This document shows positions 1 through 64,000 of a stretch of 64,000 nt of DNA, piece after piece. This DNA is from Acetobacter orleanensis (GTDB lineage Bacteria > Pseudomonadota > Alphaproteobacteria > Acetobacterales > Acetobacteraceae), in assembly GCF_001581005.1 (NCBI RefSeq), contig NZ_LHZV01000065.1, positions 1-64,000 of the forward strand, read 5' to 3'. The notes beneath the pieces were generated by a model. The model was not told the DNA's origin. It saw only the letters and a program-made list of their open reading frames with translations, and made no database searches. The first letter of the stretch is position 1. Every line of letters starts with the position of its first letter. The translations under genes were made by a program, and so were the position numbers.

Positions 1-1
1 G

Positions 2-760
2 GTCTCCACAGCCCTGCCCGCCACTCATGCGCCAGCCCTGCTTGTGCCAGATACAGTGCCGCAGCCTTCGCGGACTTTGCGCAGTCAGCCCTCAGCAACA
101 TTGCTCCCACTGGGCGCTGTTCCGCCGCCGGGCCAGCGGATTGCACTGGCGGATGATGCCGCCTTCTCATTTCTATACGGCCATCTGGCTTTGTTCTGGC
201 GACAGGCCGGGGCGGAACTGGTGCCGTTTTCTCCGCTGGCGGATGAAGCGCCTGATCCATCCTGTGATGTCTGCTGGCTACCCGGAGGGTATCCAGAACT
301 GCATGCTGGCAGGCTGGCCGCCGCAGAGCAGTTTCGGCATGGTCTCGCCGCGTTTGCCAAAACCCGGCCTGTACACGGGGAATGCGGGGGCTTTATGGTG
401 CTGGGTGAGGCGCTGGAGGATGCTCAGGGCACCCGGCACCGAATGGCTGGTCTGCTGGGCCATGCCACGTCCTTCGCAAAGCGGAAGCTGAATCTGGGCT
501 ACCGGGAGGCCACGCTACTGGGCCCGTCCGTGCTTGGGCAGGCTGGCACCATTCTGCGCGGGCATGAATTTCATTACGCAACGGTGCTGGACGCCGGGGT
601 GGACGCTCCGCTGGCGCATTTGCGGGCAGGGGATGGTATGGACCTTGGCCCGTGCGGTGGACGTCGCGGGATTGTGTCCGGTTCATTTTTCCATGTGCTG
701 GCTTGTGGTGCTTCGGCCCCGCCCCCACATTCCCCCATGTCTCGTAGCGGGTCTGCCTGA
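2..760 (+). CDS. cobB: Cobyrinic acid a,c-diamide synthase, C-terminal part (5' end outside window)
   Basis: The frame is open from the first bases, so this is the last 252 residues of a longer protein; a GTG at 44 is internal. What remains is the class I glutamine amidotransferase half of a CobB/CbiA-type enzyme. It carries a WLPGGYPELHA segment, the nucleophile elbow HGECGGFMVLG with the catalytic cysteine, and a late GHEFHY histidine motif. The family uses glutamine and ATP to amidate the a and c side chains of (hydrogeno)cobyrinic acid in the cytoplasm. The ATP-binding half lies upstream of the window. The next gene starts 10 bases after the stop, with a GGAG ribosome site in the gap, and the following genes are cobO and cobQ, so this is part of a cobalamin operon. 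CobQ has a similar amidotransferase domain, but a separate complete cobQ lies downstream. Confidence 0.88.
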   Translation, partial: VSTALPATHAPALLVPDTVPQPSRTLRSQPSATLLPLGAVPPPGQRIALADDAAFSFLYGHLALFWRQAGAELVPFSPLADEAPDPSCDVCWLPGGYPELHAGRLAAAEQFRHGLAAFAKTRPVHGECGGFMVLGEALEDAQGTRHRMAGLLGHATSFAKRKLNLGYREATLLGPSVLGQAGTILRGHEFHYATVLDAGVDAPLAHLRAGDGMDLGPCGGRRGIVSGSFFHVLACGASAPPPHSPMSRSGSA

Positions 761-770
761 GGAGAGAAAC

Positions 771-1478
771 ATGGCGCAGTCTTTCCCTGTTTTGTTAGTG
801 CGCCACGCACCCGTTATGGTGCCGGACGGTGTGTGTTATGGGCGGCAGGATGTCGCCCTGCGTCCGGGGTGGGAAGGGGTGACGTCCGGGCTGGCCGTTC
901 TGGCGCAGGGTGCGGTCTGCCGGGTGCTCTATACGTCTCCCGCCGCACGATGCCAGCAGATGGCCCGCAAACTTGCCGCCTCCGCAGGGATGGAGTTGCG
1001 GGTTGATGCGCGGCTGGCGGAAATGGATTTTGGGGAATGGGAAGGCCAGCCATGGCACGAGATTGACCGTGGCCTGCTGGATGCATGGGCAGCAGACCCG
1101 GAAGGCTTTGTGCCACCGGGTGGGGAGAGTGGTCGTGCATTGTGCCGTCGTGTTCTGGCGTTCTGGCAGGATGTGCAGCAGGAACGCACACCGGTCTGTG
1201 TGCTCTCCCACGGTGGTCCGCTGCGGGTACTGAGCGCGCTAGCGGCTGGCACGCCACCCGCTTTGCTGGCTCCATCCATGCCGCAGGGCTTTGCCAGATT
1301 GTTTATGGTCAATGCGTCCACGGGCCTCCTGCCCGAAGTACCGGATGGTGCCGAGCCTGTGGCCAAAGTTCAGTCCGGCATTGTACCGCTCTGGACAACG
1401 ACGCATGAGGCTCGCCTGACACAGGCTGAAGCCAGCAGTGCATTTGCAAAACCCGATACAGGATCAGCCCTCTCATGA
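771..1478 (+). CDS. Histidine phosphatase family protein, probable alpha-ribazole phosphatase type
   Basis: A 235-residue protein starting at an ATG preceded by GGAGAG; the frame is open further upstream, but that part overlaps cobB. The N-terminal LLVRHAPV motif (His12) is the phospho-accepting histidine of the phosphoglycerate-mutase-like superfamily. EMDFGEWEG follows near residue 85, and LSHGGPLRV near residue 145 supplies the second catalytic histidine. In cobalamin loci such proteins usually remove phosphate from alpha-ribazole phosphate or adenosylcobalamin phosphate. The stop overlaps the cobO start by four bases (ATGA), indicating translational coupling. The exact substrate is inferred from position. 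The name CobC is avoided because it also denotes the aminotransferase-like decarboxylase found elsewhere in this window. Confidence 0.82.
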   Translation: MAQSFPVLLVRHAPVMVPDGVCYGRQDVALRPGWEGVTSGLAVLAQGAVCRVLYTSPAARCQQMARKLAASAGMELRVDARLAEMDFGEWEGQPWHEIDRGLLDAWAADPEGFVPPGGESGRALCRRVLAFWQDVQQERTPVCVLSHGGPLRVLSALAAGTPPALLAPSMPQGFARLFMVNASTGLLPEVPDGAEPVAKVQSGIVPLWTTTHEARLTQAEASSAFAKPDTGSALS

Positions 1479-2101
1479 CGTCTGCCGTGCCACCCTCTCC
1501 AGAAAGTGAAGCCGCTCGCCATCGCGAGAAAATGCAGAAGCGCAAAGCCGTGCAGGATCAGGAAGTGGCTGGCAAGCAGATCGAAAAGGGCCTGCTGATG
1601 GTTCATACCGGGCCGGGTAAGGGTAAATCGACCGCTGCCTTCGGTCTAGCTTTGCGCACAGTGGGTTACGGCCGCCGCGTGGTGGTGGTGCAGTTTATTA
1701 AAGGCGCGTGGGACACGGGTGAACGGCGCGCGCTGGAACGGTTTGGAGACCTTGTGGCGTTCCACGCTCTGGGCGAGGGCTTTACATGGGAAACACAGGA
1801 CCGCGCACGGGACATCGCCGCTTGCCAGCAGGCATGGGCCGTAGCGAAAGAGGCGCTTTCCCGCCCGGATGTTGCGCTTGTGGTGCTGGATGAATTGAAT
1901 ATTGCTCTGCGATATGATTATCTGCCGTTGTCCGACGTGCTGGCGGCTTTTACAGCGCGCCCGCCCGGCCAGCATGTGGTGGTGACAGGCCGAAACGCCA
2001 AACCGGAGTTGATTGAGGCGGCGGATCTGGTCACGGAAATGGCTCTGGTCAAACATCATTTTCGGGATGGTGTGCGGGCGCAGCAGGGCGTGGAGTTTTG
2101 A
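1475..2101 (+). CDS. cobO: Corrinoid adenosyltransferase (cob(I)yrinic acid a,c-diamide adenosyltransferase)
   Basis: A 208-residue protein with a P-loop, GPGKGKST, at residues 46-53, followed by the CobO/BtuR pattern: [11 protein letters not shown], then [15 protein letters not shown], then VVVTGRNA. This family transfers the 5'-deoxyadenosyl group from ATP to reduced cobalt in corrinoids. The length matches the family's usual 190-210 residues. The N-terminal 35 residues are charged and polar, as is common in CobO. Its start overlaps the preceding phosphatase stop by four bases, and its stop overlaps the proposed TTG start of cobQ, so the three are probably translated from one message. Confidence 0.93.
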
Positions 2102-3780
2102 GCGCACGTGTTCTCATGGTGCAGGGAACAGGCTCAAGTGTCGGCAAATCAACTCTGGTTGCGGGTCTGGCGCGGGCTTTTACCCGGCGCGGCCTGCGCG
2201 TGCGGCCTTTTAAGCCGCAAAATATGTCCAATAATGCGGCTGTTACCGCAGATGGCGGAGAAATAGGCCGCGCACAGGCGCTTCAGGCCCGGGCCTGTGG
2301 TGTGCGCCCTACTGTGGATATGAATCCGGTTCTGCTCAAGCCTCAAGGCGAGACTGGCGCACAGCTTGTTGTGCGCGGGCAGGTGCGCAGCAGCTTAGGT
2401 GCACGGGATTATCAGAATCGCAAGGACACGCTTCTCCCCGTTGTGGTCGAAAGTTTTCAAAATCTGGCGGCACAGGCGGATATTGTTCTGGTGGAGGGGG
2501 CTGGCTCAGCGTCTGAAGTCAATCTCCGCGCGCGGGACATCGCCAATATGGGCTTTGCGGAAGCTGTCAACGCACCAGTTGTTCTGGTAGGCGATATTGA
2601 TCGCGGTGGAGTTATTGCCAGTCTGGTTGGCACACAGGTTGTGCTGCCCCCGGAGGATTCTGCCCGTATAAAAGGTTTTATTGTCAATAAAATGCGTGGT
2701 GATCTCTCCCTGTTTCATGATGGAATGGATTTTATCGCGCAGCGCACTGGCTGGGCGGCTCTCGGTCTGGTGCCGGACCTCCCATCTGTCCGCACACTTC
2801 CTGCGGAAGACGCCGCCGACCTGCTGACCAATCTGAAAGCAGCCAGTGCAGCGCGTCCGGTTGCGCGTTCCGCACCCAGTCCAGCCGCAGCCCGCTGCGT
2901 GGTTTCCTCAGTTGGGAACGCAGAAGAGCCTTACACAGCCTCTTCCAACGCAACGCCTGTGTACAGTCCTGTGCATAACGGGGGTAAGAGGCCAGAAAGC
3001 CCCTTGCGCATCGCTGTGCCACTCCTACCAATGATTGCAAATTTTGACGATCTGGACCCGCTCTGTTCAGAGCCGGGTGTGCTGATCCTTCCCGTGCCGT
3101 GCGGAGAACGTCTGCCGGAGTGTGATCTTGTCCTGCTTCCCGGCTCCAAAGCCACACTGACGGACCTCGCAACCCTCCGGGCAGAAGGTTGGGCGGACGC
3201 CATAAGGGTGCATGTCGCCCACGGCGGGCATGTGATGGGGATATGCGGAGGCTATCAGATGCTGGGTCAGAGCGTTGCGGATCCGCACGGCACGGAAGGG
3301 CCATCCGGCACTGCCCCCGGCCTCGGTCTGCTAGCCGTGGAGACCGTGCTGAGCGCGACGAAGCACCTTCAGGACATCTCCGGCACACTTGCAGGCACGG
3401 ACCTTCCAGTTTCTGGCTATGAAATCCATACAGGCCACACCACCGGCCATGACCGCAGCCGCCCGCTGCTGGTTCTGAACGGGGTCGGAGAGGGCGCGGG
3501 TTCCACCTCGGGTCAGGTTTATGGCACGTATCTGCACGGTATTTTCGGGCATCGTGCGGCCCGCATGGCCCTGTTGGCCCGCGCTGGCGGGGCGGCGTTT
3601 CGGCCCGGCGGCGTCTGGTATCAGGCTAGTCTGCCCGAGCATCATGATACACACGTGGAGCAGGCGCTTGACAGGCTTGCCGACCATCTGGAAGCCCATA
3701 TTAATCTGGATGTGCTACTCTCCCTTGCAACCGTGCCCGACTATAAGAGGCTGTTTCAAAAATCTCCAAGGTCAGTCTGA
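2098..3780 (+). CDS. cobQ: Cobyric acid synthase
   Basis: A 560-residue enzyme that amidates the remaining corrin side chains (b, d, e, g) using glutamine and ATP. The dethiobiotin-synthetase-like ATP domain starts with [12 protein letters not shown], and [12 protein letters not shown] follows. The amidotransferase domain begins near residue 303, with catalytic Cys383 in [11 protein letters not shown] and a late YLHGIF histidine motif. The TTG at 2098 overlaps the cobO stop and places the conserved MVQGTG at the usual distance. An ATG at 2116 is the alternative and would leave almost no residues before the P-loop. The protein is longer than the usual roughly 480-510 residues, because about 50 Ala/Pro/Ser-rich residues (about 252-302) join the two domains. 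The last residues, after DYKRL, look foreign (see findings). Confidence 0.93.
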
Positions 3781-4124
3781 CAAATCTTTGCCTGTCGGAA
3801 TATGGTGCTTTTTTGCCCTATGCCACAGTATCGCGGCTGTAAGACCGCTCGTGCAGTATCAATCTCCTGCCAGTCGTCATCTTGCGTGTCGTCAGTTCTG
3901 AACTGTTGTCGTAGTGCTCAAGGCTGATGTATCTGGAAAAAGCGATCTTGTTACAACAATTTGCGCCACACAGAGGTTTTTCGTCAGGCAATGGCGAGAT
4001 GCAATGACGCGGCCAGAGCATAAAAAAATGCGACCTCTCGTGGAGAGAGGTCGCATTTCAGAGGATAACGGGTAACACGCCTGTCCGCCCGTATGCAGGT
4101 TTCAGGCGTGTCTGTCTCCGGGTT
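3781..4124. other. Gap between cobQ and mscS
   Basis: No convincing gene. An open frame of 67 codons on the reverse strand has no recognisable content. The left edge (about 3748-3775) resembles the end of an insertion sequence and runs into the cobQ stop. The right part holds the mscS terminator. Confidence 0.5.
4026..4058 (-). terminator. Rho-independent terminator of the mscS-like gene
   Basis: A perfect 14-bp inverted repeat (4026-4039 with 4045-4058) around a five-base loop. On the reverse strand it is followed by a run of T (the A run at 4022-4028). It lies 67 bases beyond the mscS stop. Confidence 0.88.
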
Positions 4125-4943
4125 TCAGGGTGCTGACGCTGCGCGGGTGTTTGTGCCCAGACGATAGCCTTCACGCTTCAGAACCTGAATCGCCACTTCT
4201 GAATATTGCCCAGTCAGCGGTGTGACATTGGCAGGCGCACACCAGAAGCTGAGTGTAACGGCAATATTAGCTGGCTGCGGTAGGAAGCCAACAGACGGAG
4301 CCGGAGTTTTCAGAACCAGCGCATCATTTTCAACCGTGCTGAGCAGTAGGGCACGGGCTTTATCAAGATCATCATTATAATCAATCAGCAGCGTGACAGA
4401 GGTCTGAAGCTGGGTAGACTGAGAACTATTCACCACAATGTTGTTGGAAAGTGTGCCATTGGGCACATAAACCATCTCATTTTTTGCATCCCGCAGAATG
4501 GTGCGGAACATCTCGATGGATTCCACGGTGCCCGCGCTGCCACCAGCCACAATGGAATCACCCACCTTGAAGGGGCGGAACAGCAGGATCAGAACGCCAC
4601 CGGCAAAGTTGGCAAGGCTTCCCTGCAACGCCATGCCCACGGCCAGACCCGCAGCACCTAGCACGGCCACGAAAGACGTCGTGGCAATTCCGACCATGGA
4701 GGCTACGCTGATCAGCAGCAGTGCCTTCATCAACAGGCCCGCAACACTCAGCAGAAAGCCCTGCAATGTCGGTTCAATATGGCTTGCCATCATCATACGG
4801 CCCATGGCGTGGGTGACCATGTTGATAATTTTCCAGCCAACCAGCAGCACAATAAGCGCGAGCACAACCTGCCCCGTGTAACTTAATACTGTCGGGAGCC
4901 AAGTGTTAAGCTGAAGCCACAATGAATTAACCTGATGTTCCAT
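4125..4943 (-). CDS. mscS: Small-conductance mechanosensitive channel, MscS family
   Basis: A 272-residue inner-membrane protein, close to the size of the minimal MscS. Predicted membrane helices lie at about 20-42, 61-85 and 90-122. The third carries the Gly/Ala-rich pore-lining pattern (VLGAAGLAVGMALQGSLANF) typical of MscS TM3. It is followed by FRPFKVGD and the beta domain with VPNG. Such channels open when membrane tension rises and release small solutes during hypo-osmotic shock. The gene stands alone on the reverse strand, with its own downstream terminator. The start is the ATG giving MEHQVNSL; no nearer alternative is better. Confidence 0.92.
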   Translation of the reverse strand: MEHQVNSLWLQLNTWLPTVLSYTGQVVLALIVLLVGWKIINMVTHAMGRMMMASHIEPTLQGFLLSVAGLLMKALLLISVASMVGIATTSFVAVLGAAGLAVGMALQGSLANFAGGVLILLFRPFKVGDSIVAGGSAGTVESIEMFRTILRDAKNEMVYVPNGTLSNNIVVNSSQSTQLQTSVTLLIDYNDDLDKARALLLSTVENDALVLKTPAPSVGFLPQPANIAVTLSFWCAPANVTPLTGQYSEVAIQVLKREGYRLGTNTRAASAP

Positions 4944-5156
4944 AATCGTTCCTGAATGATTTGTTCATAACGCGCGTGCCTTGGCGCACTTCCCTTCTTA
5001 GTCCTATGTATTCTGGGTAATTTCAAGGCGAGATATGGGGATAGTTTTTCTGGAGAGACCGGCTGGCGCGCCCAAGACTTCGAGAAAGTCGGGTTTCGTT
5101 TTTTTAACGACTAAAGTGATAGGCTTCAGGAAGACCTGAGTTAGTCTGACCTTTGT

Positions 5157-5235
5157 TTATACACTGGACAGATAGCCAGTTTCGTAACGGTCAAAATGAT
5201 GCGACCAGTCACGAAGCGTTTATTGAGGCCACTCT
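5157..5235 (-). pseudogene. Possible IS5-type transposase C-terminal remnant
   Basis: Read on the reverse strand, about 19 residues resemble the Asp-Trp ... Arg-Tyr-(Asp/Glu)-x-x-x-x-Tyr-Leu-Ser tail seen at the C-terminus of many IS5-family transposases. A stop codon precedes the stretch and another ends it. Nothing else of a transposase is present and no terminal repeats were found. This is resemblance only. Confidence 0.25.
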
Positions 5236-5255
5236 GTTTTTTCGTCCAGTTCAAT

Positions 5256-5292
5256 AAAAAAGGCGCGGCCTTTGGCAGGACACGCCTTTTTT
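5256..5292 (-). terminator. Rho-independent terminator after the MFS gene
   Basis: Ten-base arms (about 5256-5265 and 5283-5292) enclose a loop of about 17 bases. On the reverse strand the hairpin ends in a T run. It sits 20 bases past the MFS stop and closes the porin-pdc-MFS run. Confidence 0.8.
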
Positions 5293-5311
5293 AAATCAGA
5301 TGAGCAGAAAA

Positions 5312-6598
5312 TTATTTCTGCACAGCCCAGCCTGTCTCACGCAGGCGGAAGGACAGAAGGATGGCCACGACAATGCCAATGACCAGCGGGAGGAAGGCCC
5401 GGTGGAAGACGGTCATTGTGTCACCGCCGCCACCCATCAGGGCAGATACCATGGGGGAGAGAATACCCGTCGTGCCAAACACAAGGAAGTTCATCACACC
5501 TGCGGCTGTCCCTTTGACTTCCGGCGGGTTGACTTCCTTCATGGAAGAAAACGGGATCATCGCGGCACCAGACGCAATGCCCATCACCAGTGCGACAGAA
5601 TAACGCGGCATGACACCCACCGGCACATACAGTGCGCAGAGAGAAGCGGCCAGCAGCACAACCGCGCCGCCAATCAGCACTGGTTTGCGGCGGCCGATCT
5701 TGTCGGAAATCCAGCCCAACAACGGGCAGCCAATCACCCAGCCAATCGGCACCATGGAAACGTCGGACGCAGCGAACGCCATGGAGACATGCTCACCCTT
5801 GTTGAGCATGGATGCGCCCCAGCCCAGTGCGCCAATGGTTGTTGGCACAAACAGCAGGCCACCAATAATCCCGGCATACCAGCTTTGCGGGTTTCCAAAA
5901 ATGATCTTGAAGGGTTTTAGCAGGTTTTCAGCAGAGAGGTGTCCATGGTGCGCCGCGCTATCTCCGGAATCCCGCGGCATGACAAACCATGTGGCGATGG
6001 CCAGTGTCACACCAATCACACCAAAGCCCAGCCACACGGTCTGCCACGGCAGGTGGAAGGAACCGGCAGGGTCAATCAGAATACGGGTCGGTTTGGAGCC
6101 AAAAGCAGCCCCGGCCATACCAAGGCACTGGGTCAGCCCCACAAACAGCGCCAGCGTACGGGCAGGCAGATACCGCGCGGCAACGTAGGAGGAGCCCACA
6201 AAAGCGCAGATGGCTCCCAACGCCTGAATGACATACCCGCCGAGCCCAGCGGCCACACTCCCTTGTGCAAAAATCAGGCAGCCAACACTGGTAATGGCAA
6301 TACCCACCGGCATGGTGGCATGTGCGCCGTAACGGTCCAGCAGAACACCCACGGCGAGTGCCGCCAGCGCATAAACAATGTAGTAAGAGGCAATCATCAG
6401 GCCGAGATGGCTGTTGCCCCAAGCCTGCGTCAGTTCATCCTGCATAATGCCGGGGGCAGAGCGGATGGCATACTGGTAGAAATAGAACAGGGCGCAAAGA
6501 AACCACGCCAGCACATAAAGTGGCTGTATTTTTTGCGGCTGGCCTGCCGACGCGCTTTGCGACTGCGGGGCCGCGCTGGGTCTGTTGGAAGCCGACAT
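5312..6598 (-). CDS. Major facilitator superfamily transporter
   Basis: A 428-residue inner-membrane protein with about twelve hydrophobic segments. It has the MFS loop signature GVLLDRYGAH between TM2 and TM3 and a second-half equivalent GWISDKIGRRKP. The first 25 residues are polar (Ser/Gln-rich) and cytoplasmic. The segment YQYAIRSAPGIM in TM1 resembles carboxylate- or anion-type MFS carriers, but the substrate cannot be read from sequence. It lies 69 bases downstream of pdc on the same strand with no terminator between them, so it is probably co-transcribed. A role in moving a pyruvate-related acid is an inference from that neighbourhood. Confidence 0.85.
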   Translation of the reverse strand: MSASNRPSAAPQSQSASAGQPQKIQPLYVLAWFLCALFYFYQYAIRSAPGIMQDELTQAWGNSHLGLMIASYYIVYALAALAVGVLLDRYGAHATMPVGIAITSVGCLIFAQGSVAAGLGGYVIQALGAICAFVGSSYVAARYLPARTLALFVGLTQCLGMAGAAFGSKPTRILIDPAGSFHLPWQTVWLGFGVIGVTLAIATWFVMPRDSGDSAAHHGHLSAENLLKPFKIIFGNPQSWYAGIIGGLLFVPTTIGALGWGASMLNKGEHVSMAFAASDVSMVPIGWVIGCPLLGWISDKIGRRKPVLIGGAVVLLAASLCALYVPVGVMPRYSVALVMGIASGAAMIPFSSMKEVNPPEVKGTAAGVMNFLVFGTTGILSPMVSALMGGGGDTMTVFHRAFLPLVIGIVVAILLSFRLRETGWAVQK

Positions 6599-6667
6599 TG
6601 AAAATCGCTTTTCAAAAAAGTGCCGGCTACACCCCTTCTTTAGAGGGGCGTAGCCATGCAGGTTGAC

Positions 6668-8359
6668 TTATTTTGCAGGCGGACGGCCGTTTGCTGTGGC
6701 CACATGGCGGCCCCATGAAATCAGCTCGGACGTGCAGTCATCACGCGGAATCACGCATTCGATCAGGGTCGGGCCTTCCTTGTTGTCCAGCGCGACCTTT
6801 ACCGCATCAGCCAGTTCCCCCGCTGTTTTTGCGCGCAAGCCAATGCCTTTGCCATCTTCAGCGTTAAAGGTGTTGATGATGTTGGCGTAATCCCAGTTTT
6901 TGATGTTGTTGTACGGACCATCATGAATTTCAACTTCGATGGTGTACCCAGCGTTGTTGATCAGGAAGATGATAACCGGCAGTTTGCGGCGGATCATCTG
7001 CGCCACTTCCTGCGCGGTGAGCTGGAAGGAACCATCACCTACCATCAGAATGGTGCGGCGTTCCGGAGCACCCACGGCGTAACCAAAGGCTGCCGGAACG
7101 GACCAGCCAATATGGCCCCACTGCATTTCCAGTTCCACGCGGGCACCATGTGGCAGATTTGTCCGCATGACGTTAAACCAGCTATCCCCGGTTTCACCCA
7201 GAATGGTCGTGTCTGATGTTACAAGGCTCTGCAACGTCTGCTGGATGTCCGCGCGGGTCAGAACGTCATCACCGCTGCCGGTGGTTTCCACCGTTCTTTC
7301 GGTGTGGACGCGCTTATACTGAACCAGCGTGGAGTCTTTTTTAGGCTTGTTCTGGAAATAGGTTGCCAGACCTTCCAGCAGTTCCTTCAGATGGATATTA
7401 TCAAAGGAATAACCAGCAACTTTAGAGATATTCTTGTCCAGAACAGCGACGTTCGGGCCTTTGGGCCAAGCTGTCCAGCCTTCGGTGGAGTAGTCGTTAA
7501 AAATGGGAGCCAGCGCAATGATGCTGTCCGTCCAGTTGAAGATTTCATTCACACCCGGTGTGGAGGCGCTGCCCCAATAGGTGCCCACATAAGCGGGGTG
7601 ATCTTCCGGGAAGAAGCTTTTGGCAGCAGCCATGGTCGCCACAACACAGCCCAGAGCGTCAGCCAGTTTGACAGCAGCTTCTTCCGCGCCAGCAGCGCGC
7701 AGGCGGCTGCCGACCAGAATGGCGGGCTTTTCGTGCTTTTCAATGAACTCCGCAACAGCTTTTACGGCTGCATCCAGCGTGTCCTTGTCGGAAGCCGGAG
7801 CATCCACAACAGCACTGATGGGGCCGGGTGCGGCACAGGGTTGTGCGGACACGTTGCAGGCAATTTCAATATAAGCCGGTTTTTTCTCACGCAGAGCGGT
7901 GCGGATGGCGTGATCAATTTTTTCCGGCGCATCCTCAGCGGATGTGATGGAAACGGCAGCGCAGGTCAGCTTTTCAGCAATCTGGAGCTGGTAGGAATAA
8001 TCCGTCGTGCCAATGGTATGGTGCAGGATGTGCCCGCTACCATGGTCATTGGAGTTCGGTGCACCGGAAATCAGGATAACCGGCAGGTTTTCCGCATAAG
8101 CGCCGCCAATGGCGTTCAGGGCGGACAGTGCGCCAACGCTAAAGGTCACAACCGCAGCGCCCGCACCGTTTGCGCGGGCATAGCCTTCGGCAGAGAAGCC
8201 GCAGTTCAGCTCGTTACAGCAGTAAACCTGCTCACAGTCTTTATTCATCAGAAGCTGGTCGAGCAGAACAAGGTTATAATCCCCTGCCACTGCAAAATGA
8301 TGCTTCAGACCAATCTGGGCAAGACGCTCAGCAAGATAAGTGCCAACTGTATAAGACAT
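6668..8359 (-). CDS. pdc: Pyruvate decarboxylase
   Basis: A 563-residue thiamine-diphosphate enzyme converting pyruvate to acetaldehyde and CO2 in the cytoplasm. In acetic acid bacteria it is used for lactate and pyruvate catabolism, with acetaldehyde then oxidised to acetate. The catalytic residues fall at the classical Zymomonas positions: Asp27 (AGDYN), Glu50 (CCNELNCGF) and the His113-His114 pair (ILHHTIG). The cofactor motif [10 protein letters not shown] ... INNAGYTIE is near residues 440-470. The frame is open upstream to 8497. The ATG at 8359 was chosen because AAGGAG precedes it and the protein then begins [13 protein letters not shown], the usual N-terminus. The porin gene ends 40 bases upstream on the same strand. 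Bacterial pdc is rare outside Zymomonas, Zymobacter and acetic acid bacteria, so it is the best taxonomic marker here. Confidence 0.97.
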
Positions 8360-8399
8360 CGAGTTCTCTCTCCTTTGGCGAGTATTTTGCAATTCCAGA

Positions 8400-10322
8400 T
8401 TATTGGAACGGCAAATATCGGAAGGTGACGTAAACCGTGTTGCCCGATGTTGTCGGGTAGACACTGTTGTCGTGACCGTCATTGCCTCTGAAGGCAAACT
8501 TCCGGATATAGGTATATTGCAGGCCGCCCATCACGCTGCCGTAGCGGCCTTCAACAAAGTGCCACCAGCCACCGGCGGTCAGGGAGGCCAGCGTGCGGGT
8601 CTGGGCGTTACAACTGCCGAATTCCACGTCGCATCCGCCCAGATTAAGGTCATTCACCCCGTAGCCATACTGGGCGCCATCAGCCCCCATGTAGCGCTTG
8701 CGTCCGGCTGTCTCGATACCCCCGTAGGTGTAGAGCAGCACGGACTGGGAGGGGTGGCCGATAAGGCCGAGTGAGCCCATCAGTTCCGGCACGGGGGAAA
8801 GCACCCCGCGGGCATTGGGTGTTGTGTCGGGAATCAGGCTCGGCCCGTAGCGGCCAATGCCTTCCCCTGCCAGAATATTGCCTGCCATCTGGAGTTTTTT
8901 GGTCCCCAGCGGTGTTGTCATGCCCGCGCCAACGCCGCCACCAAACGTCGTGTGCTTTTTGGTAGTGGTCATGCCCGGTTCTACGGCAAGGGAGCGGAAC
9001 CAGCGCGCCATGCCGAACACTTCATAATGCCCGAAGGACGTATCCACCGCCCCTTTCAGGATAACGTCTGGTGCGGGGTTGTAGGTGTATTGCGCACCCG
9101 GATTCAGCAACACACCGCCGCTGTTGGAATAATAAATGCGTGCGCCTGTTTTTTCTCCGTACGCCGCAGGCAGGGTGCTGCCGGAAGAGAGCGGGGAAGA
9201 AAAAGCGACGGTTGCCTGTGGGTCTTCCACTGAGAGGCCAAGCCAGTATTTTTCGTGCCAATCTTTCCCGATGCGAATTTGCGGCACACGGGTAAAGGTC
9301 ACACCCGGAATCTGGTTGTTATCCGTAACCGCAGGGAGTTGTTCCTGCCGTGGGAGCAGACCTTTGGCGTAATTGGTGGACAGGCTCCATGCCTGCCCCA
9401 TCAGGATATGGAGCCCCCAGTCTTTCTGGGTGAAGGTAAAATACCCCTGCCGCATGCGCGGTGTGTAACCGCTAATCTGCACACTGTTACTGGTGCCGGC
9501 AGCGCCAGCAAAATCGCTTTCCACATAAGCTTGCAACCGCACGGCTTTGGAAGGGTTAGCCTCCATCAGCACAGACATCCGGCTGAGCTGGGCGGACATA
9601 CGCTCCTCGCTCAATCCATGATTGGGGCTGTTGGCGTAAGGGAAGTTGTTCCATGCCGTGGCGGGGCCGCTGGTCATATTGGAACTGCGCCAGATGTTGG
9701 AGAACTCTACAAAACCACCAAGCTTTACGGAAATGCCGCCGATGCTGAAAATCGGGGGCAGGCGATCCACATCTGTCTGGGTGATGGAAGAGGGGCTGGA
9801 GGAACTGAGGTCAATGCTTGACCGGGCAGAGCCGTTCTGCGGCTGCTGTGGCATCCAGCGGAACCCGGCAAAGCCTGACCCGCTATTAACAGGCGCGTGC
9901 TGAGTAGGACCGACCTCAACAGGCTGCGCACCACCGGAGAAGAGAATACCGGGGTCCGCTGGGCCATTTGTTTGCAAGCCGTAAGGTGCCTCTGGATAGG
10001 TATTCTGTGCGCTTGCCGTTGAATGGTTGCCTGTGGCGGCCAATTTTGTGGCATTAGGAACATGGGATGCGGCACCAGACCGCGCCGCCGCAACCTGATG
10101 TCCCTTTTGCGGGTGTTTTAATGCCTGCCGGTGTTCAATTGCCTCTACCTGCGCGGCCAGTTTACGCATCTGTTCTTTAATGGCGGCGAGTTCCTGTGCA
10201 TCATCCGCATGCGCCAGCGAGGGGTCGCTCAGAACACAGGCAAGCGCAGTACCAAGCAGAAGCCGGGTATCCCTCTTTCTGGTGTCGCTAGAACCCCGGG
10301 GCACAGGCGGTTTCACACTCAA
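8400..10322 (-). CDS. Outer-membrane porin (DcaP-like)
   Basis: A 640-residue exported protein. The basic N-terminus and hydrophobic stretch at about 20-38 end at AHADD, a good signal-peptidase site. A short coiled coil (about 43-66) follows, then a low-complexity linker. From about residue 190 an aromatic, glycine-rich beta-barrel pattern runs to the C-terminus, which ends in a VTFRYLPFQ strand. The coiled coil plus barrel layout, and segments such as [10 protein letters not shown] and [21 protein letters not shown], resemble DcaP-type porins that admit small acids. The substrate is not known from sequence. It is followed within 41 bases by pdc, so it probably leads an operon of porin, decarboxylase and MFS carrier. 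Confidence 0.75.
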
Positions 10323-10739
10323 TCCTCAGAAAATTATCAAACTTTATTATAGATAGGATTGTTTTCTGTGGAACGAGTAGAAGTCTCAATGATTCATATC
10401 AATATTACAGAGTGTTAATTATATCAAAAATAGCAGAAATTATTTTGCACGATATGATTTATAAAAACTGAGTATATACCAAAAAACCTTAAAATAAACT
10501 TTAGTGTCTTGTGACGCTTTGAAAACGAAGGAAAGAGGAAATTTAAGAGCGGATCAATGTGTTTTTAGAGTCATTTTCAAACGCACGAAAAGCTTTGAAT
10601 TGATAGAGAATATTCATAAAACGTCAAAAATCTGTCATGCTCTCGCAGGGCACACTCCCTGCAAAGACTCGCATATTTTTTGCCATGCTGGGGCATTACG
10701 CGGCACACTCTTAAAAAATCCCGGCCGCATGTAGAAATT
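10323..10739. other. AT-rich gap upstream of the porin-pdc run
   Basis: An AT-rich stretch that must hold the promoter of the reverse porin gene (about 10325-10480). No intact gene is supported. A 76-codon forward frame at 10504-10734 has no recognisable content or good ribosome site. No clear operator was identified. Confidence 0.4.
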
Positions 10740-11378
10740 TCAGCGGTTAATCCACTGCCTGCGGGCCGGGTTGCGCTGTTCCCATCCACGTCGTTCCAGT
10801 TCGGGCGTGTCGGCTTGCTCTGCTGGATAACCGACGCACAGATAGGCCAGAAACTGCCAGTCTGGCGGCATGCAGAGTGTGCGGCTGGCCTCTGCGGGGT
10901 CCAGAATGGAAACCCACCCTAACCCGACCCCCTCCGCCGTGGCCGCCAGCCAGAAGGTGTGAATGGCCATAACGGCGGACCATACGGTTGTTTCCGGCAT
11001 GGTGCCGCGCCCCAGCCCGCGCCCCTGCGCGGGGTTGGTATCACAGAACACGGCAATCTGATGGGGGGCATCATCCAGCCCGGCCAGCTTGAGTGTGGCG
11101 TAACGCTGGGCGTTGTCTCCGCTATGGCCGGTCAGGGCCTCCGCATTACAGCGGGAAAAATTTTCTCGGATGGCTGTTCTGCGAACCGGGCTGTCCACAC
11201 GGACAAAGCGCCAAGGCTCGCTCAGCCCGACAGAGGGTGCCAGACAGGCGGTTTCCAGAAGGCGTAACAGTAAGGCCTCCGGCACGGGTTCCGTGCGGAA
11301 ATGCCGCACATCCCTCCGCCATGTAAAAAGCTGGTCCAGAGAGGCACGAAAAGAAGGGGAAAAGAGCGGGGCTGTCAT
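10740..11378 (-). CDS. bluB: 5,6-dimethylbenzimidazole synthase
   Basis: A 212-residue flavin enzyme of the nitroreductase fold that breaks down reduced FMN with oxygen to make dimethylbenzimidazole, the lower ligand of cobalamin. Matching features are FTWRRDVRHF near residue 18, APSVGLSEPWRFVRV, the TVWSAVMAIHTFWLAATAEG helix, and GLGWVSILDP, the usual BluB pattern. The frame is open to 11507. The ATG at 11378 was chosen because it overlaps the cobD stop by four bases (ATGA), which couples the two. The cobT gene elsewhere in the window uses its product. An ordinary nitroreductase is the alternative, but the cobalamin context and the motifs favour BluB. Confidence 0.9.
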   Translation of the reverse strand: MTAPLFSPSFRASLDQLFTWRRDVRHFRTEPVPEALLLRLLETACLAPSVGLSEPWRFVRVDSPVRRTAIRENFSRCNAEALTGHSGDNAQRYATLKLAGLDDAPHQIAVFCDTNPAQGRGLGRGTMPETTVWSAVMAIHTFWLAATAEGVGLGWVSILDPAEASRTLCMPPDWQFLAYLCVGYPAEQADTPELERRGWEQRNPARRQWINR

Positions 11379-12361
11379 GCTGTGATCATGAAGAGAAGCG
11401 CGCCTATCAGCAAGCCTCCTCTCAGAATAAGGCAGGCACGCCGGTATAGCACCAGCCCCTTGTCCAGATCTTCCACCGTTGCGTCTGGCGTACCATCGCC
11501 CATCCACGCATCGTCCACCCGCACATCTTTATAGAGGCGTGGACCGGCCAGCCGTAGGCGCAGGACTCCGGCCATTGCCGCTTCTGGCCAGCCCGCATTG
11601 GGCGAGCGATGGCGCGGCGCATCCCGCCGCACAGCCTCACGCGCAGCAGTCCGGCGCTCTGCCGGGGCCGCTAGAATGAGACAGAATGCCGCAAGGCGGG
11701 AGGCAGGGAGGTTGACCGCATCATCCAGCTTTGCGGCGGCCCAACCAAAGGCGGCGTGGCGTGGGGCGAGGTGGCCAATCATGCTGTCTGCCGTATTGAC
11801 GGCCTTGTAGAACACTGCTCCCGGCAGACCGAATATGGCAGCCCATAGCAGGGGGGCCACAATGCCATCTGAGAAGTTTTCGGCCAGACTTTCCAGTGCT
11901 GCTCGCACAATGCCCGCTTCATCCAGCGTGGCAGTGTCTCGCCCGACAATTTGCGCCACGGCCAGCCGCCCACCGGCCAGCCCATTCTGCCGCAGAGCAA
12001 TACCCACAGCGCGCACATGCTCCCACAAGGATTTTTGCGCGACCAGCGTACAGGTTGCCACGGCCTGCACCCCTAGCATGAGAGGAGCGGGTAGAATCTG
12101 ATAGCCCAGACCAAGGATTGCTCCGGTTATCCAAAGCGGTACGCCCACAATCAGCGTCAGCGCCAGCACACCCATCCAGCGGCGTTTCTGCTCGGAAAAT
12201 TCCGGGCGGTTGAGTGCTGTGTCCAGCTTCTCTATTAGCGCGCCAATCCACATCACCGGGTGCCCAATGGCAGCCAGCAGGGCAGGCGGATACCCACAGG
12301 CGGCTTCCAGTAAGGCGGCAAGGGCTGCTACGGGAAAGGTGACGGAGAGAGGGAACATCAT
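11375..12361 (-). CDS. cobD: Adenosylcobinamide-phosphate synthase
   Basis: A CbiB/CobD-type integral membrane protein of about 328 residues that joins the aminopropanol arm to cobyric acid. The N-terminus carries HPVMWIGALIEKLD, the conserved histidine/proline start of the family. RAALESLAENFSDGIVAPLLWAAIFGLPGA follows, and the middle YKAVNTADSMIGH is diagnostic. Several hydrophobic helices are visible. Two ATGs (12361 and 12358) are equally possible; the open frame reaching 12523 is probably non-coding because it has no family-like sequence. It is divergent from cobC, the gene that makes its aminopropanol-phosphate donor, and overlaps bluB by four bases. Confidence 0.9.
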   Translation of the reverse strand: MMFPLSVTFPVAALAALLEAACGYPPALLAAIGHPVMWIGALIEKLDTALNRPEFSEQKRRWMGVLALTLIVGVPLWITGAILGLGYQILPAPLMLGVQAVATCTLVAQKSLWEHVRAVGIALRQNGLAGGRLAVAQIVGRDTATLDEAGIVRAALESLAENFSDGIVAPLLWAAIFGLPGAVFYKAVNTADSMIGHLAPRHAAFGWAAAKLDDAVNLPASRLAAFCLILAAPAERRTAAREAVRRDAPRHRSPNAGWPEAAMAGVLRLRLAGPRLYKDVRVDDAWMGDGTPDATVEDLDKGLVLYRRACLILRGGLLIGALLFMITA

Positions 12362-12497
12362 GCGGGCAGCAGACTCACTAAGCGGGCAGGCCGGAATAGA
12401 CCCGACCGGAAGTACGCAGGGCAGGAAGCAGACCAAGAGGCAGGCCCGAAGCCCACAAGCCAGCCCGCAGACTACCACGCAAGCCCCGCTTGCGGCC

Positions 12498-13682
12498 ATG
12501 ACTACCTGCGTAGTGCCGCCCAAGTTTCCAGAATTGTCATCTTCTGGTTTGGCGGATGCTGCGGCTTTGCAGCCTTCCGTGTCTGCGCCTTTATCAGCCC
12601 CATCGCCCGTTACGCTGCCCGTCTTGCCGTCAAACCTGCCGCTGGAGCGTGTCCCTCTTCCTTCTCATGGCGGACAGGTGCGTGCCGTCATGGTACATTT
12701 TCCGACAGCGCCCCAACCATATTATGATCTTTCCACCGGCATCAGCCCCTATCCTTATCCTCTTCGTATGCCGGAAGTGTCAGTGCTGGCCCGTCTGCCG
12801 GAGGAGGAGGAAGAGGCCGACCTTCAAGCCGCCGCCGCCTTTGCTTACGGCCTGACACATCCCGACATGGTGGTGGCCGGGGCGGGGAGTCAGAGCCTGA
12901 TCGCTCTCTTGCCACGCTTGCTGCCCGCGCAGCGCGTGTGCCTGCTGGGGCCAACCTATTCGGGCCATGCACAGGCATGGTATTTACAGGGGGTGCCAGT
13001 GCAGCAGGTGACGGACCCAAGCGCGCTGGAACACGCGGCCGAGCAGCCCGGCACCGTCTGCGTGGTCTGTAATCCGAATAATCCAGATGGGCGACTGATT
13101 GCATCTGAGTGGATGCATAGGCTGGCCGATCGTTGCGCGGAACACGGCAGTTTTCTGGTTGTGGATGAAGCCTTCGCGGATTTTGAACAGGAGAGCATCG
13201 CGCCCCTGCTGCCGCATCCCGCGCTGGGCGTGTTACGCTCATTTGGCAAAACCTATGGCCTGCCGGGTGTGCGTCTGGGGTTTTTGCTTGCCAACCCGGA
13301 GCGGGCAGCACAGGCGCGCGCGCTCCTTGGCTCTTGGTCGGTGGGGAGTCTCGCTCTGGCTGCCGGACGGCAGGCGTTACGAGACACCGCGTGGCTGCAT
13401 ACCGCCCGAGCGCAGGCCCGCGCGGCCCATACTCGCCTGACAACCCTTCTGGATGCGGCGGGCTTACCGCACACCGGGCAAGTCAGCTTGTTTACATTGG
13501 TGCTGCATCAGCTGGCGCCAGCACTCTGGCAGCATTTCTGCACATACGGCCTCGTGACCCGTATTTTTGCAGAGCAACCGGGGCGTCTGCGGGTCGGCCT
13601 GCCTGCGTCAGAAGCGGCATGGGCCCGGTTGGAAACGGCTTTGCAGGCATGGACTGCTTTACACGCAGGTGGCGCACCATGA
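12498..13682 (+). CDS. cobC: Threonine-phosphate decarboxylase (aminotransferase-like, cobalamin pathway)
   Basis: A PLP enzyme that makes aminopropanol phosphate for the corrinoid side arm. The family's opening SHGGQVRA ... YYDLSTGISPYPYP is present, followed by CNPNNPDG, VVDEAFADFE and the PLP lysine in SFGKTYGLPGVRLGF (Lys251 from this start). From the ATG at 12498 it is 394 residues, longer than the usual 330-350, because about 60 Pro/Ser-rich residues precede the HGG motif. A GTG at 12579 would give 367 residues. An ATG at 12360 has a GGAGAG nearby but would overlap the cobD start. The true start is therefore uncertain. Its stop overlaps the next gene by four bases. Confidence 0.88.
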   Translation: MTTCVVPPKFPELSSSGLADAAALQPSVSAPLSAPSPVTLPVLPSNLPLERVPLPSHGGQVRAVMVHFPTAPQPYYDLSTGISPYPYPLRMPEVSVLARLPEEEEEADLQAAAAFAYGLTHPDMVVAGAGSQSLIALLPRLLPAQRVCLLGPTYSGHAQAWYLQGVPVQQVTDPSALEHAAEQPGTVCVVCNPNNPDGRLIASEWMHRLADRCAEHGSFLVVDEAFADFEQESIAPLLPHPALGVLRSFGKTYGLPGVRLGFLLANPERAAQARALLGSWSVGSLALAAGRQALRDTAWLHTARAQARAAHTRLTTLLDAAGLPHTGQVSLFTLVLHQLAPALWQHFCTYGLVTRIFAEQPGRLRVGLPASEAAWARLETALQAWTALHAGGAP

Positions 13683-14323
13683 CAGTTCATTTGGCTTATC
13701 GGACTATCCGGCTTGTCTGCCTCACAACCAGTCTGCCAGACGCTATCACACAGGGCCGTATTCCACCCCGTGAGACCCAGAGCATAGCCCACATTCCAGC
13801 CGAAGCGGAGGCATTCTCTTTTCCGCCTTTGCGCACACCGCTACGTTTTACACACATTATTCTGGCGGAGGATTGCAAAGCGGTAGGTTTGCCCAGTGAT
13901 TCCGCAGTGCCCATCACACGCACCACGGCCCTAAAGGATCGTGATTACGGCACATGGCATGGGCAGGCCTTGCGTGATCTGCCCTCCGAAGCACTCAGCG
14001 CATTGCTACAGGATATGGATTTTGCACCCCCCGAAGGAGAGAGTCAGCGTCAGTTTCAGGAGCGGGTCGCCCTATGGCTTGCCCTTTTGATACGCCCCGA
14101 GGAGGGAGAAGCTCAGGCCCAGCCGGCTGCAGAAGGAACCTTATTACCGCACACGCTCACGCTACTGCTTATCACCCGGCCCGCCGTGGTGCGTGCGATC
14201 GCGACCCATATTCTGCACGGCAGCCCGGAGATGGCTGCCCGACTGGACATTGCGCCCCAGACCAGAAGCTTGTTCACCCATCATGCTGGTCTGGGGCGTG
14301 TGCGGATGCTGGGTGCGCCGTAA
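13679..14323 (+). CDS. Degenerate histidine-phosphatase-like protein of the cobalamin locus
   Basis: A 214-residue protein whose start overlaps the cobC stop (ATGA). Its outline follows the histidine-phosphatase proteins often found beside cobC: an N-terminal strand, then RTTALKDRDYGTWHG at the acidic DFG-W-G position, then FAPPEGESQRQFQERV, then LLLITRPAVVRAIATH. Both histidines are missing. The N-terminal Arg-His pair is replaced by LTTSLPD, and the late Ser/Thr-His-Gly/Pro site reads ITRPAVV. It is therefore unlikely to be a phosphatase; a structural or regulatory role is possible. Preserved frame, length and translational coupling argue against simple decay. The family assignment is by eye. 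Confidence 0.6.
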   Translation: MTVHLAYRTIRLVCLTTSLPDAITQGRIPPRETQSIAHIPAEAEAFSFPPLRTPLRFTHIILAEDCKAVGLPSDSAVPITRTTALKDRDYGTWHGQALRDLPSEALSALLQDMDFAPPEGESQRQFQERVALWLALLIRPEEGEAQAQPAAEGTLLPHTLTLLLITRPAVVRAIATHILHGSPEMAARLDIAPQTRSLFTHHAGLGRVRMLGAP

Positions 14324-14380
14324 AAGAGGCGTCAGGGTTGCGTCGGAGTGCTGCGTTCTGCGGACGCTGGATGAACGCTG

Positions 14381-14584
14381 TTATTTTTTACGGGTTTTAG
14401 CGCGGTAGAGAGACAGGACCAGCAGCAACTGCGTTCCAACGAGCCCGCCTTCCAGCAGCCCTCTTTCAAAGTCTGCAATTGGCAGGTTGACAACAAGGAG
14501 TAGCAGCATCGGAGCGAGGGGGATAAAAAACAGGGTTTTCAAGGGCGTGTGTTCAACAGCTTTTGCTTTGCACCGTGTATGCAT
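14381..14584 (-). CDS. Small predicted membrane protein
   Basis: A 67-residue frame with a basic, polar N-terminus, a strong hydrophobic helix (about 17-36), an acidic loop (DFERGLLEGG) and a second hydrophobic stretch ending in a basic tail (RAKTRKK). This pattern of two helices with positive ends is typical of a real small inner-membrane protein. An AGAGGA-like ribosome site lies about 12 bases before the ATG. It lies 110 bases downstream of the GtrII-like gene on the same strand. No family was recognised. Confidence 0.5.
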   Translation of the reverse strand: MHTRCKAKAVEHTPLKTLFFIPLAPMLLLLVVNLPIADFERGLLEGGLVGTQLLLVLSLYRAKTRKK

Positions 14585-14693
14585 TTTCCAGATCCTCTGC
14601 CGGCAAACGACTCACTAACAAACCGTAATAAAAAAGCTGGCATATCCGTTCTCACGGCGCAAGAAGATTTGTCTTCCGCTGTGTCAACGGCTC

Positions 14694-16190
14694 TCATGCT
14701 CCCGTAAGGCGCAACGCAAACTTGGTTCCGTCCCGATATACGGCAAATTTTGGTGTTTCATGCACAAGGTTGGCGGGTTTCAGCAGGGAGCGGGCAGCCT
14801 CCCATTCTTCAGGGGTGTGTTCGCGACTGTCGACACCCACCTGCCGGAGGCGGGCATAGCCAAACAGGGCATCGTCACTTATCTGCTGGCGTGGCAGAAG
14901 CTCTGCAAGATAGGGCATGCCTGCAATGGCGTTTTGCACAATGGGAGCCTGTGCCTCCGTGCCATAAACAAACAGATCATCCCCTTTCTGGAAACCGGCA
15001 TCATCCAACTGGTTTGCCAGCCGTTCCGCCTGTGCTCTCTGGAACTGCTCTTGCGCCGTCATTGTGTTTCCAAAGCTGAAGGAAACCACATAGAAATAGA
15101 GGAGCGGAATAATAGCCAGCCAGCGGAACCTCTGGCCTACAGCGGTCTGAATGAAAAACAGATTGGCCAGAATGACGCAGCCCGAAAAAGCCATGAAAAT
15201 GCGGGGCGAAAGAACCGTGTTGACTAGAATCAGCACAATGCCCGGCACAAGCAGCAAAAGCAGGAACGGCACACTCACCAGCACCACTCCATTCAGTTTT
15301 GCTATTATCCCTCTCCGCCGCATGGCGGGCAGCACGTCCGACCAGACACAGAACGCTCCAAGCACATAGAAGGCGCACAGGATAAGTCCCGGACCGCCAT
15401 GCAGGAGAGATGCCAGAAGGAAAAACGCCTGCTGCACATTATCCCACAGTAAACCATGGAGCATGTTGTGCAGGCTCATGGTTTCACTACGAGGTGCGGC
15501 GTAAGAGCCACCTACAAAATGCCGGACAATGAGTACGTGATATGCCGCATAGGCTACACCCAGTGCGCCGACCCGCAAGCCCATGCCGCGCCATGCCGCC
15601 TTATCCTGCGCCTGTTGTGTGTCACTCATAAACAGCAGGACGGAGAGTGCTAGAAACGTGTTGAGCGCTGGCTGATAAAAACATAGGAGGGCAAACAGGA
15701 AAGCCGAGCAGGTGGCAAAATTCCGTCGGCCAGACCAGCCTTCCGGCACAAGTGCGGCCAGAACAGCGCAGGTCTGGGCCATAAGCATGGGCAATGCGTC
15801 GAATTTATAAGACAGATTTTCGAGAAAAAAAGGTTGGACCGCAAGAGGCAGAGCACACAGGCAGACGGACAGATCATCCATTCTGCGACCGCGCAGCAAC
15901 CGTGCGGCCAGCAAGGCGCCGCTTCCTGAAAGTGCGAGTAAACCCAAAATCTGCCCCAGCGGGGCAAGATCGGGAATATTATGCGTGCGCAAACTCAGCG
16001 CGTTCATCAGGGCTGTCGAGAAAATTCGTCCGCTGTGGCTCCATGTGTAGCCATACAAAGCGCGGGCATTGTCATCCATATATGGCGCGTTGGCCAGAAA
16101 AATGGGGAGAGCAAACAGGCAGCTTAAAATGAAAAGCAACCAGACATGTCTGGTATGTAGTTTAGGCCAACTCTGGTCCATACCAGTCAC
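14694..16190 (-). CDS. GtrII-like glucosyltransferase-domain membrane protein
   Basis: A 498-residue protein with about ten or eleven hydrophobic helices. After the first helix it reads NAPYMDDNARALYGYTWSHSGR, an acidic pair in a periplasmic loop followed by an aromatic stretch. This resembles the start of GtrII-type serotype-converting glucosyltransferases (GT-C fold). These move sugar from an undecaprenyl-phosphate donor onto surface polysaccharide. The C-terminal 100 residues form a soluble domain. It is flanked by cobalamin genes with no functional link visible. The donor flippase and the GtrB-like partner are not in the window. Confidence 0.7.
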   Translation of the reverse strand: MTGMDQSWPKLHTRHVWLLFILSCLFALPIFLANAPYMDDNARALYGYTWSHSGRIFSTALMNALSLRTHNIPDLAPLGQILGLLALSGSGALLAARLLRGRRMDDLSVCLCALPLAVQPFFLENLSYKFDALPMLMAQTCAVLAALVPEGWSGRRNFATCSAFLFALLCFYQPALNTFLALSVLLFMSDTQQAQDKAAWRGMGLRVGALGVAYAAYHVLIVRHFVGGSYAAPRSETMSLHNMLHGLLWDNVQQAFFLLASLLHGGPGLILCAFYVLGAFCVWSDVLPAMRRRGIIAKLNGVVLVSVPFLLLLLVPGIVLILVNTVLSPRIFMAFSGCVILANLFFIQTAVGQRFRWLAIIPLLYFYVVSFSFGNTMTAQEQFQRAQAERLANQLDDAGFQKGDDLFVYGTEAQAPIVQNAIAGMPYLAELLPRQQISDDALFGYARLRQVGVDSREHTPEEWEAARSLLKPANLVHETPKFAVYRDGTKFALRLTGA

Positions 16191-16302
16191 GCGGCTCCTC
16201 TGGTCCGTAGGGTGCCGCTATTTGTTATCGCATCGTGAGTTGTTCAGAAAGAGCAGGAAGAGGGTGGCAGCCCTCTTCTGCGGTCGGGATGGAAAAAAGC
16301 CC

Positions 16303-17025
16303 TTAACTGCGGGCGCGTGTTGCCAGAAGGGGCGTGGCGAGTGCCCCGAAAATCAGCCCCATGCTGCCCCATAACACACATTGCATGCCAAGGGCGGCTT
16401 CTCGAAAGCGCCAGAGCACCACAGCCGGAAATCCATCCGGTACCTCATTCACATCCGGCAGACCAAACTGCACCAGTGCGACGAGCAGGATAAACACTGC
16501 TCCGCCACACAGCCAGCCGGTCCAGCTATCGCGCATCTGGGCCGCTTTTTGACCAATCAGGCAGGCAATGGCGGCCACACAGATGGAAAGGGCAATCATG
16601 ACGAAATAGGTTTCCGTCCGCAACGCCAGTGAGGCCGGATTACCCACAGCGGGCGGGTTGGGCGGATATTTCAGGTCAGGTACCAGCACAACGGTCACAA
16701 AACCAGCAACCGCCAGCAGAAGCGCCAGCACACGGGGGGATGAGATGGACAACCGCCCATACGCAAAGGAAAATACCAGAGCAAACAGCCCGCCAAAGCC
16801 CACGCCATAAAGCAGTGTGGCTGTAGCCAGACCGTAGCTGGCCTGCACGGACCGGCTGACGAGCTCCGGTTCCGGTGTAATCCCTTCCGCCGCACTCCGG
16901 GCGGCCTCAAAAGCAATGGCTAGCGCAACCTGCGGTTCCCCAAAAATACGGGCAAATGCAAAGGCAAGTGCAGCCGCAAGGCACCCGGCAATCATGCCGC
17001 GTGCCAGCAAACGTCCAGCAATCAT
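16303..17025 (-). CDS. cbtA: Cobalt transporter subunit CbtA
   Basis: A 240-residue membrane protein with several helices (near the N-terminus, and about 65-90, 100-120, 135-160, 165-195 and 205-235). It follows cbtB by 18 bases on the same strand. CbtA proteins are predicted from genome context to form, with CbtB, a B12-regulated cobalt importer. Segments such as PPNPPAVGNP and the WGSMGLIFGALATPLL ending fit the family. The cobalamin riboswitch ahead of cbtB supports the role independently of sequence similarity. Confidence 0.82.
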   Translation of the reverse strand: MIAGRLLARGMIAGCLAAALAFAFARIFGEPQVALAIAFEAARSAAEGITPEPELVSRSVQASYGLATATLLYGVGFGGLFALVFSFAYGRLSISSPRVLALLLAVAGFVTVVLVPDLKYPPNPPAVGNPASLALRTETYFVMIALSICVAAIACLIGQKAAQMRDSWTGWLCGGAVFILLVALVQFGLPDVNEVPDGFPAVVLWRFREAALGMQCVLWGSMGLIFGALATPLLATRARS

Positions 17026-17043
17026 TAGAAAAAACCCTGCGGT

Positions 17044-17268
17044 TCAGTGGCAGGGAAAGCCCAGCAGATGGCGGCCATCATGCACAAACTCATGCACCTC
17101 ATGGCCAGAAATCAGGGAGATAGCGCCTTGTTCAGCCCCGACAAAATACAGCATCAGCACGGATACCAGCAGGCCGAAAACGGCCCATGGCAGCAACGCG
17201 CCAACCGGAATGGCCACGGGGGCAGGGGCCGCAATGGCGCGTGCGCGGGGGGAGGAAGGGTGCATCAT
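17044..17268 (-). CDS. cbtB: Cobalt transporter subunit CbtB
   Basis: A 74-75-residue protein with one central membrane helix (about 22-44) and a histidine-rich C-terminus (GHEVHEFVHDGRHLLGFPCH). The clustered histidines are the family's probable metal-binding site. The frame is open to 17436, but that upstream part is the cobalamin riboswitch. The tandem ATGs at 17268 and 17265 are therefore the sensible starts. It is the first gene after the riboswitch and is followed at once by cbtA. Confidence 0.85.
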   Translation of the reverse strand: MMHPSSPRARAIAAPAPVAIPVGALLPWAVFGLLVSVLMLYFVGAEQGAISLISGHEVHEFVHDGRHLLGFPCH

Positions 17269-17299
17269 CAAACAGGCTCCGCTGGTAAAAACGCGTTCC

Positions 17300-17435
17300 G
17301 CGGTGGAGGAAAACAGGTGGCTGGAGGTCTGACTTCCCACGTTCAGAACGCGGATTACAGTGGCGCGACCGTGCCGGACTTGCACCGGCTTCTCCTTACT
17401 GTGCCATAGTGTGGCGGTGGCCTGCCGGACTGTCA
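17300..17435 (-). promoter_or_regulatory. Cobalamin (B12) riboswitch upstream of cbtBA
   Basis: Read on the reverse strand, the sequence has the conserved aptamer core in order: GCCGGTGCAAGTCCGGC (the GGTG-AA-TCC element), then CGCGCCACTGTAAT (the B12 box), then GGGAAGTCAGACCTCCAGCC (the closing AAG-CAG-ACC element). It lies between cobS and cbtB, 30-165 bases before the cbtB start. Cobalamin binding to such elements normally lowers expression of the following genes, here cobalt uptake. Boundaries are approximate; no folding was calculated. Confidence 0.9.
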
Positions 17436-17523
17436 ATTTATTCAGTCGCCCGTTCGGCCTTGGTGCTGGTCAGGTCCCGCAGCAGTGCCACTCCCCGGCG
17501 AGGTATTTTTCGCCCGGAATTCT

Positions 17524-18444
17524 TCACAGCAGCGTCGTGAAACTTGCCAGAACAAAGCACTCGGTCAGAACGGCCACGGCTCCCAGCACATCGCCAGTAT
17601 AACCGCCCAGCAACCGCCGGGCTGCAACCGTCACCAGCCCGCAGGCTGCAAGCGTGGCGGCAACAGACAGAAGCCCGATGTGCAGCACCATCAGGCGCGC
17701 ATCATAAAATCCGCTTGCGTGAGGCCATATTTGGCGGGAGAGCGACAAAATTTTCCCAGAGGGCTGGATGCTGTTCCAGAGAGACATGACGCATGGACCG
17801 TCTGCCCATAGCCACGCCAACGCCCCAACACTTGCCCCGGCCAAAATCAACCCCAGCCAGAACGGTGTGCGCGGCAGCGGGCTGAGTGAGCGGGCCAGAC
17901 CGTCTGGACGGGCAGGGGTCAGGAAGGCAGGCAGAACCAGTAACGCTGCCCGCGCCAGACAGCCGGACACGACCAATGCCAGCAGAACCATGCCAGCCGG
18001 AAGGGCCGCTAGAGATGAAGCACGCACCAGCAGGCTCAGGCTGAGGGCCAGCACACCGTAACTGCCAATCCGGCTATCCCGCATGATTTCAAGCCGACGC
18101 TCCCGCGAAGGCCCACCGCAGCCATCTGCCAGATCAGCCAACCCATCTTCATGCAGGCCGCCTGTCAGCACACATTGGACAGCCAGCGCCAATCCCGCCG
18201 CAGGCAACGGGGCTACATGCCCTAGCCGGAGGAGGCAGAAGATTGCGCCAATGAGAGCGCCGATTACAGCGCCAATCAGCGGCCAGCACCAGATAGAGCG
18301 CCCCATTGGCCAAGGCGCGGTGCTCACCCGTTGAGCGGGAGAAAGGAGCCAACCAGTGGGCAGTTGGGTCAATAAACTCAGTCCGCAGGCCATATCCAGC
18401 CGAAGTCGTGCACTAAAGGATTCAGCCGGACCGGACATGCTCAT
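17524..18444 (-). CDS. cobS: Adenosylcobinamide-GDP ribazoletransferase (cobalamin synthase)
   Basis: A 306-residue integral membrane protein that joins adenosylcobinamide-GDP to alpha-ribazole, the last assembly step. The N-terminus has LLTQLPTGW, then FCLLRLGHVAPLPAAGLAL, then the signature GGLHEDGLADLADGCGG with acidic residues for metal. Several helices follow. The ATG at 18444 was chosen over the open frame to 18495 because it overlaps the cobT stop (ATGA) and gives a normal N-terminus. cobT makes the ribazole phosphate used here, so the pair is functionally as well as translationally coupled. Confidence 0.93.
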   Translation of the reverse strand: MSMSGPAESFSARLRLDMACGLSLLTQLPTGWLLSPAQRVSTAPWPMGRSIWCWPLIGAVIGALIGAIFCLLRLGHVAPLPAAGLALAVQCVLTGGLHEDGLADLADGCGGPSRERRLEIMRDSRIGSYGVLALSLSLLVRASSLAALPAGMVLLALVVSGCLARAALLVLPAFLTPARPDGLARSLSPLPRTPFWLGLILAGASVGALAWLWADGPCVMSLWNSIQPSGKILSLSRQIWPHASGFYDARLMVLHIGLLSVAATLAACGLVTVAARRLLGGYTGDVLGAVAVLTECFVLASFTTLL

Positions 18445-19532
18445 GCGCGGCCTGATACTGCTGCCTGCGCAAAAGTTGCCATCCCTGCATGGCACGCAAC
18501 AGCCGCCCGCAGCAGCGGTACCGCCAGCGCCGCTCCGGAGGCTTCCCCCAGCCGCAGGCCAAGGTCTAGCAATGGGGCTAGTTCAAGCTGTGCCGCCAGT
18601 CGTGCATGGCCTGCTTCCGCAGAACAATGGGAGAGGCGGGTATGGTCCAGCCCACCAGATGCCGACGCTCGCTGTGCTCCAGCCATGAGGCGCGCGAGCG
18701 GTGCCACCGCCGCCGTGCAGACAAACCCATCTAGCAGCACCGGAATACCAAAATGTCGCGCAGCCAGTGTTGCCCCCAGTAAGGCGGCAAGTTCATATCC
18801 GCCCAGTCTGCGCGCAACCTCAAGGGCATCAAACTGAGGTGGTGTCCCATTTGTTGTCATGTCTGCTTTGTGGTGCGCCAGAGCAGCGTCAATCACCCGT
18901 GCTTTGTGTGCCACGCCGGAGGCATCCAGCCCGGTGCCGCGCCCAGCCCATTCCGAACCGCTCCCGCCGAACAGTCCTGCCGCCAAGGCTGCGGCCGCTG
19001 TGGTGTTGCCAATGCCCATCTCTCCCACACACAGCAGGTCACACTTGCGCGGCACGGCGTTAAATCCCGTCTGCACAGCTTCCAGAAAAGCCTCTTCCGT
19101 CATGGCCGGAGCCATCGTGAAATCTGCTGTTGCGGTGAGGTGCTGTACGGGTACCACGCGCAAAATCGCCCCTGCCACGGTGGCTAACTGGTTGATTGCA
19201 GCACCCCCTTGTTCAAAGTTCTGCACCATCTGAGCGGTCACAGTCTGAGGCCAAGGTGAGACCCCTTGCTGAACCACACCATGATTGCCCGCAAAAATTA
19301 GAACCTGCACCTGCTCAAGCCGAGGCAACGCCCGCTTCTGCCATCTGCCCAGCCATTGTGTCAGGTCTTCCAGTCGCCCCAGACTGCCCGCTGGTTTGGT
19401 CAACTCAGCCTCGCGCAGGGCAATTTGCTGTTGCACGGCGGTATCTGGCTCCGGCAGCGCAAGACAGGCCGCCCGCAGGGCCGCGAGTGACGAGAAAGAA
19501 CCAGAGGATGAAGGGAGAGAGGTTGGTGGCAT
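18441..19532 (-). CDS. cobT: Nicotinate-nucleotide--dimethylbenzimidazole phosphoribosyltransferase
   Basis: A 363-residue cytoplasmic enzyme that moves phosphoribose from nicotinate mononucleotide to dimethylbenzimidazole. Clear family motifs are LTKPAGSLGRLEDL near residue 45, VLIFAGNHGVVQQGVS (base-binding region), CDLLCVGEMGIGNTTAAAAL (phosphate loop) and LLDGFVCTAAVAPL. The ATG at 19532 is preferred to a TTG at 19541. It is divergent from cobU with only about 60 bases between, so both promoters must sit in that gap. Its base substrate is made by BluB in the same window. Confidence 0.94.
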   Translation of the reverse strand: MPPTSLPSSSGSFSSLAALRAACLALPEPDTAVQQQIALREAELTKPAGSLGRLEDLTQWLGRWQKRALPRLEQVQVLIFAGNHGVVQQGVSPWPQTVTAQMVQNFEQGGAAINQLATVAGAILRVVPVQHLTATADFTMAPAMTEEAFLEAVQTGFNAVPRKCDLLCVGEMGIGNTTAAAALAAGLFGGSGSEWAGRGTGLDASGVAHKARVIDAALAHHKADMTTNGTPPQFDALEVARRLGGYELAALLGATLAARHFGIPVLLDGFVCTAAVAPLARLMAGAQRASASGGLDHTRLSHCSAEAGHARLAAQLELAPLLDLGLRLGEASGAALAVPLLRAAVACHAGMATFAQAAVSGRA

Positions 19533-19594
19533 GACCCGCAATATATGCTGTTATAAGCGCCATACTGACATGGCAGCAGGAAAGCGGATAGCGC

Positions 19595-20227
19595 ATGAAC
19601 ACCGTCACGCTCAAGGCAGACGCCGCTCGTCCGGCTGAGGAACAGCCGTCTTCTGCCCTTCCGTCTTTGGCTGTGCCGGGGGGGGAAGGGGCAGATTTTT
19701 CCGCAGGTCTACCCGGCACAACGCTGGTGTTGGGCGGTGCCCGGTCCGGCAAGAGCCGCCATGCGGAAGCTTTGATAATGGCCCTGCCTTCTCCGTGGAT
19801 CTATCTAGCTACGGGCCGCGCGTTTGATGCGGAAATGCAGGAGCGTATCACCCACCATCGCACCAGTCGCGCGGAAGGCTGGCAGACGGTGGAAGAACCT
19901 TTCGCGGTGGCCGATGTTCTGCGTACGCATGCCACCCGTCCGCTGCTACTGGACTGTCTGACATTGTGGCTGACCAATCTGTTACTGGAAGAACGCAGCA
20001 TTCCGGAGGCGACACAGGGGCTTCTTGCCGCGTTGGCGGAGCGTCGTGCTCCCACCGTTCTGGTGGGGAACGAGGTCGGTCTGGGGATCGTGCCGGAACA
20101 CAAACTCGCCAGACAGTTTCGGGATGAGGCAGGCTTTCTCCACCAGCGTCTGGCCGCACAGGTGGGGAAGGTCCTGTTTATTGCAGCAGGTCTGCCGCTT
20201 GTTTTAAAGGCGCCGCCACCGGGTTGA
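19595..20227 (+). CDS. cobU: Adenosylcobinamide kinase / adenosylcobinamide-phosphate guanylyltransferase
   Basis: A 210-residue enzyme that phosphorylates adenosylcobinamide and then caps it with GMP. The P-loop GGARSGKS is at residues 47-54. The ITHHRTSRAEGWQTVEEP segment holds the guanylylated histidine region, and LLLDCLTLWLTNLL and VGNEVGLGIVPEH complete the family pattern. The first 40 residues are an Ala/Pro-rich extension with no counterpart in typical CobU of about 170-180 residues, so a later start is possible. The ATG at 19595 is the first good codon. A GC-rich hairpin spans the stop codon. Confidence 0.93.
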   Translation: MNTVTLKADAARPAEEQPSSALPSLAVPGGEGADFSAGLPGTTLVLGGARSGKSRHAEALIMALPSPWIYLATGRAFDAEMQERITHHRTSRAEGWQTVEEPFAVADVLRTHATRPLLLDCLTLWLTNLLLEERSIPEATQGLLAALAERRAPTVLVGNEVGLGIVPEHKLARQFRDEAGFLHQRLAAQVGKVLFIAAGLPLVLKAPPPG

Positions 20228-20238
20228 GGCGGCGGCGC
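20210..20238 (+). terminator. GC-rich stem-loop over the cobU stop
   Basis: Eight-base arms (20210-20217 and 20231-20238) around a 13-base loop, between convergent cobU and the phosphodiesterase gene. There is no T run, so it is a weak terminator candidate. Confidence 0.35.
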
Positions 20239-20244
20239 ATAGGT

Positions 20245-21357
20245 TCAGATCTGGTCGACGGCTATACGGCCAATCGCCGGATCATCCGTAAAAAATCCGT
20301 CCAGCCCCATATCAAGATACCGGCGGATTTCCGCAACAGAGCCGGGCACGTTGCGGGCCGTAAGTGCATCGCCATTGCGGAGCTGGCGCGGCAGGAAATA
20401 GTTTTCCGGGCGGCAGGTATAGGCATGCACCAGCAGGCCAGCCGCATGGGCATCCGTCACCAGAGACGTCGGCTCAAGCCACCCCCCCTGTGCATCGCGC
20501 GGGATCAGATCGGTCAGGGAAGGGCCGATAACATCCGCATAACGCCGCACGGATTTCAGGCCCGCCGGGGTCATCAGGTCCCCAAAGGTGGTTTTGTCCC
20601 CTTTGGCGGCTAGATCCGGTGGGACGTCCGTGCGTTCACCCAGCAACAGCATCAGCCGCGCCTGCGGGTTGATGGCGCGGACATCCGCACCAATGCGCTG
20701 AAGGTTTCCGGTCTCGAAGGACTGTACTTCCAGCGGTGCGGTGCGGGTGTATTCATGGGCTGCAATGGTGCGGAGGAACAGGGCTTCCGGGTCAAACCCC
20801 AGCGCGTGGAAATGCGTGGAATGTTTGATTTCAGGAATAAGTCCCAGAATCCGGCCACGTGTGGCGGATTCCGCCGCCACAAAATCAATCATTTCCTCAA
20901 AGGTCGGAATGTCAAAATGCCCGTCGTAGCGGGTATTATGCACACGCAGGCTGGCCAGACGTTCTTTGGCTCGCAGAGTTTTTAATTCCGCGAGGGTAAA
21001 GTCGGTCGTAAACCAGCCGGTGGCTGTTCTGCCATCAATGGTTGCAGTGCGCTTGCGGCTGGCAAATTCCGGCCGCTGCGCCACGTCTGTTGTCTCGGCA
21101 ATATTGGTTTCATGGCGGCAGATCATCACGCCATCTTTGGTCATGACCAGATCAGGCTCGATAAAATCCGCGCCATCCGCAATGGCTTTGGCGTAGGAGG
21201 CCAGCGTGTGTTCCGGCCGCTGGGCAGACGCCCCCCGGTGTGCGAACACCAGCGGACGTGGCGCGATGGAAGGAGCCGCATCCGCCCGCCGTACCCCGCC
21301 GCAGAATGCGGCGGCGCAGGAGGCAACCAGAACGGAACGGCGAGAAAAATGCTGCAT
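20245..21357 (-). CDS. glpQ: Glycerophosphodiester phosphodiesterase, exported
   Basis: A 370-residue enzyme cleaving glycerophosphodiesters to glycerol 3-phosphate and an alcohol. The N-terminus has a twin-arginine-like SRRSVLVASCAAAF signal with a cleavage site near ADAAP, so it acts in the periplasm. Catalytic motifs are VFAHRGASAQRPEHTLASY, then FIEPDLVMTKDGVMICRHE, with a metal-binding glutamate and histidines. The ending GLDGFFTDDP is also typical. The length matches periplasmic GlpQ rather than cytoplasmic UgpQ. It starts 11 bases after the TonB-dependent receptor stop on the same strand, so the receptor may bring in its substrate or a product. Confidence 0.92.
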   Translation of the reverse strand: MQHFSRRSVLVASCAAAFCGGVRRADAAPSIAPRPLVFAHRGASAQRPEHTLASYAKAIADGADFIEPDLVMTKDGVMICRHETNIAETTDVAQRPEFASRKRTATIDGRTATGWFTTDFTLAELKTLRAKERLASLRVHNTRYDGHFDIPTFEEMIDFVAAESATRGRILGLIPEIKHSTHFHALGFDPEALFLRTIAAHEYTRTAPLEVQSFETGNLQRIGADVRAINPQARLMLLLGERTDVPPDLAAKGDKTTFGDLMTPAGLKSVRRYADVIGPSLTDLIPRDAQGGWLEPTSLVTDAHAAGLLVHAYTCRPENYFLPRQLRNGDALTARNVPGSVAEIRRYLDMGLDGFFTDDPAIGRIAVDQI

Positions 21358-21367
21358 CAGACCGCCC

Positions 21368-23836
21368 TTAGAACGTGGTGCTCAGCGTCAGGAAATACAT
21401 CCGTGGCGCAATGGGGAACGCCGAATACTGGCCAGAGGCGTTGGTGGTGTTCAGCGTAGACCAGCCTTTTTCATTTGTCAGGTTGGTAATGTTCCCCTGC
21501 ACATGCAGCGCGCGGATGTGGGGAATACCCTTAAAGTCATATCCGGCATTCAGGCTGAACAGCGCGTAGGCGCTGGCATGCAGATCGTTGGTGAAGGTCG
21601 TGTAGCGTTTACCCACCACGTCACCCACAAACTGCGCGTCAAAATTGCCCCAGCGGGTGGAGGCCACGAATTTTTCCGTCCAGTTGGGCACGCCCGCCAC
21701 GTTCTTGCCGGCGGTCTGCACCGTCGTCGTGCCGTTCAGGTAGTTATCGTTGTAGGTCGATTTGTTATAGGACAGCGCGTTGTAGAAGGAGAAATGTGGG
21801 CCAAACTGCGCGGTGAAGGAGAAGTCCATCCCATCGGTGGAGACCGAGCCCACGTTGGTCAGCGTGGTGGCGCTGCCGATAATGGAAGAGAGCGTCTGCG
21901 TTGTGGCGACGGCCAGCAGACGGTTTGAGAAATGCACGTGGTAATATTCAAGCTGGCCGCTGATATTGGTCAGAGGGCCGGCGTTCAGGTGGCGGTTGGT
22001 CCGGAAACCGGTTTCATACGTCCAAGATGTTTCCGGCTTGCCATTTTTGCGGAATTCATCAAACGCCTGCTGGCTGGTCACACCCCACGGGGTGGCGTTG
22101 CCATAACCTGCGGCTTCAAAGGACCGCATGTTTTCCTGAATATTGGCAAACCACTGTTCATGCGGGGTGATATTCCACAGCGCACCAAACGCGGGCAGGA
22201 ACGGTTTGACGGAGGCAATGGTGCCACCGGGCACGGTAATGGCGGTTTTGGGAGAAAGTGACCCCGGCAGACCTGCCACCGGCAATGTACCATTGGTATA
22301 AACCAGCTCGGACTTAAATCCGGCATTTAGCGCGAAATTCTTGCTAACCTGCCATGTGTCCTGCAGGTGCGTAGTCCATGTGTTGGTGTAAAAATTGTTG
22401 GTGTACTGGTCAATTAGTGCATTCTGCTGACGATCATACGGGGTGGTGGGGTTGCTGGCGCTAAACGGATACCAGCGGCGCGCCTGCGTGTTGTTGTTGC
22501 GCTCATACCAGCCGCCCAGTTCAATAGTGTGGTGGCCCAGATGGTAGTGCAGGTTGGTCATGATCCCGCCACGGTTATCCCAGTATTCCGTGGTACGGGT
22601 TGCAATGCCAGTGCCGCCAAACACGTTGGAAAGCTGGGCGGAGCTCTGGTTGGGGAAGTAGGAGGAGAATAGGGCCGGCAGACCCGCCGCAGTAATGGGG
22701 CCAGCCACCACGCCTTCACCCAGATCATGATGGTAATAGATCTGCGTGTCCCATTTCAGATTTTTTGTGAAATCATGGGACCACTTGGTGTACATTAAAT
22801 AGTCTTCGCGCTGGGCTGCGGAATAGTAGTTTCTGTAGTTCAGGCCAGCATTTTTATATTGAGGAGAATTATTATAGTAATTGATGGCTTCCGACATGTT
22901 GGGATACATGAAGGGGCGGACATACAGGGAGCCGCCATTGGGCATTACAATGCTGTCTTCGTTCGGCTCGACCTTCTGTGCCCAGTCGAAAAACACGCTG
23001 ATCTTGTTTTTCTCGTCTTCATGCACGAACTTGGCGTTGACCTGATTGCCCCCCTGATGCCCGGCAAAATCCCACGCCCGCGCATCCTGACGCCCCCATG
23101 AGACATAGGCGGAATTGCCGTTGCCAAAATCTCCAGTGTCAATTCGCGCAAAGGTGCGGAAGGTGGACCAGCTTCCGAAGGTCTGGTTCAACTGCCCACC
23201 AGCATGATGCAGCGGGTCCTGCGTGGTAAACTGCAACGTGCCGCCAAGGTTACTGGTGGAGGCCGTGCCCAGCGCGCCAGCACCTGTCGCCACGGAGGCC
23301 GAGCCGATGTTTTCACTAATGGCGGCGCGCTGTGGCGTCAGGCCGTTATAATTGCCATAATCCTGATCTCCCAGTGGCACGCCATCCAACGTATAGCCAA
23401 GCTGGTTTTTTGAAAAACCGTGGATGAACAGGGCGGAGTTTTGCTCGTTGTTGCCCCATGGGTCCGCATTGGTGAAGACAACGCCCGGCAGAATTTCCAG
23501 CGCCTTAAGCGGGTTGATACCCGGCAGGAGGCGCTGCATTTCCGCATGGCCTACTGTCTGTTCAGACCGGCTGTGACGGCCCGTGGCAATAATCTGTTCC
23601 GATTCCTTTGCGCGCGCCGGGCTTGATGTTTTCGCTGTCCGTCGTGGAACGCCAGTAACGCGGGGTGCAAGAGCCTGTGTTGCGCCATGCGTTGCCTTGA
23701 CTGGCATAGTTTTTGCGGAGGCATGCTTTACTGCATGGTGGCTTTTTGAAACCGGCGCAGCATAGCCGGTTGAAAATGCCAGAGGAGAGCAGAAGAGCCA
23801 CAGGGCGGCCCGACGAGACACAGGGAAAAGACGCAT
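21368..23836 (-). CDS. TonB-dependent outer-membrane receptor
   Basis: An 822-residue receptor. The first 27 residues form a signal peptide (basic RLFPVSRRAALWLFC, cut near GYAAP). A Lys/Ala/Thr-rich linker follows. The plug domain starts around EQIIATGRHSRSEQTVG and includes INPLKALEILPGVVF and a LDGVPLGDQDYGNYNG loop. The 22-strand barrel runs to the C-terminal FLTLSTTF, which ends in Phe. The open frame reaches a GTG at 23899, but the ATG at 23836 gives a clean signal peptide. It is followed closely by an exported phosphodiesterase, suggesting a shared operon. The substrate is unknown; a phosphodiester-type compound is a guess from context. Confidence 0.9.
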   Translation of the reverse strand: MRLFPVSRRAALWLFCSPLAFSTGYAAPVSKSHHAVKHASAKTMPVKATHGATQALAPRVTGVPRRTAKTSSPARAKESEQIIATGRHSRSEQTVGHAEMQRLLPGINPLKALEILPGVVFTNADPWGNNEQNSALFIHGFSKNQLGYTLDGVPLGDQDYGNYNGLTPQRAAISENIGSASVATGAGALGTASTSNLGGTLQFTTQDPLHHAGGQLNQTFGSWSTFRTFARIDTGDFGNGNSAYVSWGRQDARAWDFAGHQGGNQVNAKFVHEDEKNKISVFFDWAQKVEPNEDSIVMPNGGSLYVRPFMYPNMSEAINYYNNSPQYKNAGLNYRNYYSAAQREDYLMYTKWSHDFTKNLKWDTQIYYHHDLGEGVVAGPITAAGLPALFSSYFPNQSSAQLSNVFGGTGIATRTTEYWDNRGGIMTNLHYHLGHHTIELGGWYERNNNTQARRWYPFSASNPTTPYDRQQNALIDQYTNNFYTNTWTTHLQDTWQVSKNFALNAGFKSELVYTNGTLPVAGLPGSLSPKTAITVPGGTIASVKPFLPAFGALWNITPHEQWFANIQENMRSFEAAGYGNATPWGVTSQQAFDEFRKNGKPETSWTYETGFRTNRHLNAGPLTNISGQLEYYHVHFSNRLLAVATTQTLSSIIGSATTLTNVGSVSTDGMDFSFTAQFGPHFSFYNALSYNKSTYNDNYLNGTTTVQTAGKNVAGVPNWTEKFVASTRWGNFDAQFVGDVVGKRYTTFTNDLHASAYALFSLNAGYDFKGIPHIRALHVQGNITNLTNEKGWSTLNTTNASGQYSAFPIAPRMYFLTLSTTF

Positions 23837-24112
23837 GGAGATATGACAATCCTGAAAAGGTTGGTGGATCCCGAATGGTCTCTTAAGAGAAAGCTTCACG
23901 CGATTGTGTTACAGTTTTATTGTAATGTTTTTTAAAATTCATTTTATATATTGATTGCTATTATTTCCGTTTTTGCTATTTTTATTCTGGTTTCTATGCT
24001 GCATTAAAGCCGATACAATTAAATTAACAAATGTTAATTATTTTTGTAAGCTGTATTTAGCAGAATTTTAGATACAAAATTTTTGAGTCTTTTATTTAGG
24101 TGACTTTCAATC

Positions 24113-25429
24113 TTGTCCGAAACAGCCACCCCCGTTCTTTCCAACGCCTCCGCACCGCAGGCTGATACTCCGGCTCAGGTGGTGTCGTCTGCGCCTGCTC
24201 AAACTGTGGCACAGTCATCAGGTACGCCCTCTCCGGCGAGTCAGCCTGCTTACCTCGCGCCTCCTGCACAGTTGGCGATGGAAGGTCCGCATGGCATTCG
24301 CTATGATTTCAACCTCGGGGCGCGAGTCTTTGTGCCTGAGCGGAAAGAGGGGAAATGGCGGGTCATCCTGCGGGATATGGATACAGGGAATATTCTCTTC
24401 AGTCATGAAGCCAACGGGGCTACGATTGCGTCCAGCAAACGCTATTATATCCGCTTCAAGATTGAAGTGATTGATATCGGGGCAGATGGTGTTGAGAGAC
24501 CGGTTTTCGAGCATGAGTATGATGCGCGCGGTCAGGATGTTATCATCCAGCTACCGGTCGGCACGCTGGGAGATACGCTGGCATGGTTCCCCTATGTGGA
24601 ACGGTTTGCGGAAGTGCGCGGCGCAAAGGTCACCTGCCTGCTCTCAGGTCTCATTCTCCCGCTGTTGAAGGACGCGTACCCTAATCTCACTCTTATGACC
24701 TCCGCTGATGCAGAGCAGGCAGGGATTGCAGCCAAATCTTACGCGACCTACTGCATCGGCCTGTTTTTTGATGATAAAGATTGCATCCAGCAGCCTACAG
24801 ATTTCCGGTTTGTTGGCTTGCATCGCACAGCGGGTTACATTCTGGGTGTCTCTCCGCACGAGGAAGCGCCCCGTCTCCATCTTCCAGATGAAAGCCGGCC
24901 GATTGCAGAACCGTATGTCTGTATTGCGGTGCAGGCCAGTACTCAGTGTAAATACTGGAATAACCCCACCGGTTGGCAGGATGTCATCGCGTTTCTGAAG
25001 GAAAAAGGCTACCGGGTTATCTGTATTGACCAGAAATCGGTGCATGGCACAGGGCTTATCTGGAACCATATTCCACATGGCGCGGAAGATGAAACAGGTA
25101 ATCGTCCACTGGCTGAGCGCGCGCGCTGGCTGAAACATGCGGATGCGTTCATTGGTCTCAGTTCCGGTCTTGCGTGGCTTGCATGGGCTGCGGGGACTGA
25201 GGTTGTAATGATTTCAGGCTTTACTCATCCCACCAATGAGTTTGAAACACCGTACCGCGTTATAAACTGGCATACCTGCAATTCCTGCTGGAATGACCCG
25301 AAGGAACGGTTTGACCATCACAACTTCTTGTGGTGCCCTCGTCATGAAAACACACCGCGCCAGTTTGAATGCACGCGTCTCATTACCAGTGAGCATGTTA
25401 TCAATAAACTGAAAAAGCTGTTCGCCTGA
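24113..25429 (+). CDS. Autotransporter strand-loop-strand O-heptosyltransferase (BAHT type)
   Basis: A 438-residue cytoplasmic glycosyltransferase of the bacterial autotransporter heptosyltransferase group (TibC/Aah-like), which adds heptose to serines of repetitive adhesin passengers before export. After a low-complexity N-terminus (to about 55), a beta-rich segment is followed by VIIQLPVGTLGDTLAWFPYVERF and a GT-B sugar-nucleotide region (IAVQASTQCKYWNNP ... ADAFIGLSSGLAWLAWA). The four cysteines Cys389, Cys392, Cys408 and Cys420 form the expected iron-binding cluster. The start is TTG with AGGTGA about nine bases ahead; no ATG fits. The gene follows a long AT-rich spacer shared with the divergent receptor. 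No autotransporter lies next to it; the repeat protein 11 kb away is a possible client (inference). Confidence 0.85.
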   Translation: MSETATPVLSNASAPQADTPAQVVSSAPAQTVAQSSGTPSPASQPAYLAPPAQLAMEGPHGIRYDFNLGARVFVPERKEGKWRVILRDMDTGNILFSHEANGATIASSKRYYIRFKIEVIDIGADGVERPVFEHEYDARGQDVIIQLPVGTLGDTLAWFPYVERFAEVRGAKVTCLLSGLILPLLKDAYPNLTLMTSADAEQAGIAAKSYATYCIGLFFDDKDCIQQPTDFRFVGLHRTAGYILGVSPHEEAPRLHLPDESRPIAEPYVCIAVQASTQCKYWNNPTGWQDVIAFLKEKGYRVICIDQKSVHGTGLIWNHIPHGAEDETGNRPLAERARWLKHADAFIGLSSGLAWLAWAAGTEVVMISGFTHPTNEFETPYRVINWHTCNSCWNDPKERFDHHNFLWCPRHENTPRQFECTRLITSEHVINKLKKLFA

Positions 25430-25547
25430 CAGTGTGTGGGGCACGCTACGTGCCTCTTGCATCCCTCTCGTGATGATGCTCTCTCCTTAAAGATCATAAG
25501 GCAACGCGATGTTGGCTTGTGCGTTGTTCCAAAAGGGGAGAAGCGCA

Positions 25548-27002
25548 ATGTCACAGGATTTTATCAACACACAGCTTCTGGTGGCCGGGCAATGGCAAGA
25601 CGCGGCGGATGGCCGCACTTTTTCTGTCTTCAACCCTGCAACCGGTGAGGGAATCGGTAAAAGTGCTCATGCCTCCAAGGCAGACCTCGCCTGCGTAACG
25701 GCAGGTGCCGCTCAGGGTTTTGCTGCATGGCGGGCCCTTACAGCGTGGGATCGCTTTGTCATCATGCGTAAAGCCGCCAATCTGCTGCGTGAGCGGGCAG
25801 AGAGTATTGGCCGCATCATGAGCCGCGAGCAGGGCAAGCCACTTGAGCAGGCCATTATCGAAATCAACGGAGCGGCTGGCGTTATAGAGTATTTCGGTGA
25901 GGAAGGTCGCCGCCTTCATGATACGCTTATTCCTCCGCGGGTGCCTAATGTGGAACAGCGCGTCCTGCATCGCCCGGTAGGGGTGGTCGCTGCGTTTACG
26001 CCATGGAATTTCCCCGTCAATCAGATAGCCCGGAAACTGGGTGCTGCTCTGGCTGCTGGATGTGCGGTGATTGTCAAGGCACCGGAAGACACCCCGGCCT
26101 CCCCTGCGGAATTGCTGCGGGCGTTCTGTGATGCTGGCATTCCTGCCGGGACTGTCTCTCTGGTCTATGGCGACCCGGCTGAAATTTCCGAATATCTTAT
26201 TGCTCATCCCGTTGTACGCAAAATTTCTTTCACAGGGTCCACACCTGTTGGCAAACATCTCGCTGCTCTCGCGGGTGCGCAAATGAAGCCTGTGACGATG
26301 GAACTGGGTGGCCATGCCCCGGTGATCGTGTGTGAGGATGCGGATCTGGACGCTGCGGCACAGCGCCTGTGCGCAGCTAAATTCCGCAATGCCGGGCAGG
26401 TGTGCATCGCGCCGACGCGCTTCCTGCTGCATAAAAATATTGCCGCCAGTTTTGTGGACAAGTTCAAGACGCAGATGAACACGCTCAAAATCGGCTCTGG
26501 TCTTGATGCGGGTATCACCATGGGGCCAGTCATCAATGAACGCCGCCTGAAAGCTCTGAACGATCTGGTAGCTGATGCGCGGGACAAAGGGGCCACTCTC
26601 TGGCAGGCCGATGTGCCTCTTCCTAATAAAGGGTTCTTTTTTGCCCCAACACTGGTGCTCAACCCCAATTTGTCCATGCGGATGATGCAGGAAGAGCCGT
26701 TTGGCCCGATTGCCATAATATCTGAATTTACGGATCTGAAAGACGCCGTGCAGGAAGCTAACCGTCTGCCCTATGGTCTGGCCGCTTACGCCTATACTCG
26801 TAATGAGCGGACAGAGCGCCTGCTGGGTGAACAGGTGGAGGTGGGGATGATTGCCATCAATCATCATGGGCTGGGTGTGCCGGAAGTGCCTTTTGGTGGC
26901 ATTAAAGAATCCGGCTACGGTACGGAAGGCGGCCCGGACGCTGTGCGGGCACACACATTGATTAAATTTGTCTCAACAGAGCAAGATAACAAGGCTCTGT
27001 AA
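25548..27002 (+). CDS. NAD(P)-dependent aldehyde dehydrogenase, succinate-semialdehyde type
   Basis: A 484-residue aldehyde dehydrogenase. The substrate and cofactor core includes FTPWNFPVNQIARKLGAAL, the NAD-binding SFTGSTPVGKHL, catalytic Glu252 in MELGGHAP and the nucleophile Cys286 in NAGQVCIAP. The C-terminus reads EVPFGGIKESGYGTEGG. This pattern is that of the GabD/succinate-semialdehyde branch, but related semialdehydes and aldehydes are also used by members. The ATG at 25548 follows AAAGGGGAG; the longer frame to 25509 lacks a ribosome site. It ends 100 bases before a strong terminator. No GABA transaminase is nearby. Confidence 0.88.
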   Translation: MSQDFINTQLLVAGQWQDAADGRTFSVFNPATGEGIGKSAHASKADLACVTAGAAQGFAAWRALTAWDRFVIMRKAANLLRERAESIGRIMSREQGKPLEQAIIEINGAAGVIEYFGEEGRRLHDTLIPPRVPNVEQRVLHRPVGVVAAFTPWNFPVNQIARKLGAALAAGCAVIVKAPEDTPASPAELLRAFCDAGIPAGTVSLVYGDPAEISEYLIAHPVVRKISFTGSTPVGKHLAALAGAQMKPVTMELGGHAPVIVCEDADLDAAAQRLCAAKFRNAGQVCIAPTRFLLHKNIAASFVDKFKTQMNTLKIGSGLDAGITMGPVINERRLKALNDLVADARDKGATLWQADVPLPNKGFFFAPTLVLNPNLSMRMMQEEPFGPIAIISEFTDLKDAVQEANRLPYGLAAYAYTRNERTERLLGEQVEVGMIAINHHGLGVPEVPFGGIKESGYGTEGGPDAVRAHTLIKFVSTEQDNKAL

Positions 27003-27101
27003 TCTGCACAATTCTGCTGTATTTTCAGCATAAAAAAGACCTCTTGAGGGGGCATTTCCACACACAGATCATGTGGAGCCATCCGTTACTTTGTAAAATA
27101 G

Positions 27102-27142
27102 TCCTGCTGATTTAAATTTTTAAAATCAGCAGGATTTTTTTA
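27102..27142 (+). terminator. Rho-independent terminator of the aldehyde dehydrogenase gene
   Basis: Eleven-base arms (27102-27112 and 27124-27134) are followed immediately by a T-rich run to 27142. Confidence 0.88.
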
Positions 27143-27167
27143 TCCTGAAAACTCTCCAGACACCCTA

Positions 27168-27206
27168 ACTTTCCCAGAGTGCTGATCAACTCTGGGTATG
27201 GAAAGT
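27168..27206 (+). promoter_or_regulatory. Inverted repeat, lux-box-like, upstream of the AHL synthase
   Basis: Eight-base arms, CCCAGAGT (27173-27180) and ACTCTGGG (27189-27196), flank an eight-base centre. The symmetry continues outward (ACTTTCC at 27168-27174 with GGAAAGT at 27200-27206) after a short bulge. It lies about 70-100 bases before the luxI start, where a LuxR-type regulator could bind. No T run follows, so it is not an obvious terminator. Confidence 0.45.
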
Positions 27207-27272
27207 GTTTGTAAAGCAATCAGGCGTTATTGGAGATCAGATGGTATTTAAGTCGAGGAATGAGTTGATTGG

Positions 27273-27857
27273 ATGATTTACACATTTTTTTATAACGAGC
27301 GGGAAAATTTTTTTCCTATCTATGAGAAAATTCTTATATCTCGGAAGGTGTTTTTTGGAAACCATCAGGAATGGCTTCAGGCCCTTCGGGTGGACCCGCA
27401 GGAAGACCGTTACGACCGCGACTGGAATCCGTTTTATATCGTTTCGATAGAAGAGGCGACGGGTACTATCGCCTCGGTTCGTGTATTGCCAACCACTGGC
27501 CCGACTATGTTGCGGCAGGATTTTGCCCGTTATTTTCCGGGCTGTCCTGATATTATCAGTCCTGATGTCTGGGAGCTTTCCTGGTTCTGCACCACGGCGG
27601 ATACAGCGTCTCCGGTTGGCCGGAACTTGATGCTTGATGTCTTGAAAACTCTGTGTGACTACGCTCTTGCTAACGGGGTGAAGCAGGTTATTGGAACATA
27701 CCCCCAGTCCAGACTGCGCCTTTATAGGCGTCTGAAAATATCTCCCTCTGTTATTCGCTGTGGTGATATTAATGGGCATGAGTTCTGCGTTAGTGTTCTG
27801 GACATCAACCTGCTGACATTGCGGCACCTGACGGAACTCCGGCTCAGTCCTTTTTGA
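27273..27857 (+). CDS. Acyl-homoserine-lactone synthase, LuxI family
   Basis: A 194-residue enzyme expected to make an N-acyl homoserine lactone signal from acyl-carrier protein and S-adenosylmethionine. The invariant N-terminal residues are present at canonical places: Arg24, Phe28, Trp34, Asp45, Asp48 and Arg70. PTTGPTMLRQDF and VWELS (Glu101) follow. The arginine that normally follows the Glu-x-Ser motif is Trp104 here (WELSWFC). The C-terminal acyl-chain half looks complete. The ATG at 27273 is used; the ribosome site is weak. A frameshifted luxR lies 88 bases downstream on the same strand, giving the common I-R pair of acetic acid bacteria. Confidence 0.85.
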   Translation: MIYTFFYNERENFFPIYEKILISRKVFFGNHQEWLQALRVDPQEDRYDRDWNPFYIVSIEEATGTIASVRVLPTTGPTMLRQDFARYFPGCPDIISPDVWELSWFCTTADTASPVGRNLMLDVLKTLCDYALANGVKQVIGTYPQSRLRLYRRLKISPSVIRCGDINGHEFCVSVLDINLLTLRHLTELRLSPF

Positions 27858-27945
27858 AGATCCCTGCGTATTTGTAATGATCGAGCGATGATATACAGAC
27901 GTATGCTGCTTATCTGGCCAAGACTATAGGATTAGAAGCAGCGCC

Positions 27946-28703
27946 ATGACACGATTTAAACAGACGGCACCGACGTTCATACTGCCAAGAGTGTTGCAGG
28001 ATCTTGTCTGGGCCATTACACAAGCCCAGACGCTTGAACAGCTTTCGGCTGTCTTGCTCTCAATTCCAGAAAAATGCAATATGCTTCATGTTGTTTATTA
28101 TTTTTCTGGGTTAGGCGATAAATTGCTAAACCCGAGCAATTTTACCTGCACCAGCTATCCTGTAGAATGGCAAAAGCGTTACTATATGCAGGATTACATG
28201 CATGTGGACCCGGTCATGCAGCGGAGTCTGCAAAGCAGTCTGCCATTTGAGTGGCAACAGCTTGAAATTGAAAAAATACGCCGGGTTATAAAGTTTTAGC
28301 AGAAAGTTTGGATTTTGGCTTGGGTCAGGCTGCCCTGAGCGTTCCTTTGACAGGAGTGGACGGCTCGCGCGGGCTGTTTGTCATTACCAGTGCGGACCCG
28401 CATAAATTTGAAGGGCTGGCCCGTGTCAGCGCTGCACGGGATTATCAGATGTTGGCCAATTATGTGCATGAGGCCTATCTGCGGATCACGTCCTTTCGGT
28501 CTACTGGTGTGATAGACCTATCTGATGATGAAAAGTCCTGTCTGAAACTGGCGGCAGAAGGATTTCTGGGTAATGAAATTGCGCGAAAACTCAAGCTGTC
28601 AGAGTCGGTCGTGCGACTGTGTCTGCGCGTGGCCCGCCACAAGCTGGGAGCAGCCAGCACTGACATGGCAGTCCTCAACGCCATTCAGTTTGGTGTGCTT
28701 TAA
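27946..28703 (+). pseudogene. LuxR-family AHL-responsive regulator, interrupted by a one-base frameshift
   Basis: The first frame (27946-28299) encodes about 117 residues of the autoinducer-binding domain, with the YYMQDYMHVDPV and LPFEWQQ patterns. It then hits TAG at 28297. The remainder of the domain and the HTH are in the -1 frame from about 28296: FLAESLDFGLGQAALSVPL, then LSDDEKSCLKLAAEGFLGNEIARKL and a LuxR-type recognition helix. Adding one T to the TTTT run at 28294-28297 restores a single frame of about 252 residues. It is therefore a very recent mutation, a phase-variable tract or a sequencing error. If real, the HTH is not produced from the normal start. Confidence 0.85.
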
Positions 28704-28729
28704 ACATGCTGCAAGTGCCTTAGCACTGG

Positions 28730-30175
28730 TCAGACTGTTTTAAGGTTTTTGTAGCTTTCCAGCGCTATGGCCCGCGCCTGCTTCAGGTCTACAATCGGGT
28801 GAGGATAGGTTGTGCCGGGCACAAAACGCAAATGGCGGCTAAGAGCCGCATCTATTTTCCACGGAGTATGAATCAGCTTATCCGGTAGGGCCGTCAGTTC
28901 TGGCACCCATGTGCGGATATAAGCGCCTGAAGGATCAAATTTTTCCGATTGCCCAACGGGGTTAAAAATACGGAACCAAGGGGAGGCATCAATGCCGGTT
29001 CCCGCACACCACTGCCAGTTCATGGCGTTTAGTGCCGGATCCGCATCCACCAGCCGTTCATAAAACCAGCGCTCGCCTTTCCGCCAGTCTGTTAGCAGGT
29101 GTTTGGTCAGAAAAGAGGCGACGACCATTCGTACCCGGTTATGCATGGTGCCGGTAGCGAGGAGTTCCCGCATTCCCGCATCGACCAGCGGGTAGCCGGT
29201 GCGTCCTTCCTTCCATGCGGTAAAGGCCTCTGCATCATTCTGCCACGGCATCTGGTCGAATTCGGAGCGTAGATTGCGGGTCGGCATATCGGGTTGATAG
29301 AAAAGTTGCATCCACCCAAAATCCCGCCAGCACAGTTCGGACAGAAACTTTTCCGTATTTGCATGGTCGCCACTGCGGGCTTGCGCCTGCCGCGCAGCGT
29401 GCCAGACCTGCCGGGGGGAAATCAGTCCGGCGCGCAGATAAGGGGAGAGGCCAGATGTGCCTTCTTGGTCCGGTCGGTCCCGACTTGTTTCATACTGCTC
29501 CAGCGTGTCTTCCAGAAAATTATCCAGACTGGTGCGCGCATCCTCCTCACTGCACGGCCAGTATTTTTTCGCCTCTGTTGCGTCGTTCGGCAACGTGGGT
29601 TGCAGCAAGGCTGCCGGAGCCAGATTTTTTTTAAAAGGCTTCGGTATCGGGGCAAATTCAATGGTAGGCGGGGCAGGCAGGGGGCGTCCGGGGTCGCCCA
29701 GTTCCCGCGCGGCTCGCCACCATGCCGTAAAAATTCGGTAGGGCTGCCCGGCTCCGGTCCTTACGGCCCATGGTTCATGGAGTAAACGGGCGGATAGCGA
29801 GTGGACGGTAACACCGTGTTCCGTCAGCGCGGCTTTCAGGTCCGTATCAATTTTTGTTCCGGTTGGATCATAGCGTCTGTTCCAGAAAACGTCTGTTACC
29901 TGAAAGGATTTCACAAGGTCTAGTACAACGGGAAGCGTTTCTCCGTGCGGGGCAAGTAGGGGCCCACCGTAATTATGGAGCGCGGTGGTTAATGCCTGAG
30001 CAGCCTGCGCAAGCCACCAGCCAATCACCCCTCCGGGCATGCAGGCCTCGTCCTGCACAGTGGCACAGAGCACGGGTTGTCCAGTGGCGCAGGCGGCATG
30101 CAGGGCCGGATTATCAGTCAGGCGGAAATCGTCCCGAAACAGGACAAGCACAGGGCGTTGGGAGGAAGATGTCAT
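28730..30175 (-). CDS. phrB: Deoxyribodipyrimidine photolyase
   Basis: A 481-residue flavoprotein that splits UV-induced cyclobutane pyrimidine dimers using blue light. The N-terminal alpha/beta domain starts VLVLFRDDFRLTDNPAL, a photolyase hallmark. The FAD domain has GTSGLSPYLRAGLISPRQVW, LCWRDFGWMQLFY, GRTGYPLVDAGMREL, TGTMHNRVRMVVASFL and NWQWCAGTGIDASPWFRIFNP, with tryptophans at the electron-chain positions. The length and motifs fit class I CPD photolyases. It is convergent with luxR and divergent from msrB. Confidence 0.95.
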   Translation of the reverse strand: MTSSSQRPVLVLFRDDFRLTDNPALHAACATGQPVLCATVQDEACMPGGVIGWWLAQAAQALTTALHNYGGPLLAPHGETLPVVLDLVKSFQVTDVFWNRRYDPTGTKIDTDLKAALTEHGVTVHSLSARLLHEPWAVRTGAGQPYRIFTAWWRAARELGDPGRPLPAPPTIEFAPIPKPFKKNLAPAALLQPTLPNDATEAKKYWPCSEEDARTSLDNFLEDTLEQYETSRDRPDQEGTSGLSPYLRAGLISPRQVWHAARQAQARSGDHANTEKFLSELCWRDFGWMQLFYQPDMPTRNLRSEFDQMPWQNDAEAFTAWKEGRTGYPLVDAGMRELLATGTMHNRVRMVVASFLTKHLLTDWRKGERWFYERLVDADPALNAMNWQWCAGTGIDASPWFRIFNPVGQSEKFDPSGAYIRTWVPELTALPDKLIHTPWKIDAALSRHLRFVPGTTYPHPIVDLKQARAIALESYKNLKTV

Positions 30176-30363
30176 ATCGGCAGAGTGCCGTCCTTCTTCT
30201 GTTTAGGCAACGGTTGGCGCGGGTCGTGGGAGAAGGGCTCGCCTAATGCAACCGTTTGTCGTTCCTGCCGTTAAAATCCTCTTCGTGCAGCGTGTGGAAA
30301 AATCCGTTAGAATACGGCAGACCCTCTCCATAAATAGCCAGAAGAAAAAGGAGTACTCCGCGC

Positions 30364-30747
30364 ATGACCCAGTCCTGTTCCCCCACCGGATGTGGTCCGC
30401 TTACACCAGAGCAGGAACATATTCTTAAAGACCACGGTACGGAATATCCGGGGTCTAGCCCGCTGAATCATGAAAAACGTCCCGGCCTGTATCATTGTGC
30501 AGGGTGTGGCCAGACCTTGTTTGAGTCCGAGACCAAATATGAAAGTGGTAGCGGCTGGCCGTCTTTTTATGATGCCGTGCCCGGTGGTGTGGAAACCACG
30601 CAGGACACGCGTCACGGCATGGTGAGGACGGAAGTGCACTGCGCGTCCTGCAAAGGGCATCTGGGCCATGTCTTTCCAGACGGCCCGCTCCCCACAGGTC
30701 TCCGTTATTGCATGAATGGTCTGGCGCTTGATTTTCAGCCCTCTTGA
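30364..30747 (+). CDS. msrB: Peptide methionine-R-sulfoxide reductase
   Basis: A 127-residue enzyme reducing methionine-R-sulfoxide in proteins. Zinc cysteines pair as Cys45-Cys48 (CAGC) and Cys93-Cys96 (CASC). The catalytic cysteine is Cys116 in [22 protein letters not shown] and [11 protein letters not shown] are standard MsrB motifs. The start has an AAAAGGAG ribosome site about ten bases upstream. It precedes the DUF4112 gene by 19 bases, probably one transcript. A free-methionine counterpart (fRMsr) is also in this window. Confidence 0.95.
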
Positions 30748-30766
30748 TTCCCGATCGGGCCATCCT

Positions 30767-31192
30767 ATGTCCAGACCTATGACATATGCTCATACTATGG
30801 CCGGAAACGGCTCACATCACGCCGGGCCGCATACTGCGGAGGATGTCGCGCAGCGCCTGCGCCGTATCCGACGTCTGGCTTGGATTTTGGATGCCGCTTT
30901 CCGTTTACCGGGCACGCGTTTCCACGTGGGGGTCGATGCTCTTGTCGGCCTGCTGCCGGTTGGTGGCAGCGTGGTGATGGGCTGCGTCTCCCTTTATATC
31001 GTGTGGGAAGCGTGGCGTTTGCGCGCGCCGACAGGCTTGCTTGTTCGCATGATGGCAAACGTGCTGCTGGAAACGGCCGTTGATACCATTCCTGTGGTGG
31101 GGGATCTGTTTGACGCCGCTTATAAGGCCAATCTGCGCAATGTCGCTCTTCTGGAGCAGTATTTCGGGCATACACCCGGCCACACGTCGTAA
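30767..31192 (+). CDS. DUF4112 family membrane protein
   Basis: A 141-residue protein. A polar, histidine-containing N-terminus is followed by RLAWILDAAFRLPGTRFHVGVDALVGLLPVGG, then a membrane segment, then ETAVDTIPVVGDLFDAAYKAN. These two Gly/Pro-rich repeats (GLLPVGG and IPVVGDLFD) define the DUF4112 family. Its function is unknown. The ATG at 30767 follows the msrB stop; the longer frame overlaps msrB and is unlikely. Confidence 0.85.
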   Translation: MSRPMTYAHTMAGNGSHHAGPHTAEDVAQRLRRIRRLAWILDAAFRLPGTRFHVGVDALVGLLPVGGSVVMGCVSLYIVWEAWRLRAPTGLLVRMMANVLLETAVDTIPVVGDLFDAAYKANLRNVALLEQYFGHTPGHTS

Positions 31193-31203
31193 AAACGGCG
31201 GAT

Positions 31204-31893
31204 TTAGTGCGGTTGGGCTCCTATACCCCGGGTAAATAGGGCCCAAGCCTGCTCAAAAAAACTATTGCGTGCCGTAGCACTCTCTAGCGCCGTCATACCC
31301 AACAGATGCTGTTCTATCGCCCAGCCGGTTAACATACCCGTCCAGAGGCGGGCCGTAATGCAGTCGGCATGCCCGGCTTCAATCTGCCCGGCGGTTTCTG
31401 CCGCCTTCAGTAAGCGTATAAAATTCGCGTAAAACGGCTCGTCAATGTTTTCAACCGCATAGTCAATCAAGTTCGGATAGCGGTATCCATCTGCAATCAG
31501 AATACGATACGTGCTGAGTGCATCCGGCTGCAACACAAAGTCGAGCATCAGACGGCTGACATGCTTCAGTTCCTGGAGTGGGTCCTTCAGGGGTGTTTCC
31601 GACATGCTGCGCAGCACGGAGGCACAAAGATTGGTAATCACGGCTTTGAACAGCGCTTCTTTGGAGGCATAGCGTCGGTAGAGAGTCTGTTTGCTGGCGG
31701 ACGCCTTACGGGCAATCTGGTCCACGGATGTCCCGGCGTAACCGTGTTCAACAAACAGGCTGGCGGCTACTTCCAGAAGGTGCTGGTCCAGTTGCTCCGT
31801 TCCGTAAGGCGTGGGCCGCCCGCACCGACGCTTCTTTCCCTCAAGGCAGGGATGCTCCATGTCCAGATGACTGGCAGCGTCAGATTTTGTCAT
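31204..31893 (-). CDS. TetR/AcrR-family transcriptional regulator
   Basis: A 229-residue regulator. After a polar lead, the HTH domain runs from about residue 35 (LLEVAASLFVEHGYAGTSVDQIARKASASKQTLYRRYASKEALF). That is the TetR pattern, with a recognition helix and a closing aromatic Tyr-x-x-x-x-Lys. The rest is a helical ligand domain of the AefR/TetR_C type. The ATG at 31893 is chosen; the frame reaches 31935 without added support. It faces the AI-2E-type permease gene across 280 bases and may control it, which is an inference from orientation. Confidence 0.9.
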   Translation of the reverse strand: MTKSDAASHLDMEHPCLEGKKRRCGRPTPYGTEQLDQHLLEVAASLFVEHGYAGTSVDQIARKASASKQTLYRRYASKEALFKAVITNLCASVLRSMSETPLKDPLQELKHVSRLMLDFVLQPDALSTYRILIADGYRYPNLIDYAVENIDEPFYANFIRLLKAAETAGQIEAGHADCITARLWTGMLTGWAIEQHLLGMTALESATARNSFFEQAWALFTRGIGAQPH

Positions 31894-32173
31894 AAAGCAA
31901 CGGGCCTCAGGGAGCAGACGGGAAAAGCGTATCATATTATTTCGGAAGAGTGCTTACTCGCGTGTTTGAGCGCGAAACACAAGGCAGTGACTGCCTATCA
32001 GCCATCTTTTTCTATCATGCCCGGATCTGCCATGCTGATAAAGCTTTTCCTCACTTTGTCAGGTATGTGTGACATTTCACTCTCTCGCGTAGCGGCATAA
32101 AGCGGCGCAGGATCACGCAAGGCTGCCTCGGCATCTGGTAAGAGGGGCCGGGCAGCAGGAGAAGCACAACACC

Positions 32174-33361
32174 ATGGCGCCGCCCCTTTCAGAAACACAG
32201 GATATATCAGGCAGTCCTGCCGCTCCCGCTGCGCCACCCACAGGCCCGCACCCTGCTCCGCCTGTGGGTGAGCGGCCCTCTGCGTCTGAAATCCCTGCTC
32301 TTGCTGCAATACAGACACTGGAGCACACGCTGGCGCGGTTTTACCGGCTTGTTGTGGTGGTTGTTGTGTTGGCCGTGCTTGGACTTATTATCAGCACGGG
32401 CGGTCCGGTGTTGATGGTTGTCTGTGCGTCCGCACTGGTAGCGGTGGTGCTGCATGGTGCGGCCCGTTGGATTACGCACCTCTTGCGTTTGCCAGAATGG
32501 CTGTCCGTACTCCTTTTGGTACTGGCTTTGATCGTGGCGGCCTCCGTGCTTGTTAAGGTCTTCGGGCCGGAAATTATGGTGCAGGCCGGGCATTTGCGCA
32601 CGGCGTTGGTCTCACAGATCAGCACTTTGCATGACCGCCTGAATGGGGGCGCTTTTGGCCGTTTGATTTTGGACCATGTGCCTCAGTCTCTGGGTGGAAA
32701 CCAGAGCGGGGCCGGTGGCCGCACGCAAGGGGTGGATTTTGCGGGGTCCATGACCAATGTGCTGACGTCCACTTTCGGCTCCGTCGGCACTATGATCGTC
32801 ATTGTCATTGCCGGGATCTATTTTGCGCTTTCTCCACGGCTGTATGCCAACGGGATATTGAGGCTAACCCCAGAGAGGCACCGCTCATTGGTCCGCTCTC
32901 TCCTGCAAACCATTGCGCACACCCTTTCCGCATGGGTCGCCGGGCAAATGCTGGATATGACGGTGGTTGGCGTGCTGACATGGCTCGGCCTGTGGACCAT
33001 CGGCATGCCTTTGGCTTTGCCTCTTGGGCTGGTAGCGGGCACAGCCAACTTCATTCCGTATTTAGGGGCATTTGTGGGCGCTATCCCTGCTTTGTTGATA
33101 GGCCTCTCCGTCGGCACACAGGAAGCGTTAATGGTGCTGGGCCTTTATACGGTCATTCAGGCGTTTGAAGGGTATATTATGTCTCCCTTTATCCAGAAGC
33201 GTGCTGTTAGTATGCCGCCAGCACTCACCATTCTCTCCCAGACCATTTTTGGTGCCTTTCTTGGCCTGTGGGGTTTTATTTTTGCCTCGCCCATTACGGC
33301 AGTTCTGCTAGCCGTCGCAACGCGCCTGTCCTCTCCGCTCAAAGAAAAAGATATGCTGTAA
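32174..33361 (+). CDS. AI-2E family transporter (PerM/YdiK-like)
   Basis: A 395-residue membrane protein with a 55-residue Pro/Ala-rich start, two helices (about 57-75 and 80-95), a third (about 108-130), a soluble stretch, and then further helices. GLPLGLVAGTANFIPYLGAFVGAIPALLIGL is the family's typical re-entrant Gly/Pro-rich motif, and SPFIQKRAVSMPPALTILSQTIFGAFLGLWG closes it. Members include TqsA, named for AI-2 export, but most are of unknown or ion-related function. An AGGAGA site precedes the ATG. The following DMT gene starts 73 bases after its stop. Confidence 0.9.
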   Translation: MAPPLSETQDISGSPAAPAAPPTGPHPAPPVGERPSASEIPALAAIQTLEHTLARFYRLVVVVVVLAVLGLIISTGGPVLMVVCASALVAVVLHGAARWITHLLRLPEWLSVLLLVLALIVAASVLVKVFGPEIMVQAGHLRTALVSQISTLHDRLNGGAFGRLILDHVPQSLGGNQSGAGGRTQGVDFAGSMTNVLTSTFGSVGTMIVIVIAGIYFALSPRLYANGILRLTPERHRSLVRSLLQTIAHTLSAWVAGQMLDMTVVGVLTWLGLWTIGMPLALPLGLVAGTANFIPYLGAFVGAIPALLIGLSVGTQEALMVLGLYTVIQAFEGYIMSPFIQKRAVSMPPALTILSQTIFGAFLGLWGFIFASPITAVLLAVATRLSSPLKEKDML

Positions 33362-33433
33362 ATCGCCCCTTTCTCCGCCTGCGTGCATGCTGCATAGGGA
33401 ACGCGGACGACCGTGCAAAAGGGATAAACCGGC

Positions 33434-36153
<2,720 letters not shown>

Positions 36154-36223
36154 CCTGCTATTCTGGTAAAAAATAAAAAAATTAGTGTCTGAAGTGTGAG
36201 TATTTTGAATACGCTTCAGAGTG

Positions 36224-36257
36224 AAAAAGCGCCACTCCCGTAAGAGTGGCGCTTTTT
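36224..36257. terminator. Bidirectional terminator between asdA and the Hint protein gene
   Basis: Perfect 14-base arms (36224-36237 and 36244-36257) around a six-base loop, with A and T runs at the ends, between two convergent genes. Confidence 0.9.
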
Positions 36258-36264
36258 TAGTGGC

Positions 36265-39200
36265 TTAAGCGGAGAGTGCCATTGCCTGAGCTGTCAGTTC
36301 AGGCTCAACGCGATAAGCTTCAGCTGCATGTACTGTAATGATCAGCATACCCATTTTACTCTGTGTCTGTGCAGACAGCGGCAGCAAGGCATTGCCGTCG
36401 GTCCAGACAGGAGCGTTCTGACTGTTGCTTTCATACCAGCCATCCTGCGCGGCAGTTAGATGAGTCGTGATCCGACGCTGAACCGTGCTGCCAATGAAGC
36501 GGATTGTGCTGACAGATACGCCCAGAGCGCGGCGATCATCCACAAACGGTCCAATCACGTCGCTAGGACGGCTGGTGCGTGACACGATCCTGACAGCGTC
36601 TACGCCAGCCGGAAGCATGAAGCTATAAGCCCCATTGTCGTAACGGATCGGCCGAATGACAGCACCATTGCTCATGATGAGGTGTAGGTTTGCTTCCCGC
36701 GTCATTACTGGAACGCTGGTAGGCATCTGGCATCCTTCGACAACGCTTTCACGAGCTTCCAGAGCGTGGAACAAGGGTTCAACCACATTACGGGCCACGC
36801 ATAGCGGCGCTGCGGCATCTTCTTCCCAGTTGCGTGTGCCGATAGCACGCAGTGCTGCAACAGCGCCTTCCTGACGGAAGGAGGAACGGTTCCCCGTATC
36901 AAGATAGCTTTCAGTCAGCATGCCATCCGCAGTGATGACGGAATGCTCTTCTGTTTCTACGTGGTAATAATCGTAAGACGTAATGCTTGTATCGTAGAAA
37001 ATGGATCGACCATTGACCAGCATACGCACAGGAACAAAGCGTTCTTCAAAGAAGAGGCAATGTTCAGGCGTAATCAGCATATCTTTGTAAGGAACGCCGT
37101 CTGAAATGGCATTTTTGAGCACTCGTACAGGATAACCGGCCTCGTCTACCGGAACGCTAGAGCGTGCGGTAGTGTGTGCTTTGGCGACCCAGACGACGGA
37201 TCTGGTGACTTCGCGATTATTCTTCCAGTCAAATACTGAAATCTGTGTGCCTAGAGAGATATTTTCAATCGCGACATCGCCGTTGGGTGTACGGATCATG
37301 CTGCCGGACAGGAAGCAGGCTGTAAAATTACCATCTTCAATCAGCCAACCATGGTTGGATGGGTCTTCCACAATCTTGGTTGTGGAGGGCACGTATCCTG
37401 CCGCTGGCGTAATGCTGCCGTAGGTTACTGTCTGGCCGTTCGTAAGTTTGACGGTGAGCGTATAGGAGGTATCGTCTGAGTTTGGCGTGTAAACCGCAGA
37501 AACAGGTTTTGCAGTCAGGTTTGCAATGCCGAATATGGTGTTTTGAGAAACACCGTTCAGCACAACATTGCCCGCATTTGCTTTATCGCCAGAATCATTA
37601 ATATAGACGGTGTTCACCGTTGTGGGGTCAACGTTAATGGTGACGGCGCTTGAGTAGCTGATCCCGGGCTGAGCAAACAGCGTGCTGTTCTTTGCCATAT
37701 TGATCGTGCCGCCCTGTACCCAGACAGGCTTATCCACGGTTCCAAGTGAGGCGTTGATCAGATTCAAAGTGCCACCGTTGTTCAGGGCACCGTTATCCAG
37801 GGTTACATTCCCCTGATTGTTCATGATGGTAATCGTGCCACTCTCACGATTCATCGTGACGCCACCCAGTTCAACATTGGATGGAGTGTCAATAATGATG
37901 CTGCCGCTATTTTCAAAACCAGCGGTGGCAAACACGTTGCCGACGTAGCCGGAGCCCGCCTGTGCGGTAATTTTCAGAACACCGCTTTGCCAAATGCTCA
38001 GGCTGCGGATCTGGTTATAATCGGCGACATTATCAACAACAATGCTCGGTGCAGCTGTGCTGTCCATGACACCGATATTGACGTCCGCATTCTGCTGGGA
38101 TTGCGGGATGGGGTTGTCAGTCCAGTAATCCGTATTGGACGTGTCAACAACGTGCCCATTGCTATCAAGAAGTGTCCAGTTTTTGAAATCGTTCCAGTCG
38201 CTGGAGTTCGCACCCGTCCACTGCCAGCTCATATCGTGTTGATGGAAGCTTTCAGGTGTACTGATATACTGGGATGTATCACCGCCAGCATTGGTTGCGT
38301 TTGTTGCAACCGCTGTCATCTGCTGATGGAGAGAGTTGTCGGTGTAATGACCGCCTGTTCCACCAATAGATGAGGTGTCTTCAATATCCCAGCCAGATGT
38401 AGCGCTATCCTGAACAATGGTAAGCTTCGCGGGAGGCGTATAGCCTTCTGCCATATGGAGAGCATTATATGTCAGATTACTGCCATTAGCCATCGTGATT
38501 TGAAGGGTATAAGACCCATCTTGATTGGCTGTATATGTAGCAGACGTTGGGGCCGTGTTTAGTCCAGCAATACCAAAACGAGTGTTTTCTGAAACACCAT
38601 TGATAACGGCTGTCTGATTATTTGTGCCGTCGATCCCTGTGTTCAGGAAGCCATTATCCTGCATGTAAATTGTATTAACTGTTGCAGGATCAACGTTGAG
38701 AGTGGCTCCGTAACCGGAGTTCAGGAAAATACTACTATTGTTTTGGAGGTTGACCGTCCCACTGACCCAGACTGGCTGGCCTGCATTGCCAAGAGATGCG
38801 TTAATCAGATTAACAGTGCCACTGCTGTTCAGGTTACCATCATCAAAAATCACATTTCCATGATTGTTCATGATCGTGATTGTGCCGTTGTCACGATTCA
38901 TAGTGACACCGCCAAAATCTACACGAGACGGCGTATCCACAATAATTGTGCCATCGTTTTCAAAACCTGCAACGGCAAAAACATTGCCGTGGGTTCCGTT
39001 GGATCCCTGAGCGGTAATTTTGAGTGTACCGCTTTGCCAGACGCTCAGGCTACGGAACTGGTTATAAATAGGCGCATTGGCAACAATCGTAACGGGTGAT
39101 GTCGAATTCCCGCTGGCCCCTACGTTAACGTCAGCATTCTGCTGTGACTGCGGAATTGCCGGTGACCCAGTTGTCGATGTGTCTACAACATGACCGGCAC

Positions 39201-39387
39201 TATCAAAAAGCGCCCAGTTTTCTGAATTGCTCCAATCCCCGGTTGGACCGCCTACCCAACGCCATGACATGTCATGATGATGGTAGCTTGTCTCACCATT
39301 TTGATACTGGTCAACACTACCGCCTACGGAGACTGAATTGTTTTCGATTTGTTGAAAGTCAACAGATGAAATTGGTGTCTCGCCCAT
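36265..39387 (-). CDS. Hint-domain protein with two large beta-rich repeats
   Basis: A 1040-residue protein without a classical signal peptide. Two homologous units of about 330 residues (about 38-335 and 385-685) each start with a His-rich DMSWRW/DMSWQW stretch, include an IPQSQQNADVN segment, a long Asn/Gly/Thr-rich beta-helix-like part (GTITIMNN), and end with GWDIED or GWLIED. A Hint (Hedgehog/intein) domain begins with the reactive cysteine in TACFLSGSMIRTPNGDVAIENISLG and includes ITPEHCLFF. A beta-rich tail ends the protein. In acetic acid bacteria such Hint proteins are thought to be surface or secreted and possibly self-processing. AGGAAA lies ahead of the ATG. Its upstream region is the invertible-segment candidate discussed below. 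Confidence 0.8.
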   Translation of the reverse strand: MGETPISSVDFQQIENNSVSVGGSVDQYQNGETSYHHHDMSWRWVGGPTGDWSNSENWALFDSAGHVVDTSTTGSPAIPQSQQNADVNVGASGNSTSPVTIVANAPIYNQFRSLSVWQSGTLKITAQGSNGTHGNVFAVAGFENDGTIIVDTPSRVDFGGVTMNRDNGTITIMNNHGNVIFDDGNLNSSGTVNLINASLGNAGQPVWVSGTVNLQNNSSIFLNSGYGATLNVDPATVNTIYMQDNGFLNTGIDGTNNQTAVINGVSENTRFGIAGLNTAPTSATYTANQDGSYTLQITMANGSNLTYNALHMAEGYTPPAKLTIVQDSATSGWDIEDTSSIGGTGGHYTDNSLHQQMTAVATNATNAGGDTSQYISTPESFHQHDMSWQWTGANSSDWNDFKNWTLLDSNGHVVDTSNTDYWTDNPIPQSQQNADVNIGVMDSTAAPSIVVDNVADYNQIRSLSIWQSGVLKITAQAGSGYVGNVFATAGFENSGSIIIDTPSNVELGGVTMNRESGTITIMNNQGNVTLDNGALNNGGTLNLINASLGTVDKPVWVQGGTINMAKNSTLFAQPGISYSSAVTINVDPTTVNTVYINDSGDKANAGNVVLNGVSQNTIFGIANLTAKPVSAVYTPNSDDTSYTLTVKLTNGQTVTYGSITPAAGYVPSTTKIVEDPSNHGWLIEDGNFTACFLSGSMIRTPNGDVAIENISLGTQISVFDWKNNREVTRSVVWVAKAHTTARSSVPVDEAGYPVRVLKNAISDGVPYKDMLITPEHCLFFEERFVPVRMLVNGRSIFYDTSITSYDYYHVETEEHSVITADGMLTESYLDTGNRSSFRQEGAVAALRAIGTRNWEEDAAAPLCVARNVVEPLFHALEARESVVEGCQMPTSVPVMTREANLHLIMSNGAVIRPIRYDNGAYSFMLPAGVDAVRIVSRTSRPSDVIGPFVDDRRALGVSVSTIRFIGSTVQRRITTHLTAAQDGWYESNSQNAPVWTDGNALLPLSAQTQSKMGMLIITVHAAEAYRVEPELTAQAMALSA

Positions 39388-39395
39388 CTCATATT

Positions 39396-39537
39396 TCCTA
39401 ATTTATGCAAATGGGCATTAATTAATATTCTAAATATGGATTTATGTTTTTCTTGAACTAACAATTCTTATCAGATATTAATTTTATCGTTTTTTTAACA
39501 ATAAAAACACGATGCGTTGTGTTTGCATAAATCAGGA
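39396..39537. repeat. Segment bounded by 17-bp inverted repeats between the Hint gene and the recombinase
   Basis: The left copy (39396-39412, TCCTAATTTATGCAAAT) matches the reverse complement of the right copy (39521-39537) at 15 of 17 positions. The 142-bp unit lies wholly between divergent genes and holds a promoter-like pair on the forward strand (TTGAAC at 39453 and TATTAA at 39476, 17 bases apart). Each repeat carries an AGGA facing outward; on the left it is the Hint gene's ribosome site. Possible roles are recombination sites of the neighbouring recombinase or operator pairs for a regulator. Confidence 0.6.
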
Positions 39538-39595
39538 TTAAAATTAATACGAATCTAAATTATGAAACATTTTCGGGCATGTTGAGGGCGGTAAC

Positions 39596-40168
39596 ATTCT
39601 TAAAAAAATCGGATATGCACGGGTGAGCACCATAGGGCAAACCCTTGATACACAAATGAAAATCTTAGAAACACACGGCTGTGAAAAAATCTTCTGTGAA
39701 AAAGTCAGCGGTGCTGACGCACAGCGTGAGCAGCTTCGAAAAATGGTTAGAAGTCTGAAAAAAGACGATGTTGTGATCGTTGCAAGGATTGATCGTCTTG
39801 CAAGAAGCACATTTGATTTATTCTCTATCGTTCAAAATATTACGAAAAAAGGTGCTCATTTTTATTCTTTATCCGAGCCTTGGGTTGATACGAATACCAG
39901 TACCGGCCGTCTGATGCTCGCTGTTTTAGCTGGTCTCGCAGATGTTGAACGCGATCTCATTCGGACACGTACAGCAGAAGGTCGGGCCAGAGCGATTGAG
40001 CTAGGTAAACGTATGGGTCGTCCGTCTAAGATGACGCAGCTGGAAAAACAAGAGATTGTCCGGCGCCGGTTGGGGGGGGACTCTTTGAGAGTGCTGGCTC
40101 AAGATTTTGGAATCAGCGTTTCAACTGTTTCCAGACTGACACTTGAGAGGACCCGTTTTTCTGTCTAA
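39596..40168 (+). CDS. Serine recombinase (resolvase/invertase family), start codon apparently ATT
   Basis: A 190-residue site-specific recombinase of the Tn3-resolvase/DNA-invertase type. The catalytic motif IGYARVSTIGQ contains the nucleophile serine. VVIVARIDRLARSTFDL, GRLMLAVLAGLADVERDLIRTRTAEGR and a C-terminal HTH (LGGDSLRVLAQDFGISVSTVSRL) complete it. From the upstream stop at 39563 to 39623 the frame has no ATG, GTG or TTG. The family N-terminus (LKKIGYAR) is encoded but preceded by ATT at 39596, with GAGGG about seven to ten bases before it. A GTG at 39623 would lose the first strand and most of the catalytic motif. It is AT-richer than its neighbours and borders AT-rich spacers on both sides, suggesting transfer. 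Confidence 0.82.
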   Translation: MLKKIGYARVSTIGQTLDTQMKILETHGCEKIFCEKVSGADAQREQLRKMVRSLKKDDVVIVARIDRLARSTFDLFSIVQNITKKGAHFYSLSEPWVDTNTSTGRLMLAVLAGLADVERDLIRTRTAEGRARAIELGKRMGRPSKMTQLEKQEIVRRRLGGDSLRVLAQDFGISVSTVSRLTLERTRFSV

Positions 40169-40706
40169 AAATTAGATACTAATTTTCCTGCATTGAAATA
40201 GGAATGTATTCATAATTAATTATGCAATGTTTAAGTGTATTTAATAACAAAATATATTTTCTTAAAGAATATGAAAATTTTTCTTATTTAAAGATATTTT
40301 CTATATCTAATTGTTTCAAAAATAATATGATAAATATTATCAAACATATTAACCTTAACGCAGTATTATTTTTAAAACAAAAATAGATGTTTAAGAATAA
40401 TTTATAGACAAAATAAAACGTGATTCGGACTCCTGATCGACTCATTAGGGGGCATGCCTTTGCAGCAGTCGATAGGCGATATTTTTCGGCAAGAAACCAG
40501 TGAAGGAGAGAATATGCATCGTGTATGCGAATGATCTCTCTGTTGAGTCATAACGCCTTCAGTCTTTCACGGATCCTTAACCACTATAAAAATCGTATGA
40601 TAAAAAATTAATCATAAAAACAATAGTATTTTATATTGCCTCATTGACGACGTAATTTATCCTCGATATCACAAAGGCTAAATACACTAAATATGGTCGT
40701 TATATT
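40169..40706. other. AT-rich gap upstream of the siderophore receptor
   Basis: No gene is supported. It holds a near-perfect Fur-like box (40328-40342), a second weaker repeat at 40597-40615, and presumably the receptor promoter. The base composition of the first 250 bases is very AT-rich, unlike the rest of the window. Confidence 0.5.
40328..40342 (+). promoter_or_regulatory. Fur-like box
   Basis: TGATAAATATTATCA matches the 7-1-7 Fur box (TGATAATnATTATCA) at 13 of 14 fixed positions. It lies 365 bases before the siderophore receptor start, further than usual, so a long leader or an unseen small gene is implied. Confidence 0.55.
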
Positions 40707-42917
40707 ATGATTTCACCAAGAGGATTTGTTTTAATCGGAACTGTTCTCACCTCTTGCGGGATGAGTACGGCTATTGTGCATGCACAGGGAGCGACCGGTA
40801 AGGTGCTGCCGGAACTGCGCAAAACAGAAAAGAAAAGGGCTCCTGCCAGTTCTCTTCTTCCTTCCGGAAAGCTTCAGCGCAGACAGGCAGAACATGGGAA
40901 ACCGCAACTCGCTGAACGAGAAGAACTGGAAGTGCATGGGAGTGCCACGCCCGCGTTCTCCGGCGGCGCGCTCGGAAGAAAAAGGCCTTTGGATACGCCT
41001 TTTTCCATTCGTACTGTTACGAGCGCGGAGATACAGGAACGTCAGGTGAAATCCTTGTCCAGATTACTATCTCAAGACGCATCAGTTGTCACCAATGGGG
41101 ACACTTATTCCTTTAACGCGTATAGCGTAACGGTGCGTGGTGTGCCGCTGGATGATTACAATGGTTACAAAATTAACGGCTCTCCGTTTTATATGACAAC
41201 GGTTGAACTGCCTCTGGAAAGCTTTGAAAATGTTCAGCTTCTCAAGGGTGCGTCAGGCTATATGTATGGCTTTAACGCTCCGGGTGGGATCATCAATTAT
41301 CAGACCAAGAAGCCAACGGAGCAAAGAAGCTTTGAGGTCGATGCGGGTTATAGCTCAGCCGCTATTGCCAGCGAGCATATTGATACGGGCGGTAGGTTGT
41401 TTAACAAGGTTTTTGGATATCGTTTAAATTTAACGCATGAAAAGGGCGAGACCTATAATGGCTCACATGTAGAACGGTATTCCGGTTCTCTGGGGGTGGA
41501 TGCGCGCATAACCGAAAATCTGCTCTGGACAGCGGACGCTATCTATCAAAACAGAAAAATACGTGGTCTGGTTCAGGATTTTTTTATTGATCCCACAACC
41601 TATCCTTCAAACAGTCTGCCGGATGCTATCAGCGGGCATAAGGACCTAAACTCCTATCCCGGTTCCATGTTCACGTCGCACGTCCTGTTTCTGACGACAG
41701 GTTTGAAATGGGATATTAGCAGAAGCTGGAAATTCCACGTAGATTACAGCCATAGTCAGGATTGGCGCTCTTATCAGAGTGAATGGATGTCGCTTAAGGG
41801 CAGGGAAGGAAATTATGACTCCTACCTGTCAACAGACCCACGGAGTTGGTCAGACTATAATCAGGCACAGGGTATTCTGGAGGGCTGTTTTCATACAGGG
41901 TTTGTAAAACATGATGTAACACTCGGAGCAACATGGCAGGGGTTAGAAAAATATCTTCCCACTCGCACCGAATATGTGAATATTGGTTCGCAAAACATGT
42001 ATGCACCGATCATCTCCCGGCCATGGAGTATTGATAATGAGTCGCCTGTTTACCGGAATTACCGGTCAGATCAGGTTGGCCTTTTCCTGAGTGACACGGT
42101 TACATTTACACCACAATGGTCGCTTCTGGCCGGGGTGCGTTATACCAATTTCCGGCAAAACAGCTACAGCGCAGAGGATGTTAGGACGGCGACGTATAAG
42201 GTTAATCCCGTAACCCCGACGGTTGCCTTGCTGTATCACCCGGTGCGAAACATGACTGTTTATGCCAGTTATGTGCAGGCACTCGAAAATGGCGGCACAG
42301 TGGGCAATACCTACAAAAATGCCCGCCAGACGCTGCCACCCATCCGGTCTGATCAGGTGGAAGTGGGGGCTAAAATTTCACGTCGAACATGGGATCTGAC
42401 GGGGGCGTTGTATCGCATCACGCGCGGTGCGCAATATGCAAATACCGATAATTACTATGTTTCTAATGGAATGCAGGTTTATCAGGGATTTGAATTGAAT
42501 GGCCATGTAGACCTTCCCTTTGGCTTTGTGGTGACTGACAGCTTGGGGATCGAGGCATCAAACTATAAAAAGACGGACCCATCCATCCAAGGCCACACAG
42601 CAGAAGCCATTCCAACGTTCCAGAATATGTTTACACTCACAAATAATATTCAGGCGGTACCGGGACTGTCTGCTTCAGCAGAAGTACATTATACCGGCAG
42701 AATGTGGGGGGATGCTATGAATGTTTATCACATTCCCGGTTATACTCTGCTCAACTTGCGGGCCAGCTATCGCACGCATATCGGAAAACATCGCATAACC
42801 TTCAGGGCAGAGTTGGATAACGTTGCCAACGCGCACTACTGGGGCGTTTTGGCTTCCGATTACTTTTACGTTGGAGCGCCGCGGTCAGTCTATCTCAATG
42901 CTCGATTTGATTTATAG
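40707..42917 (+). CDS. TonB-dependent siderophore receptor
   Basis: A 736-residue outer-membrane receptor. Signal peptide to about residue 26 (IVHAQ). A basic linker follows, then the plug with KRPLDTPFSIRTVTSAEIQERQ, VTVRGVPLDDYNGYKING and FENVQLLKGASGYMYGFNAPGGIINYQTKKP, the ferrisiderophore pattern. The barrel closes with PRSVYLNARFDL. The family brings ferric siderophores into the periplasm using TonB energy. A Fur-like box upstream and the adjacent iron genes (dps, bfd) support iron regulation. The siderophore itself is not identifiable. Confidence 0.93.
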   Translation: MISPRGFVLIGTVLTSCGMSTAIVHAQGATGKVLPELRKTEKKRAPASSLLPSGKLQRRQAEHGKPQLAEREELEVHGSATPAFSGGALGRKRPLDTPFSIRTVTSAEIQERQVKSLSRLLSQDASVVTNGDTYSFNAYSVTVRGVPLDDYNGYKINGSPFYMTTVELPLESFENVQLLKGASGYMYGFNAPGGIINYQTKKPTEQRSFEVDAGYSSAAIASEHIDTGGRLFNKVFGYRLNLTHEKGETYNGSHVERYSGSLGVDARITENLLWTADAIYQNRKIRGLVQDFFIDPTTYPSNSLPDAISGHKDLNSYPGSMFTSHVLFLTTGLKWDISRSWKFHVDYSHSQDWRSYQSEWMSLKGREGNYDSYLSTDPRSWSDYNQAQGILEGCFHTGFVKHDVTLGATWQGLEKYLPTRTEYVNIGSQNMYAPIISRPWSIDNESPVYRNYRSDQVGLFLSDTVTFTPQWSLLAGVRYTNFRQNSYSAEDVRTATYKVNPVTPTVALLYHPVRNMTVYASYVQALENGGTVGNTYKNARQTLPPIRSDQVEVGAKISRRTWDLTGALYRITRGAQYANTDNYYVSNGMQVYQGFELNGHVDLPFGFVVTDSLGIEASNYKKTDPSIQGHTAEAIPTFQNMFTLTNNIQAVPGLSASAEVHYTGRMWGDAMNVYHIPGYTLLNLRASYRTHIGKHRITFRAELDNVANAHYWGVLASDYFYVGAPRSVYLNARFDL

Positions 42918-42942
42918 AAAAACCAACCAAACGTAAGTGCTG

Positions 42943-42980
42943 GGAGTGTCTTCCCGTGGAAGCGGGAAGACACTCCTCTT
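42943..42980. terminator. Bidirectional terminator between the siderophore receptor and dps
   Basis: Perfect 14-base arms (42943-42956 and 42963-42976) around a six-base loop, followed by TCTTTT on the forward strand, between convergent genes. Confidence 0.88.
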
Positions 42981-42984
42981 TTAG

Positions 42985-43524
42985 TTAGTCGTTCTTCCCA
43001 AACGCTGGGCGGGTGGCTTCAAACAGGAACCATGTGCGGCGTTCCGTCTCATCAATCCAGTTTTCCAGCAGGCTGGCGGTTGCGACATCATTCGCGTCGT
43101 CGCAGACAGCATGCACTTTACGCATCCGGGTGGTCAGCGCCAGATTGTCCTCTCGCAGTTCAGCAAGCATGTCTTCCGGCGTCACATACAGTGCGTCATT
43201 ATCAGAAACCTGCGTGCGGCGGGCGATTTCTCCAATGGAATGGAGCGTTGTACCGCCAATCTTGCGGGCGCGCTCGGCCATCGGGTCCGTCATGGCAAAA
43301 ATCTGTGCGCTTTGCTCATCCAGTAGCAGATGATAATCGCGGAAGTGGCGACCGCTCATATGCCAGTGGAAATTTTTTGTTTTCACATACAATGCAAACA
43401 CGTCAGCCAGCGTATCAGCAAGACCTACCGCAACTTCTTTAACGGCATCGGCCTTCAGGTCAGTCGGTGTGCCCAGATATTCGCGGACATGGGCTTCTTT
43501 GGCTGTCGGAGTAGTTTTCGTCAT
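42985..43524 (-). CDS. dps: Dps-family DNA-binding ferritin-like protein
   Basis: A 179-residue protein that stores iron with peroxide as oxidant and coats DNA in stress. The ferroxidase ligands of the Dps fold are seen in TKNFHWHMSGRHFRDYHLLLDEQ (His and Asp) and in the DPMAERARKIGG that follows. The C-terminal helix NWIDETERRTWFLFEATRP is typical. A Lys/Thr-rich N-terminal tail may bind DNA. It is convergent with the siderophore receptor and shares its terminator. No obvious OxyR site was seen. Confidence 0.93.
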   Translation of the reverse strand: MTKTTPTAKEAHVREYLGTPTDLKADAVKEVAVGLADTLADVFALYVKTKNFHWHMSGRHFRDYHLLLDEQSAQIFAMTDPMAERARKIGGTTLHSIGEIARRTQVSDNDALYVTPEDMLAELREDNLALTTRMRKVHAVCDDANDVATASLLENWIDETERRTWFLFEATRPAFGKND

Positions 43525-43698
43525 GAATTTCGTCCTTCTTGGCTCAGGCGCTACACGTGCAGCGTTCTGCTGTTACAACTGACGTGGTGTGACAAAAGTT
43601 CCGTTACAAGAGAGTTGGAGGCAGGCATGTCTGCTGCACAAGGATCATGACGGTTTAATATCCGCTCTGTAGCCAAAGCCGCGGCAAATGGAGGAGGC

Positions 43699-43947
43699 TC
43701 AGGCGCTCAGCACTTCAGCCTGCGCCATAGCCGGAAGGGGCAGAGATGCTGCAATGGCCGCGGCTTCGGCAGCCTTATGCTGCCTCATCCGCATTTCTTT
43801 TAGCATACAGACTACGCCGGGCACGCAATTGCCACACTGGGCCTTGCAACGCTTGGCAGCATAAATTTCACTGGGGCGGGTGGCGCCATGAGCGACAGCG
43901 GATTCAACATCTTTATGAGTCAGGCTGTTACAAGAGCAGATAACCAT
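43699..43947 (-). CDS. bfd: Bacterioferritin-associated ferredoxin
   Basis: An 82-residue [2Fe-2S] protein. The ligands follow the BFD pattern: Cys4 and Cys6 (ICSC), then Cys38 and Cys41 in CKAQCGNC. A longer Ala-rich C-terminal tail follows. Bfd passes electrons to bacterioferritin to release stored iron and is induced by iron shortage. A Fur-like box lies about 47-61 bases before the start, in agreement. No bacterioferritin gene is in the window. Confidence 0.9.
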   Translation of the reverse strand: MVICSCNSLTHKDVESAVAHGATRPSEIYAAKRCKAQCGNCVPGVVCMLKEMRMRQHKAAEAAAIAASLPLPAMAQAEVLSA

Positions 43948-44455
43948 TCAGAAAGCCCCATATCTCTGATGAGAGCCTGATTAAAAGCACGAATGAGAAT
44001 TATTCGCAATATATTTTTACAAGGGGAGCCTTACCGGCTACACCCCCCTCGGTTGCGGCCTATGCATATGCGTCCACCTTGAAGAATCATCCGCACAGGG
44101 AAGTCGTTTCTTTCCGTCAGTATGCAGGCAGGAAAATGATAAAGGGTAGGCGGCAAATATAGGCGATCATGAGAGAGGGGAGCGTCAGCGTCAGTTTTTC
44201 TCATTGCGCTTATTAGCGGGAGTATTGCTGTATTTTTTCTGCGCGTGAATCTCCGAACGTGCAGCGCCTCACAGTAAAATTGATACTAAAAATATAATAA
44301 AACCGATTTTATAATTGGGAGTTATGCTATTTTTTCTTAAAATCAGATTTAATAAATTTTTTTATAACACAATAATATTTTTTTTAAAAGATTTATGAAT
44401 AATGCCAATTCTATTCTCTGCGGAATTCTATTGATTCCAGCGAGGAAGGAAACGC
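43948..44455. other. Gap between bfd and the RND efflux operon
   Basis: Holds the bfd promoter with its Fur-like box on the left and an AT-rich promoter region for the efflux operon on the right (about 44270-44440). GAGGAAGG precedes the efflux start codon. No gene and no regulator are seen in the gap. Confidence 0.45.
43994..44008 (-). promoter_or_regulatory. Fur-like box upstream of bfd
   Basis: TGAGAATTATTCGCA is a 7-1-7 inverted repeat with one mismatched pair between the arms and the GAGAAT-type Fur box sequence. It is about 47 bases upstream of the bfd start. Confidence 0.55.
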
Positions 44456-47400
44456 ATGAATGCCATCGTTGTGACGGCGCTTAAGCGACCTTACACATTT
44501 ATTGTATTGTCTCTGCTTATTCTCGCTTTTGGTGTGCTGTCTCTCTTCAAAGCGCCGACCGACGTGTTTCCGAACATCCGGATTCCCGTCGTGTCTGTTG
44601 TGTGGACATACGGTGGCATGCTTCCCGAGGAGTTTGCTGGCCGTATCACCTATAACTATGAGCTCGCCGTAACCTCCACTGTGGAGGGCATAGAGCATAT
44701 GGAGAGCAACTCCTATTACGGCAGAAGCATCGTCAACATCTACTTCCAGCCCGGCACGGATATTGGGGAAGCGGAAGCCGAAGTCACCGCGATTTCCCAG
44801 ACTGTTATCAAACAGCTTCCTGATAATATCCCGGCCCCTATGGTCATGAAGTTGGAAGCCTCCTCCGTTCCGGTTCTGGCTCTTCAAATCACGTCTGAAA
44901 AACAGACACCGTCGGATTTGTATAAAATTGCCATGACCCGCATCCGTCCCGTTCTGGTGACAGTGCCGGGGGCGGTTCTGCCGCATCCGTATGGCGGTAT
45001 GGACAGCTTCATCATGGTGTCGCTCAACCAGAAGCAGCTTCAGGCGCATCATCTCTCAGCCATGGATGTGCAGAATGCCCTGCGGAAACAGAACATCGTG
45101 CTTCCGGCAGGGGACCAGAAAATCGCGACAACCGACTGGATGGTGCAGACCAACGCGACCCCCCGCTCCATGAAGGAACTGGGTGACGTTCCGGTCAAAC
45201 GTGTCGGCAACGCCGTTATTTATGTGCATGACGTCGCTGAAGTGTACCGTGGCGGCCATCCGCAGACCAACCTCGTGCTGGTCAAGGGGCGTCAGGGCGT
45301 GGAGGTTGTGGTCATGAAAAGTGGTGACGCCTCAACACTGGATGTTGTGGCACGCACCAAGGAACTTCTCCCCCGTATTCAGAAACTTGTTCCGCCGGAC
45401 GTGCATATTTCCATCTTGAGTGACGCCTCCATTTTCGTGAAAGACGCCATCAAGGACGTTGTGCGCGAAATGGTTACAGCGGCCATTCTGACGGGGCTTG
45501 TGGTTCTGTTGTTTCTGGGGTCATGGCGGTCCACGCTTATCATCGCCACCTCCATTCCGCTGGCCATTCTTTCTGCCATTATCTGCCTGCTGCTCTCCGG
45601 TCAGACCATCAATGTCATGACGTTGGGCGGTCTTGCACTTGCGGTTGGTATTCTGGTGGATGACGCCACCGTCATGATCGAAAATATCGATACCCACCTT
45701 GAAGAAGGCAAGGAACTGGAAACTGCCATTATTGACGCCGCCAACCAGATTGTGGTGCCAACTCTGGTCTCAACATTATGTATCTGTATTGTGTGGACAC
45801 CGCTTTTCCGTCTGAGCGGCGTTGCGGGCTGGCTCTTCATGCCCATGGCGGAAGCCATTGTGTATGCCATGCTGGCCTCCTTCATCCTGTCACGCACACT
45901 GGTGCCGACCATGGCCAAATATCTGCTGGCCGGGCAGGTGCATCCGGGTCTGCATAGTGATGAACATCTTGCGCTGCCCAAAGGCGTTCTAGGGCGTTTC
46001 CAGAACAAGTTTGAGCATGCTTTCCATACATTCCGTGGTGCTTACGGCCGCTTTCTGGAGCGAATTGTTACAAAGCGTGGCCGGTTTGTTGCGGTGTTTC
46101 TCGGGCTGTCCGTGCTGTCTCTGGGACTGTTTTTGGTCAACGGGCAGGACTTCTTTCCGGAAGTCAAATCCGGCATGATGCAGATGCACATGCGCACCCC
46201 GCTGGGGATGCGGATTGAAACAACGGGCCGCATTGTCTCTCTGGTAAACGATCGGATTGAGAAGCTTCTGCCCGGTAAGGTTGCCGGTATCATTAATAAC
46301 TGCGGACTGCCGGAAGGGCCGCATAATCAGGCCTTTATTCCGACACCTTCCATCGGCACGCAGGACTGTGACCTATCAATTTCCCTCAAGAATGAGGAAT
46401 CTCCTGTCTGGGACTATCGCAAATTGTTACGGAAGGATCTGTCCGAGCAATTTCCGGGCAGCGCGTTTACCTTCCAGCCTGCTGATCTGACCGACAAAAT
46501 TCTGAACTTTGGCTCACCCGCGCCGATTGACGTTCAGATTTCCGGTCCGGAACTTCAGAGCAACTATCAGTATGCCCGCCTTCTGGTGAATAAATTGCGG
46601 GCTATCCCCGGTTCTGCGGATGTTGTCATCCAGCAGACCATGAAAACGCCTACTCTGTTCGTGCAGGGCAACCGGACGTTCGGTCAGGCCACAGGCATGA
46701 CGGAAGCTGACATTGCCAATAACGAACTGATGACTCTTTCAGGCAGCCAAACGGTCGATCCGCAATACTGGCTCGACCCGAAAACCGGCATTACCTTCCC
46801 ACTCAACGTCTATGTCTCGCAAGATCAGCTAACCCACTATAATGATTTGCTGACAATCCCTGTTGATAAAGGAGACAGTGACCCTAAAGGGACGGACATG
46901 CAGCTTCTGGGCAGCATCAGCACGATAACGCCTACGGGCACGCCGGGGCAGGTGTCTCACTATAACTCGATGCCGGAAATCGATGTCTATGTCTCAACAG
47001 AAGGGAGCGATCTGGGCGCTGTCCTGAAACAGGTCAGACAGGTGGTGGCTGATACGCAGCACGACCTGCCGCAGACAGCGGTGGTGGATGTTCGTGGTCA
47101 GGCTGTCACCATGCATGGCGCGTATATGGAACTGGTTGCCGGACTGGTTGTGTCCATTGTGCTCATCTACATGCTGATTGTGATCAACTTCCAGTCTTGG
47201 ATTGATCCTTTCATTATTATCTCAGCACTGCCCGGCGCGCTGGCAGGGATCGCATGGAGCCTGTTCCTGACACAGACACGCCTTTCCGTGCCCGCTCTGA
47301 CGGGGGCTATCATGTGCATGGGCACGGCCACGGCCAACTCCATTCTGGTCGTCTCATTTGCCAAGGAACGCATTGCCCTACACGGCAATGCGCTTGTTGC

Positions 47401-47659
47401 CGCAGTCGAGGCCGGGTTTGGTCGTATTCGCCCGGTTATCATGACGGCTTCTGCCATGGTGATCGGCATGGTGCCGATGGCCACCAGTAATTCGCAGAAT
47501 GCGCCGTTGGGGAAAGCTGTTATTGGCGGCCTTATTCTAGCGACTGTTTCAACGCTTCTGTTTGTTCCCTGCGTTTACGCAATTTTTCACAATCGCTCTC
47601 ACACAAAAAAATCGGATCCGTCTGAATCGGGTCATGACAATGGGCAGGAGGCCGTCTGA
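44456..47659 (+). CDS. RND efflux transporter permease
   Basis: A 1067-residue inner-membrane pump of the AcrB/MexB superfamily. It has the expected 12 helices: one near the N-terminus (PYTFIVLSLLILAFG), large periplasmic domains, a helix block at about 335-500, a second periplasmic part, and a final helix block (about 890-1055). The proton-relay region LGGLALAVGILVDDATVMIENI holds the paired aspartates of TM4. The operon order permease, adaptor, outer-membrane factor is less common than adaptor first. The stop overlaps the adaptor start by one base (TGATG). The drug or metabolite exported cannot be told from sequence. Confidence 0.93.
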   Translation: MNAIVVTALKRPYTFIVLSLLILAFGVLSLFKAPTDVFPNIRIPVVSVVWTYGGMLPEEFAGRITYNYELAVTSTVEGIEHMESNSYYGRSIVNIYFQPGTDIGEAEAEVTAISQTVIKQLPDNIPAPMVMKLEASSVPVLALQITSEKQTPSDLYKIAMTRIRPVLVTVPGAVLPHPYGGMDSFIMVSLNQKQLQAHHLSAMDVQNALRKQNIVLPAGDQKIATTDWMVQTNATPRSMKELGDVPVKRVGNAVIYVHDVAEVYRGGHPQTNLVLVKGRQGVEVVVMKSGDASTLDVVARTKELLPRIQKLVPPDVHISILSDASIFVKDAIKDVVREMVTAAILTGLVVLLFLGSWRSTLIIATSIPLAILSAIICLLLSGQTINVMTLGGLALAVGILVDDATVMIENIDTHLEEGKELETAIIDAANQIVVPTLVSTLCICIVWTPLFRLSGVAGWLFMPMAEAIVYAMLASFILSRTLVPTMAKYLLAGQVHPGLHSDEHLALPKGVLGRFQNKFEHAFHTFRGAYGRFLERIVTKRGRFVAVFLGLSVLSLGLFLVNGQDFFPEVKSGMMQMHMRTPLGMRIETTGRIVSLVNDRIEKLLPGKVAGIINNCGLPEGPHNQAFIPTPSIGTQDCDLSISLKNEESPVWDYRKLLRKDLSEQFPGSAFTFQPADLTDKILNFGSPAPIDVQISGPELQSNYQYARLLVNKLRAIPGSADVVIQQTMKTPTLFVQGNRTFGQATGMTEADIANNELMTLSGSQTVDPQYWLDPKTGITFPLNVYVSQDQLTHYNDLLTIPVDKGDSDPKGTDMQLLGSISTITPTGTPGQVSHYNSMPEIDVYVSTEGSDLGAVLKQVRQVVADTQHDLPQTAVVDVRGQAVTMHGAYMELVAGLVVSIVLIYMLIVINFQSWIDPFIIISALPGALAGIAWSLFLTQTRLSVPALTGAIMCMGTATANSILVVSFAKERIALHGNALVAAVEAGFGRIRPVIMTASAMVIGMVPMATSNSQNAPLGKAVIGGLILATVSTLLFVPCVYAIFHNRSHTKKSDPSESGHDNGQEAV

Positions 47660-48858
47660 TGTCCACTCTTACAAAAAAACGTCTGTTTGTCGGCTGCCTG
47701 TTGTGTGTGCTTGTGGGATATGTGGCGTATCTGGAAGTGCAACACCTGCATAGTGAGGTGACATTGCAGGCTGATGCAGCACATGCCAGCGTGCCCGATG
47801 TTGCCGTGGTGCAGCCCAAGCCGGCCCCGCCCACATTGTCCATGACACTGCCGGGCAATATCAACGCTTGGTATGAAGCGCCTATTTACGCGCAGGTCTC
47901 CGGCTATGTGAAAATGTGGTATAAGGACTATGGCGCGGCCGTCAAAAAGGGTGATATCCTCGCGGAAGTCAACGCACCGGGACTGGATGCACAATATGCA
48001 CAGGCCAAGGCTGACCTTCAGGTAGCACAAGCCAAATATGGTCTTGCAACCGTGACCGCCAATCGCTGGCGTTCCATGGGAAAATCTCAGGCTGTCTCTG
48101 GGCAATCTGTTTCCGTGCAGAATGCTAATGAACAGTCAGCGCGTGCGGCATTGGAAGCGGCCCAGCATAATGTGGACCATTATGATGCTCTTGAGCAGTT
48201 CAAAACCATTGTTGCCCCGTTTGACGGCATCGTAACGGCCAGAAATATCAGCGTGGGTGACTATGTGGGCGCTGGGAGCGGCAATATGAACGCCAACGGC
48301 ACGGCCAGTGAACTGTTCACTGTAGCGGATACGCATGAAATGCGTCTTTTTGTCTCGGTGCCAGAAGTGCTGTCCTATGTTCTGAAACCGGGCCTGAAAG
48401 CGCGTGTTACAGTGCCGCAGTATCCCAATAAGGTGTTTACGGCCAACTTCCTGACCATCGCCAAAGGGTATGATCCCAACACGCGTACGGCGGTGACGGA
48501 ATTTACCATTGATAATGCGGATCAGAAGTTGTGGCCGGGCACGTTTGCCTCTGTATCTCTGTCTGCTCCGGCAGAGGGGGGTATTTATACCATTCCAACG
48601 GGAGCCTTGGTCTTTCAGGAAAAAGGTATGCAGGTTGTGACAGTTGATGCGCAGAACAAGGCGCATTACAAAAACATCACTGTGGGCCGTATGTCTGATG
48701 CCTATACGGAAGTGGATGCAGGTCTGAGCCCGACAGATCATGTCATCAACAATCCCCCGGCAGATCTTCTGGAAGGCCAGACTGTGCGCCTGAGTGTGCC
48801 GGAAAAAGGCTATCTTACAACTGCCAGCAGCAGCGATGACGAGGAGGATGACGAATGA
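47659..48858 (+). CDS. RND efflux periplasmic adaptor (membrane fusion protein)
   Basis: A 399-residue adaptor anchored by an N-terminal helix (about 7-23). The lipoyl/barrel-sandwich part begins YEAPIYAQVSGYVKMWYKDYGAAVKKGDILAEV. An alpha-helical hairpin (QAKADLQVAQAKYGLATV ... AALEAAQHNVDHYDALEQF) and a beta-barrel domain (DGIVTARNISVGDYV) follow. The C-terminus is unusually acidic (SSSDDEEDDE). The stop overlaps the next gene start by four bases (ATGA). It bridges the permease and the outer-membrane channel. Confidence 0.93.
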   Translation: MSTLTKKRLFVGCLLCVLVGYVAYLEVQHLHSEVTLQADAAHASVPDVAVVQPKPAPPTLSMTLPGNINAWYEAPIYAQVSGYVKMWYKDYGAAVKKGDILAEVNAPGLDAQYAQAKADLQVAQAKYGLATVTANRWRSMGKSQAVSGQSVSVQNANEQSARAALEAAQHNVDHYDALEQFKTIVAPFDGIVTARNISVGDYVGAGSGNMNANGTASELFTVADTHEMRLFVSVPEVLSYVLKPGLKARVTVPQYPNKVFTANFLTIAKGYDPNTRTAVTEFTIDNADQKLWPGTFASVSLSAPAEGGIYTIPTGALVFQEKGMQVVTVDAQNKAHYKNITVGRMSDAYTEVDAGLSPTDHVINNPPADLLEGQTVRLSVPEKGYLTTASSSDDEEDDE

Positions 48859-50543
48859 GCCTTGTTTCCAAACATCCTCATAACCCGTCTGGTAAGAATA
48901 CGCTGATGCCAAACAGATATAAGGTTCCTTTCGGAAAAACCCTTTTCCGGCGTAAAAACGTGCAAGGCGTCACACTTGTCGCCCTTACGGCGCTGAGTGC
49001 GTGTGATCTGGCCCCAGCCTATCAGGCTCCGCATTTTGTCGTGCCAGCCTCATGGCATGGGCAGGGGCTGTTCCGGGAAGCCCAGCCGCAGGATACAGTT
49101 CTGCGGTCGGACTGGTGGACATTGTTTGCAGACCCAACGCTCTCCACGCTTGAAGCGCAGGCAATGGAAGGGAATGCGGACCTGCAAGCGGCTGCGGAGC
49201 GGTTTATTCAGGCACGCTCCATTGTCATGGAGGCGCGGTCTGATCTGTTGCCGCATTTCGCATTGGCTTTTGGGTCAAGCAACAACAAAAGCTCTTCAGA
49301 CAGGCTGTTTCGTTATAAAGGCCCGATTACAGCCACAGATGAATTTTATGGCGGAATGGCAAGCTGGGAGCCGGATATCTGGTCTTCCATCCGTAACCGC
49401 GTAAGGGCTCAGAAATATTACGCGCAGGCACAGGCTGCGGAATATGCTTCTGCTCGTCTTAGCTTGCAGGCGGAACTGGCCACGGATTATTTCGTTCTGC
49501 GTGGGCTCGATGCCCAGAATGCCATCTATACTCAGTCCATCGCCTATTATCAGAAAGCTCTGCGTGTCACGCAGACACGGCTTGATTATCAGGATGCCAC
49601 GGGTATTGATGTCGCGCGTGCTAAAAACCAGCTTTACATGACGCAGGCGCGCCAGCTTGATGTGCAGGCGCAGCGCGAGGTGATGGAGCATGCGATAGCC
49701 GTTCTGGTCAATGCATCACCGTCATCCTTCCATATTCCAGAAGTTGCCAATCAGGATCAGGCAGAGCCTGTTTTCCCGCTCGGTATGCCATCGGAATTGC
49801 TGGAGCGCCGGCCAGACATTGCGGTGGCAGAGCGCGAAATGGCGCAGGCTAACCGGGCTATCGGCATAGCGCGTGCGGCGTTCTACCCACATGTCTCCTT
49901 CAACGCCAATGGCGGGTTTGATGCCAACGGGTTTGATCTGGCCAATCTGGCAAATAGCATGTGGTCTTATGGAGCGTCCGTTACCATGCCGCTGTTTGAA
50001 GGGGGACTGCGCAGAGCCCAGCTTCAGCGCACATGGTCAAACTATCGGGAAACACGCGACCATTACCGCATGTCCGTCCTGTCCGCCTTTAAAGACGTAG
50101 AAAACGGCCTGTCCATGACAGCACGGCTAAGAGCGGAAAACGTCCGATTAAAACAGGCTGTTGATGCCGCCATGCAGTCCCAGACCCTGACCATGACACT
50201 TTATAAAGGTGGCGCAGATGGGTATCTGGATGCCCTGATTGCGCAGGTCAACACGCTGGATGCGCGGATTGAGCAGGCACAGGTGCAGTCCCGTGCGCTA
50301 CAGGCCGCAGTCAGCATGGTGCGCGCACTGGGCGGTGGCTGGAATGATAAACTCCTCCCCACACCAGACCAGACCATGACCTTCACTGGCTTTCAGTATG
50401 ACGGGTTACACCATCCCCTCTCGGTCGGCGGCGTTGACTCCCCGCCAAACTCGGAACAGTACGAAAACCTGATGACAACAGGCCCTAAAATGCCCGCATT
50501 GAGCCAACCACAGACGGTGACTTCAAAAGCGAAGGCCCCATAA
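48855..50543 (+). CDS. Outer-membrane efflux lipoprotein, NodT/OprM family
   Basis: A 562-residue channel. The N-terminal region has a long basic lead, then VTLVALTALSACDLAPAY, a lipoprotein signal with the lipobox LSAC. APAYQAP after it is typical of NodT-family start regions. Two coiled-coil/beta repeats follow, with ELLERRPDIAVAEREM and GASVTMPLFEGGLRRAQL as the family signatures. ATG at 48855 overlaps the adaptor stop; the ATG at 48906 is an alternative giving a shorter lead. A terminator follows the stop. Confidence 0.92.
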   Translation: MSLVSKHPHNPSGKNTLMPNRYKVPFGKTLFRRKNVQGVTLVALTALSACDLAPAYQAPHFVVPASWHGQGLFREAQPQDTVLRSDWWTLFADPTLSTLEAQAMEGNADLQAAAERFIQARSIVMEARSDLLPHFALAFGSSNNKSSSDRLFRYKGPITATDEFYGGMASWEPDIWSSIRNRVRAQKYYAQAQAAEYASARLSLQAELATDYFVLRGLDAQNAIYTQSIAYYQKALRVTQTRLDYQDATGIDVARAKNQLYMTQARQLDVQAQREVMEHAIAVLVNASPSSFHIPEVANQDQAEPVFPLGMPSELLERRPDIAVAEREMAQANRAIGIARAAFYPHVSFNANGGFDANGFDLANLANSMWSYGASVTMPLFEGGLRRAQLQRTWSNYRETRDHYRMSVLSAFKDVENGLSMTARLRAENVRLKQAVDAAMQSQTLTMTLYKGGADGYLDALIAQVNTLDARIEQAQVQSRALQAAVSMVRALGGGWNDKLLPTPDQTMTFTGFQYDGLHHPLSVGGVDSPPNSEQYENLMTTGPKMPALSQPQTVTSKAKAP

Positions 50544-50959
50544 AACATCAGGACTTAACAACAAATTAGACTCTTCCGGATAATGCGTTTGTAAAAAAGG
50601 AAAATACGCCTTCGCATTATCCGGCTTTTTTCTTATTTGGCAGTTCTGTATCCGATAAACAATCTAGCGCAATTATGTCAGTCTTTTTCATTGACTGTAT
50701 CTGATTGGTTTTTTGGACGCCTCATTTGCCCATATCGTCAGCCAAACCAATACGTGGCGAGAGAGGGGTGTTTGGCGCACTTCCCTACAGTATCGAAGCA
50801 CTTCCCCGCCTACGGGCGTAAATCCACACCAGATAGCCAATTCTGTGAGCATGGCGTAGGCTCGGCGGCGAGGGTTTCTGGTAGAAAATTGGCAAACTTT
50901 GAATCAAGAGTGGCAAGCCCAATCTTAACTCGTTGTTTTTATTAAATTTTGTATGAAAG
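50544..50959. other. Gap between the efflux operon and tRNA-Arg
   Basis: Begins with the operon's terminator. The remaining 320 bases hold no recognised gene; short open frames on the reverse strand (about 54 codons near 50850) show no clear family. tRNA flanks like this often contain integration remnants, but no integrase or repeat was found. Confidence 0.4.
50576..50631 (+). terminator. Terminator of the RND efflux operon
   Basis: Twelve-base arms (50576-50587 and 50613-50624) around a 25-base loop, followed by a CTTTTTT run. Confidence 0.82.
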
Positions 50960-51036
50960 TGGTGGACCCGAGAGGATTCGAACCTCCGGCCTTCAGATTC
51001 GGAATCTGACGATCTATCCAACTGATCTACGGGTCC
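50960..51036 (-). tRNA. tRNA-Arg (anticodon CCG)
   Basis: Reverse strand. The seven-base acceptor stem GGACCCG pairs with CGGGTCC. The D arm reads AGTTGGATAG, the anticodon stem TCAGA/TCTGA encloses the loop TTCCGAA with anticodon CCG, and the T arm holds GGTTCGAATCC. The 3' CCA is encoded (50960-50962). It reads CGG codons. Confidence 0.97.
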
Positions 51037-51340
51037 GTGGGCTTCTCCCTAGCGCAAAGGCGGGGGGCTTGCCAAGCCCGTATTGTGGGGAGAAGGGCAA
51101 TTTCCTCACTCAATCGCGGCAAACAGGTTGGAAAACCCCTCCGGTACTTGATTGTCCAAACTTCGGGCCGGAGTGTGTCATTCCCGACGTTAAGAGTCGT
51201 GTGTGTCTCGCCGACAAGCATACTACCCGAAATCCGCCTCCTTTCGCGTGATGCAGAGCAGCCCGGCCTTGCGGCGGGAGCGCGTCTGTTCTTATCTTGC
51301 CTCTTGAGGTTGTCTGGCTGAAATCAAGAGGATTATATTC
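51037..51340. other. Gap upstream of tRNA-Arg and an exported protein gene
   Basis: Must hold the reverse-strand tRNA promoter and the forward promoter of the next gene. AAGAGGA precedes the start at 51341. No gene is supported. Confidence 0.4.
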
Positions 51341-51793
51341 ATGCTGAAATTTCGCCCCGTCTTTCTGGCTCTAACCGGCTGTCTGGCTCTTTCAGCCGTA
51401 TTGCCGAAGGCAGAGGCCGCACCGGCTCTTTCCTCTGGTCAGATTATGGTGCCACCCGGCCCGGCTCCCATGACAGCCACAACAGCAACCCCCGGTGTGC
51501 TGGATTATGATGGTATTCCGACAGTTGAACACGCTTCTGCCGAGAATGTCGGGGGTCTCATGTATTACTGCTACGCCCACCATCTCGTAACGGACACTAC
51601 CGTTCGCACGCTTGGCCGCCAGCTTGCCGCGCGCGAGGGTATTCGCGCCAATCCGGCCTATGCTTGGGGCGGGCAGGGGCAGCTTATGCTCAGCCCGACG
51701 GTTATGTTTGACATCACAACGCTCAACCGAGATCAGCAGGAAGCTGTTTGCAGCCGCTCCGCCTTGCGCGGCCCGGCTCTTCTGGCGCAATAG
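51341..51793 (+). CDS. Exported protein of unknown function
   Basis: A 150-residue protein with a clear signal peptide (VFLALTGCLALSAVLPKAEA, cut before APAL). The mature part is Pro/Thr-rich for about 40 residues. A compact region follows with ASAENVGGLMYYCYAHHLV and a cysteine near the end (QQEAVCSRSALRG); the two cysteines may pair in the periplasm. AAGAGGA precedes the ATG. The fRMsr gene starts ten bases after its stop. No family is recognised. Confidence 0.75.
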   Translation: MLKFRPVFLALTGCLALSAVLPKAEAAPALSSGQIMVPPGPAPMTATTATPGVLDYDGIPTVEHASAENVGGLMYYCYAHHLVTDTTVRTLGRQLAAREGIRANPAYAWGGQGQLMLSPTVMFDITTLNRDQQEAVCSRSALRGPALLAQ

Positions 51794-51802
51794 CGCACGT
51801 CT

Positions 51803-52402
51803 GTGAGTGCCCCTGATCACCGCCTGACGGCGGAAGACCTGCTTTCTGCTGCTACCGGCTTGCTGGCGGCAGAGCAGGACCCACTGGCTAATATGGCCAA
51901 TCTATCAGCCCTGATTTTTGAGGCTCTACCTGATCTCAACTGGGCGGGGTTTTATCTGTATCGGGCAGACGCATCCGCATTGGCCACCATTTTTACGTTA
52001 ACCGGTTCCACTGTGCCGAGCGGCCAGCCTGTTACTGCGCAAAGACTAACAGAAGCGCAGTCCGACGCACTGTTAGTTGCATCGACGCGAGGCGAACTTG
52101 TGCTCGGCCCGTTTCAAGGGCGTGTGGCCTGCACACGTATTGCCATGGGGAAGGGCGTATGCGGTACGGCGGCACTGTCTCGCGCGACGCAGCGTGTGCC
52201 GGATGTACACGCTTTTCCCGGCCATATTGCATGTGACACTGCCTCCGCGTCTGAAATTGTCATACCACTGGTGTTGAGCGGCCGTCTGCTGGGGGTGCTT
52301 GATCTTGATAGCCCCCGTAAAGACAGATTTTCCTCCGCGGACCAGCATTTGCTGGAAACACTGGTTGCAGCATTCCTCGCAACGCTGCCAGTGAGCGCAT
52401 AA
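51803..52402 (+). CDS. msrC: Free methionine-R-sulfoxide reductase (GAF domain)
   Basis: A 199-residue GAF protein of the fRMsr family, which reduces free methionine-R-sulfoxide. The three redox cysteines are Cys110 (GRVACTRI), Cys120 (GKGVCGTA) and Cys144 (GHIACDTAS), with the same 10 and 24 residue spacing as in the E. coli enzyme. SEIVIPL and GVLDLDSP are the other markers. The start is GTG at 51803. There is an insertion of about 40 residues (about 57-97) between NWAGFYLYR and LVLGPFQG, which are nearly adjacent in ordinary members. The substrate assignment rests on the cysteine pattern. Confidence 0.87.
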   Translation: MSAPDHRLTAEDLLSAATGLLAAEQDPLANMANLSALIFEALPDLNWAGFYLYRADASALATIFTLTGSTVPSGQPVTAQRLTEAQSDALLVASTRGELVLGPFQGRVACTRIAMGKGVCGTAALSRATQRVPDVHAFPGHIACDTASASEIVIPLVLSGRLLGVLDLDSPRKDRFSSADQHLLETLVAAFLATLPVSA

Positions 52403-52520
52403 AAATTAGCGCATCAAGTATGGAAGCATAAAATCGCCGCAGATTGCCGCCACCCTCCTCTTTGAGGTAAGATACACCTCAGATCCGCTCTCTTGTGGGG
52501 CGGAAGATAAGGAAATTTAC

Positions 52521-52916
52521 ATGCGTCGATTGATCACTCTGAGCGTGCTTGCCGCTCTGGCTGGCACCACGGTAACGACCGCGCAGGCAGAGCCGGGCGG
52601 TTGCCTGAAATACGGTGCCGTGGGGGCTGTGGGTGGGCATGTTGCTCATCATGGCGTGCTGGGTGCTGTGGGTGGGTGCATTACGGGGATGTATCGCCGC
52701 CACGTTTACCGGAAAGAAGCCAAGCAGAAGGCTGCCCTGTATGATCAGGAGCATCCGGGCGCAAAAGGAAACTACGCTGAAAAAGCGACCGCTTATGATG
52801 TGGAACATTCCACTCAGCCGGGCAAAATGAACCCGGATGCCGCACCGCAGACTGGCGCTCAGCCCGCGCCGCAGGGTCAGACAGCGCAGCCCCAGCAGGG
52901 CGACACGCACATCTGA
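52521..52916 (+). CDS. Small exported glycine-zipper-like protein
   Basis: A 131-residue protein with a signal peptide (LITLSVLAALAGTTVTTAQA). A glycine-rich hydrophobic stretch with small-residue spacing (YGAVGAVGGHVAHHGVLGAVGGCITG) follows. The rest is a charged segment and a Pro/Gln/Ala tail. The glycine spacing suggests membrane association. The function is unknown. A stem-loop follows the stop. Confidence 0.75.
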   Translation: MRRLITLSVLAALAGTTVTTAQAEPGGCLKYGAVGAVGGHVAHHGVLGAVGGCITGMYRRHVYRKEAKQKAALYDQEHPGAKGNYAEKATAYDVEHSTQPGKMNPDAAPQTGAQPAPQGQTAQPQQGDTHI

Positions 52917-52922
52917 TACACG

Positions 52923-52953
52923 CCCCTCCGCCTGCGTTTTGTGGGCGGAGGGG
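52923..52953 (+). terminator. Stem-loop, weak terminator candidate
   Basis: Ten-base GC-rich arms (52923-52932 and 52944-52953) around an 11-base loop, seven bases after a stop codon. There is no real T run, so termination is uncertain. Confidence 0.45.
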
Positions 52954-53026
52954 TGAAGTCTTAACTCATGCGTTGCTTCCGGAAGCCTCTGACACAGGAC
53001 GTTCTGGCGCAGGATAAAACAGCCTC

Positions 53027-53374
53027 ATGTTTTTCTGGCTAAAGGCGCTGTTGTCTGGCTTGATTATTGCGCTTGTTTCCACGATTGCCCGCCGCTATCC
53101 GGGCCTTGGCGCTTTGGTTGCCTCTCTCCCTCTTATTTCCGTCTTCGGGATGATCTGGCTCTGGCTGGAAACCAAAGACCCCACGCGTATGGAAGCGCAT
53201 GTGGGCGCAACGTTCTGGTACGTGCTCCCCTCCCTGCCCATGTTTCTGCTCATCCCGTTGGTCATGCGTCATGGCGTGCCGTTTTGGCTGGCGCTAGGGG
53301 CGGGGTGTGGCGTGACGATTCTGCTTTATCTTATAATGGTCTGGCTTGCCCCGAAGCTGGGCATTCAGATGTAG
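53027..53374 (+). CDS. DUF3147 family membrane protein
   Basis: A 115-residue protein with four hydrophobic helices (about 3-20, 28-46, 63-80 and 84-107). The pattern FWLKALLSGLIIALVSTIARR ... SLPLISVFGMIWLW is that of the DUF3147 family, of unknown function. It stands alone and is convergent with the CHRD gene, with 13 bases between stops. Confidence 0.8.
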   Translation: MFFWLKALLSGLIIALVSTIARRYPGLGALVASLPLISVFGMIWLWLETKDPTRMEAHVGATFWYVLPSLPMFLLIPLVMRHGVPFWLALGAGCGVTILLYLIMVWLAPKLGIQM

Positions 53375-53387
53375 GCGGCAGGCGTAG

Positions 53388-53831
53388 CTACTCGCTCTTT
53401 GCCAGCCAAGCCCGCACTTCACCGCCGGGTGCTTTCTGGGTGTGCAGCTTCAGGTAAAGGCGTCCGTCAAGCAAATCCTGCTCCGTCTGGGAACTCAGCA
53501 TGACACTGCCGCTTAGCGGGCTTTTATAGGGGCCGCGGACAGTGACTTCCGGCGGTCCGTCGTGGCCGGGTAGAGCAGGACCATGCAGATGCGCAATGGT
53601 CACGGGCCCGCTCAGGCCTTCCCACGTCACGGTATAACGCAGCACATGCGCGCCGGGATAATAGAGCGCCATCACGTTTCCATGCGCGTGGGTCGACGCA
53701 CCGTGTTCCGCTTCAAGTTTTCCAGAAAATAACGTGCTCTGCTGGGCCCGTGCTGGCGTTACTAGCGCGCCTGTGCTGAGGAGGCCAAGAGCCAGTAAGG
53801 CACTGAAAGCCGGTTTGCGGAGCAGAGTCAT
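53388..53831 (-). CDS. CHRD domain exported protein
   Basis: A 147-residue protein. The signal peptide (FSALLALGLLSTGALVTPARA, then QQS) is followed by one CHRD domain: VLRYTVTWEGLSGPVTIAHLHGPAL and a later GGEVRAWL ending, the two halves of this beta fold found in chordin and many bacterial exported proteins. The role is unknown. An ATG 15 bases earlier (53846) is possible; 53831 gives a more normal signal peptide. Confidence 0.87.
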   Translation of the reverse strand: MTLLRKPAFSALLALGLLSTGALVTPARAQQSTLFSGKLEAEHGASTHAHGNVMALYYPGAHVLRYTVTWEGLSGPVTIAHLHGPALPGHDGPPEVTVRGPYKSPLSGSVMLSSQTEQDLLDGRLYLKLHTQKAPGGEVRAWLAKSE

Positions 53832-53846
53832 CACAGCAGATCCCAT

Positions 53847-54279
53847 ATAACGTCACAAGCTGAGTCAGCCTGCCCAAGATGCAGGCATCACCGCAGCTTC
53901 AAAACGCATAAAACAGGGGGCCGTTGCCGCTGCTTACAAAACGTGAACGCTTACTCGAAGTCCCGCAGCACGCCTTCACGGTCAAATGGGCGGTCTGGCG
54001 TGCGGCTGAAATGGACGCGCGGCTGGGTGCCGTCCGCCTTTATTTTTTGGCGCAACGTTGCAAGCCAGCGCTCGGTTGCGGCGTCCCGCTGGAGGGAGGG
54101 GGAGGAAGTTTCTGGTCCGGGGCGGGAAGACTGAGGCATCATCTTGCTCACAAGATAGAAGGAGGTCTGGCACTCTCCTACACCCGTTCCCCTCCCTGCG
54201 GGTGTGACGCTTTTTTGAAATCACCGCGTCCTGACGCCTTCAGCCGCCTTTCAGTAAAAAATAGCGAGGCCATAATTGT
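53847..54279. other. Gap upstream of the CHRD gene and downstream of the S41 peptidase
   Basis: Holds the CHRD promoter region and one possible small gene (53951-54142). Nothing else is recognised. Confidence 0.4.
53951..54142 (-). CDS. Possible small hypothetical protein
   Basis: A 63-residue frame from the ATG pair at 54142. The composition is plausible for a soluble protein: Ser/Pro-rich start, an ATERWLATLRQKIKADG helix, and a basic/acidic end. The ribosome site is poor and a GTG at 54151 is an alternative. No family is recognised; it could be chance. Confidence 0.35.
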   Translation of the reverse strand: MMPQSSRPGPETSSPSLQRDAATERWLATLRQKIKADGTQPRVHFSRTPDRPFDREGVLRDFE

Positions 54280-55671
54280 CTAGCGTACCGGGTGCTGGTT
54301 CAAACTCTGTTCCAACCATGCTTTCGCCGCGTTCTGCGCCATGTCTGGGGCCACCTGCACCTCATCAGGTTCAATCGGGCCTTCATAGCGCCTGCCTGTT
54401 CGGTCCAGCTCAAAAAATGCGGCAACGGCCAGCAGTCCACCGTCCGGTAGCCGGAAGCTTTTGTTCCCTGTGGTCTGACCATGCGTCGGGGTGCCGAAAA
54501 AACGCGTGGCCGGTCGGCCTTTCAGTGCAATCGCCACAGCCTCGCCCGCGCTGGCTGTATGCGGGCCAATCAGCACCGCTACAGGCAAGTGGGACAGGTC
54601 TGGGGTGGTCATATGCTCTGCCGCATTTTGCGTCCCGGCCCGCCAAGGGGAAGAGCGTTTTCCTGCTCGGTTCTCAAAAAACCCTAGATCATTCGGGCCA
54701 AGTAGTGGCTTTAAAGCCTGAAGCATCGGCCACATATTTCCACCGCTATCTCCGCGCAGATCCACAATCCATCCGCGTATTTCGGGCGCTTGTGCAAAAT
54801 GCTGCTCTGCTGTTTGGATAAATGCGGTCAAAGCCTCAGGGGCATGTGCGGTAAAAGAGGGAATGGATATCAGGCCAATATCAGAAGAAATTTTCTGAAA
54901 ACTTGGCATAAGGGGTGTCCGGTCCGCCATCCTGCGGCGCGTGACGGGTGGCATGACAAAACTGTGCCCGTCCTGCAAATCAGCCAGCAGGCGCCGCATT
55001 GCGGCATAAACATCGTCGACTGATCCTTTTGCAGCCAGATCAAGCAGAGGCTGCGTGCGGGTTTCCCAGTCAATCAATGGAGCATGCAGCGCGTATGTTC
55101 GCACGGCATCAAGCGCAAAGCGCATGGTCTGCATTGCAAGAGGCTCCGCGGCTTTGTCAGGGGTCGCGGGTGGAGAAAAATAAGCGTCAAGCCCACAGAC
55201 AGCCACCGTGCCCGGTCCTTTCATCATTACGCCATAAACCAGTCGCGTTGTGTGCGATGGCACCAGCAACGTGAGCGTGCGGGACAGGTTTGCTCCGGTT
55301 CCGCGCACTGGATTATTTTCGGTGTTTGTCAGCGCAATTTGCTTCGGGCCGTCGTAAGCCCCCGCCCACAGCCCGGCCCCTACCGATACGTTCTGCGCAT
55401 TGAAGACAGCATGCACCTGCACGACCTTGTTTTGTAAATGGTCTGCGGAGAGCATGCTCCGTGTTGCGGCATACTGGTTTGGGGCTGCTGTAGCGGACTG
55501 GAGTGTTACAGAGCTTTTACCATCAGAGCAGGTCGTCCCAGCCGCTAAGGTAAACTGATGCTGTGGATCAAACAGTGACCGCTGGACTGAGTCCGCAAAG
55601 CAAAGAGCCGGCTGCATCAGGCAGGTGTAACCTGCTGTTAAAAGAACTGTCTTATTGAGTGATTTTTTCAC
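54280..55671 (-). CDS. S41 family (C-terminal-processing-like) peptidase, exported
   Basis: A 463-residue protein with a signal peptide (VLLTAGYTCLMQPALCFADS). A beta-rich region (about 30-165) is followed by the peptidase fold: a helical part with LLADLQDGHSFVMPP near residue 225, then WIVDLRGDSGGNMWPML, then IGPHTASAGEAVAIAL with the nucleophile Ser374 (TASAGE) and TRFFGTPTHGQTTGN. These are the tail-specific-protease core elements. A PDZ domain is not evident, so it differs from CtpA. It probably acts in the periplasm or at the envelope on an unknown substrate. Confidence 0.85.
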   Translation of the reverse strand: MKKSLNKTVLLTAGYTCLMQPALCFADSVQRSLFDPQHQFTLAAGTTCSDGKSSVTLQSATAAPNQYAATRSMLSADHLQNKVVQVHAVFNAQNVSVGAGLWAGAYDGPKQIALTNTENNPVRGTGANLSRTLTLLVPSHTTRLVYGVMMKGPGTVAVCGLDAYFSPPATPDKAAEPLAMQTMRFALDAVRTYALHAPLIDWETRTQPLLDLAAKGSVDDVYAAMRRLLADLQDGHSFVMPPVTRRRMADRTPLMPSFQKISSDIGLISIPSFTAHAPEALTAFIQTAEQHFAQAPEIRGWIVDLRGDSGGNMWPMLQALKPLLGPNDLGFFENRAGKRSSPWRAGTQNAAEHMTTPDLSHLPVAVLIGPHTASAGEAVAIALKGRPATRFFGTPTHGQTTGNKSFRLPDGGLLAVAAFFELDRTGRRYEGPIEPDEVQVAPDMAQNAAKAWLEQSLNQHPVR

Positions 55672-56044
55672 AGGTTATCCCCGCGTCTATTTTTGCCGCC
55701 GGTCAATCAAGGACAGCCCATCACAAATCGCCACCATGGCTAGTATGCATCTGTTGAATTCAACTTCGTGCCCGCCTGTATGCCGAGAACGCTCAAACCA
55801 GTGGTCATTCCGAAAAGACCGGCCAGAATAAAAACTGGCCCGCAGGTGCCGTATGTGTATTCTTTCCTCTGGATACTGGGTTTGGTTGGTGATGCGCACA
55901 TTACAAAAATAAGACACAGTCCATTTTACGCACCTCGCATCCTTTTGTTGACGCACCGCACCCGAACCCCGTAAAAGGCCCCGTTCCAAAACCGCAATGC
56001 CCCACCCGGCGCAGTCTTATTGAGCGCCGGAGGCGCTGCCTGCT
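55672..56044. other. Gap between the S41 peptidase and the DEAD-box helicase
   Basis: Divergent promoters for the two flanking genes should lie here. One 53-codon frame with a membrane-helix pattern is listed separately. Nothing else is recognised. Confidence 0.4.
55740..55901 (-). CDS. Possible 53-residue single-helix membrane protein
   Basis: An ATG frame with a polar, basic N-terminus (to residue 20), one hydrophobic helix (CGPVFILAGLFGMTTGLSVL) and a short polar tail. The pattern is plausible for a small membrane protein. No ribosome site is visible, and the upstream sequence is T-rich. It may be chance. Confidence 0.3.
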   Translation of the reverse strand: MCASPTKPSIQRKEYTYGTCGPVFILAGLFGMTTGLSVLGIQAGTKLNSTDAY

Positions 56045-57343
56045 ATGTCCCCATCCCTTACGTTTGCCGATCTCCCTCTGGCGCAGCCTTTGCAGGACGC
56101 GCTGGCCGAAGCCGGTTACACCACCCCCACACCCATTCAGGCTCAGTCCATCCCGCTGTTGCTGGAAGGGCGGGATCTGCTGGGTATGGCGCAGACTGGC
56201 ACTGGTAAGACGGCATCTTTCGTGCTGCCGCTGCTGCACCGCATGGCGCAAAACCCGTGCCCGGCACCCAAAGGCGGTGCGCGTGTGCTGGTTCTGGCGC
56301 CCACGCGGGAGCTTGTCTCCCAAATTGCGGATGGCTTTGAAACATTCGGACGGCATCTGCCCTTTACTGTCACGACCATTTTCGGTGGTGTCAGCCCGAT
56401 GCATCAGATCAACGCTTTGAAAAACGGCGTGGATGTTATCGTTGCGGCTCCCGGCCGCCTGCTGGATCTGGTCACGCAGGGCGAGTGTGATCTTTCCCAG
56501 CTTGAAGCTCTGGTGTTGGATGAAGCCGACCAGATGCTTGATATGGGCTTTGCAAAACCCATCGAACGCATTGTCGCCGCGCTGCCCAAGACACGCCACA
56601 CTATTCTGCTGTCCGCGACAATGCCTAAATCCATTGCGACTCTGGCCGAAAGCCTGCTGAATAATCCAGCAAATGTTGAAATCGCACCGCCTTCCACCAC
56701 GGTGGACCGTATTGAGCAGTCCGTCATGTTCATGGATGCGGCACACAAGAAGGAAGCTCTGCTGGAGTTGTTGCGCACCCCCGGCATGGGGCAGGCTGTG
56801 GTGTTTACGCTGCAAAAAAATATTGCAAACGAGGTCTGCGCTTTTATCACCGAGGCGGGTATTACGGCGGAAGCCCTGCATGGCAACAAATCACAAGGCC
56901 AGCGTGAGCGCGCTTTGGAGGCTTTCCGTGCCGGGACGGCACAGGTTCTGGTGGCTACAGATATTGCAGCGCGCGGGATTGATGTTGATACTGTCACGCA
57001 TGTTTTCAATCACGATCTGCCAAGTCTGCCGGAGAGCTACGTGCACCGCATTGGTCGCACGGGGCGGGCAGGGCGTAACGGATACGCTATTACGTTGTGC
57101 GATGCCGAGCAGCGCGCATGGCTGCATGATGTCGAGCGCGAAATTGGCCGTGCCCTGACCATTCATGTCGAGCATCCGTGGCATTCTGAAGAAGCCCGGA
57201 CTTCTACTAAACGTCCTCCGGTTCTCGGTGGTGGTCCGGTTAAGCAGATCAAGCCGCAGAAAGTCCGCGAACGCAAAATCTGGACTGAAGAAGAAAAAAT
57301 CGCTGCACGTGATGCCGCCAAAGCAGCCCGCGTTAACGCCTGA
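56045..57343 (+). CDS. DEAD-box ATP-dependent RNA helicase (RhlE-like)
   Basis: A 432-residue helicase with the full motif set: Q motif (YTTPTPIQAQSIP), Walker A AQTGTGKT (49-56), PTRELV, the DEAD box at 159-162, SAT, ATDIAARGIDV and HRIGRTGRAG. A basic, Lys/Glu-rich tail (about 395-432) can bind RNA. Such proteins remodel RNA in ribosome assembly or mRNA decay. The length and short tail are closest to RhlE. The ATG follows a CGGAGG-like region. A hairpin follows the stop. Confidence 0.94.
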   Translation: MSPSLTFADLPLAQPLQDALAEAGYTTPTPIQAQSIPLLLEGRDLLGMAQTGTGKTASFVLPLLHRMAQNPCPAPKGGARVLVLAPTRELVSQIADGFETFGRHLPFTVTTIFGGVSPMHQINALKNGVDVIVAAPGRLLDLVTQGECDLSQLEALVLDEADQMLDMGFAKPIERIVAALPKTRHTILLSATMPKSIATLAESLLNNPANVEIAPPSTTVDRIEQSVMFMDAAHKKEALLELLRTPGMGQAVVFTLQKNIANEVCAFITEAGITAEALHGNKSQGQRERALEAFRAGTAQVLVATDIAARGIDVDTVTHVFNHDLPSLPESYVHRIGRTGRAGRNGYAITLCDAEQRAWLHDVEREIGRALTIHVEHPWHSEEARTSTKRPPVLGGGPVKQIKPQKVRERKIWTEEEKIAARDAAKAARVNA

Positions 57344-57355
57344 GGCGAGTAAGAG

Positions 57356-57390
57356 GGCTGAAGCACCGTATAAGGGGTGCTTCAGCCTTC
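57356..57390 (+). terminator. Hairpin after the DEAD-box helicase gene
   Basis: Twelve-base arms (57356-57367 and 57376-57387) around an eight-base loop, between convergent genes. A weak T-rich tail follows. Confidence 0.7.
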
Positions 57391-57400
57391 CCTCAGCCTT

Positions 57401-58276
57401 TTAAAAAACCTGCCGCAGACGTACGGTTTTCTTGTCCTCTGTTTCCAGAACCAGCGCCGTGCCATCCATCCGCCAGTGCGTTGCCGCACGGGTCAGGCTG
57501 GAAAACTGCCGCGCCAGTGCATCGCGGCGGCCGGGGCAGGCCATTAGAGTACTGAGGCCACCTTGCGGTGCGGCCTTAACATGACCATTCTTGCCAAATT
57601 CCAGACCACCCACATAGCGGTTGCATCCATCAGAGCCGGATACCTTGCCGCTGGCATTAATATCCAGCGTCGGGGCCATATCCGGCGCGCCTGCTTTCAG
57701 GCCGGGCTGGTCCGTCGTGCGGTCCGTGTCAGAGGGGGCTTTGTTGCCATCCGCCAGTCGGTGTCCGTCCAGCGCTGTGACTACCCAGCGCGTATCGTTC
57801 AGGCTGGTGGGCGCGAGTGATGCCCCACCACAGCCGGTCAGTGTCCGGCCCTGTGTTACAATCCGCACCGTATCGGCATAATTCTGGCCGCTCGTGCTGT
57901 CGGAGCAGGCTTTGGCTGTGACCTCAACCCGCATCGCCTGCGCCTCATAGAGACGGTCCCGGCCTTCCGCATGGGCATGCAACACCGGGCCTGCAATGCG
58001 CGGTTTGTCCGGCGTTTCCAATGTCAGCATGTTCTGCGCCAGCGTCATATGCCAGAATGGTTCATTGCCAGAGGCCTGATATACGCCGTCCAGCTTGCCG
58101 GAAACCGCCACCGGCTGTCCGGCGTCCTGCCCGGCACAGCCTGCTACGAGCCCGACCAGCCCCAGTGCCAGCACACCTGCGCGCATGGCCCGCCGTGGCC
58201 TATGCCGCAGTGTCTGCTCTGCCCGCGTCTGCTGTATGGCGGTCTGCGCCTGCGCGCTTGCTTTAATCCTGTGCAT
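57401..58276 (-). CDS. META-domain lipoprotein (HslJ-like)
   Basis: About 291 residues from the ATG at 58276. A lipoprotein signal (AGVLALGLVGLVAGCAG) lies 30 residues in. A first domain carries GNEPFWHMTL, a pattern of COG3650-type domains. It is followed by the META domain with SLNDTRWVVTALDG, GSDGCNRYVGGLEF and LMACP, the HslJ signature. Start alternatives are 58339 (longer) and 58186, which would put a normal short signal directly at the start. The function is unknown; members are linked to heat and antibiotic stress. Confidence 0.82.
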   Translation of the reverse strand: MHRIKASAQAQTAIQQTRAEQTLRHRPRRAMRAGVLALGLVGLVAGCAGQDAGQPVAVSGKLDGVYQASGNEPFWHMTLAQNMLTLETPDKPRIAGPVLHAHAEGRDRLYEAQAMRVEVTAKACSDSTSGQNYADTVRIVTQGRTLTGCGGASLAPTSLNDTRWVVTALDGHRLADGNKAPSDTDRTTDQPGLKAGAPDMAPTLDINASGKVSGSDGCNRYVGGLEFGKNGHVKAAPQGGLSTLMACPGRRDALARQFSSLTRAATHWRMDGTALVLETEDKKTVRLRQVF

Positions 58277-58548
58277 CCGGTTTCTCAATATCCTCTGGCC
58301 AGTCTTTGCTGTCTCTGTGCGGTGTGGCATACCTGACATACCCCGGTCTCTTGGGGGAATATCTTACTGCCCTTTCACCGTGCAGGGCCAGCCTGCCGTT
58401 AACGCAACAGTCTTGGCACTGTTGCTCCATTCTCGTTTTTACAGGAACAAGTTTTCATTCAGGCTTCCGCACCGTGACGCTTCTGCTTTGTGCATGGTAT
58501 GCTTGCTCTTCCAGACACGGTTATCAGAGCCAAGAGAGGGAGGGCGCC

Positions 58549-58806
58549 ATGCCCGAGAGTAGCATCGCGCAGAAAATCGCTATTGGTTTATGCAGCCTGC
58601 TGCTGGCTATGGGGACACTGGCCGCAGGTATTTACTGTGCTGGTCAAGCCTCAGATCTTCTGCTGCATACGGCCAGATGGCAGGGGCTGAGCCATTATAG
58701 CAGCCTACTGATTGTGCCGCTGGGCCTCGTGCTTTATCTCAGGCACCGCAAACGCGGCCAGAAGCCGGAAAGCGTAAAGGATGATCCTTATGGCGGCCTG
58801 CGTTAA
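58549..58806 (+). CDS. Small predicted membrane protein
   Basis: An 85-residue protein with two hydrophobic helices (about 9-30 and 49-64) and a basic tail (RHRKRGQKPESVKDDPYGGLR). A GAGAGGGAGG ribosome site precedes the ATG. The open frame extends to 58306, but that upstream part is not protein-like. No family is recognised. Confidence 0.65.
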   Translation: MPESSIAQKIAIGLCSLLLAMGTLAAGIYCAGQASDLLLHTARWQGLSHYSSLLIVPLGLVLYLRHRKRGQKPESVKDDPYGGLR

Positions 58807-58848
58807 GAAATCAGCGAGAGCAAGACAAAACAAACCCGAAAGACCATC

Positions 58849-59223
58849 ATGATTATTCAGGGCTATAATTTTTTCTGCGATATGCCCGATGATATGCGCT
58901 ACCTGCGAAACAGCACGCCGGATGAGAATTTTATTGAAGAAAACATGATCTTCATTCTGCCGGAACGTTTAAAGAAGTTCCGTAAAAATCTCTGGCATGT
59001 TCGTAGAAATGCCGGGGCAACACATATTTATATTCCGCTGTTCCGCGTCAAAACCATTCTGGAGCATGACCCTGTTCCGCAGGGGTATGAAGGCCCGCTG
59101 GATGTGTTCCCTTTCTACACCCATACGTCCAAACGCCGCAGCCGCGCGCTGGACTACTATTTATTATTTATCTTCCGGCATAAAGAGACCTATGTGCAGT
59201 GCAAATCCCTTCTTAAACCGTAA
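58849..59223 (+). CDS. Hypothetical protein
   Basis: A 124-residue protein beginning MIIQGYNFFCDMPDDMRYLRNSTP. It is rich in aromatic and basic residues (FRKNLWHVRRNAG, THTSKRRSRALDYYLLFIFRHKE) and has no signal peptide or helix long enough for a membrane. Two cysteines lie at each end. The gene is well spaced after the preceding small gene and has a normal ATG. No family or function is recognised. Confidence 0.6.
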   Translation: MIIQGYNFFCDMPDDMRYLRNSTPDENFIEENMIFILPERLKKFRKNLWHVRRNAGATHIYIPLFRVKTILEHDPVPQGYEGPLDVFPFYTHTSKRRSRALDYYLLFIFRHKETYVQCKSLLKP

Positions 59224-59338
59224 AGGTTTTCAAAACTCTCATCATCCCTAAAAGGTTTCCTTAAACGCTTGCTGCACGCGCCACACGCCCTTTTGTGAGT
59301 CATGCGGGGATTGTGCCGCTTCCGATTGAATGGGAGCG

Positions 59339-59488
59339 TTAGCTCTCTTTTTCAGTCGCCAGACAGCCGGGGCGTGTGCAGTGGCGGTGGTGGAAGTCGT
59401 GTTTGCCATCCCATGAGCGCTGGAGTGTCCAGTCAGACCAGCGGTGCCCGAGAAGGTGGCAGATCAGGCGTGAGCGGAACCATCTCAT
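59339..59488 (-). CDS. 49-residue Cys/His-rich small protein, coupled to the amidase
   Basis: An ATG at 59488 overlaps the amidase stop by four bases (ATGA), and the frame runs 49 codons to a TAA. The protein has CHLLGHRWSDW near residue 10, an aromatic middle, then HDFHHRHCTRPGC. The pairing of a Cys/Gly-His-Arg-Trp start with a His-x-Cys-(4)-Cys end looks like a small zinc-binding knuckle, similar in outline to DUF1660-type proteins. The coupling and the coherent composition argue that it is translated. The function is unknown. Confidence 0.6.
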   Translation of the reverse strand: MRWFRSRLICHLLGHRWSDWTLQRSWDGKHDFHHRHCTRPGCLATEKES

Positions 59489-60864
59489 GAGTTTGGTCTG
59501 CTAAGAGCCTGTTCCAGCCATTCGGCGACCGCAAACAGGTGTTCATCGCCCATATGCCGGCCCATGGCCATGAGGCCTACAGGAGCAGAGCCCTGTTCAT
59601 GGCAGGGGAGGCTGATGGCGCAGCGGTCCAGAAAATTGGTGACTGTCGGGTTGCGCAGAAGCAGGAGGTTGGTCGCTGCGTAATGGCCCTCATCGTGCAG
59701 ATCGGCAATGCGTGGCGCGATGATGGGCACTGTGGGCATCAGAATGGCGTCATACCCGTCCAGTCTTTCGGCTGCTTTGGCAATCAGGGCGCGGCGGCGC
59801 AGTCTGAGTGTAATATAGTCCACGGCAGTTTGTTCCTTGCCGCGTAAAATGCGTTTCAGCACAAATGGATCATAAAGGTCCGCGTGTTTTTCAATAAGTT
59901 TTTCGTGCCATGTGAGGGATTCTGGCGCAGGGAAACCGCCCAGCGCGTTGATGTCCGGTAGAGTATCCAGTTCCGGAAAACTGATGTTTGTCAGGATAGC
60001 TCCGGCCTGTTCAAGCCTGCGCAAGGCGTGCTCATAGGTGCGGGCTACCGTGGCATCCAGACCTGTCGTTACGTAAGTGCGTAACACGCCCAGACGTGGC
60101 GCACTGGTCATGCGCGGTGCCAAGGTGTCTGACAGTGTCACGCTCTGCCCGGACAATATACGGTCTGCCGCCCAGCAGCAGGAGACGGTGCGGCCCAGAC
60201 TACCAACGGAATCCAGCGTAAAAGAGAGGGGGACTGTGCCTTCTGTGGAAATGCGCGAGGCAGTGGGCTTATAGCCCGTCAGACCAGTGAGCGCCGCAGG
60301 AATACGGCAGGAGCCTCCCGTGTCGCTCCCAATGCCGAGCGCCGCCATGCCATCGGTCACGGAAATAGCGGTTCCGGAGGAAGACCCGCCCGGAATACGG
60401 CGGTTGGCTCTGTCCCACGGGTTGGCGGGGGTGCCTGTGTGTGGGTTGATGCCAATGCCCGAGAATGCAAACTCGGTCATGGTCGTGCGGCCAATAGAAA
60501 TCAGCCCGGCTTTGCGCAGGTTGGCAATGGCCGGGGCATCCTGTCTAGCCGGAGCGGCGTGTTCGAGAACGCGGGAGCCTGCTTTGGTTACGGACCCTAC
60601 TTCGTCAAACAGGTCCTTCACGGATACAGGCAGGCCGGACAGGGCGGGAACCGGATGGCCCTGTTTACGACGTTGATCGCTTTCATCCGCAGTCGCGCGG
60701 GCGGACGCAGCGTGAATGGCGACAAATGTACGCGGGCCTTCGCCCTGCGGGTCCGTTATGCGGTCCAGAGCCTGTTCCACTAAATCCCGGCTGCGGAGTG
60801 TGCCGTCTGCCAGAGCCTGCGCCATGGAAAGGAGCGAGTGAGGGGCTGCGGGCATGAAAGGCAA
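59485..60864 (-). CDS. Amidase, amidase-signature family
   Basis: A 459-residue hydrolase. The Ser-cisSer-Lys triad is visible: Lys83 (SVKDLF), cis-Ser161 in PGGSSSGTA and nucleophile Ser185 in GSDTGGSCRIPAAL. The family includes GatA and many amidases acting on small amides. It is not in a gat operon, and the GatA-specific C-terminus is absent, so a stand-alone amidase is likelier. The stop overlaps the start of the small Cys/His-rich gene. Confidence 0.9.
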   Translation of the reverse strand: MPFMPAAPHSLLSMAQALADGTLRSRDLVEQALDRITDPQGEGPRTFVAIHAASARATADESDQRRKQGHPVPALSGLPVSVKDLFDEVGSVTKAGSRVLEHAAPARQDAPAIANLRKAGLISIGRTTMTEFAFSGIGINPHTGTPANPWDRANRRIPGGSSSGTAISVTDGMAALGIGSDTGGSCRIPAALTGLTGYKPTASRISTEGTVPLSFTLDSVGSLGRTVSCCWAADRILSGQSVTLSDTLAPRMTSAPRLGVLRTYVTTGLDATVARTYEHALRRLEQAGAILTNISFPELDTLPDINALGGFPAPESLTWHEKLIEKHADLYDPFVLKRILRGKEQTAVDYITLRLRRRALIAKAAERLDGYDAILMPTVPIIAPRIADLHDEGHYAATNLLLLRNPTVTNFLDRCAISLPCHEQGSAPVGLMAMGRHMGDEHLFAVAEWLEQALSRPNS

Positions 60865-60920
60865 ACTCCGTCTTGAATATTCCGCACCCTGCGGGCGCTG
60901 AAGCTAGGTGCAGGATAGGG

Positions 60921-61703
60921 TCAGGCTACAGGGGCCGTATCCTTCAATGTGACAACCAGCGGCACATGGTCGGACGGACGGTCCATGGCGCGTTCTTCCT
61001 TGTCCGGCACCGCATCAATCAGCCGTTCTGCAACGCGGGGGGAGAGCAGGGCATGATCAATCCGCAAGCCGCAGTCGCGTTGCCATGCTCCAGCCTGATA
61101 ATCCCAGAAGGTGTAAGCCGTGCCTGTGGGGTGGACAGCGCGCAGGGCATCCGTCAGCCCCAGCCAGACTAGTTTGCGCCATGCCGCGCGGCTTTCTGGC
61201 CGCACGAGGGCGTCATCCGGCCCCAGCGCGCCGGGGGCGCAATCTTCCGCAGTGGGGCAGACGTTATAGTCGCCAGCCAGTATGAAATCTGTGTCCGCGT
61301 GCAGGAAAGTCCGTGCGCGCTGGGCGAGCGCCTCGAAAAAAGTCAGCTTCGTTGCATAACCGTCTTCTCCGCCTGAGTTTCCGTTAGGCAGATAAAGGTT
61401 GCCGAGCGTCACACCCTGCGTACGCACTTCCACGTAGCGGGCTGCCGGGTTGTCAAAGCCCGGCAGATGGTCAGAGGTGGTTTCAAAAGCCCCTCGCACC
61501 AGCGTGGCAACGCCGTTGTAGGATTTCTGCCCGACGACGGCGCACTCATACCCGGCTTCCCGAAAAATATCCGCCGGAAACTGTGCGGTCTCACATTTGA
61601 TTTCCTGCATCATCAGCACATCCGGTGTGTGGCGCTTGAGCCAGTCCAGAATGAGGTCTTGCCGTTGACGGACGGAATTGACGTTCCAACTCGCGATTTT
61701 CAT
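60921..61703 (-). CDS. xthA: Exodeoxyribonuclease III
   Basis: A 260-residue AP endonuclease/3'-5' exonuclease of base-excision repair. The motifs are IASWNVNSVRQR at the start, MMQEIKCE (metal-binding Glu), GDYNVCP, and the late RIDHALLSP and PSDHVPLVV (catalytic His). The ATG at 61703 was preferred to 61727 because it begins the fold correctly and overlaps the ErpA-type gene's stop by four bases (ATGA). Confidence 0.94.
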   Translation of the reverse strand: MKIASWNVNSVRQRQDLILDWLKRHTPDVLMMQEIKCETAQFPADIFREAGYECAVVGQKSYNGVATLVRGAFETTSDHLPGFDNPAARYVEVRTQGVTLGNLYLPNGNSGGEDGYATKLTFFEALAQRARTFLHADTDFILAGDYNVCPTAEDCAPGALGPDDALVRPESRAAWRKLVWLGLTDALRAVHPTGTAYTFWDYQAGAWQRDCGLRIDHALLSPRVAERLIDAVPDKEERAMDRPSDHVPLVVTLKDTAPVA

Positions 61704-62080
61704 GCGACGGAAAAGCTCGTGCCACACCCACAGGAGGAGGCTGCGTTCGGGTTGTTCACCGTGAAATGCGCGCCCATCAGCTTGTCCGCAAAATCCAGTT
61801 GGGCTCCGGCGAGCAGATCAAGGCTCACCGGGTCCACCACCACCAGAGCCTCGCCCTTGTCCAGCCGGATGTCATCTGGGGCGACATCCTCCGGGCCGAT
61901 CAGCCTGAACTGATACTGGAAGCCGTTGCAGCCCCCGGCCTCCACCGCCACGCGCAGGGCGGCAGGCGGGGCTTTCCCGTCTGTGGCGGCAGACGCGGTG
62001 CGGGTTGCGATAACGCGGGCAATGCGCGCGGCTGCGGCATCGGAGACGGAGAAGGGCTGAGGCATGATCTGCTGGGTCAT
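61700..62080 (-). CDS. erpA: Iron-sulfur cluster insertion protein, ErpA/IscA type
   Basis: A 126-residue A-type carrier that hands [Fe-S] clusters to target proteins. The three cluster cysteines follow the HesB pattern: Cys in EAGGCNGFQY and the C-terminal SSCGCGTSF pair. An insertion of about 12 residues lies in the early part (ATRTASAATDGKAPPAA). It overlaps xthA, and no isc or suf genes are adjacent. ErpA and IscA are not separable by eye, so the symbol is tentative. Confidence 0.85.
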   Translation of the reverse strand: MTQQIMPQPFSVSDAAAARIARVIATRTASAATDGKAPPAALRVAVEAGGCNGFQYQFRLIGPEDVAPDDIRLDKGEALVVVDPVSLDLLAGAQLDFADKLMGAHFTVNNPNAASSCGCGTSFSVA

Positions 62081-62222
62081 GCTTTCTAGATAGCGTGCGT
62101 GCGCATGAGTTTGAAGGGGCAGGGCGCGCGCATGGTCAATTTTAACGCAATGTCCTAGTGTGCGCGTTCTGTGAGCGGGATGCAGAACCGCCCACGTCAG
62201 AGCAAGCAGGACCGGAAGACTT

Positions 62223-63416
62223 ATGGGACCACAGGCTGTCGCACAGAAGTTTCTCGCCCCCTATGCCGTGCAAGTGGCAGCGGGGAGGGGCCGCCGTCTG
62301 CATGCGGAAGAGGAATCCCTCACCCGCTCTCCCTGGCAGCGGGACCGGGACCGCGTGGTGCATTCCTCCGGGTTCCGGCGGCTGCAATATAAAACGCAGG
62401 TGTTTATTAACCATGAGGGTGATTTTTTTCGCACCCGGCTGACCCATTCTCTGGAAGTGGCTCAGGTGGCGCGCTCCATGGCGCGGTATCTGCTGCTGGA
62501 TGAGGACCTGACGGAAGCCGTCGCTCTCGCGCATGACTTAGGTCACACGCCCTTTGGCCACGCAGGGGAAGAAGCTGTTGCTGCCCAGATGCAGCCATGG
62601 GGCGGGTTTGACCATAACACACAGGCCTTGCGGCAGGTGACGTTGCTGGAGCGGCGTTATCTGGCGTTTGATGGCTTGAATCTGACATGGGAAACGCTGG
62701 AAGGGTTAGCCAAACATAACGGCCCGGTGCGCAATCCCTCAGAACGTCTGCGTGAGATTGATGCGCAATGGCCGCTTGATCTGGGCACATATGCCTCAGG
62801 AGAGGCACAGGTGGCGGCGCTGGCGGATGACATTGCCTATCACGGGCATGATCTGGATGACGGCGTGAAGTCCGGCCTGCTCTCGCTGGATGATCTGGTG
62901 GATGTGCCTCTGGTGGGCAAGGCCTTGTGGGAAGCGCGCAAACTGGCGGCGGATCTCCCCGCTGGAACACCGCATACAAAACAGCGTATCCGGCATGAAA
63001 TGGTCCGGCGTGTGATCCATGCTCTGACAACGGATGTGCTGGTCTGTACCCGCCAGCGGCTGGCCGATATGGTCCCGCAGAGCGTTGAGGAAATTCGGGC
63101 GGCGTCTGAGCCCGTTGTGGCCTTCAGTCCCGAGATGGCGGACGCGAACAAAGGGATTAGAAAGTTCCTGTTTGCAAAGCTTTACCGGCACTGGCGCGTC
63201 AACCGCATGACCTATAAGGCCAAGCGCGTGACGGGTGAGTTGTTCACCATTTTGGTGGAGTCGCCCAAATTGCTGCCTGATGGCTGGCGTGAGCCCGCAC
63301 TGGCAGGGGATGACGCCGGATTACGGCGGACTGTGGCCGATTATGTCGCCTCCATGACGGATCGCTACGCGATGGAAGAACATCGCCGGTTGACTGATCT
63401 GTCCATAGCAGGCTGA
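62223..63416 (+). CDS. dgt: Deoxyguanosinetriphosphate triphosphohydrolase-like protein
   Basis: A 397-residue HD-domain enzyme of the dGTPase family that splits dNTPs to nucleoside and triphosphate. The metal ligands are in FFRTRLTHSLEVAQ (His), AHDLGHTPFGH (His-Asp) and ALADDIAYHGHDLDDG (Asp). DRDRVVHSSGFRRLQYKTQV is the substrate-binding lead. The length fits the shorter type found in alphaproteobacteria. It precedes argS by 39 bases on the same strand, an order common in alphaproteobacteria. Confidence 0.93.
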   Translation: MGPQAVAQKFLAPYAVQVAAGRGRRLHAEEESLTRSPWQRDRDRVVHSSGFRRLQYKTQVFINHEGDFFRTRLTHSLEVAQVARSMARYLLLDEDLTEAVALAHDLGHTPFGHAGEEAVAAQMQPWGGFDHNTQALRQVTLLERRYLAFDGLNLTWETLEGLAKHNGPVRNPSERLREIDAQWPLDLGTYASGEAQVAALADDIAYHGHDLDDGVKSGLLSLDDLVDVPLVGKALWEARKLAADLPAGTPHTKQRIRHEMVRRVIHALTTDVLVCTRQRLADMVPQSVEEIRAASEPVVAFSPEMADANKGIRKFLFAKLYRHWRVNRMTYKAKRVTGELFTILVESPKLLPDGWREPALAGDDAGLRRTVADYVASMTDRYAMEEHRRLTDLSIAG

Positions 63417-63455
63417 AAACGCGGTTCTACCGCTTTCTTTGGGATCTTGAGTGTA

Positions 63456-64000
63456 ATGTCAGACTGTTTGTTCCAGCGTTATCGTCACCACGTTCTGGCC
63501 GCCGTACGGGCGATGCTGCCTGATGTGTCGGAAGAAACGCTGGCCCGTGTGGAAGTCACCCCAACGCGTGATGCGGCCCATGGGGATATGGCAACCAATG
63601 CGGCTCTGCTGCTGGCCAAGGCGGCCCGCCGCAAGCCTGCTGACATTGCAACGGACCTTGTGGCTGCGCTGGAAAAGGTTGAAGGCGTTGCCCGCGTGGC
63701 GGCTGCCGGGCCGGGTTTTGTGAATATTACCCTGACCCCGGATGTGCTGCGCGCCATTCTGCCTGATGTGTTGAAGGTCGGGGAAGCCTATGGCGAGTCG
63801 CAGTCCGGCGCGGGTGTGCGGGTCAATGTGGAATATGTGTCCGCCAACCCTACCGGTCCGATGCATGTGGGCCATTGCCGTGGGGCCGTGGTGGGGGATG
63901 CGCTGGCAAACCTGATGGCCAAGGCCGGGTTTGACGTCACCAAGGAATTCTACATTAACGATGCCGGGGCGCAGGTGAAGGCGCTGGCATGGGCCGTGTA
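63456..64000 (+). CDS. argS: Arginyl-tRNA synthetase, N-terminal part (3' end outside window)
   Basis: The frame opens with [20 protein letters not shown] at 63456 and is still open at the window end, so only about 181 residues are present. The N-terminal additional domain is followed by the class I signature region [26 protein letters not shown], whose HVGH is the HIGH motif. [10 protein letters not shown] follows. The enzyme charges tRNA-Arg; the tRNA-Arg(CCG) gene lies in this window. Confidence 0.95.

Follow-up and report, generated by a model that had tools for sequence, protein, structure and literature searches.

In the 64,000-nucleotide stretch of Acetobacter orleanensis DNA analysed here (the window), a 142-bp segment at 39396-39537 separates the divergent starts of a serine recombinase gene (REC) and a gene encoding a Hint-domain protein. 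With a probability that we place at roughly 0.85, this segment is a site-specifically invertible promoter, flipped by the adjacent REC so as to serve either the Hint gene or REC, and recurrent in Acetobacter and Gluconobacter. REC, which is encoded just outside the segment, would recombine the two inverted arms, and the flipped promoter would then read either the divergent, adhesin-like Hint gene (ON) or REC itself (Hint OFF). A phase switch of this type between the two genes had been proposed by a sequence-only reading of the same DNA, and it gains support from the conserved arms and from the inverted segments found in relatives; the action of REC as the catalyst, the activity of the motif as a promoter, the change in Hint output and clonal switching within a culture are its predicted components.

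Layout of the proposed switch and its recurrence

The segment is delimited by a left recombination arm, TTTGCATAAATTAGGA when read outward (39396-39411, minus strand), and a right arm, TTTGCATAAATCAGGA (39522-39537, plus strand), both defined from the sequence and by arm comparison. They pair at 15/16 complementary positions and enclose an invertible spacer of 110 bp (39412-39521) to which no strand is assigned, with predicted crossover dinucleotides at 39406-39407 in the left arm and 39526-39527 in the right one. Taken alone, the window repeat is barely above chance: for the best 18-nt arm pair in the 250 bp (15/18), an equally good pair turned up in 8 of 200 shuffled sequences (first-order Markov). 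That it is not a chance repeat follows from the recurrence of the arms, of the length (mostly 140-143 bp) and of the 74-81 bp distance to REC in dozens of loci.

Several elements of this layout had been described by the sequence-only reading. The 142-bp segment and its bounding inverted repeats are borne out, as is their position between a 1040-residue Hint protein and a serine recombinase, confirmed by the open reading frames and by matches to PF13403 and PF00239. An AGGA does face outward in each arm. Within the left arm (39396-39399, minus strand), at a place where AGGA or AAGA is conserved among arms, it probably acts as the ribosome-binding site of the Hint gene, being a plausible Shine-Dalgarno sequence at a distance of 8 nt from the start codon ATG; its counterpart in the right arm is not the ribosome site of REC, whose usual start is found about 40 nt farther downstream. 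The promoter-like pair is also present (TTGAAC-17-TATTAA, 39453-39481, plus strand, with the two elements at 39453-39458 and 39476-39481), as part of a motif common to the segments, TGTTTTTGTTGCACTAACAATT...GTAGTAATC (TTGnnn-17-TAgtAa), and found at a conserved place within them.

In the window this motif spans 39445-39483 on the plus strand and now faces REC. As generic sigma-70 scoring was uninformative, the matrix not separating the two directions in the AT-rich segment, the motif was learned from the segments themselves and scored leave-one-out. The window motif scores 29.2 toward REC versus 4.1 toward Hint, against a 99% value of 9.2 for shuffled sequences; the promoter faces REC, and the Hint gene is therefore predicted to be off. 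By the same scoring, which is weak for segments of the L121/L126 type and disagrees there with the alignment-based orientation, more segments face REC than Hint. This excess is not predicted by a simple self-silencing switch, and regulation of REC or a bias from growth conditions could lie behind it.

Beyond the window, comparison of loci demonstrates a conserved architecture. TTTGCRYAAATCARGA arms are common to about 37 distinct arm pairs from Acetobacter and Gluconobacter, with a flip length of 140-143 bp in 35 of the 37, and across loci the right arm stands 74-81 bp before the tyrosine of the GYARVS motif. The two arms of a locus covary, with 515 left/right identities as against 449 +/- 7 when partners are reshuffled (475 at most in 5000 reshuffles), and the predicted crossover dinucleotide differs between the two arms in 8/37 pairs. 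A divergent Hint gene lies beside REC in nearly every relative locus with enough contig; the repeats are conserved where the recombinase is present, arms having been found wherever a Hint-linked recombinase occurs in Acetobacter, and Gluconobacter oxydans 621H shows the Hint pairing with arms too. The window genome itself has four REC-Hint pairs, three of them formed by close paralogs of the window REC, which share about 63% identity, are located on contigs C2, C18 and C23 and are all paired with a divergent Hint gene. Of the 11 arm matches in this genome, 9 belong to five Hint loci. No arms are present at five Hint genes without REC.

Individual copies depart from this design. On contig C5 of the window genome, a switch that has lost its recombinase (L086, 8223-8363) has its promoter motif toward Hint and is probably frozen on unless REC acts in trans. 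The REC of L061 (7744-8361) reads ARVRT where others read ARVST, so the catalytic serine is apparently replaced and the copy is probably inactive. In L118 (G018) the right arm seemingly runs in the sense opposite to the usual one, and in L133 (G034) a truncated recombinase is fused to segment-like sequence. Many switch copies are carried on plasmids near parA and rep; on the small plasmids L145, L147, L148 and L150, a second serine recombinase, perhaps the plasmid's own resolvase, is located between the Hint-linked REC and parA.

Orientation among relatives and the state of the window copy

Alignment in both directions places homologous segments in opposite orientation among loci. Between the plasmids of A. 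oryzoeni B6 (L126) and A. pomorum SH (L151), 3.7 kb align forward at 98.0%, 145 bp reversed at 98.6% and 1.9 kb forward again at 95.6%, and in the orientation comparison the flanks were scored as identical over the first 500 bp toward REC and over 400 bp toward Hint. The inner arm bases move with the segment while the outer flanks stay, which places the crossover inside the arm. L145/L146 versus L147 represent a second inverted case, and in the window genome the C2 unit (L078) has the orientation opposite to that of L063, L124, L125 and L061, the RECs of L063 and L078 being sisters in the tree. For the window locus, a Hint ortholog was recognised by synteny in another species (G010; 74.9% over 3.2 kb). 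Its REC is gone, and its segment aligns with that of the window in the opposite orientation (score 74 versus 27, shuffle maximum 52), with the promoter toward Hint in G010 and toward REC in the window. Among intact relatives, the two closest to the window copy (L048 and L049) share the orientation of the window. A comparison of orientation in related strains, which had been suggested as a check, has thus returned inverted segments between matching flanks (L126/L151 and L145/L147) and the opposite state in the G010 ortholog, both orientations at one locus, as in an inverton, being found in every case between strains or species.

The recombinase of the window (39602-40168, plus strand) is of the small resolvase/invertase type (PF00239, E 1.6e-39). 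Its catalytic domain has the GYARVS motif of the serine recombinases, and its C-terminal HTH gives weak matches that fall below the cut-off. The nearest solved structures are Gin and gamma-delta resolvase, with a Gin-type DNA-invertase as the best match, and the nearest named loci carrying this recombinase are two A. malorum loci. Its frame is open from 39566 and REC starts at an A7 tract, and no ATG, GTG or TTG stands in frame ahead of the catalytic domain, while nearly all other units have one. In the leader (39538-39601, plus strand), the ATG at 39579 is out of the REC frame, lying 35 nt before the Tyr codon with the A7 tract in between, whereas many relatives have an ATG at 33 nt; the offset could reflect a genuine frameshift, slippage or a mistake in the assembly. 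As REC has none of these three start codons in frame, the window copy may be stuck, or it may be served by other RECs.

It is a serious though tentative possibility that the window switch is a frozen relic, with REC translationally broken, the promoter stuck toward REC and Hint silent, while its relatives are live; this concerns the state of the window copy only and is compatible with a phase switch in the family. The missing in-frame ATG, GTG or TTG and the 35-nt spacing across the A7 tract point in this direction, and other frozen copies are known, namely those without REC on C5 and in G010. Against it, the length of the A7 tract could be variable or subject to slippage, or could have been wrongly assembled in this draft genome, ATT could serve as the REC start, the three other RECs of the genome could act in trans, and the window arms and crossover dinucleotide are intact.

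Probable exchange between switches

The favoured reading includes recombination between the arms of different switches, by which the intervening DNA is inverted or deleted and Hint genes are re-paired with recombinases. A. oryzifermentans SLV-7 carries two switches about 14 kb apart on a plasmid, and comparison with a plasmid of A. pasteurianus NBRC 101655 demonstrates the inversion of the 14-kb block, with both breakpoints inside the two switches, so that each REC now faces the other Hint gene. In G035, a REC-segment-REC junction is as expected of a deletion between arms, and in A. oryzoeni two RECs are joined through fused arms without a segment. In 386B the exchange takes in Hint coding sequence as well and may be due to homologous recombination.

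In L050 (G009, around 8943-8982), where the left arm and the segment are missing, Hint coding sequence and right arm are fused at ...GGAATTCAGGA, possibly by recombination at a cryptic site. A TonB-receptor gene precedes the Hint unit in L048, L050 and L051, while the Hint-REC unit precedes the TonB gene in the window (36113-42985); judging by gene order, the unit has moved across its TonB neighbour.

The block inversion and the deletions between switches, together with the retention of REC and segment while Hint genes are exchanged, could also be taken to mean that inversion is real but mainly rearranges DNA between switches, the 142-bp flip affecting expression little. We consider this improbable, as the promoter motif is conserved at a conserved segment position, a small unit of constant size with a ribosome-site sequence pointing outward from its arm suits a local promoter switch, and otherwise matching units differ mainly in orientation.

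REC homologues in other Acetobacteraceae genera are mostly without Hint and left arm; what these Hint-less homologues retain is one half-site resembling the right arm (AAWTCAAGA), with the Tyr codon about 92 bp further on. In the tree the switch RECs are separated from these homologues with modest support, and an origin of the switch by recruitment of a resolvase would fit. That the arms are static binding sites for REC, serving autorepression or, in a res-like manner, the resolution of plasmid multimers with nothing inverted, is very hard to sustain, since this resolvase-like half-site and the plasmid copies near parA and rep are outweighed by segments inverted between matching flanks (for example, L126 versus L151), by the inversion of the 14-kb block, whose breakpoints fall within two switches, and by a near-constant inverted pair of 140-143 bp that covaries within loci. 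Resolvase self-regulation, offered as an alternative by the sequence-only reading, was rejected because it fails to explain the inverted segments and the block inversion. A Tn3-type resolvase with a three-part res site acts on direct repeats and by deletion only; here, an inverted pair and inversions were found.

The Hint targets and related systems

The gene that the invertible promoter would control (36265-39387, minus strand) encodes a protein of 1040 aa in which two N-terminal beta-rich repeats are followed by a C-terminal Hint_2 domain (PF13403, E 1.5e-29) with conserved catalytic residues C691, T773 and H776. The gene contains an internal duplication (37753-38251 versus 38800-39290, about 69% identical).

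The nature of the target is best illustrated by the C18 unit of the window genome, in which a TibC/Aah heptosyltransferase gene (E 8.5e-186) lies between REC and the Hint gene, and the Hint protein encoded downstream of it consists of an AIDA-like strand-loop-strand passenger and a C-terminal Hint domain. This unit supports a surface adhesin as the Hint target. Its pairing of heptosyltransferase and passenger is that of the heptosylated adhesins AIDA-I and TibA, from which it differs by the C-terminal Hint domain; an autotransporter barrel was not reported in the searches. The combination of a passenger and a dedicated heptosyltransferase is found in the C18 unit alone, the passenger of the window protein having matched no family, adhesin families included, in the family search. 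The AlphaFold model of the window protein has a mean pLDDT of 59, and Foldseek returned weak matches to adhesin-like wall proteins and intein-like domains, none with E <0.001, so that the modelled resemblance to adhesin-like wall proteins is suggestive. Given a passenger without family match and a low-confidence model, we only infer that the window protein is a surface protein.

Invertible promoters with a dedicated recombinase are already known as a kind, and the comparisons support the extension of the single locus first noticed to a recurrent switch family. In the mrpI-mrpA switch for the MR/P fimbriae of Proteus mirabilis, recombinase and adhesin genes are separated by an invertible promoter element of 252 bp that is flanked by inverted repeats (PMC9820224). 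The Acetobacter switches share this arrangement and the single dedicated recombinase, and differ in using a serine recombinase and a unit of 142 bp, in having a Hint-domain protein as target and in recurring at many loci that exchange with one another. MrpI resembles FimB and FimE, which are tyrosine recombinases. With Hin and Gin, REC shares membership of the small serine recombinase family and inversion between short inverted sites; the gene of Hin lies inside a segment of about 1 kb and a Fis enhancer is used, whereas REC lies outside the 142-bp segment. The Bacteroides Mpi, one master enzyme, is likewise a serine recombinase that flips promoters of surface loci. Against the Mpi model, REC gives a match (E 1e-18) that stays below the cut-off (67.7 versus 272 bits), and every Acetobacter switch comes with a recombinase of its own next to it, which faces the same promoter. 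No report of invertible promoters in Acetobacter was found in literature searches, and a genome-wide survey detected no inversions in its four Alphaproteobacteria (PMC5903667).

From dozens of copies with a common design, it follows that Acetobacter, a genus of vinegar makers and Drosophila gut residents, probably switches surface proteins on and off, and gives them new recombinase partners, through the cutting and inversion of DNA. A broader proposal, to which we would give even odds, is that the genus holds an adhesin repertoire in the form of parallel switches, in each of which one promoter makes either an adhesin or the recombinase that moves it, while compatible arms re-pair genes and flip blocks. 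A single promoter choosing between recombinase and target would constitute a compact and directly testable circuit, and exchange between switches would offer a route for shuffling surface proteins among loci.
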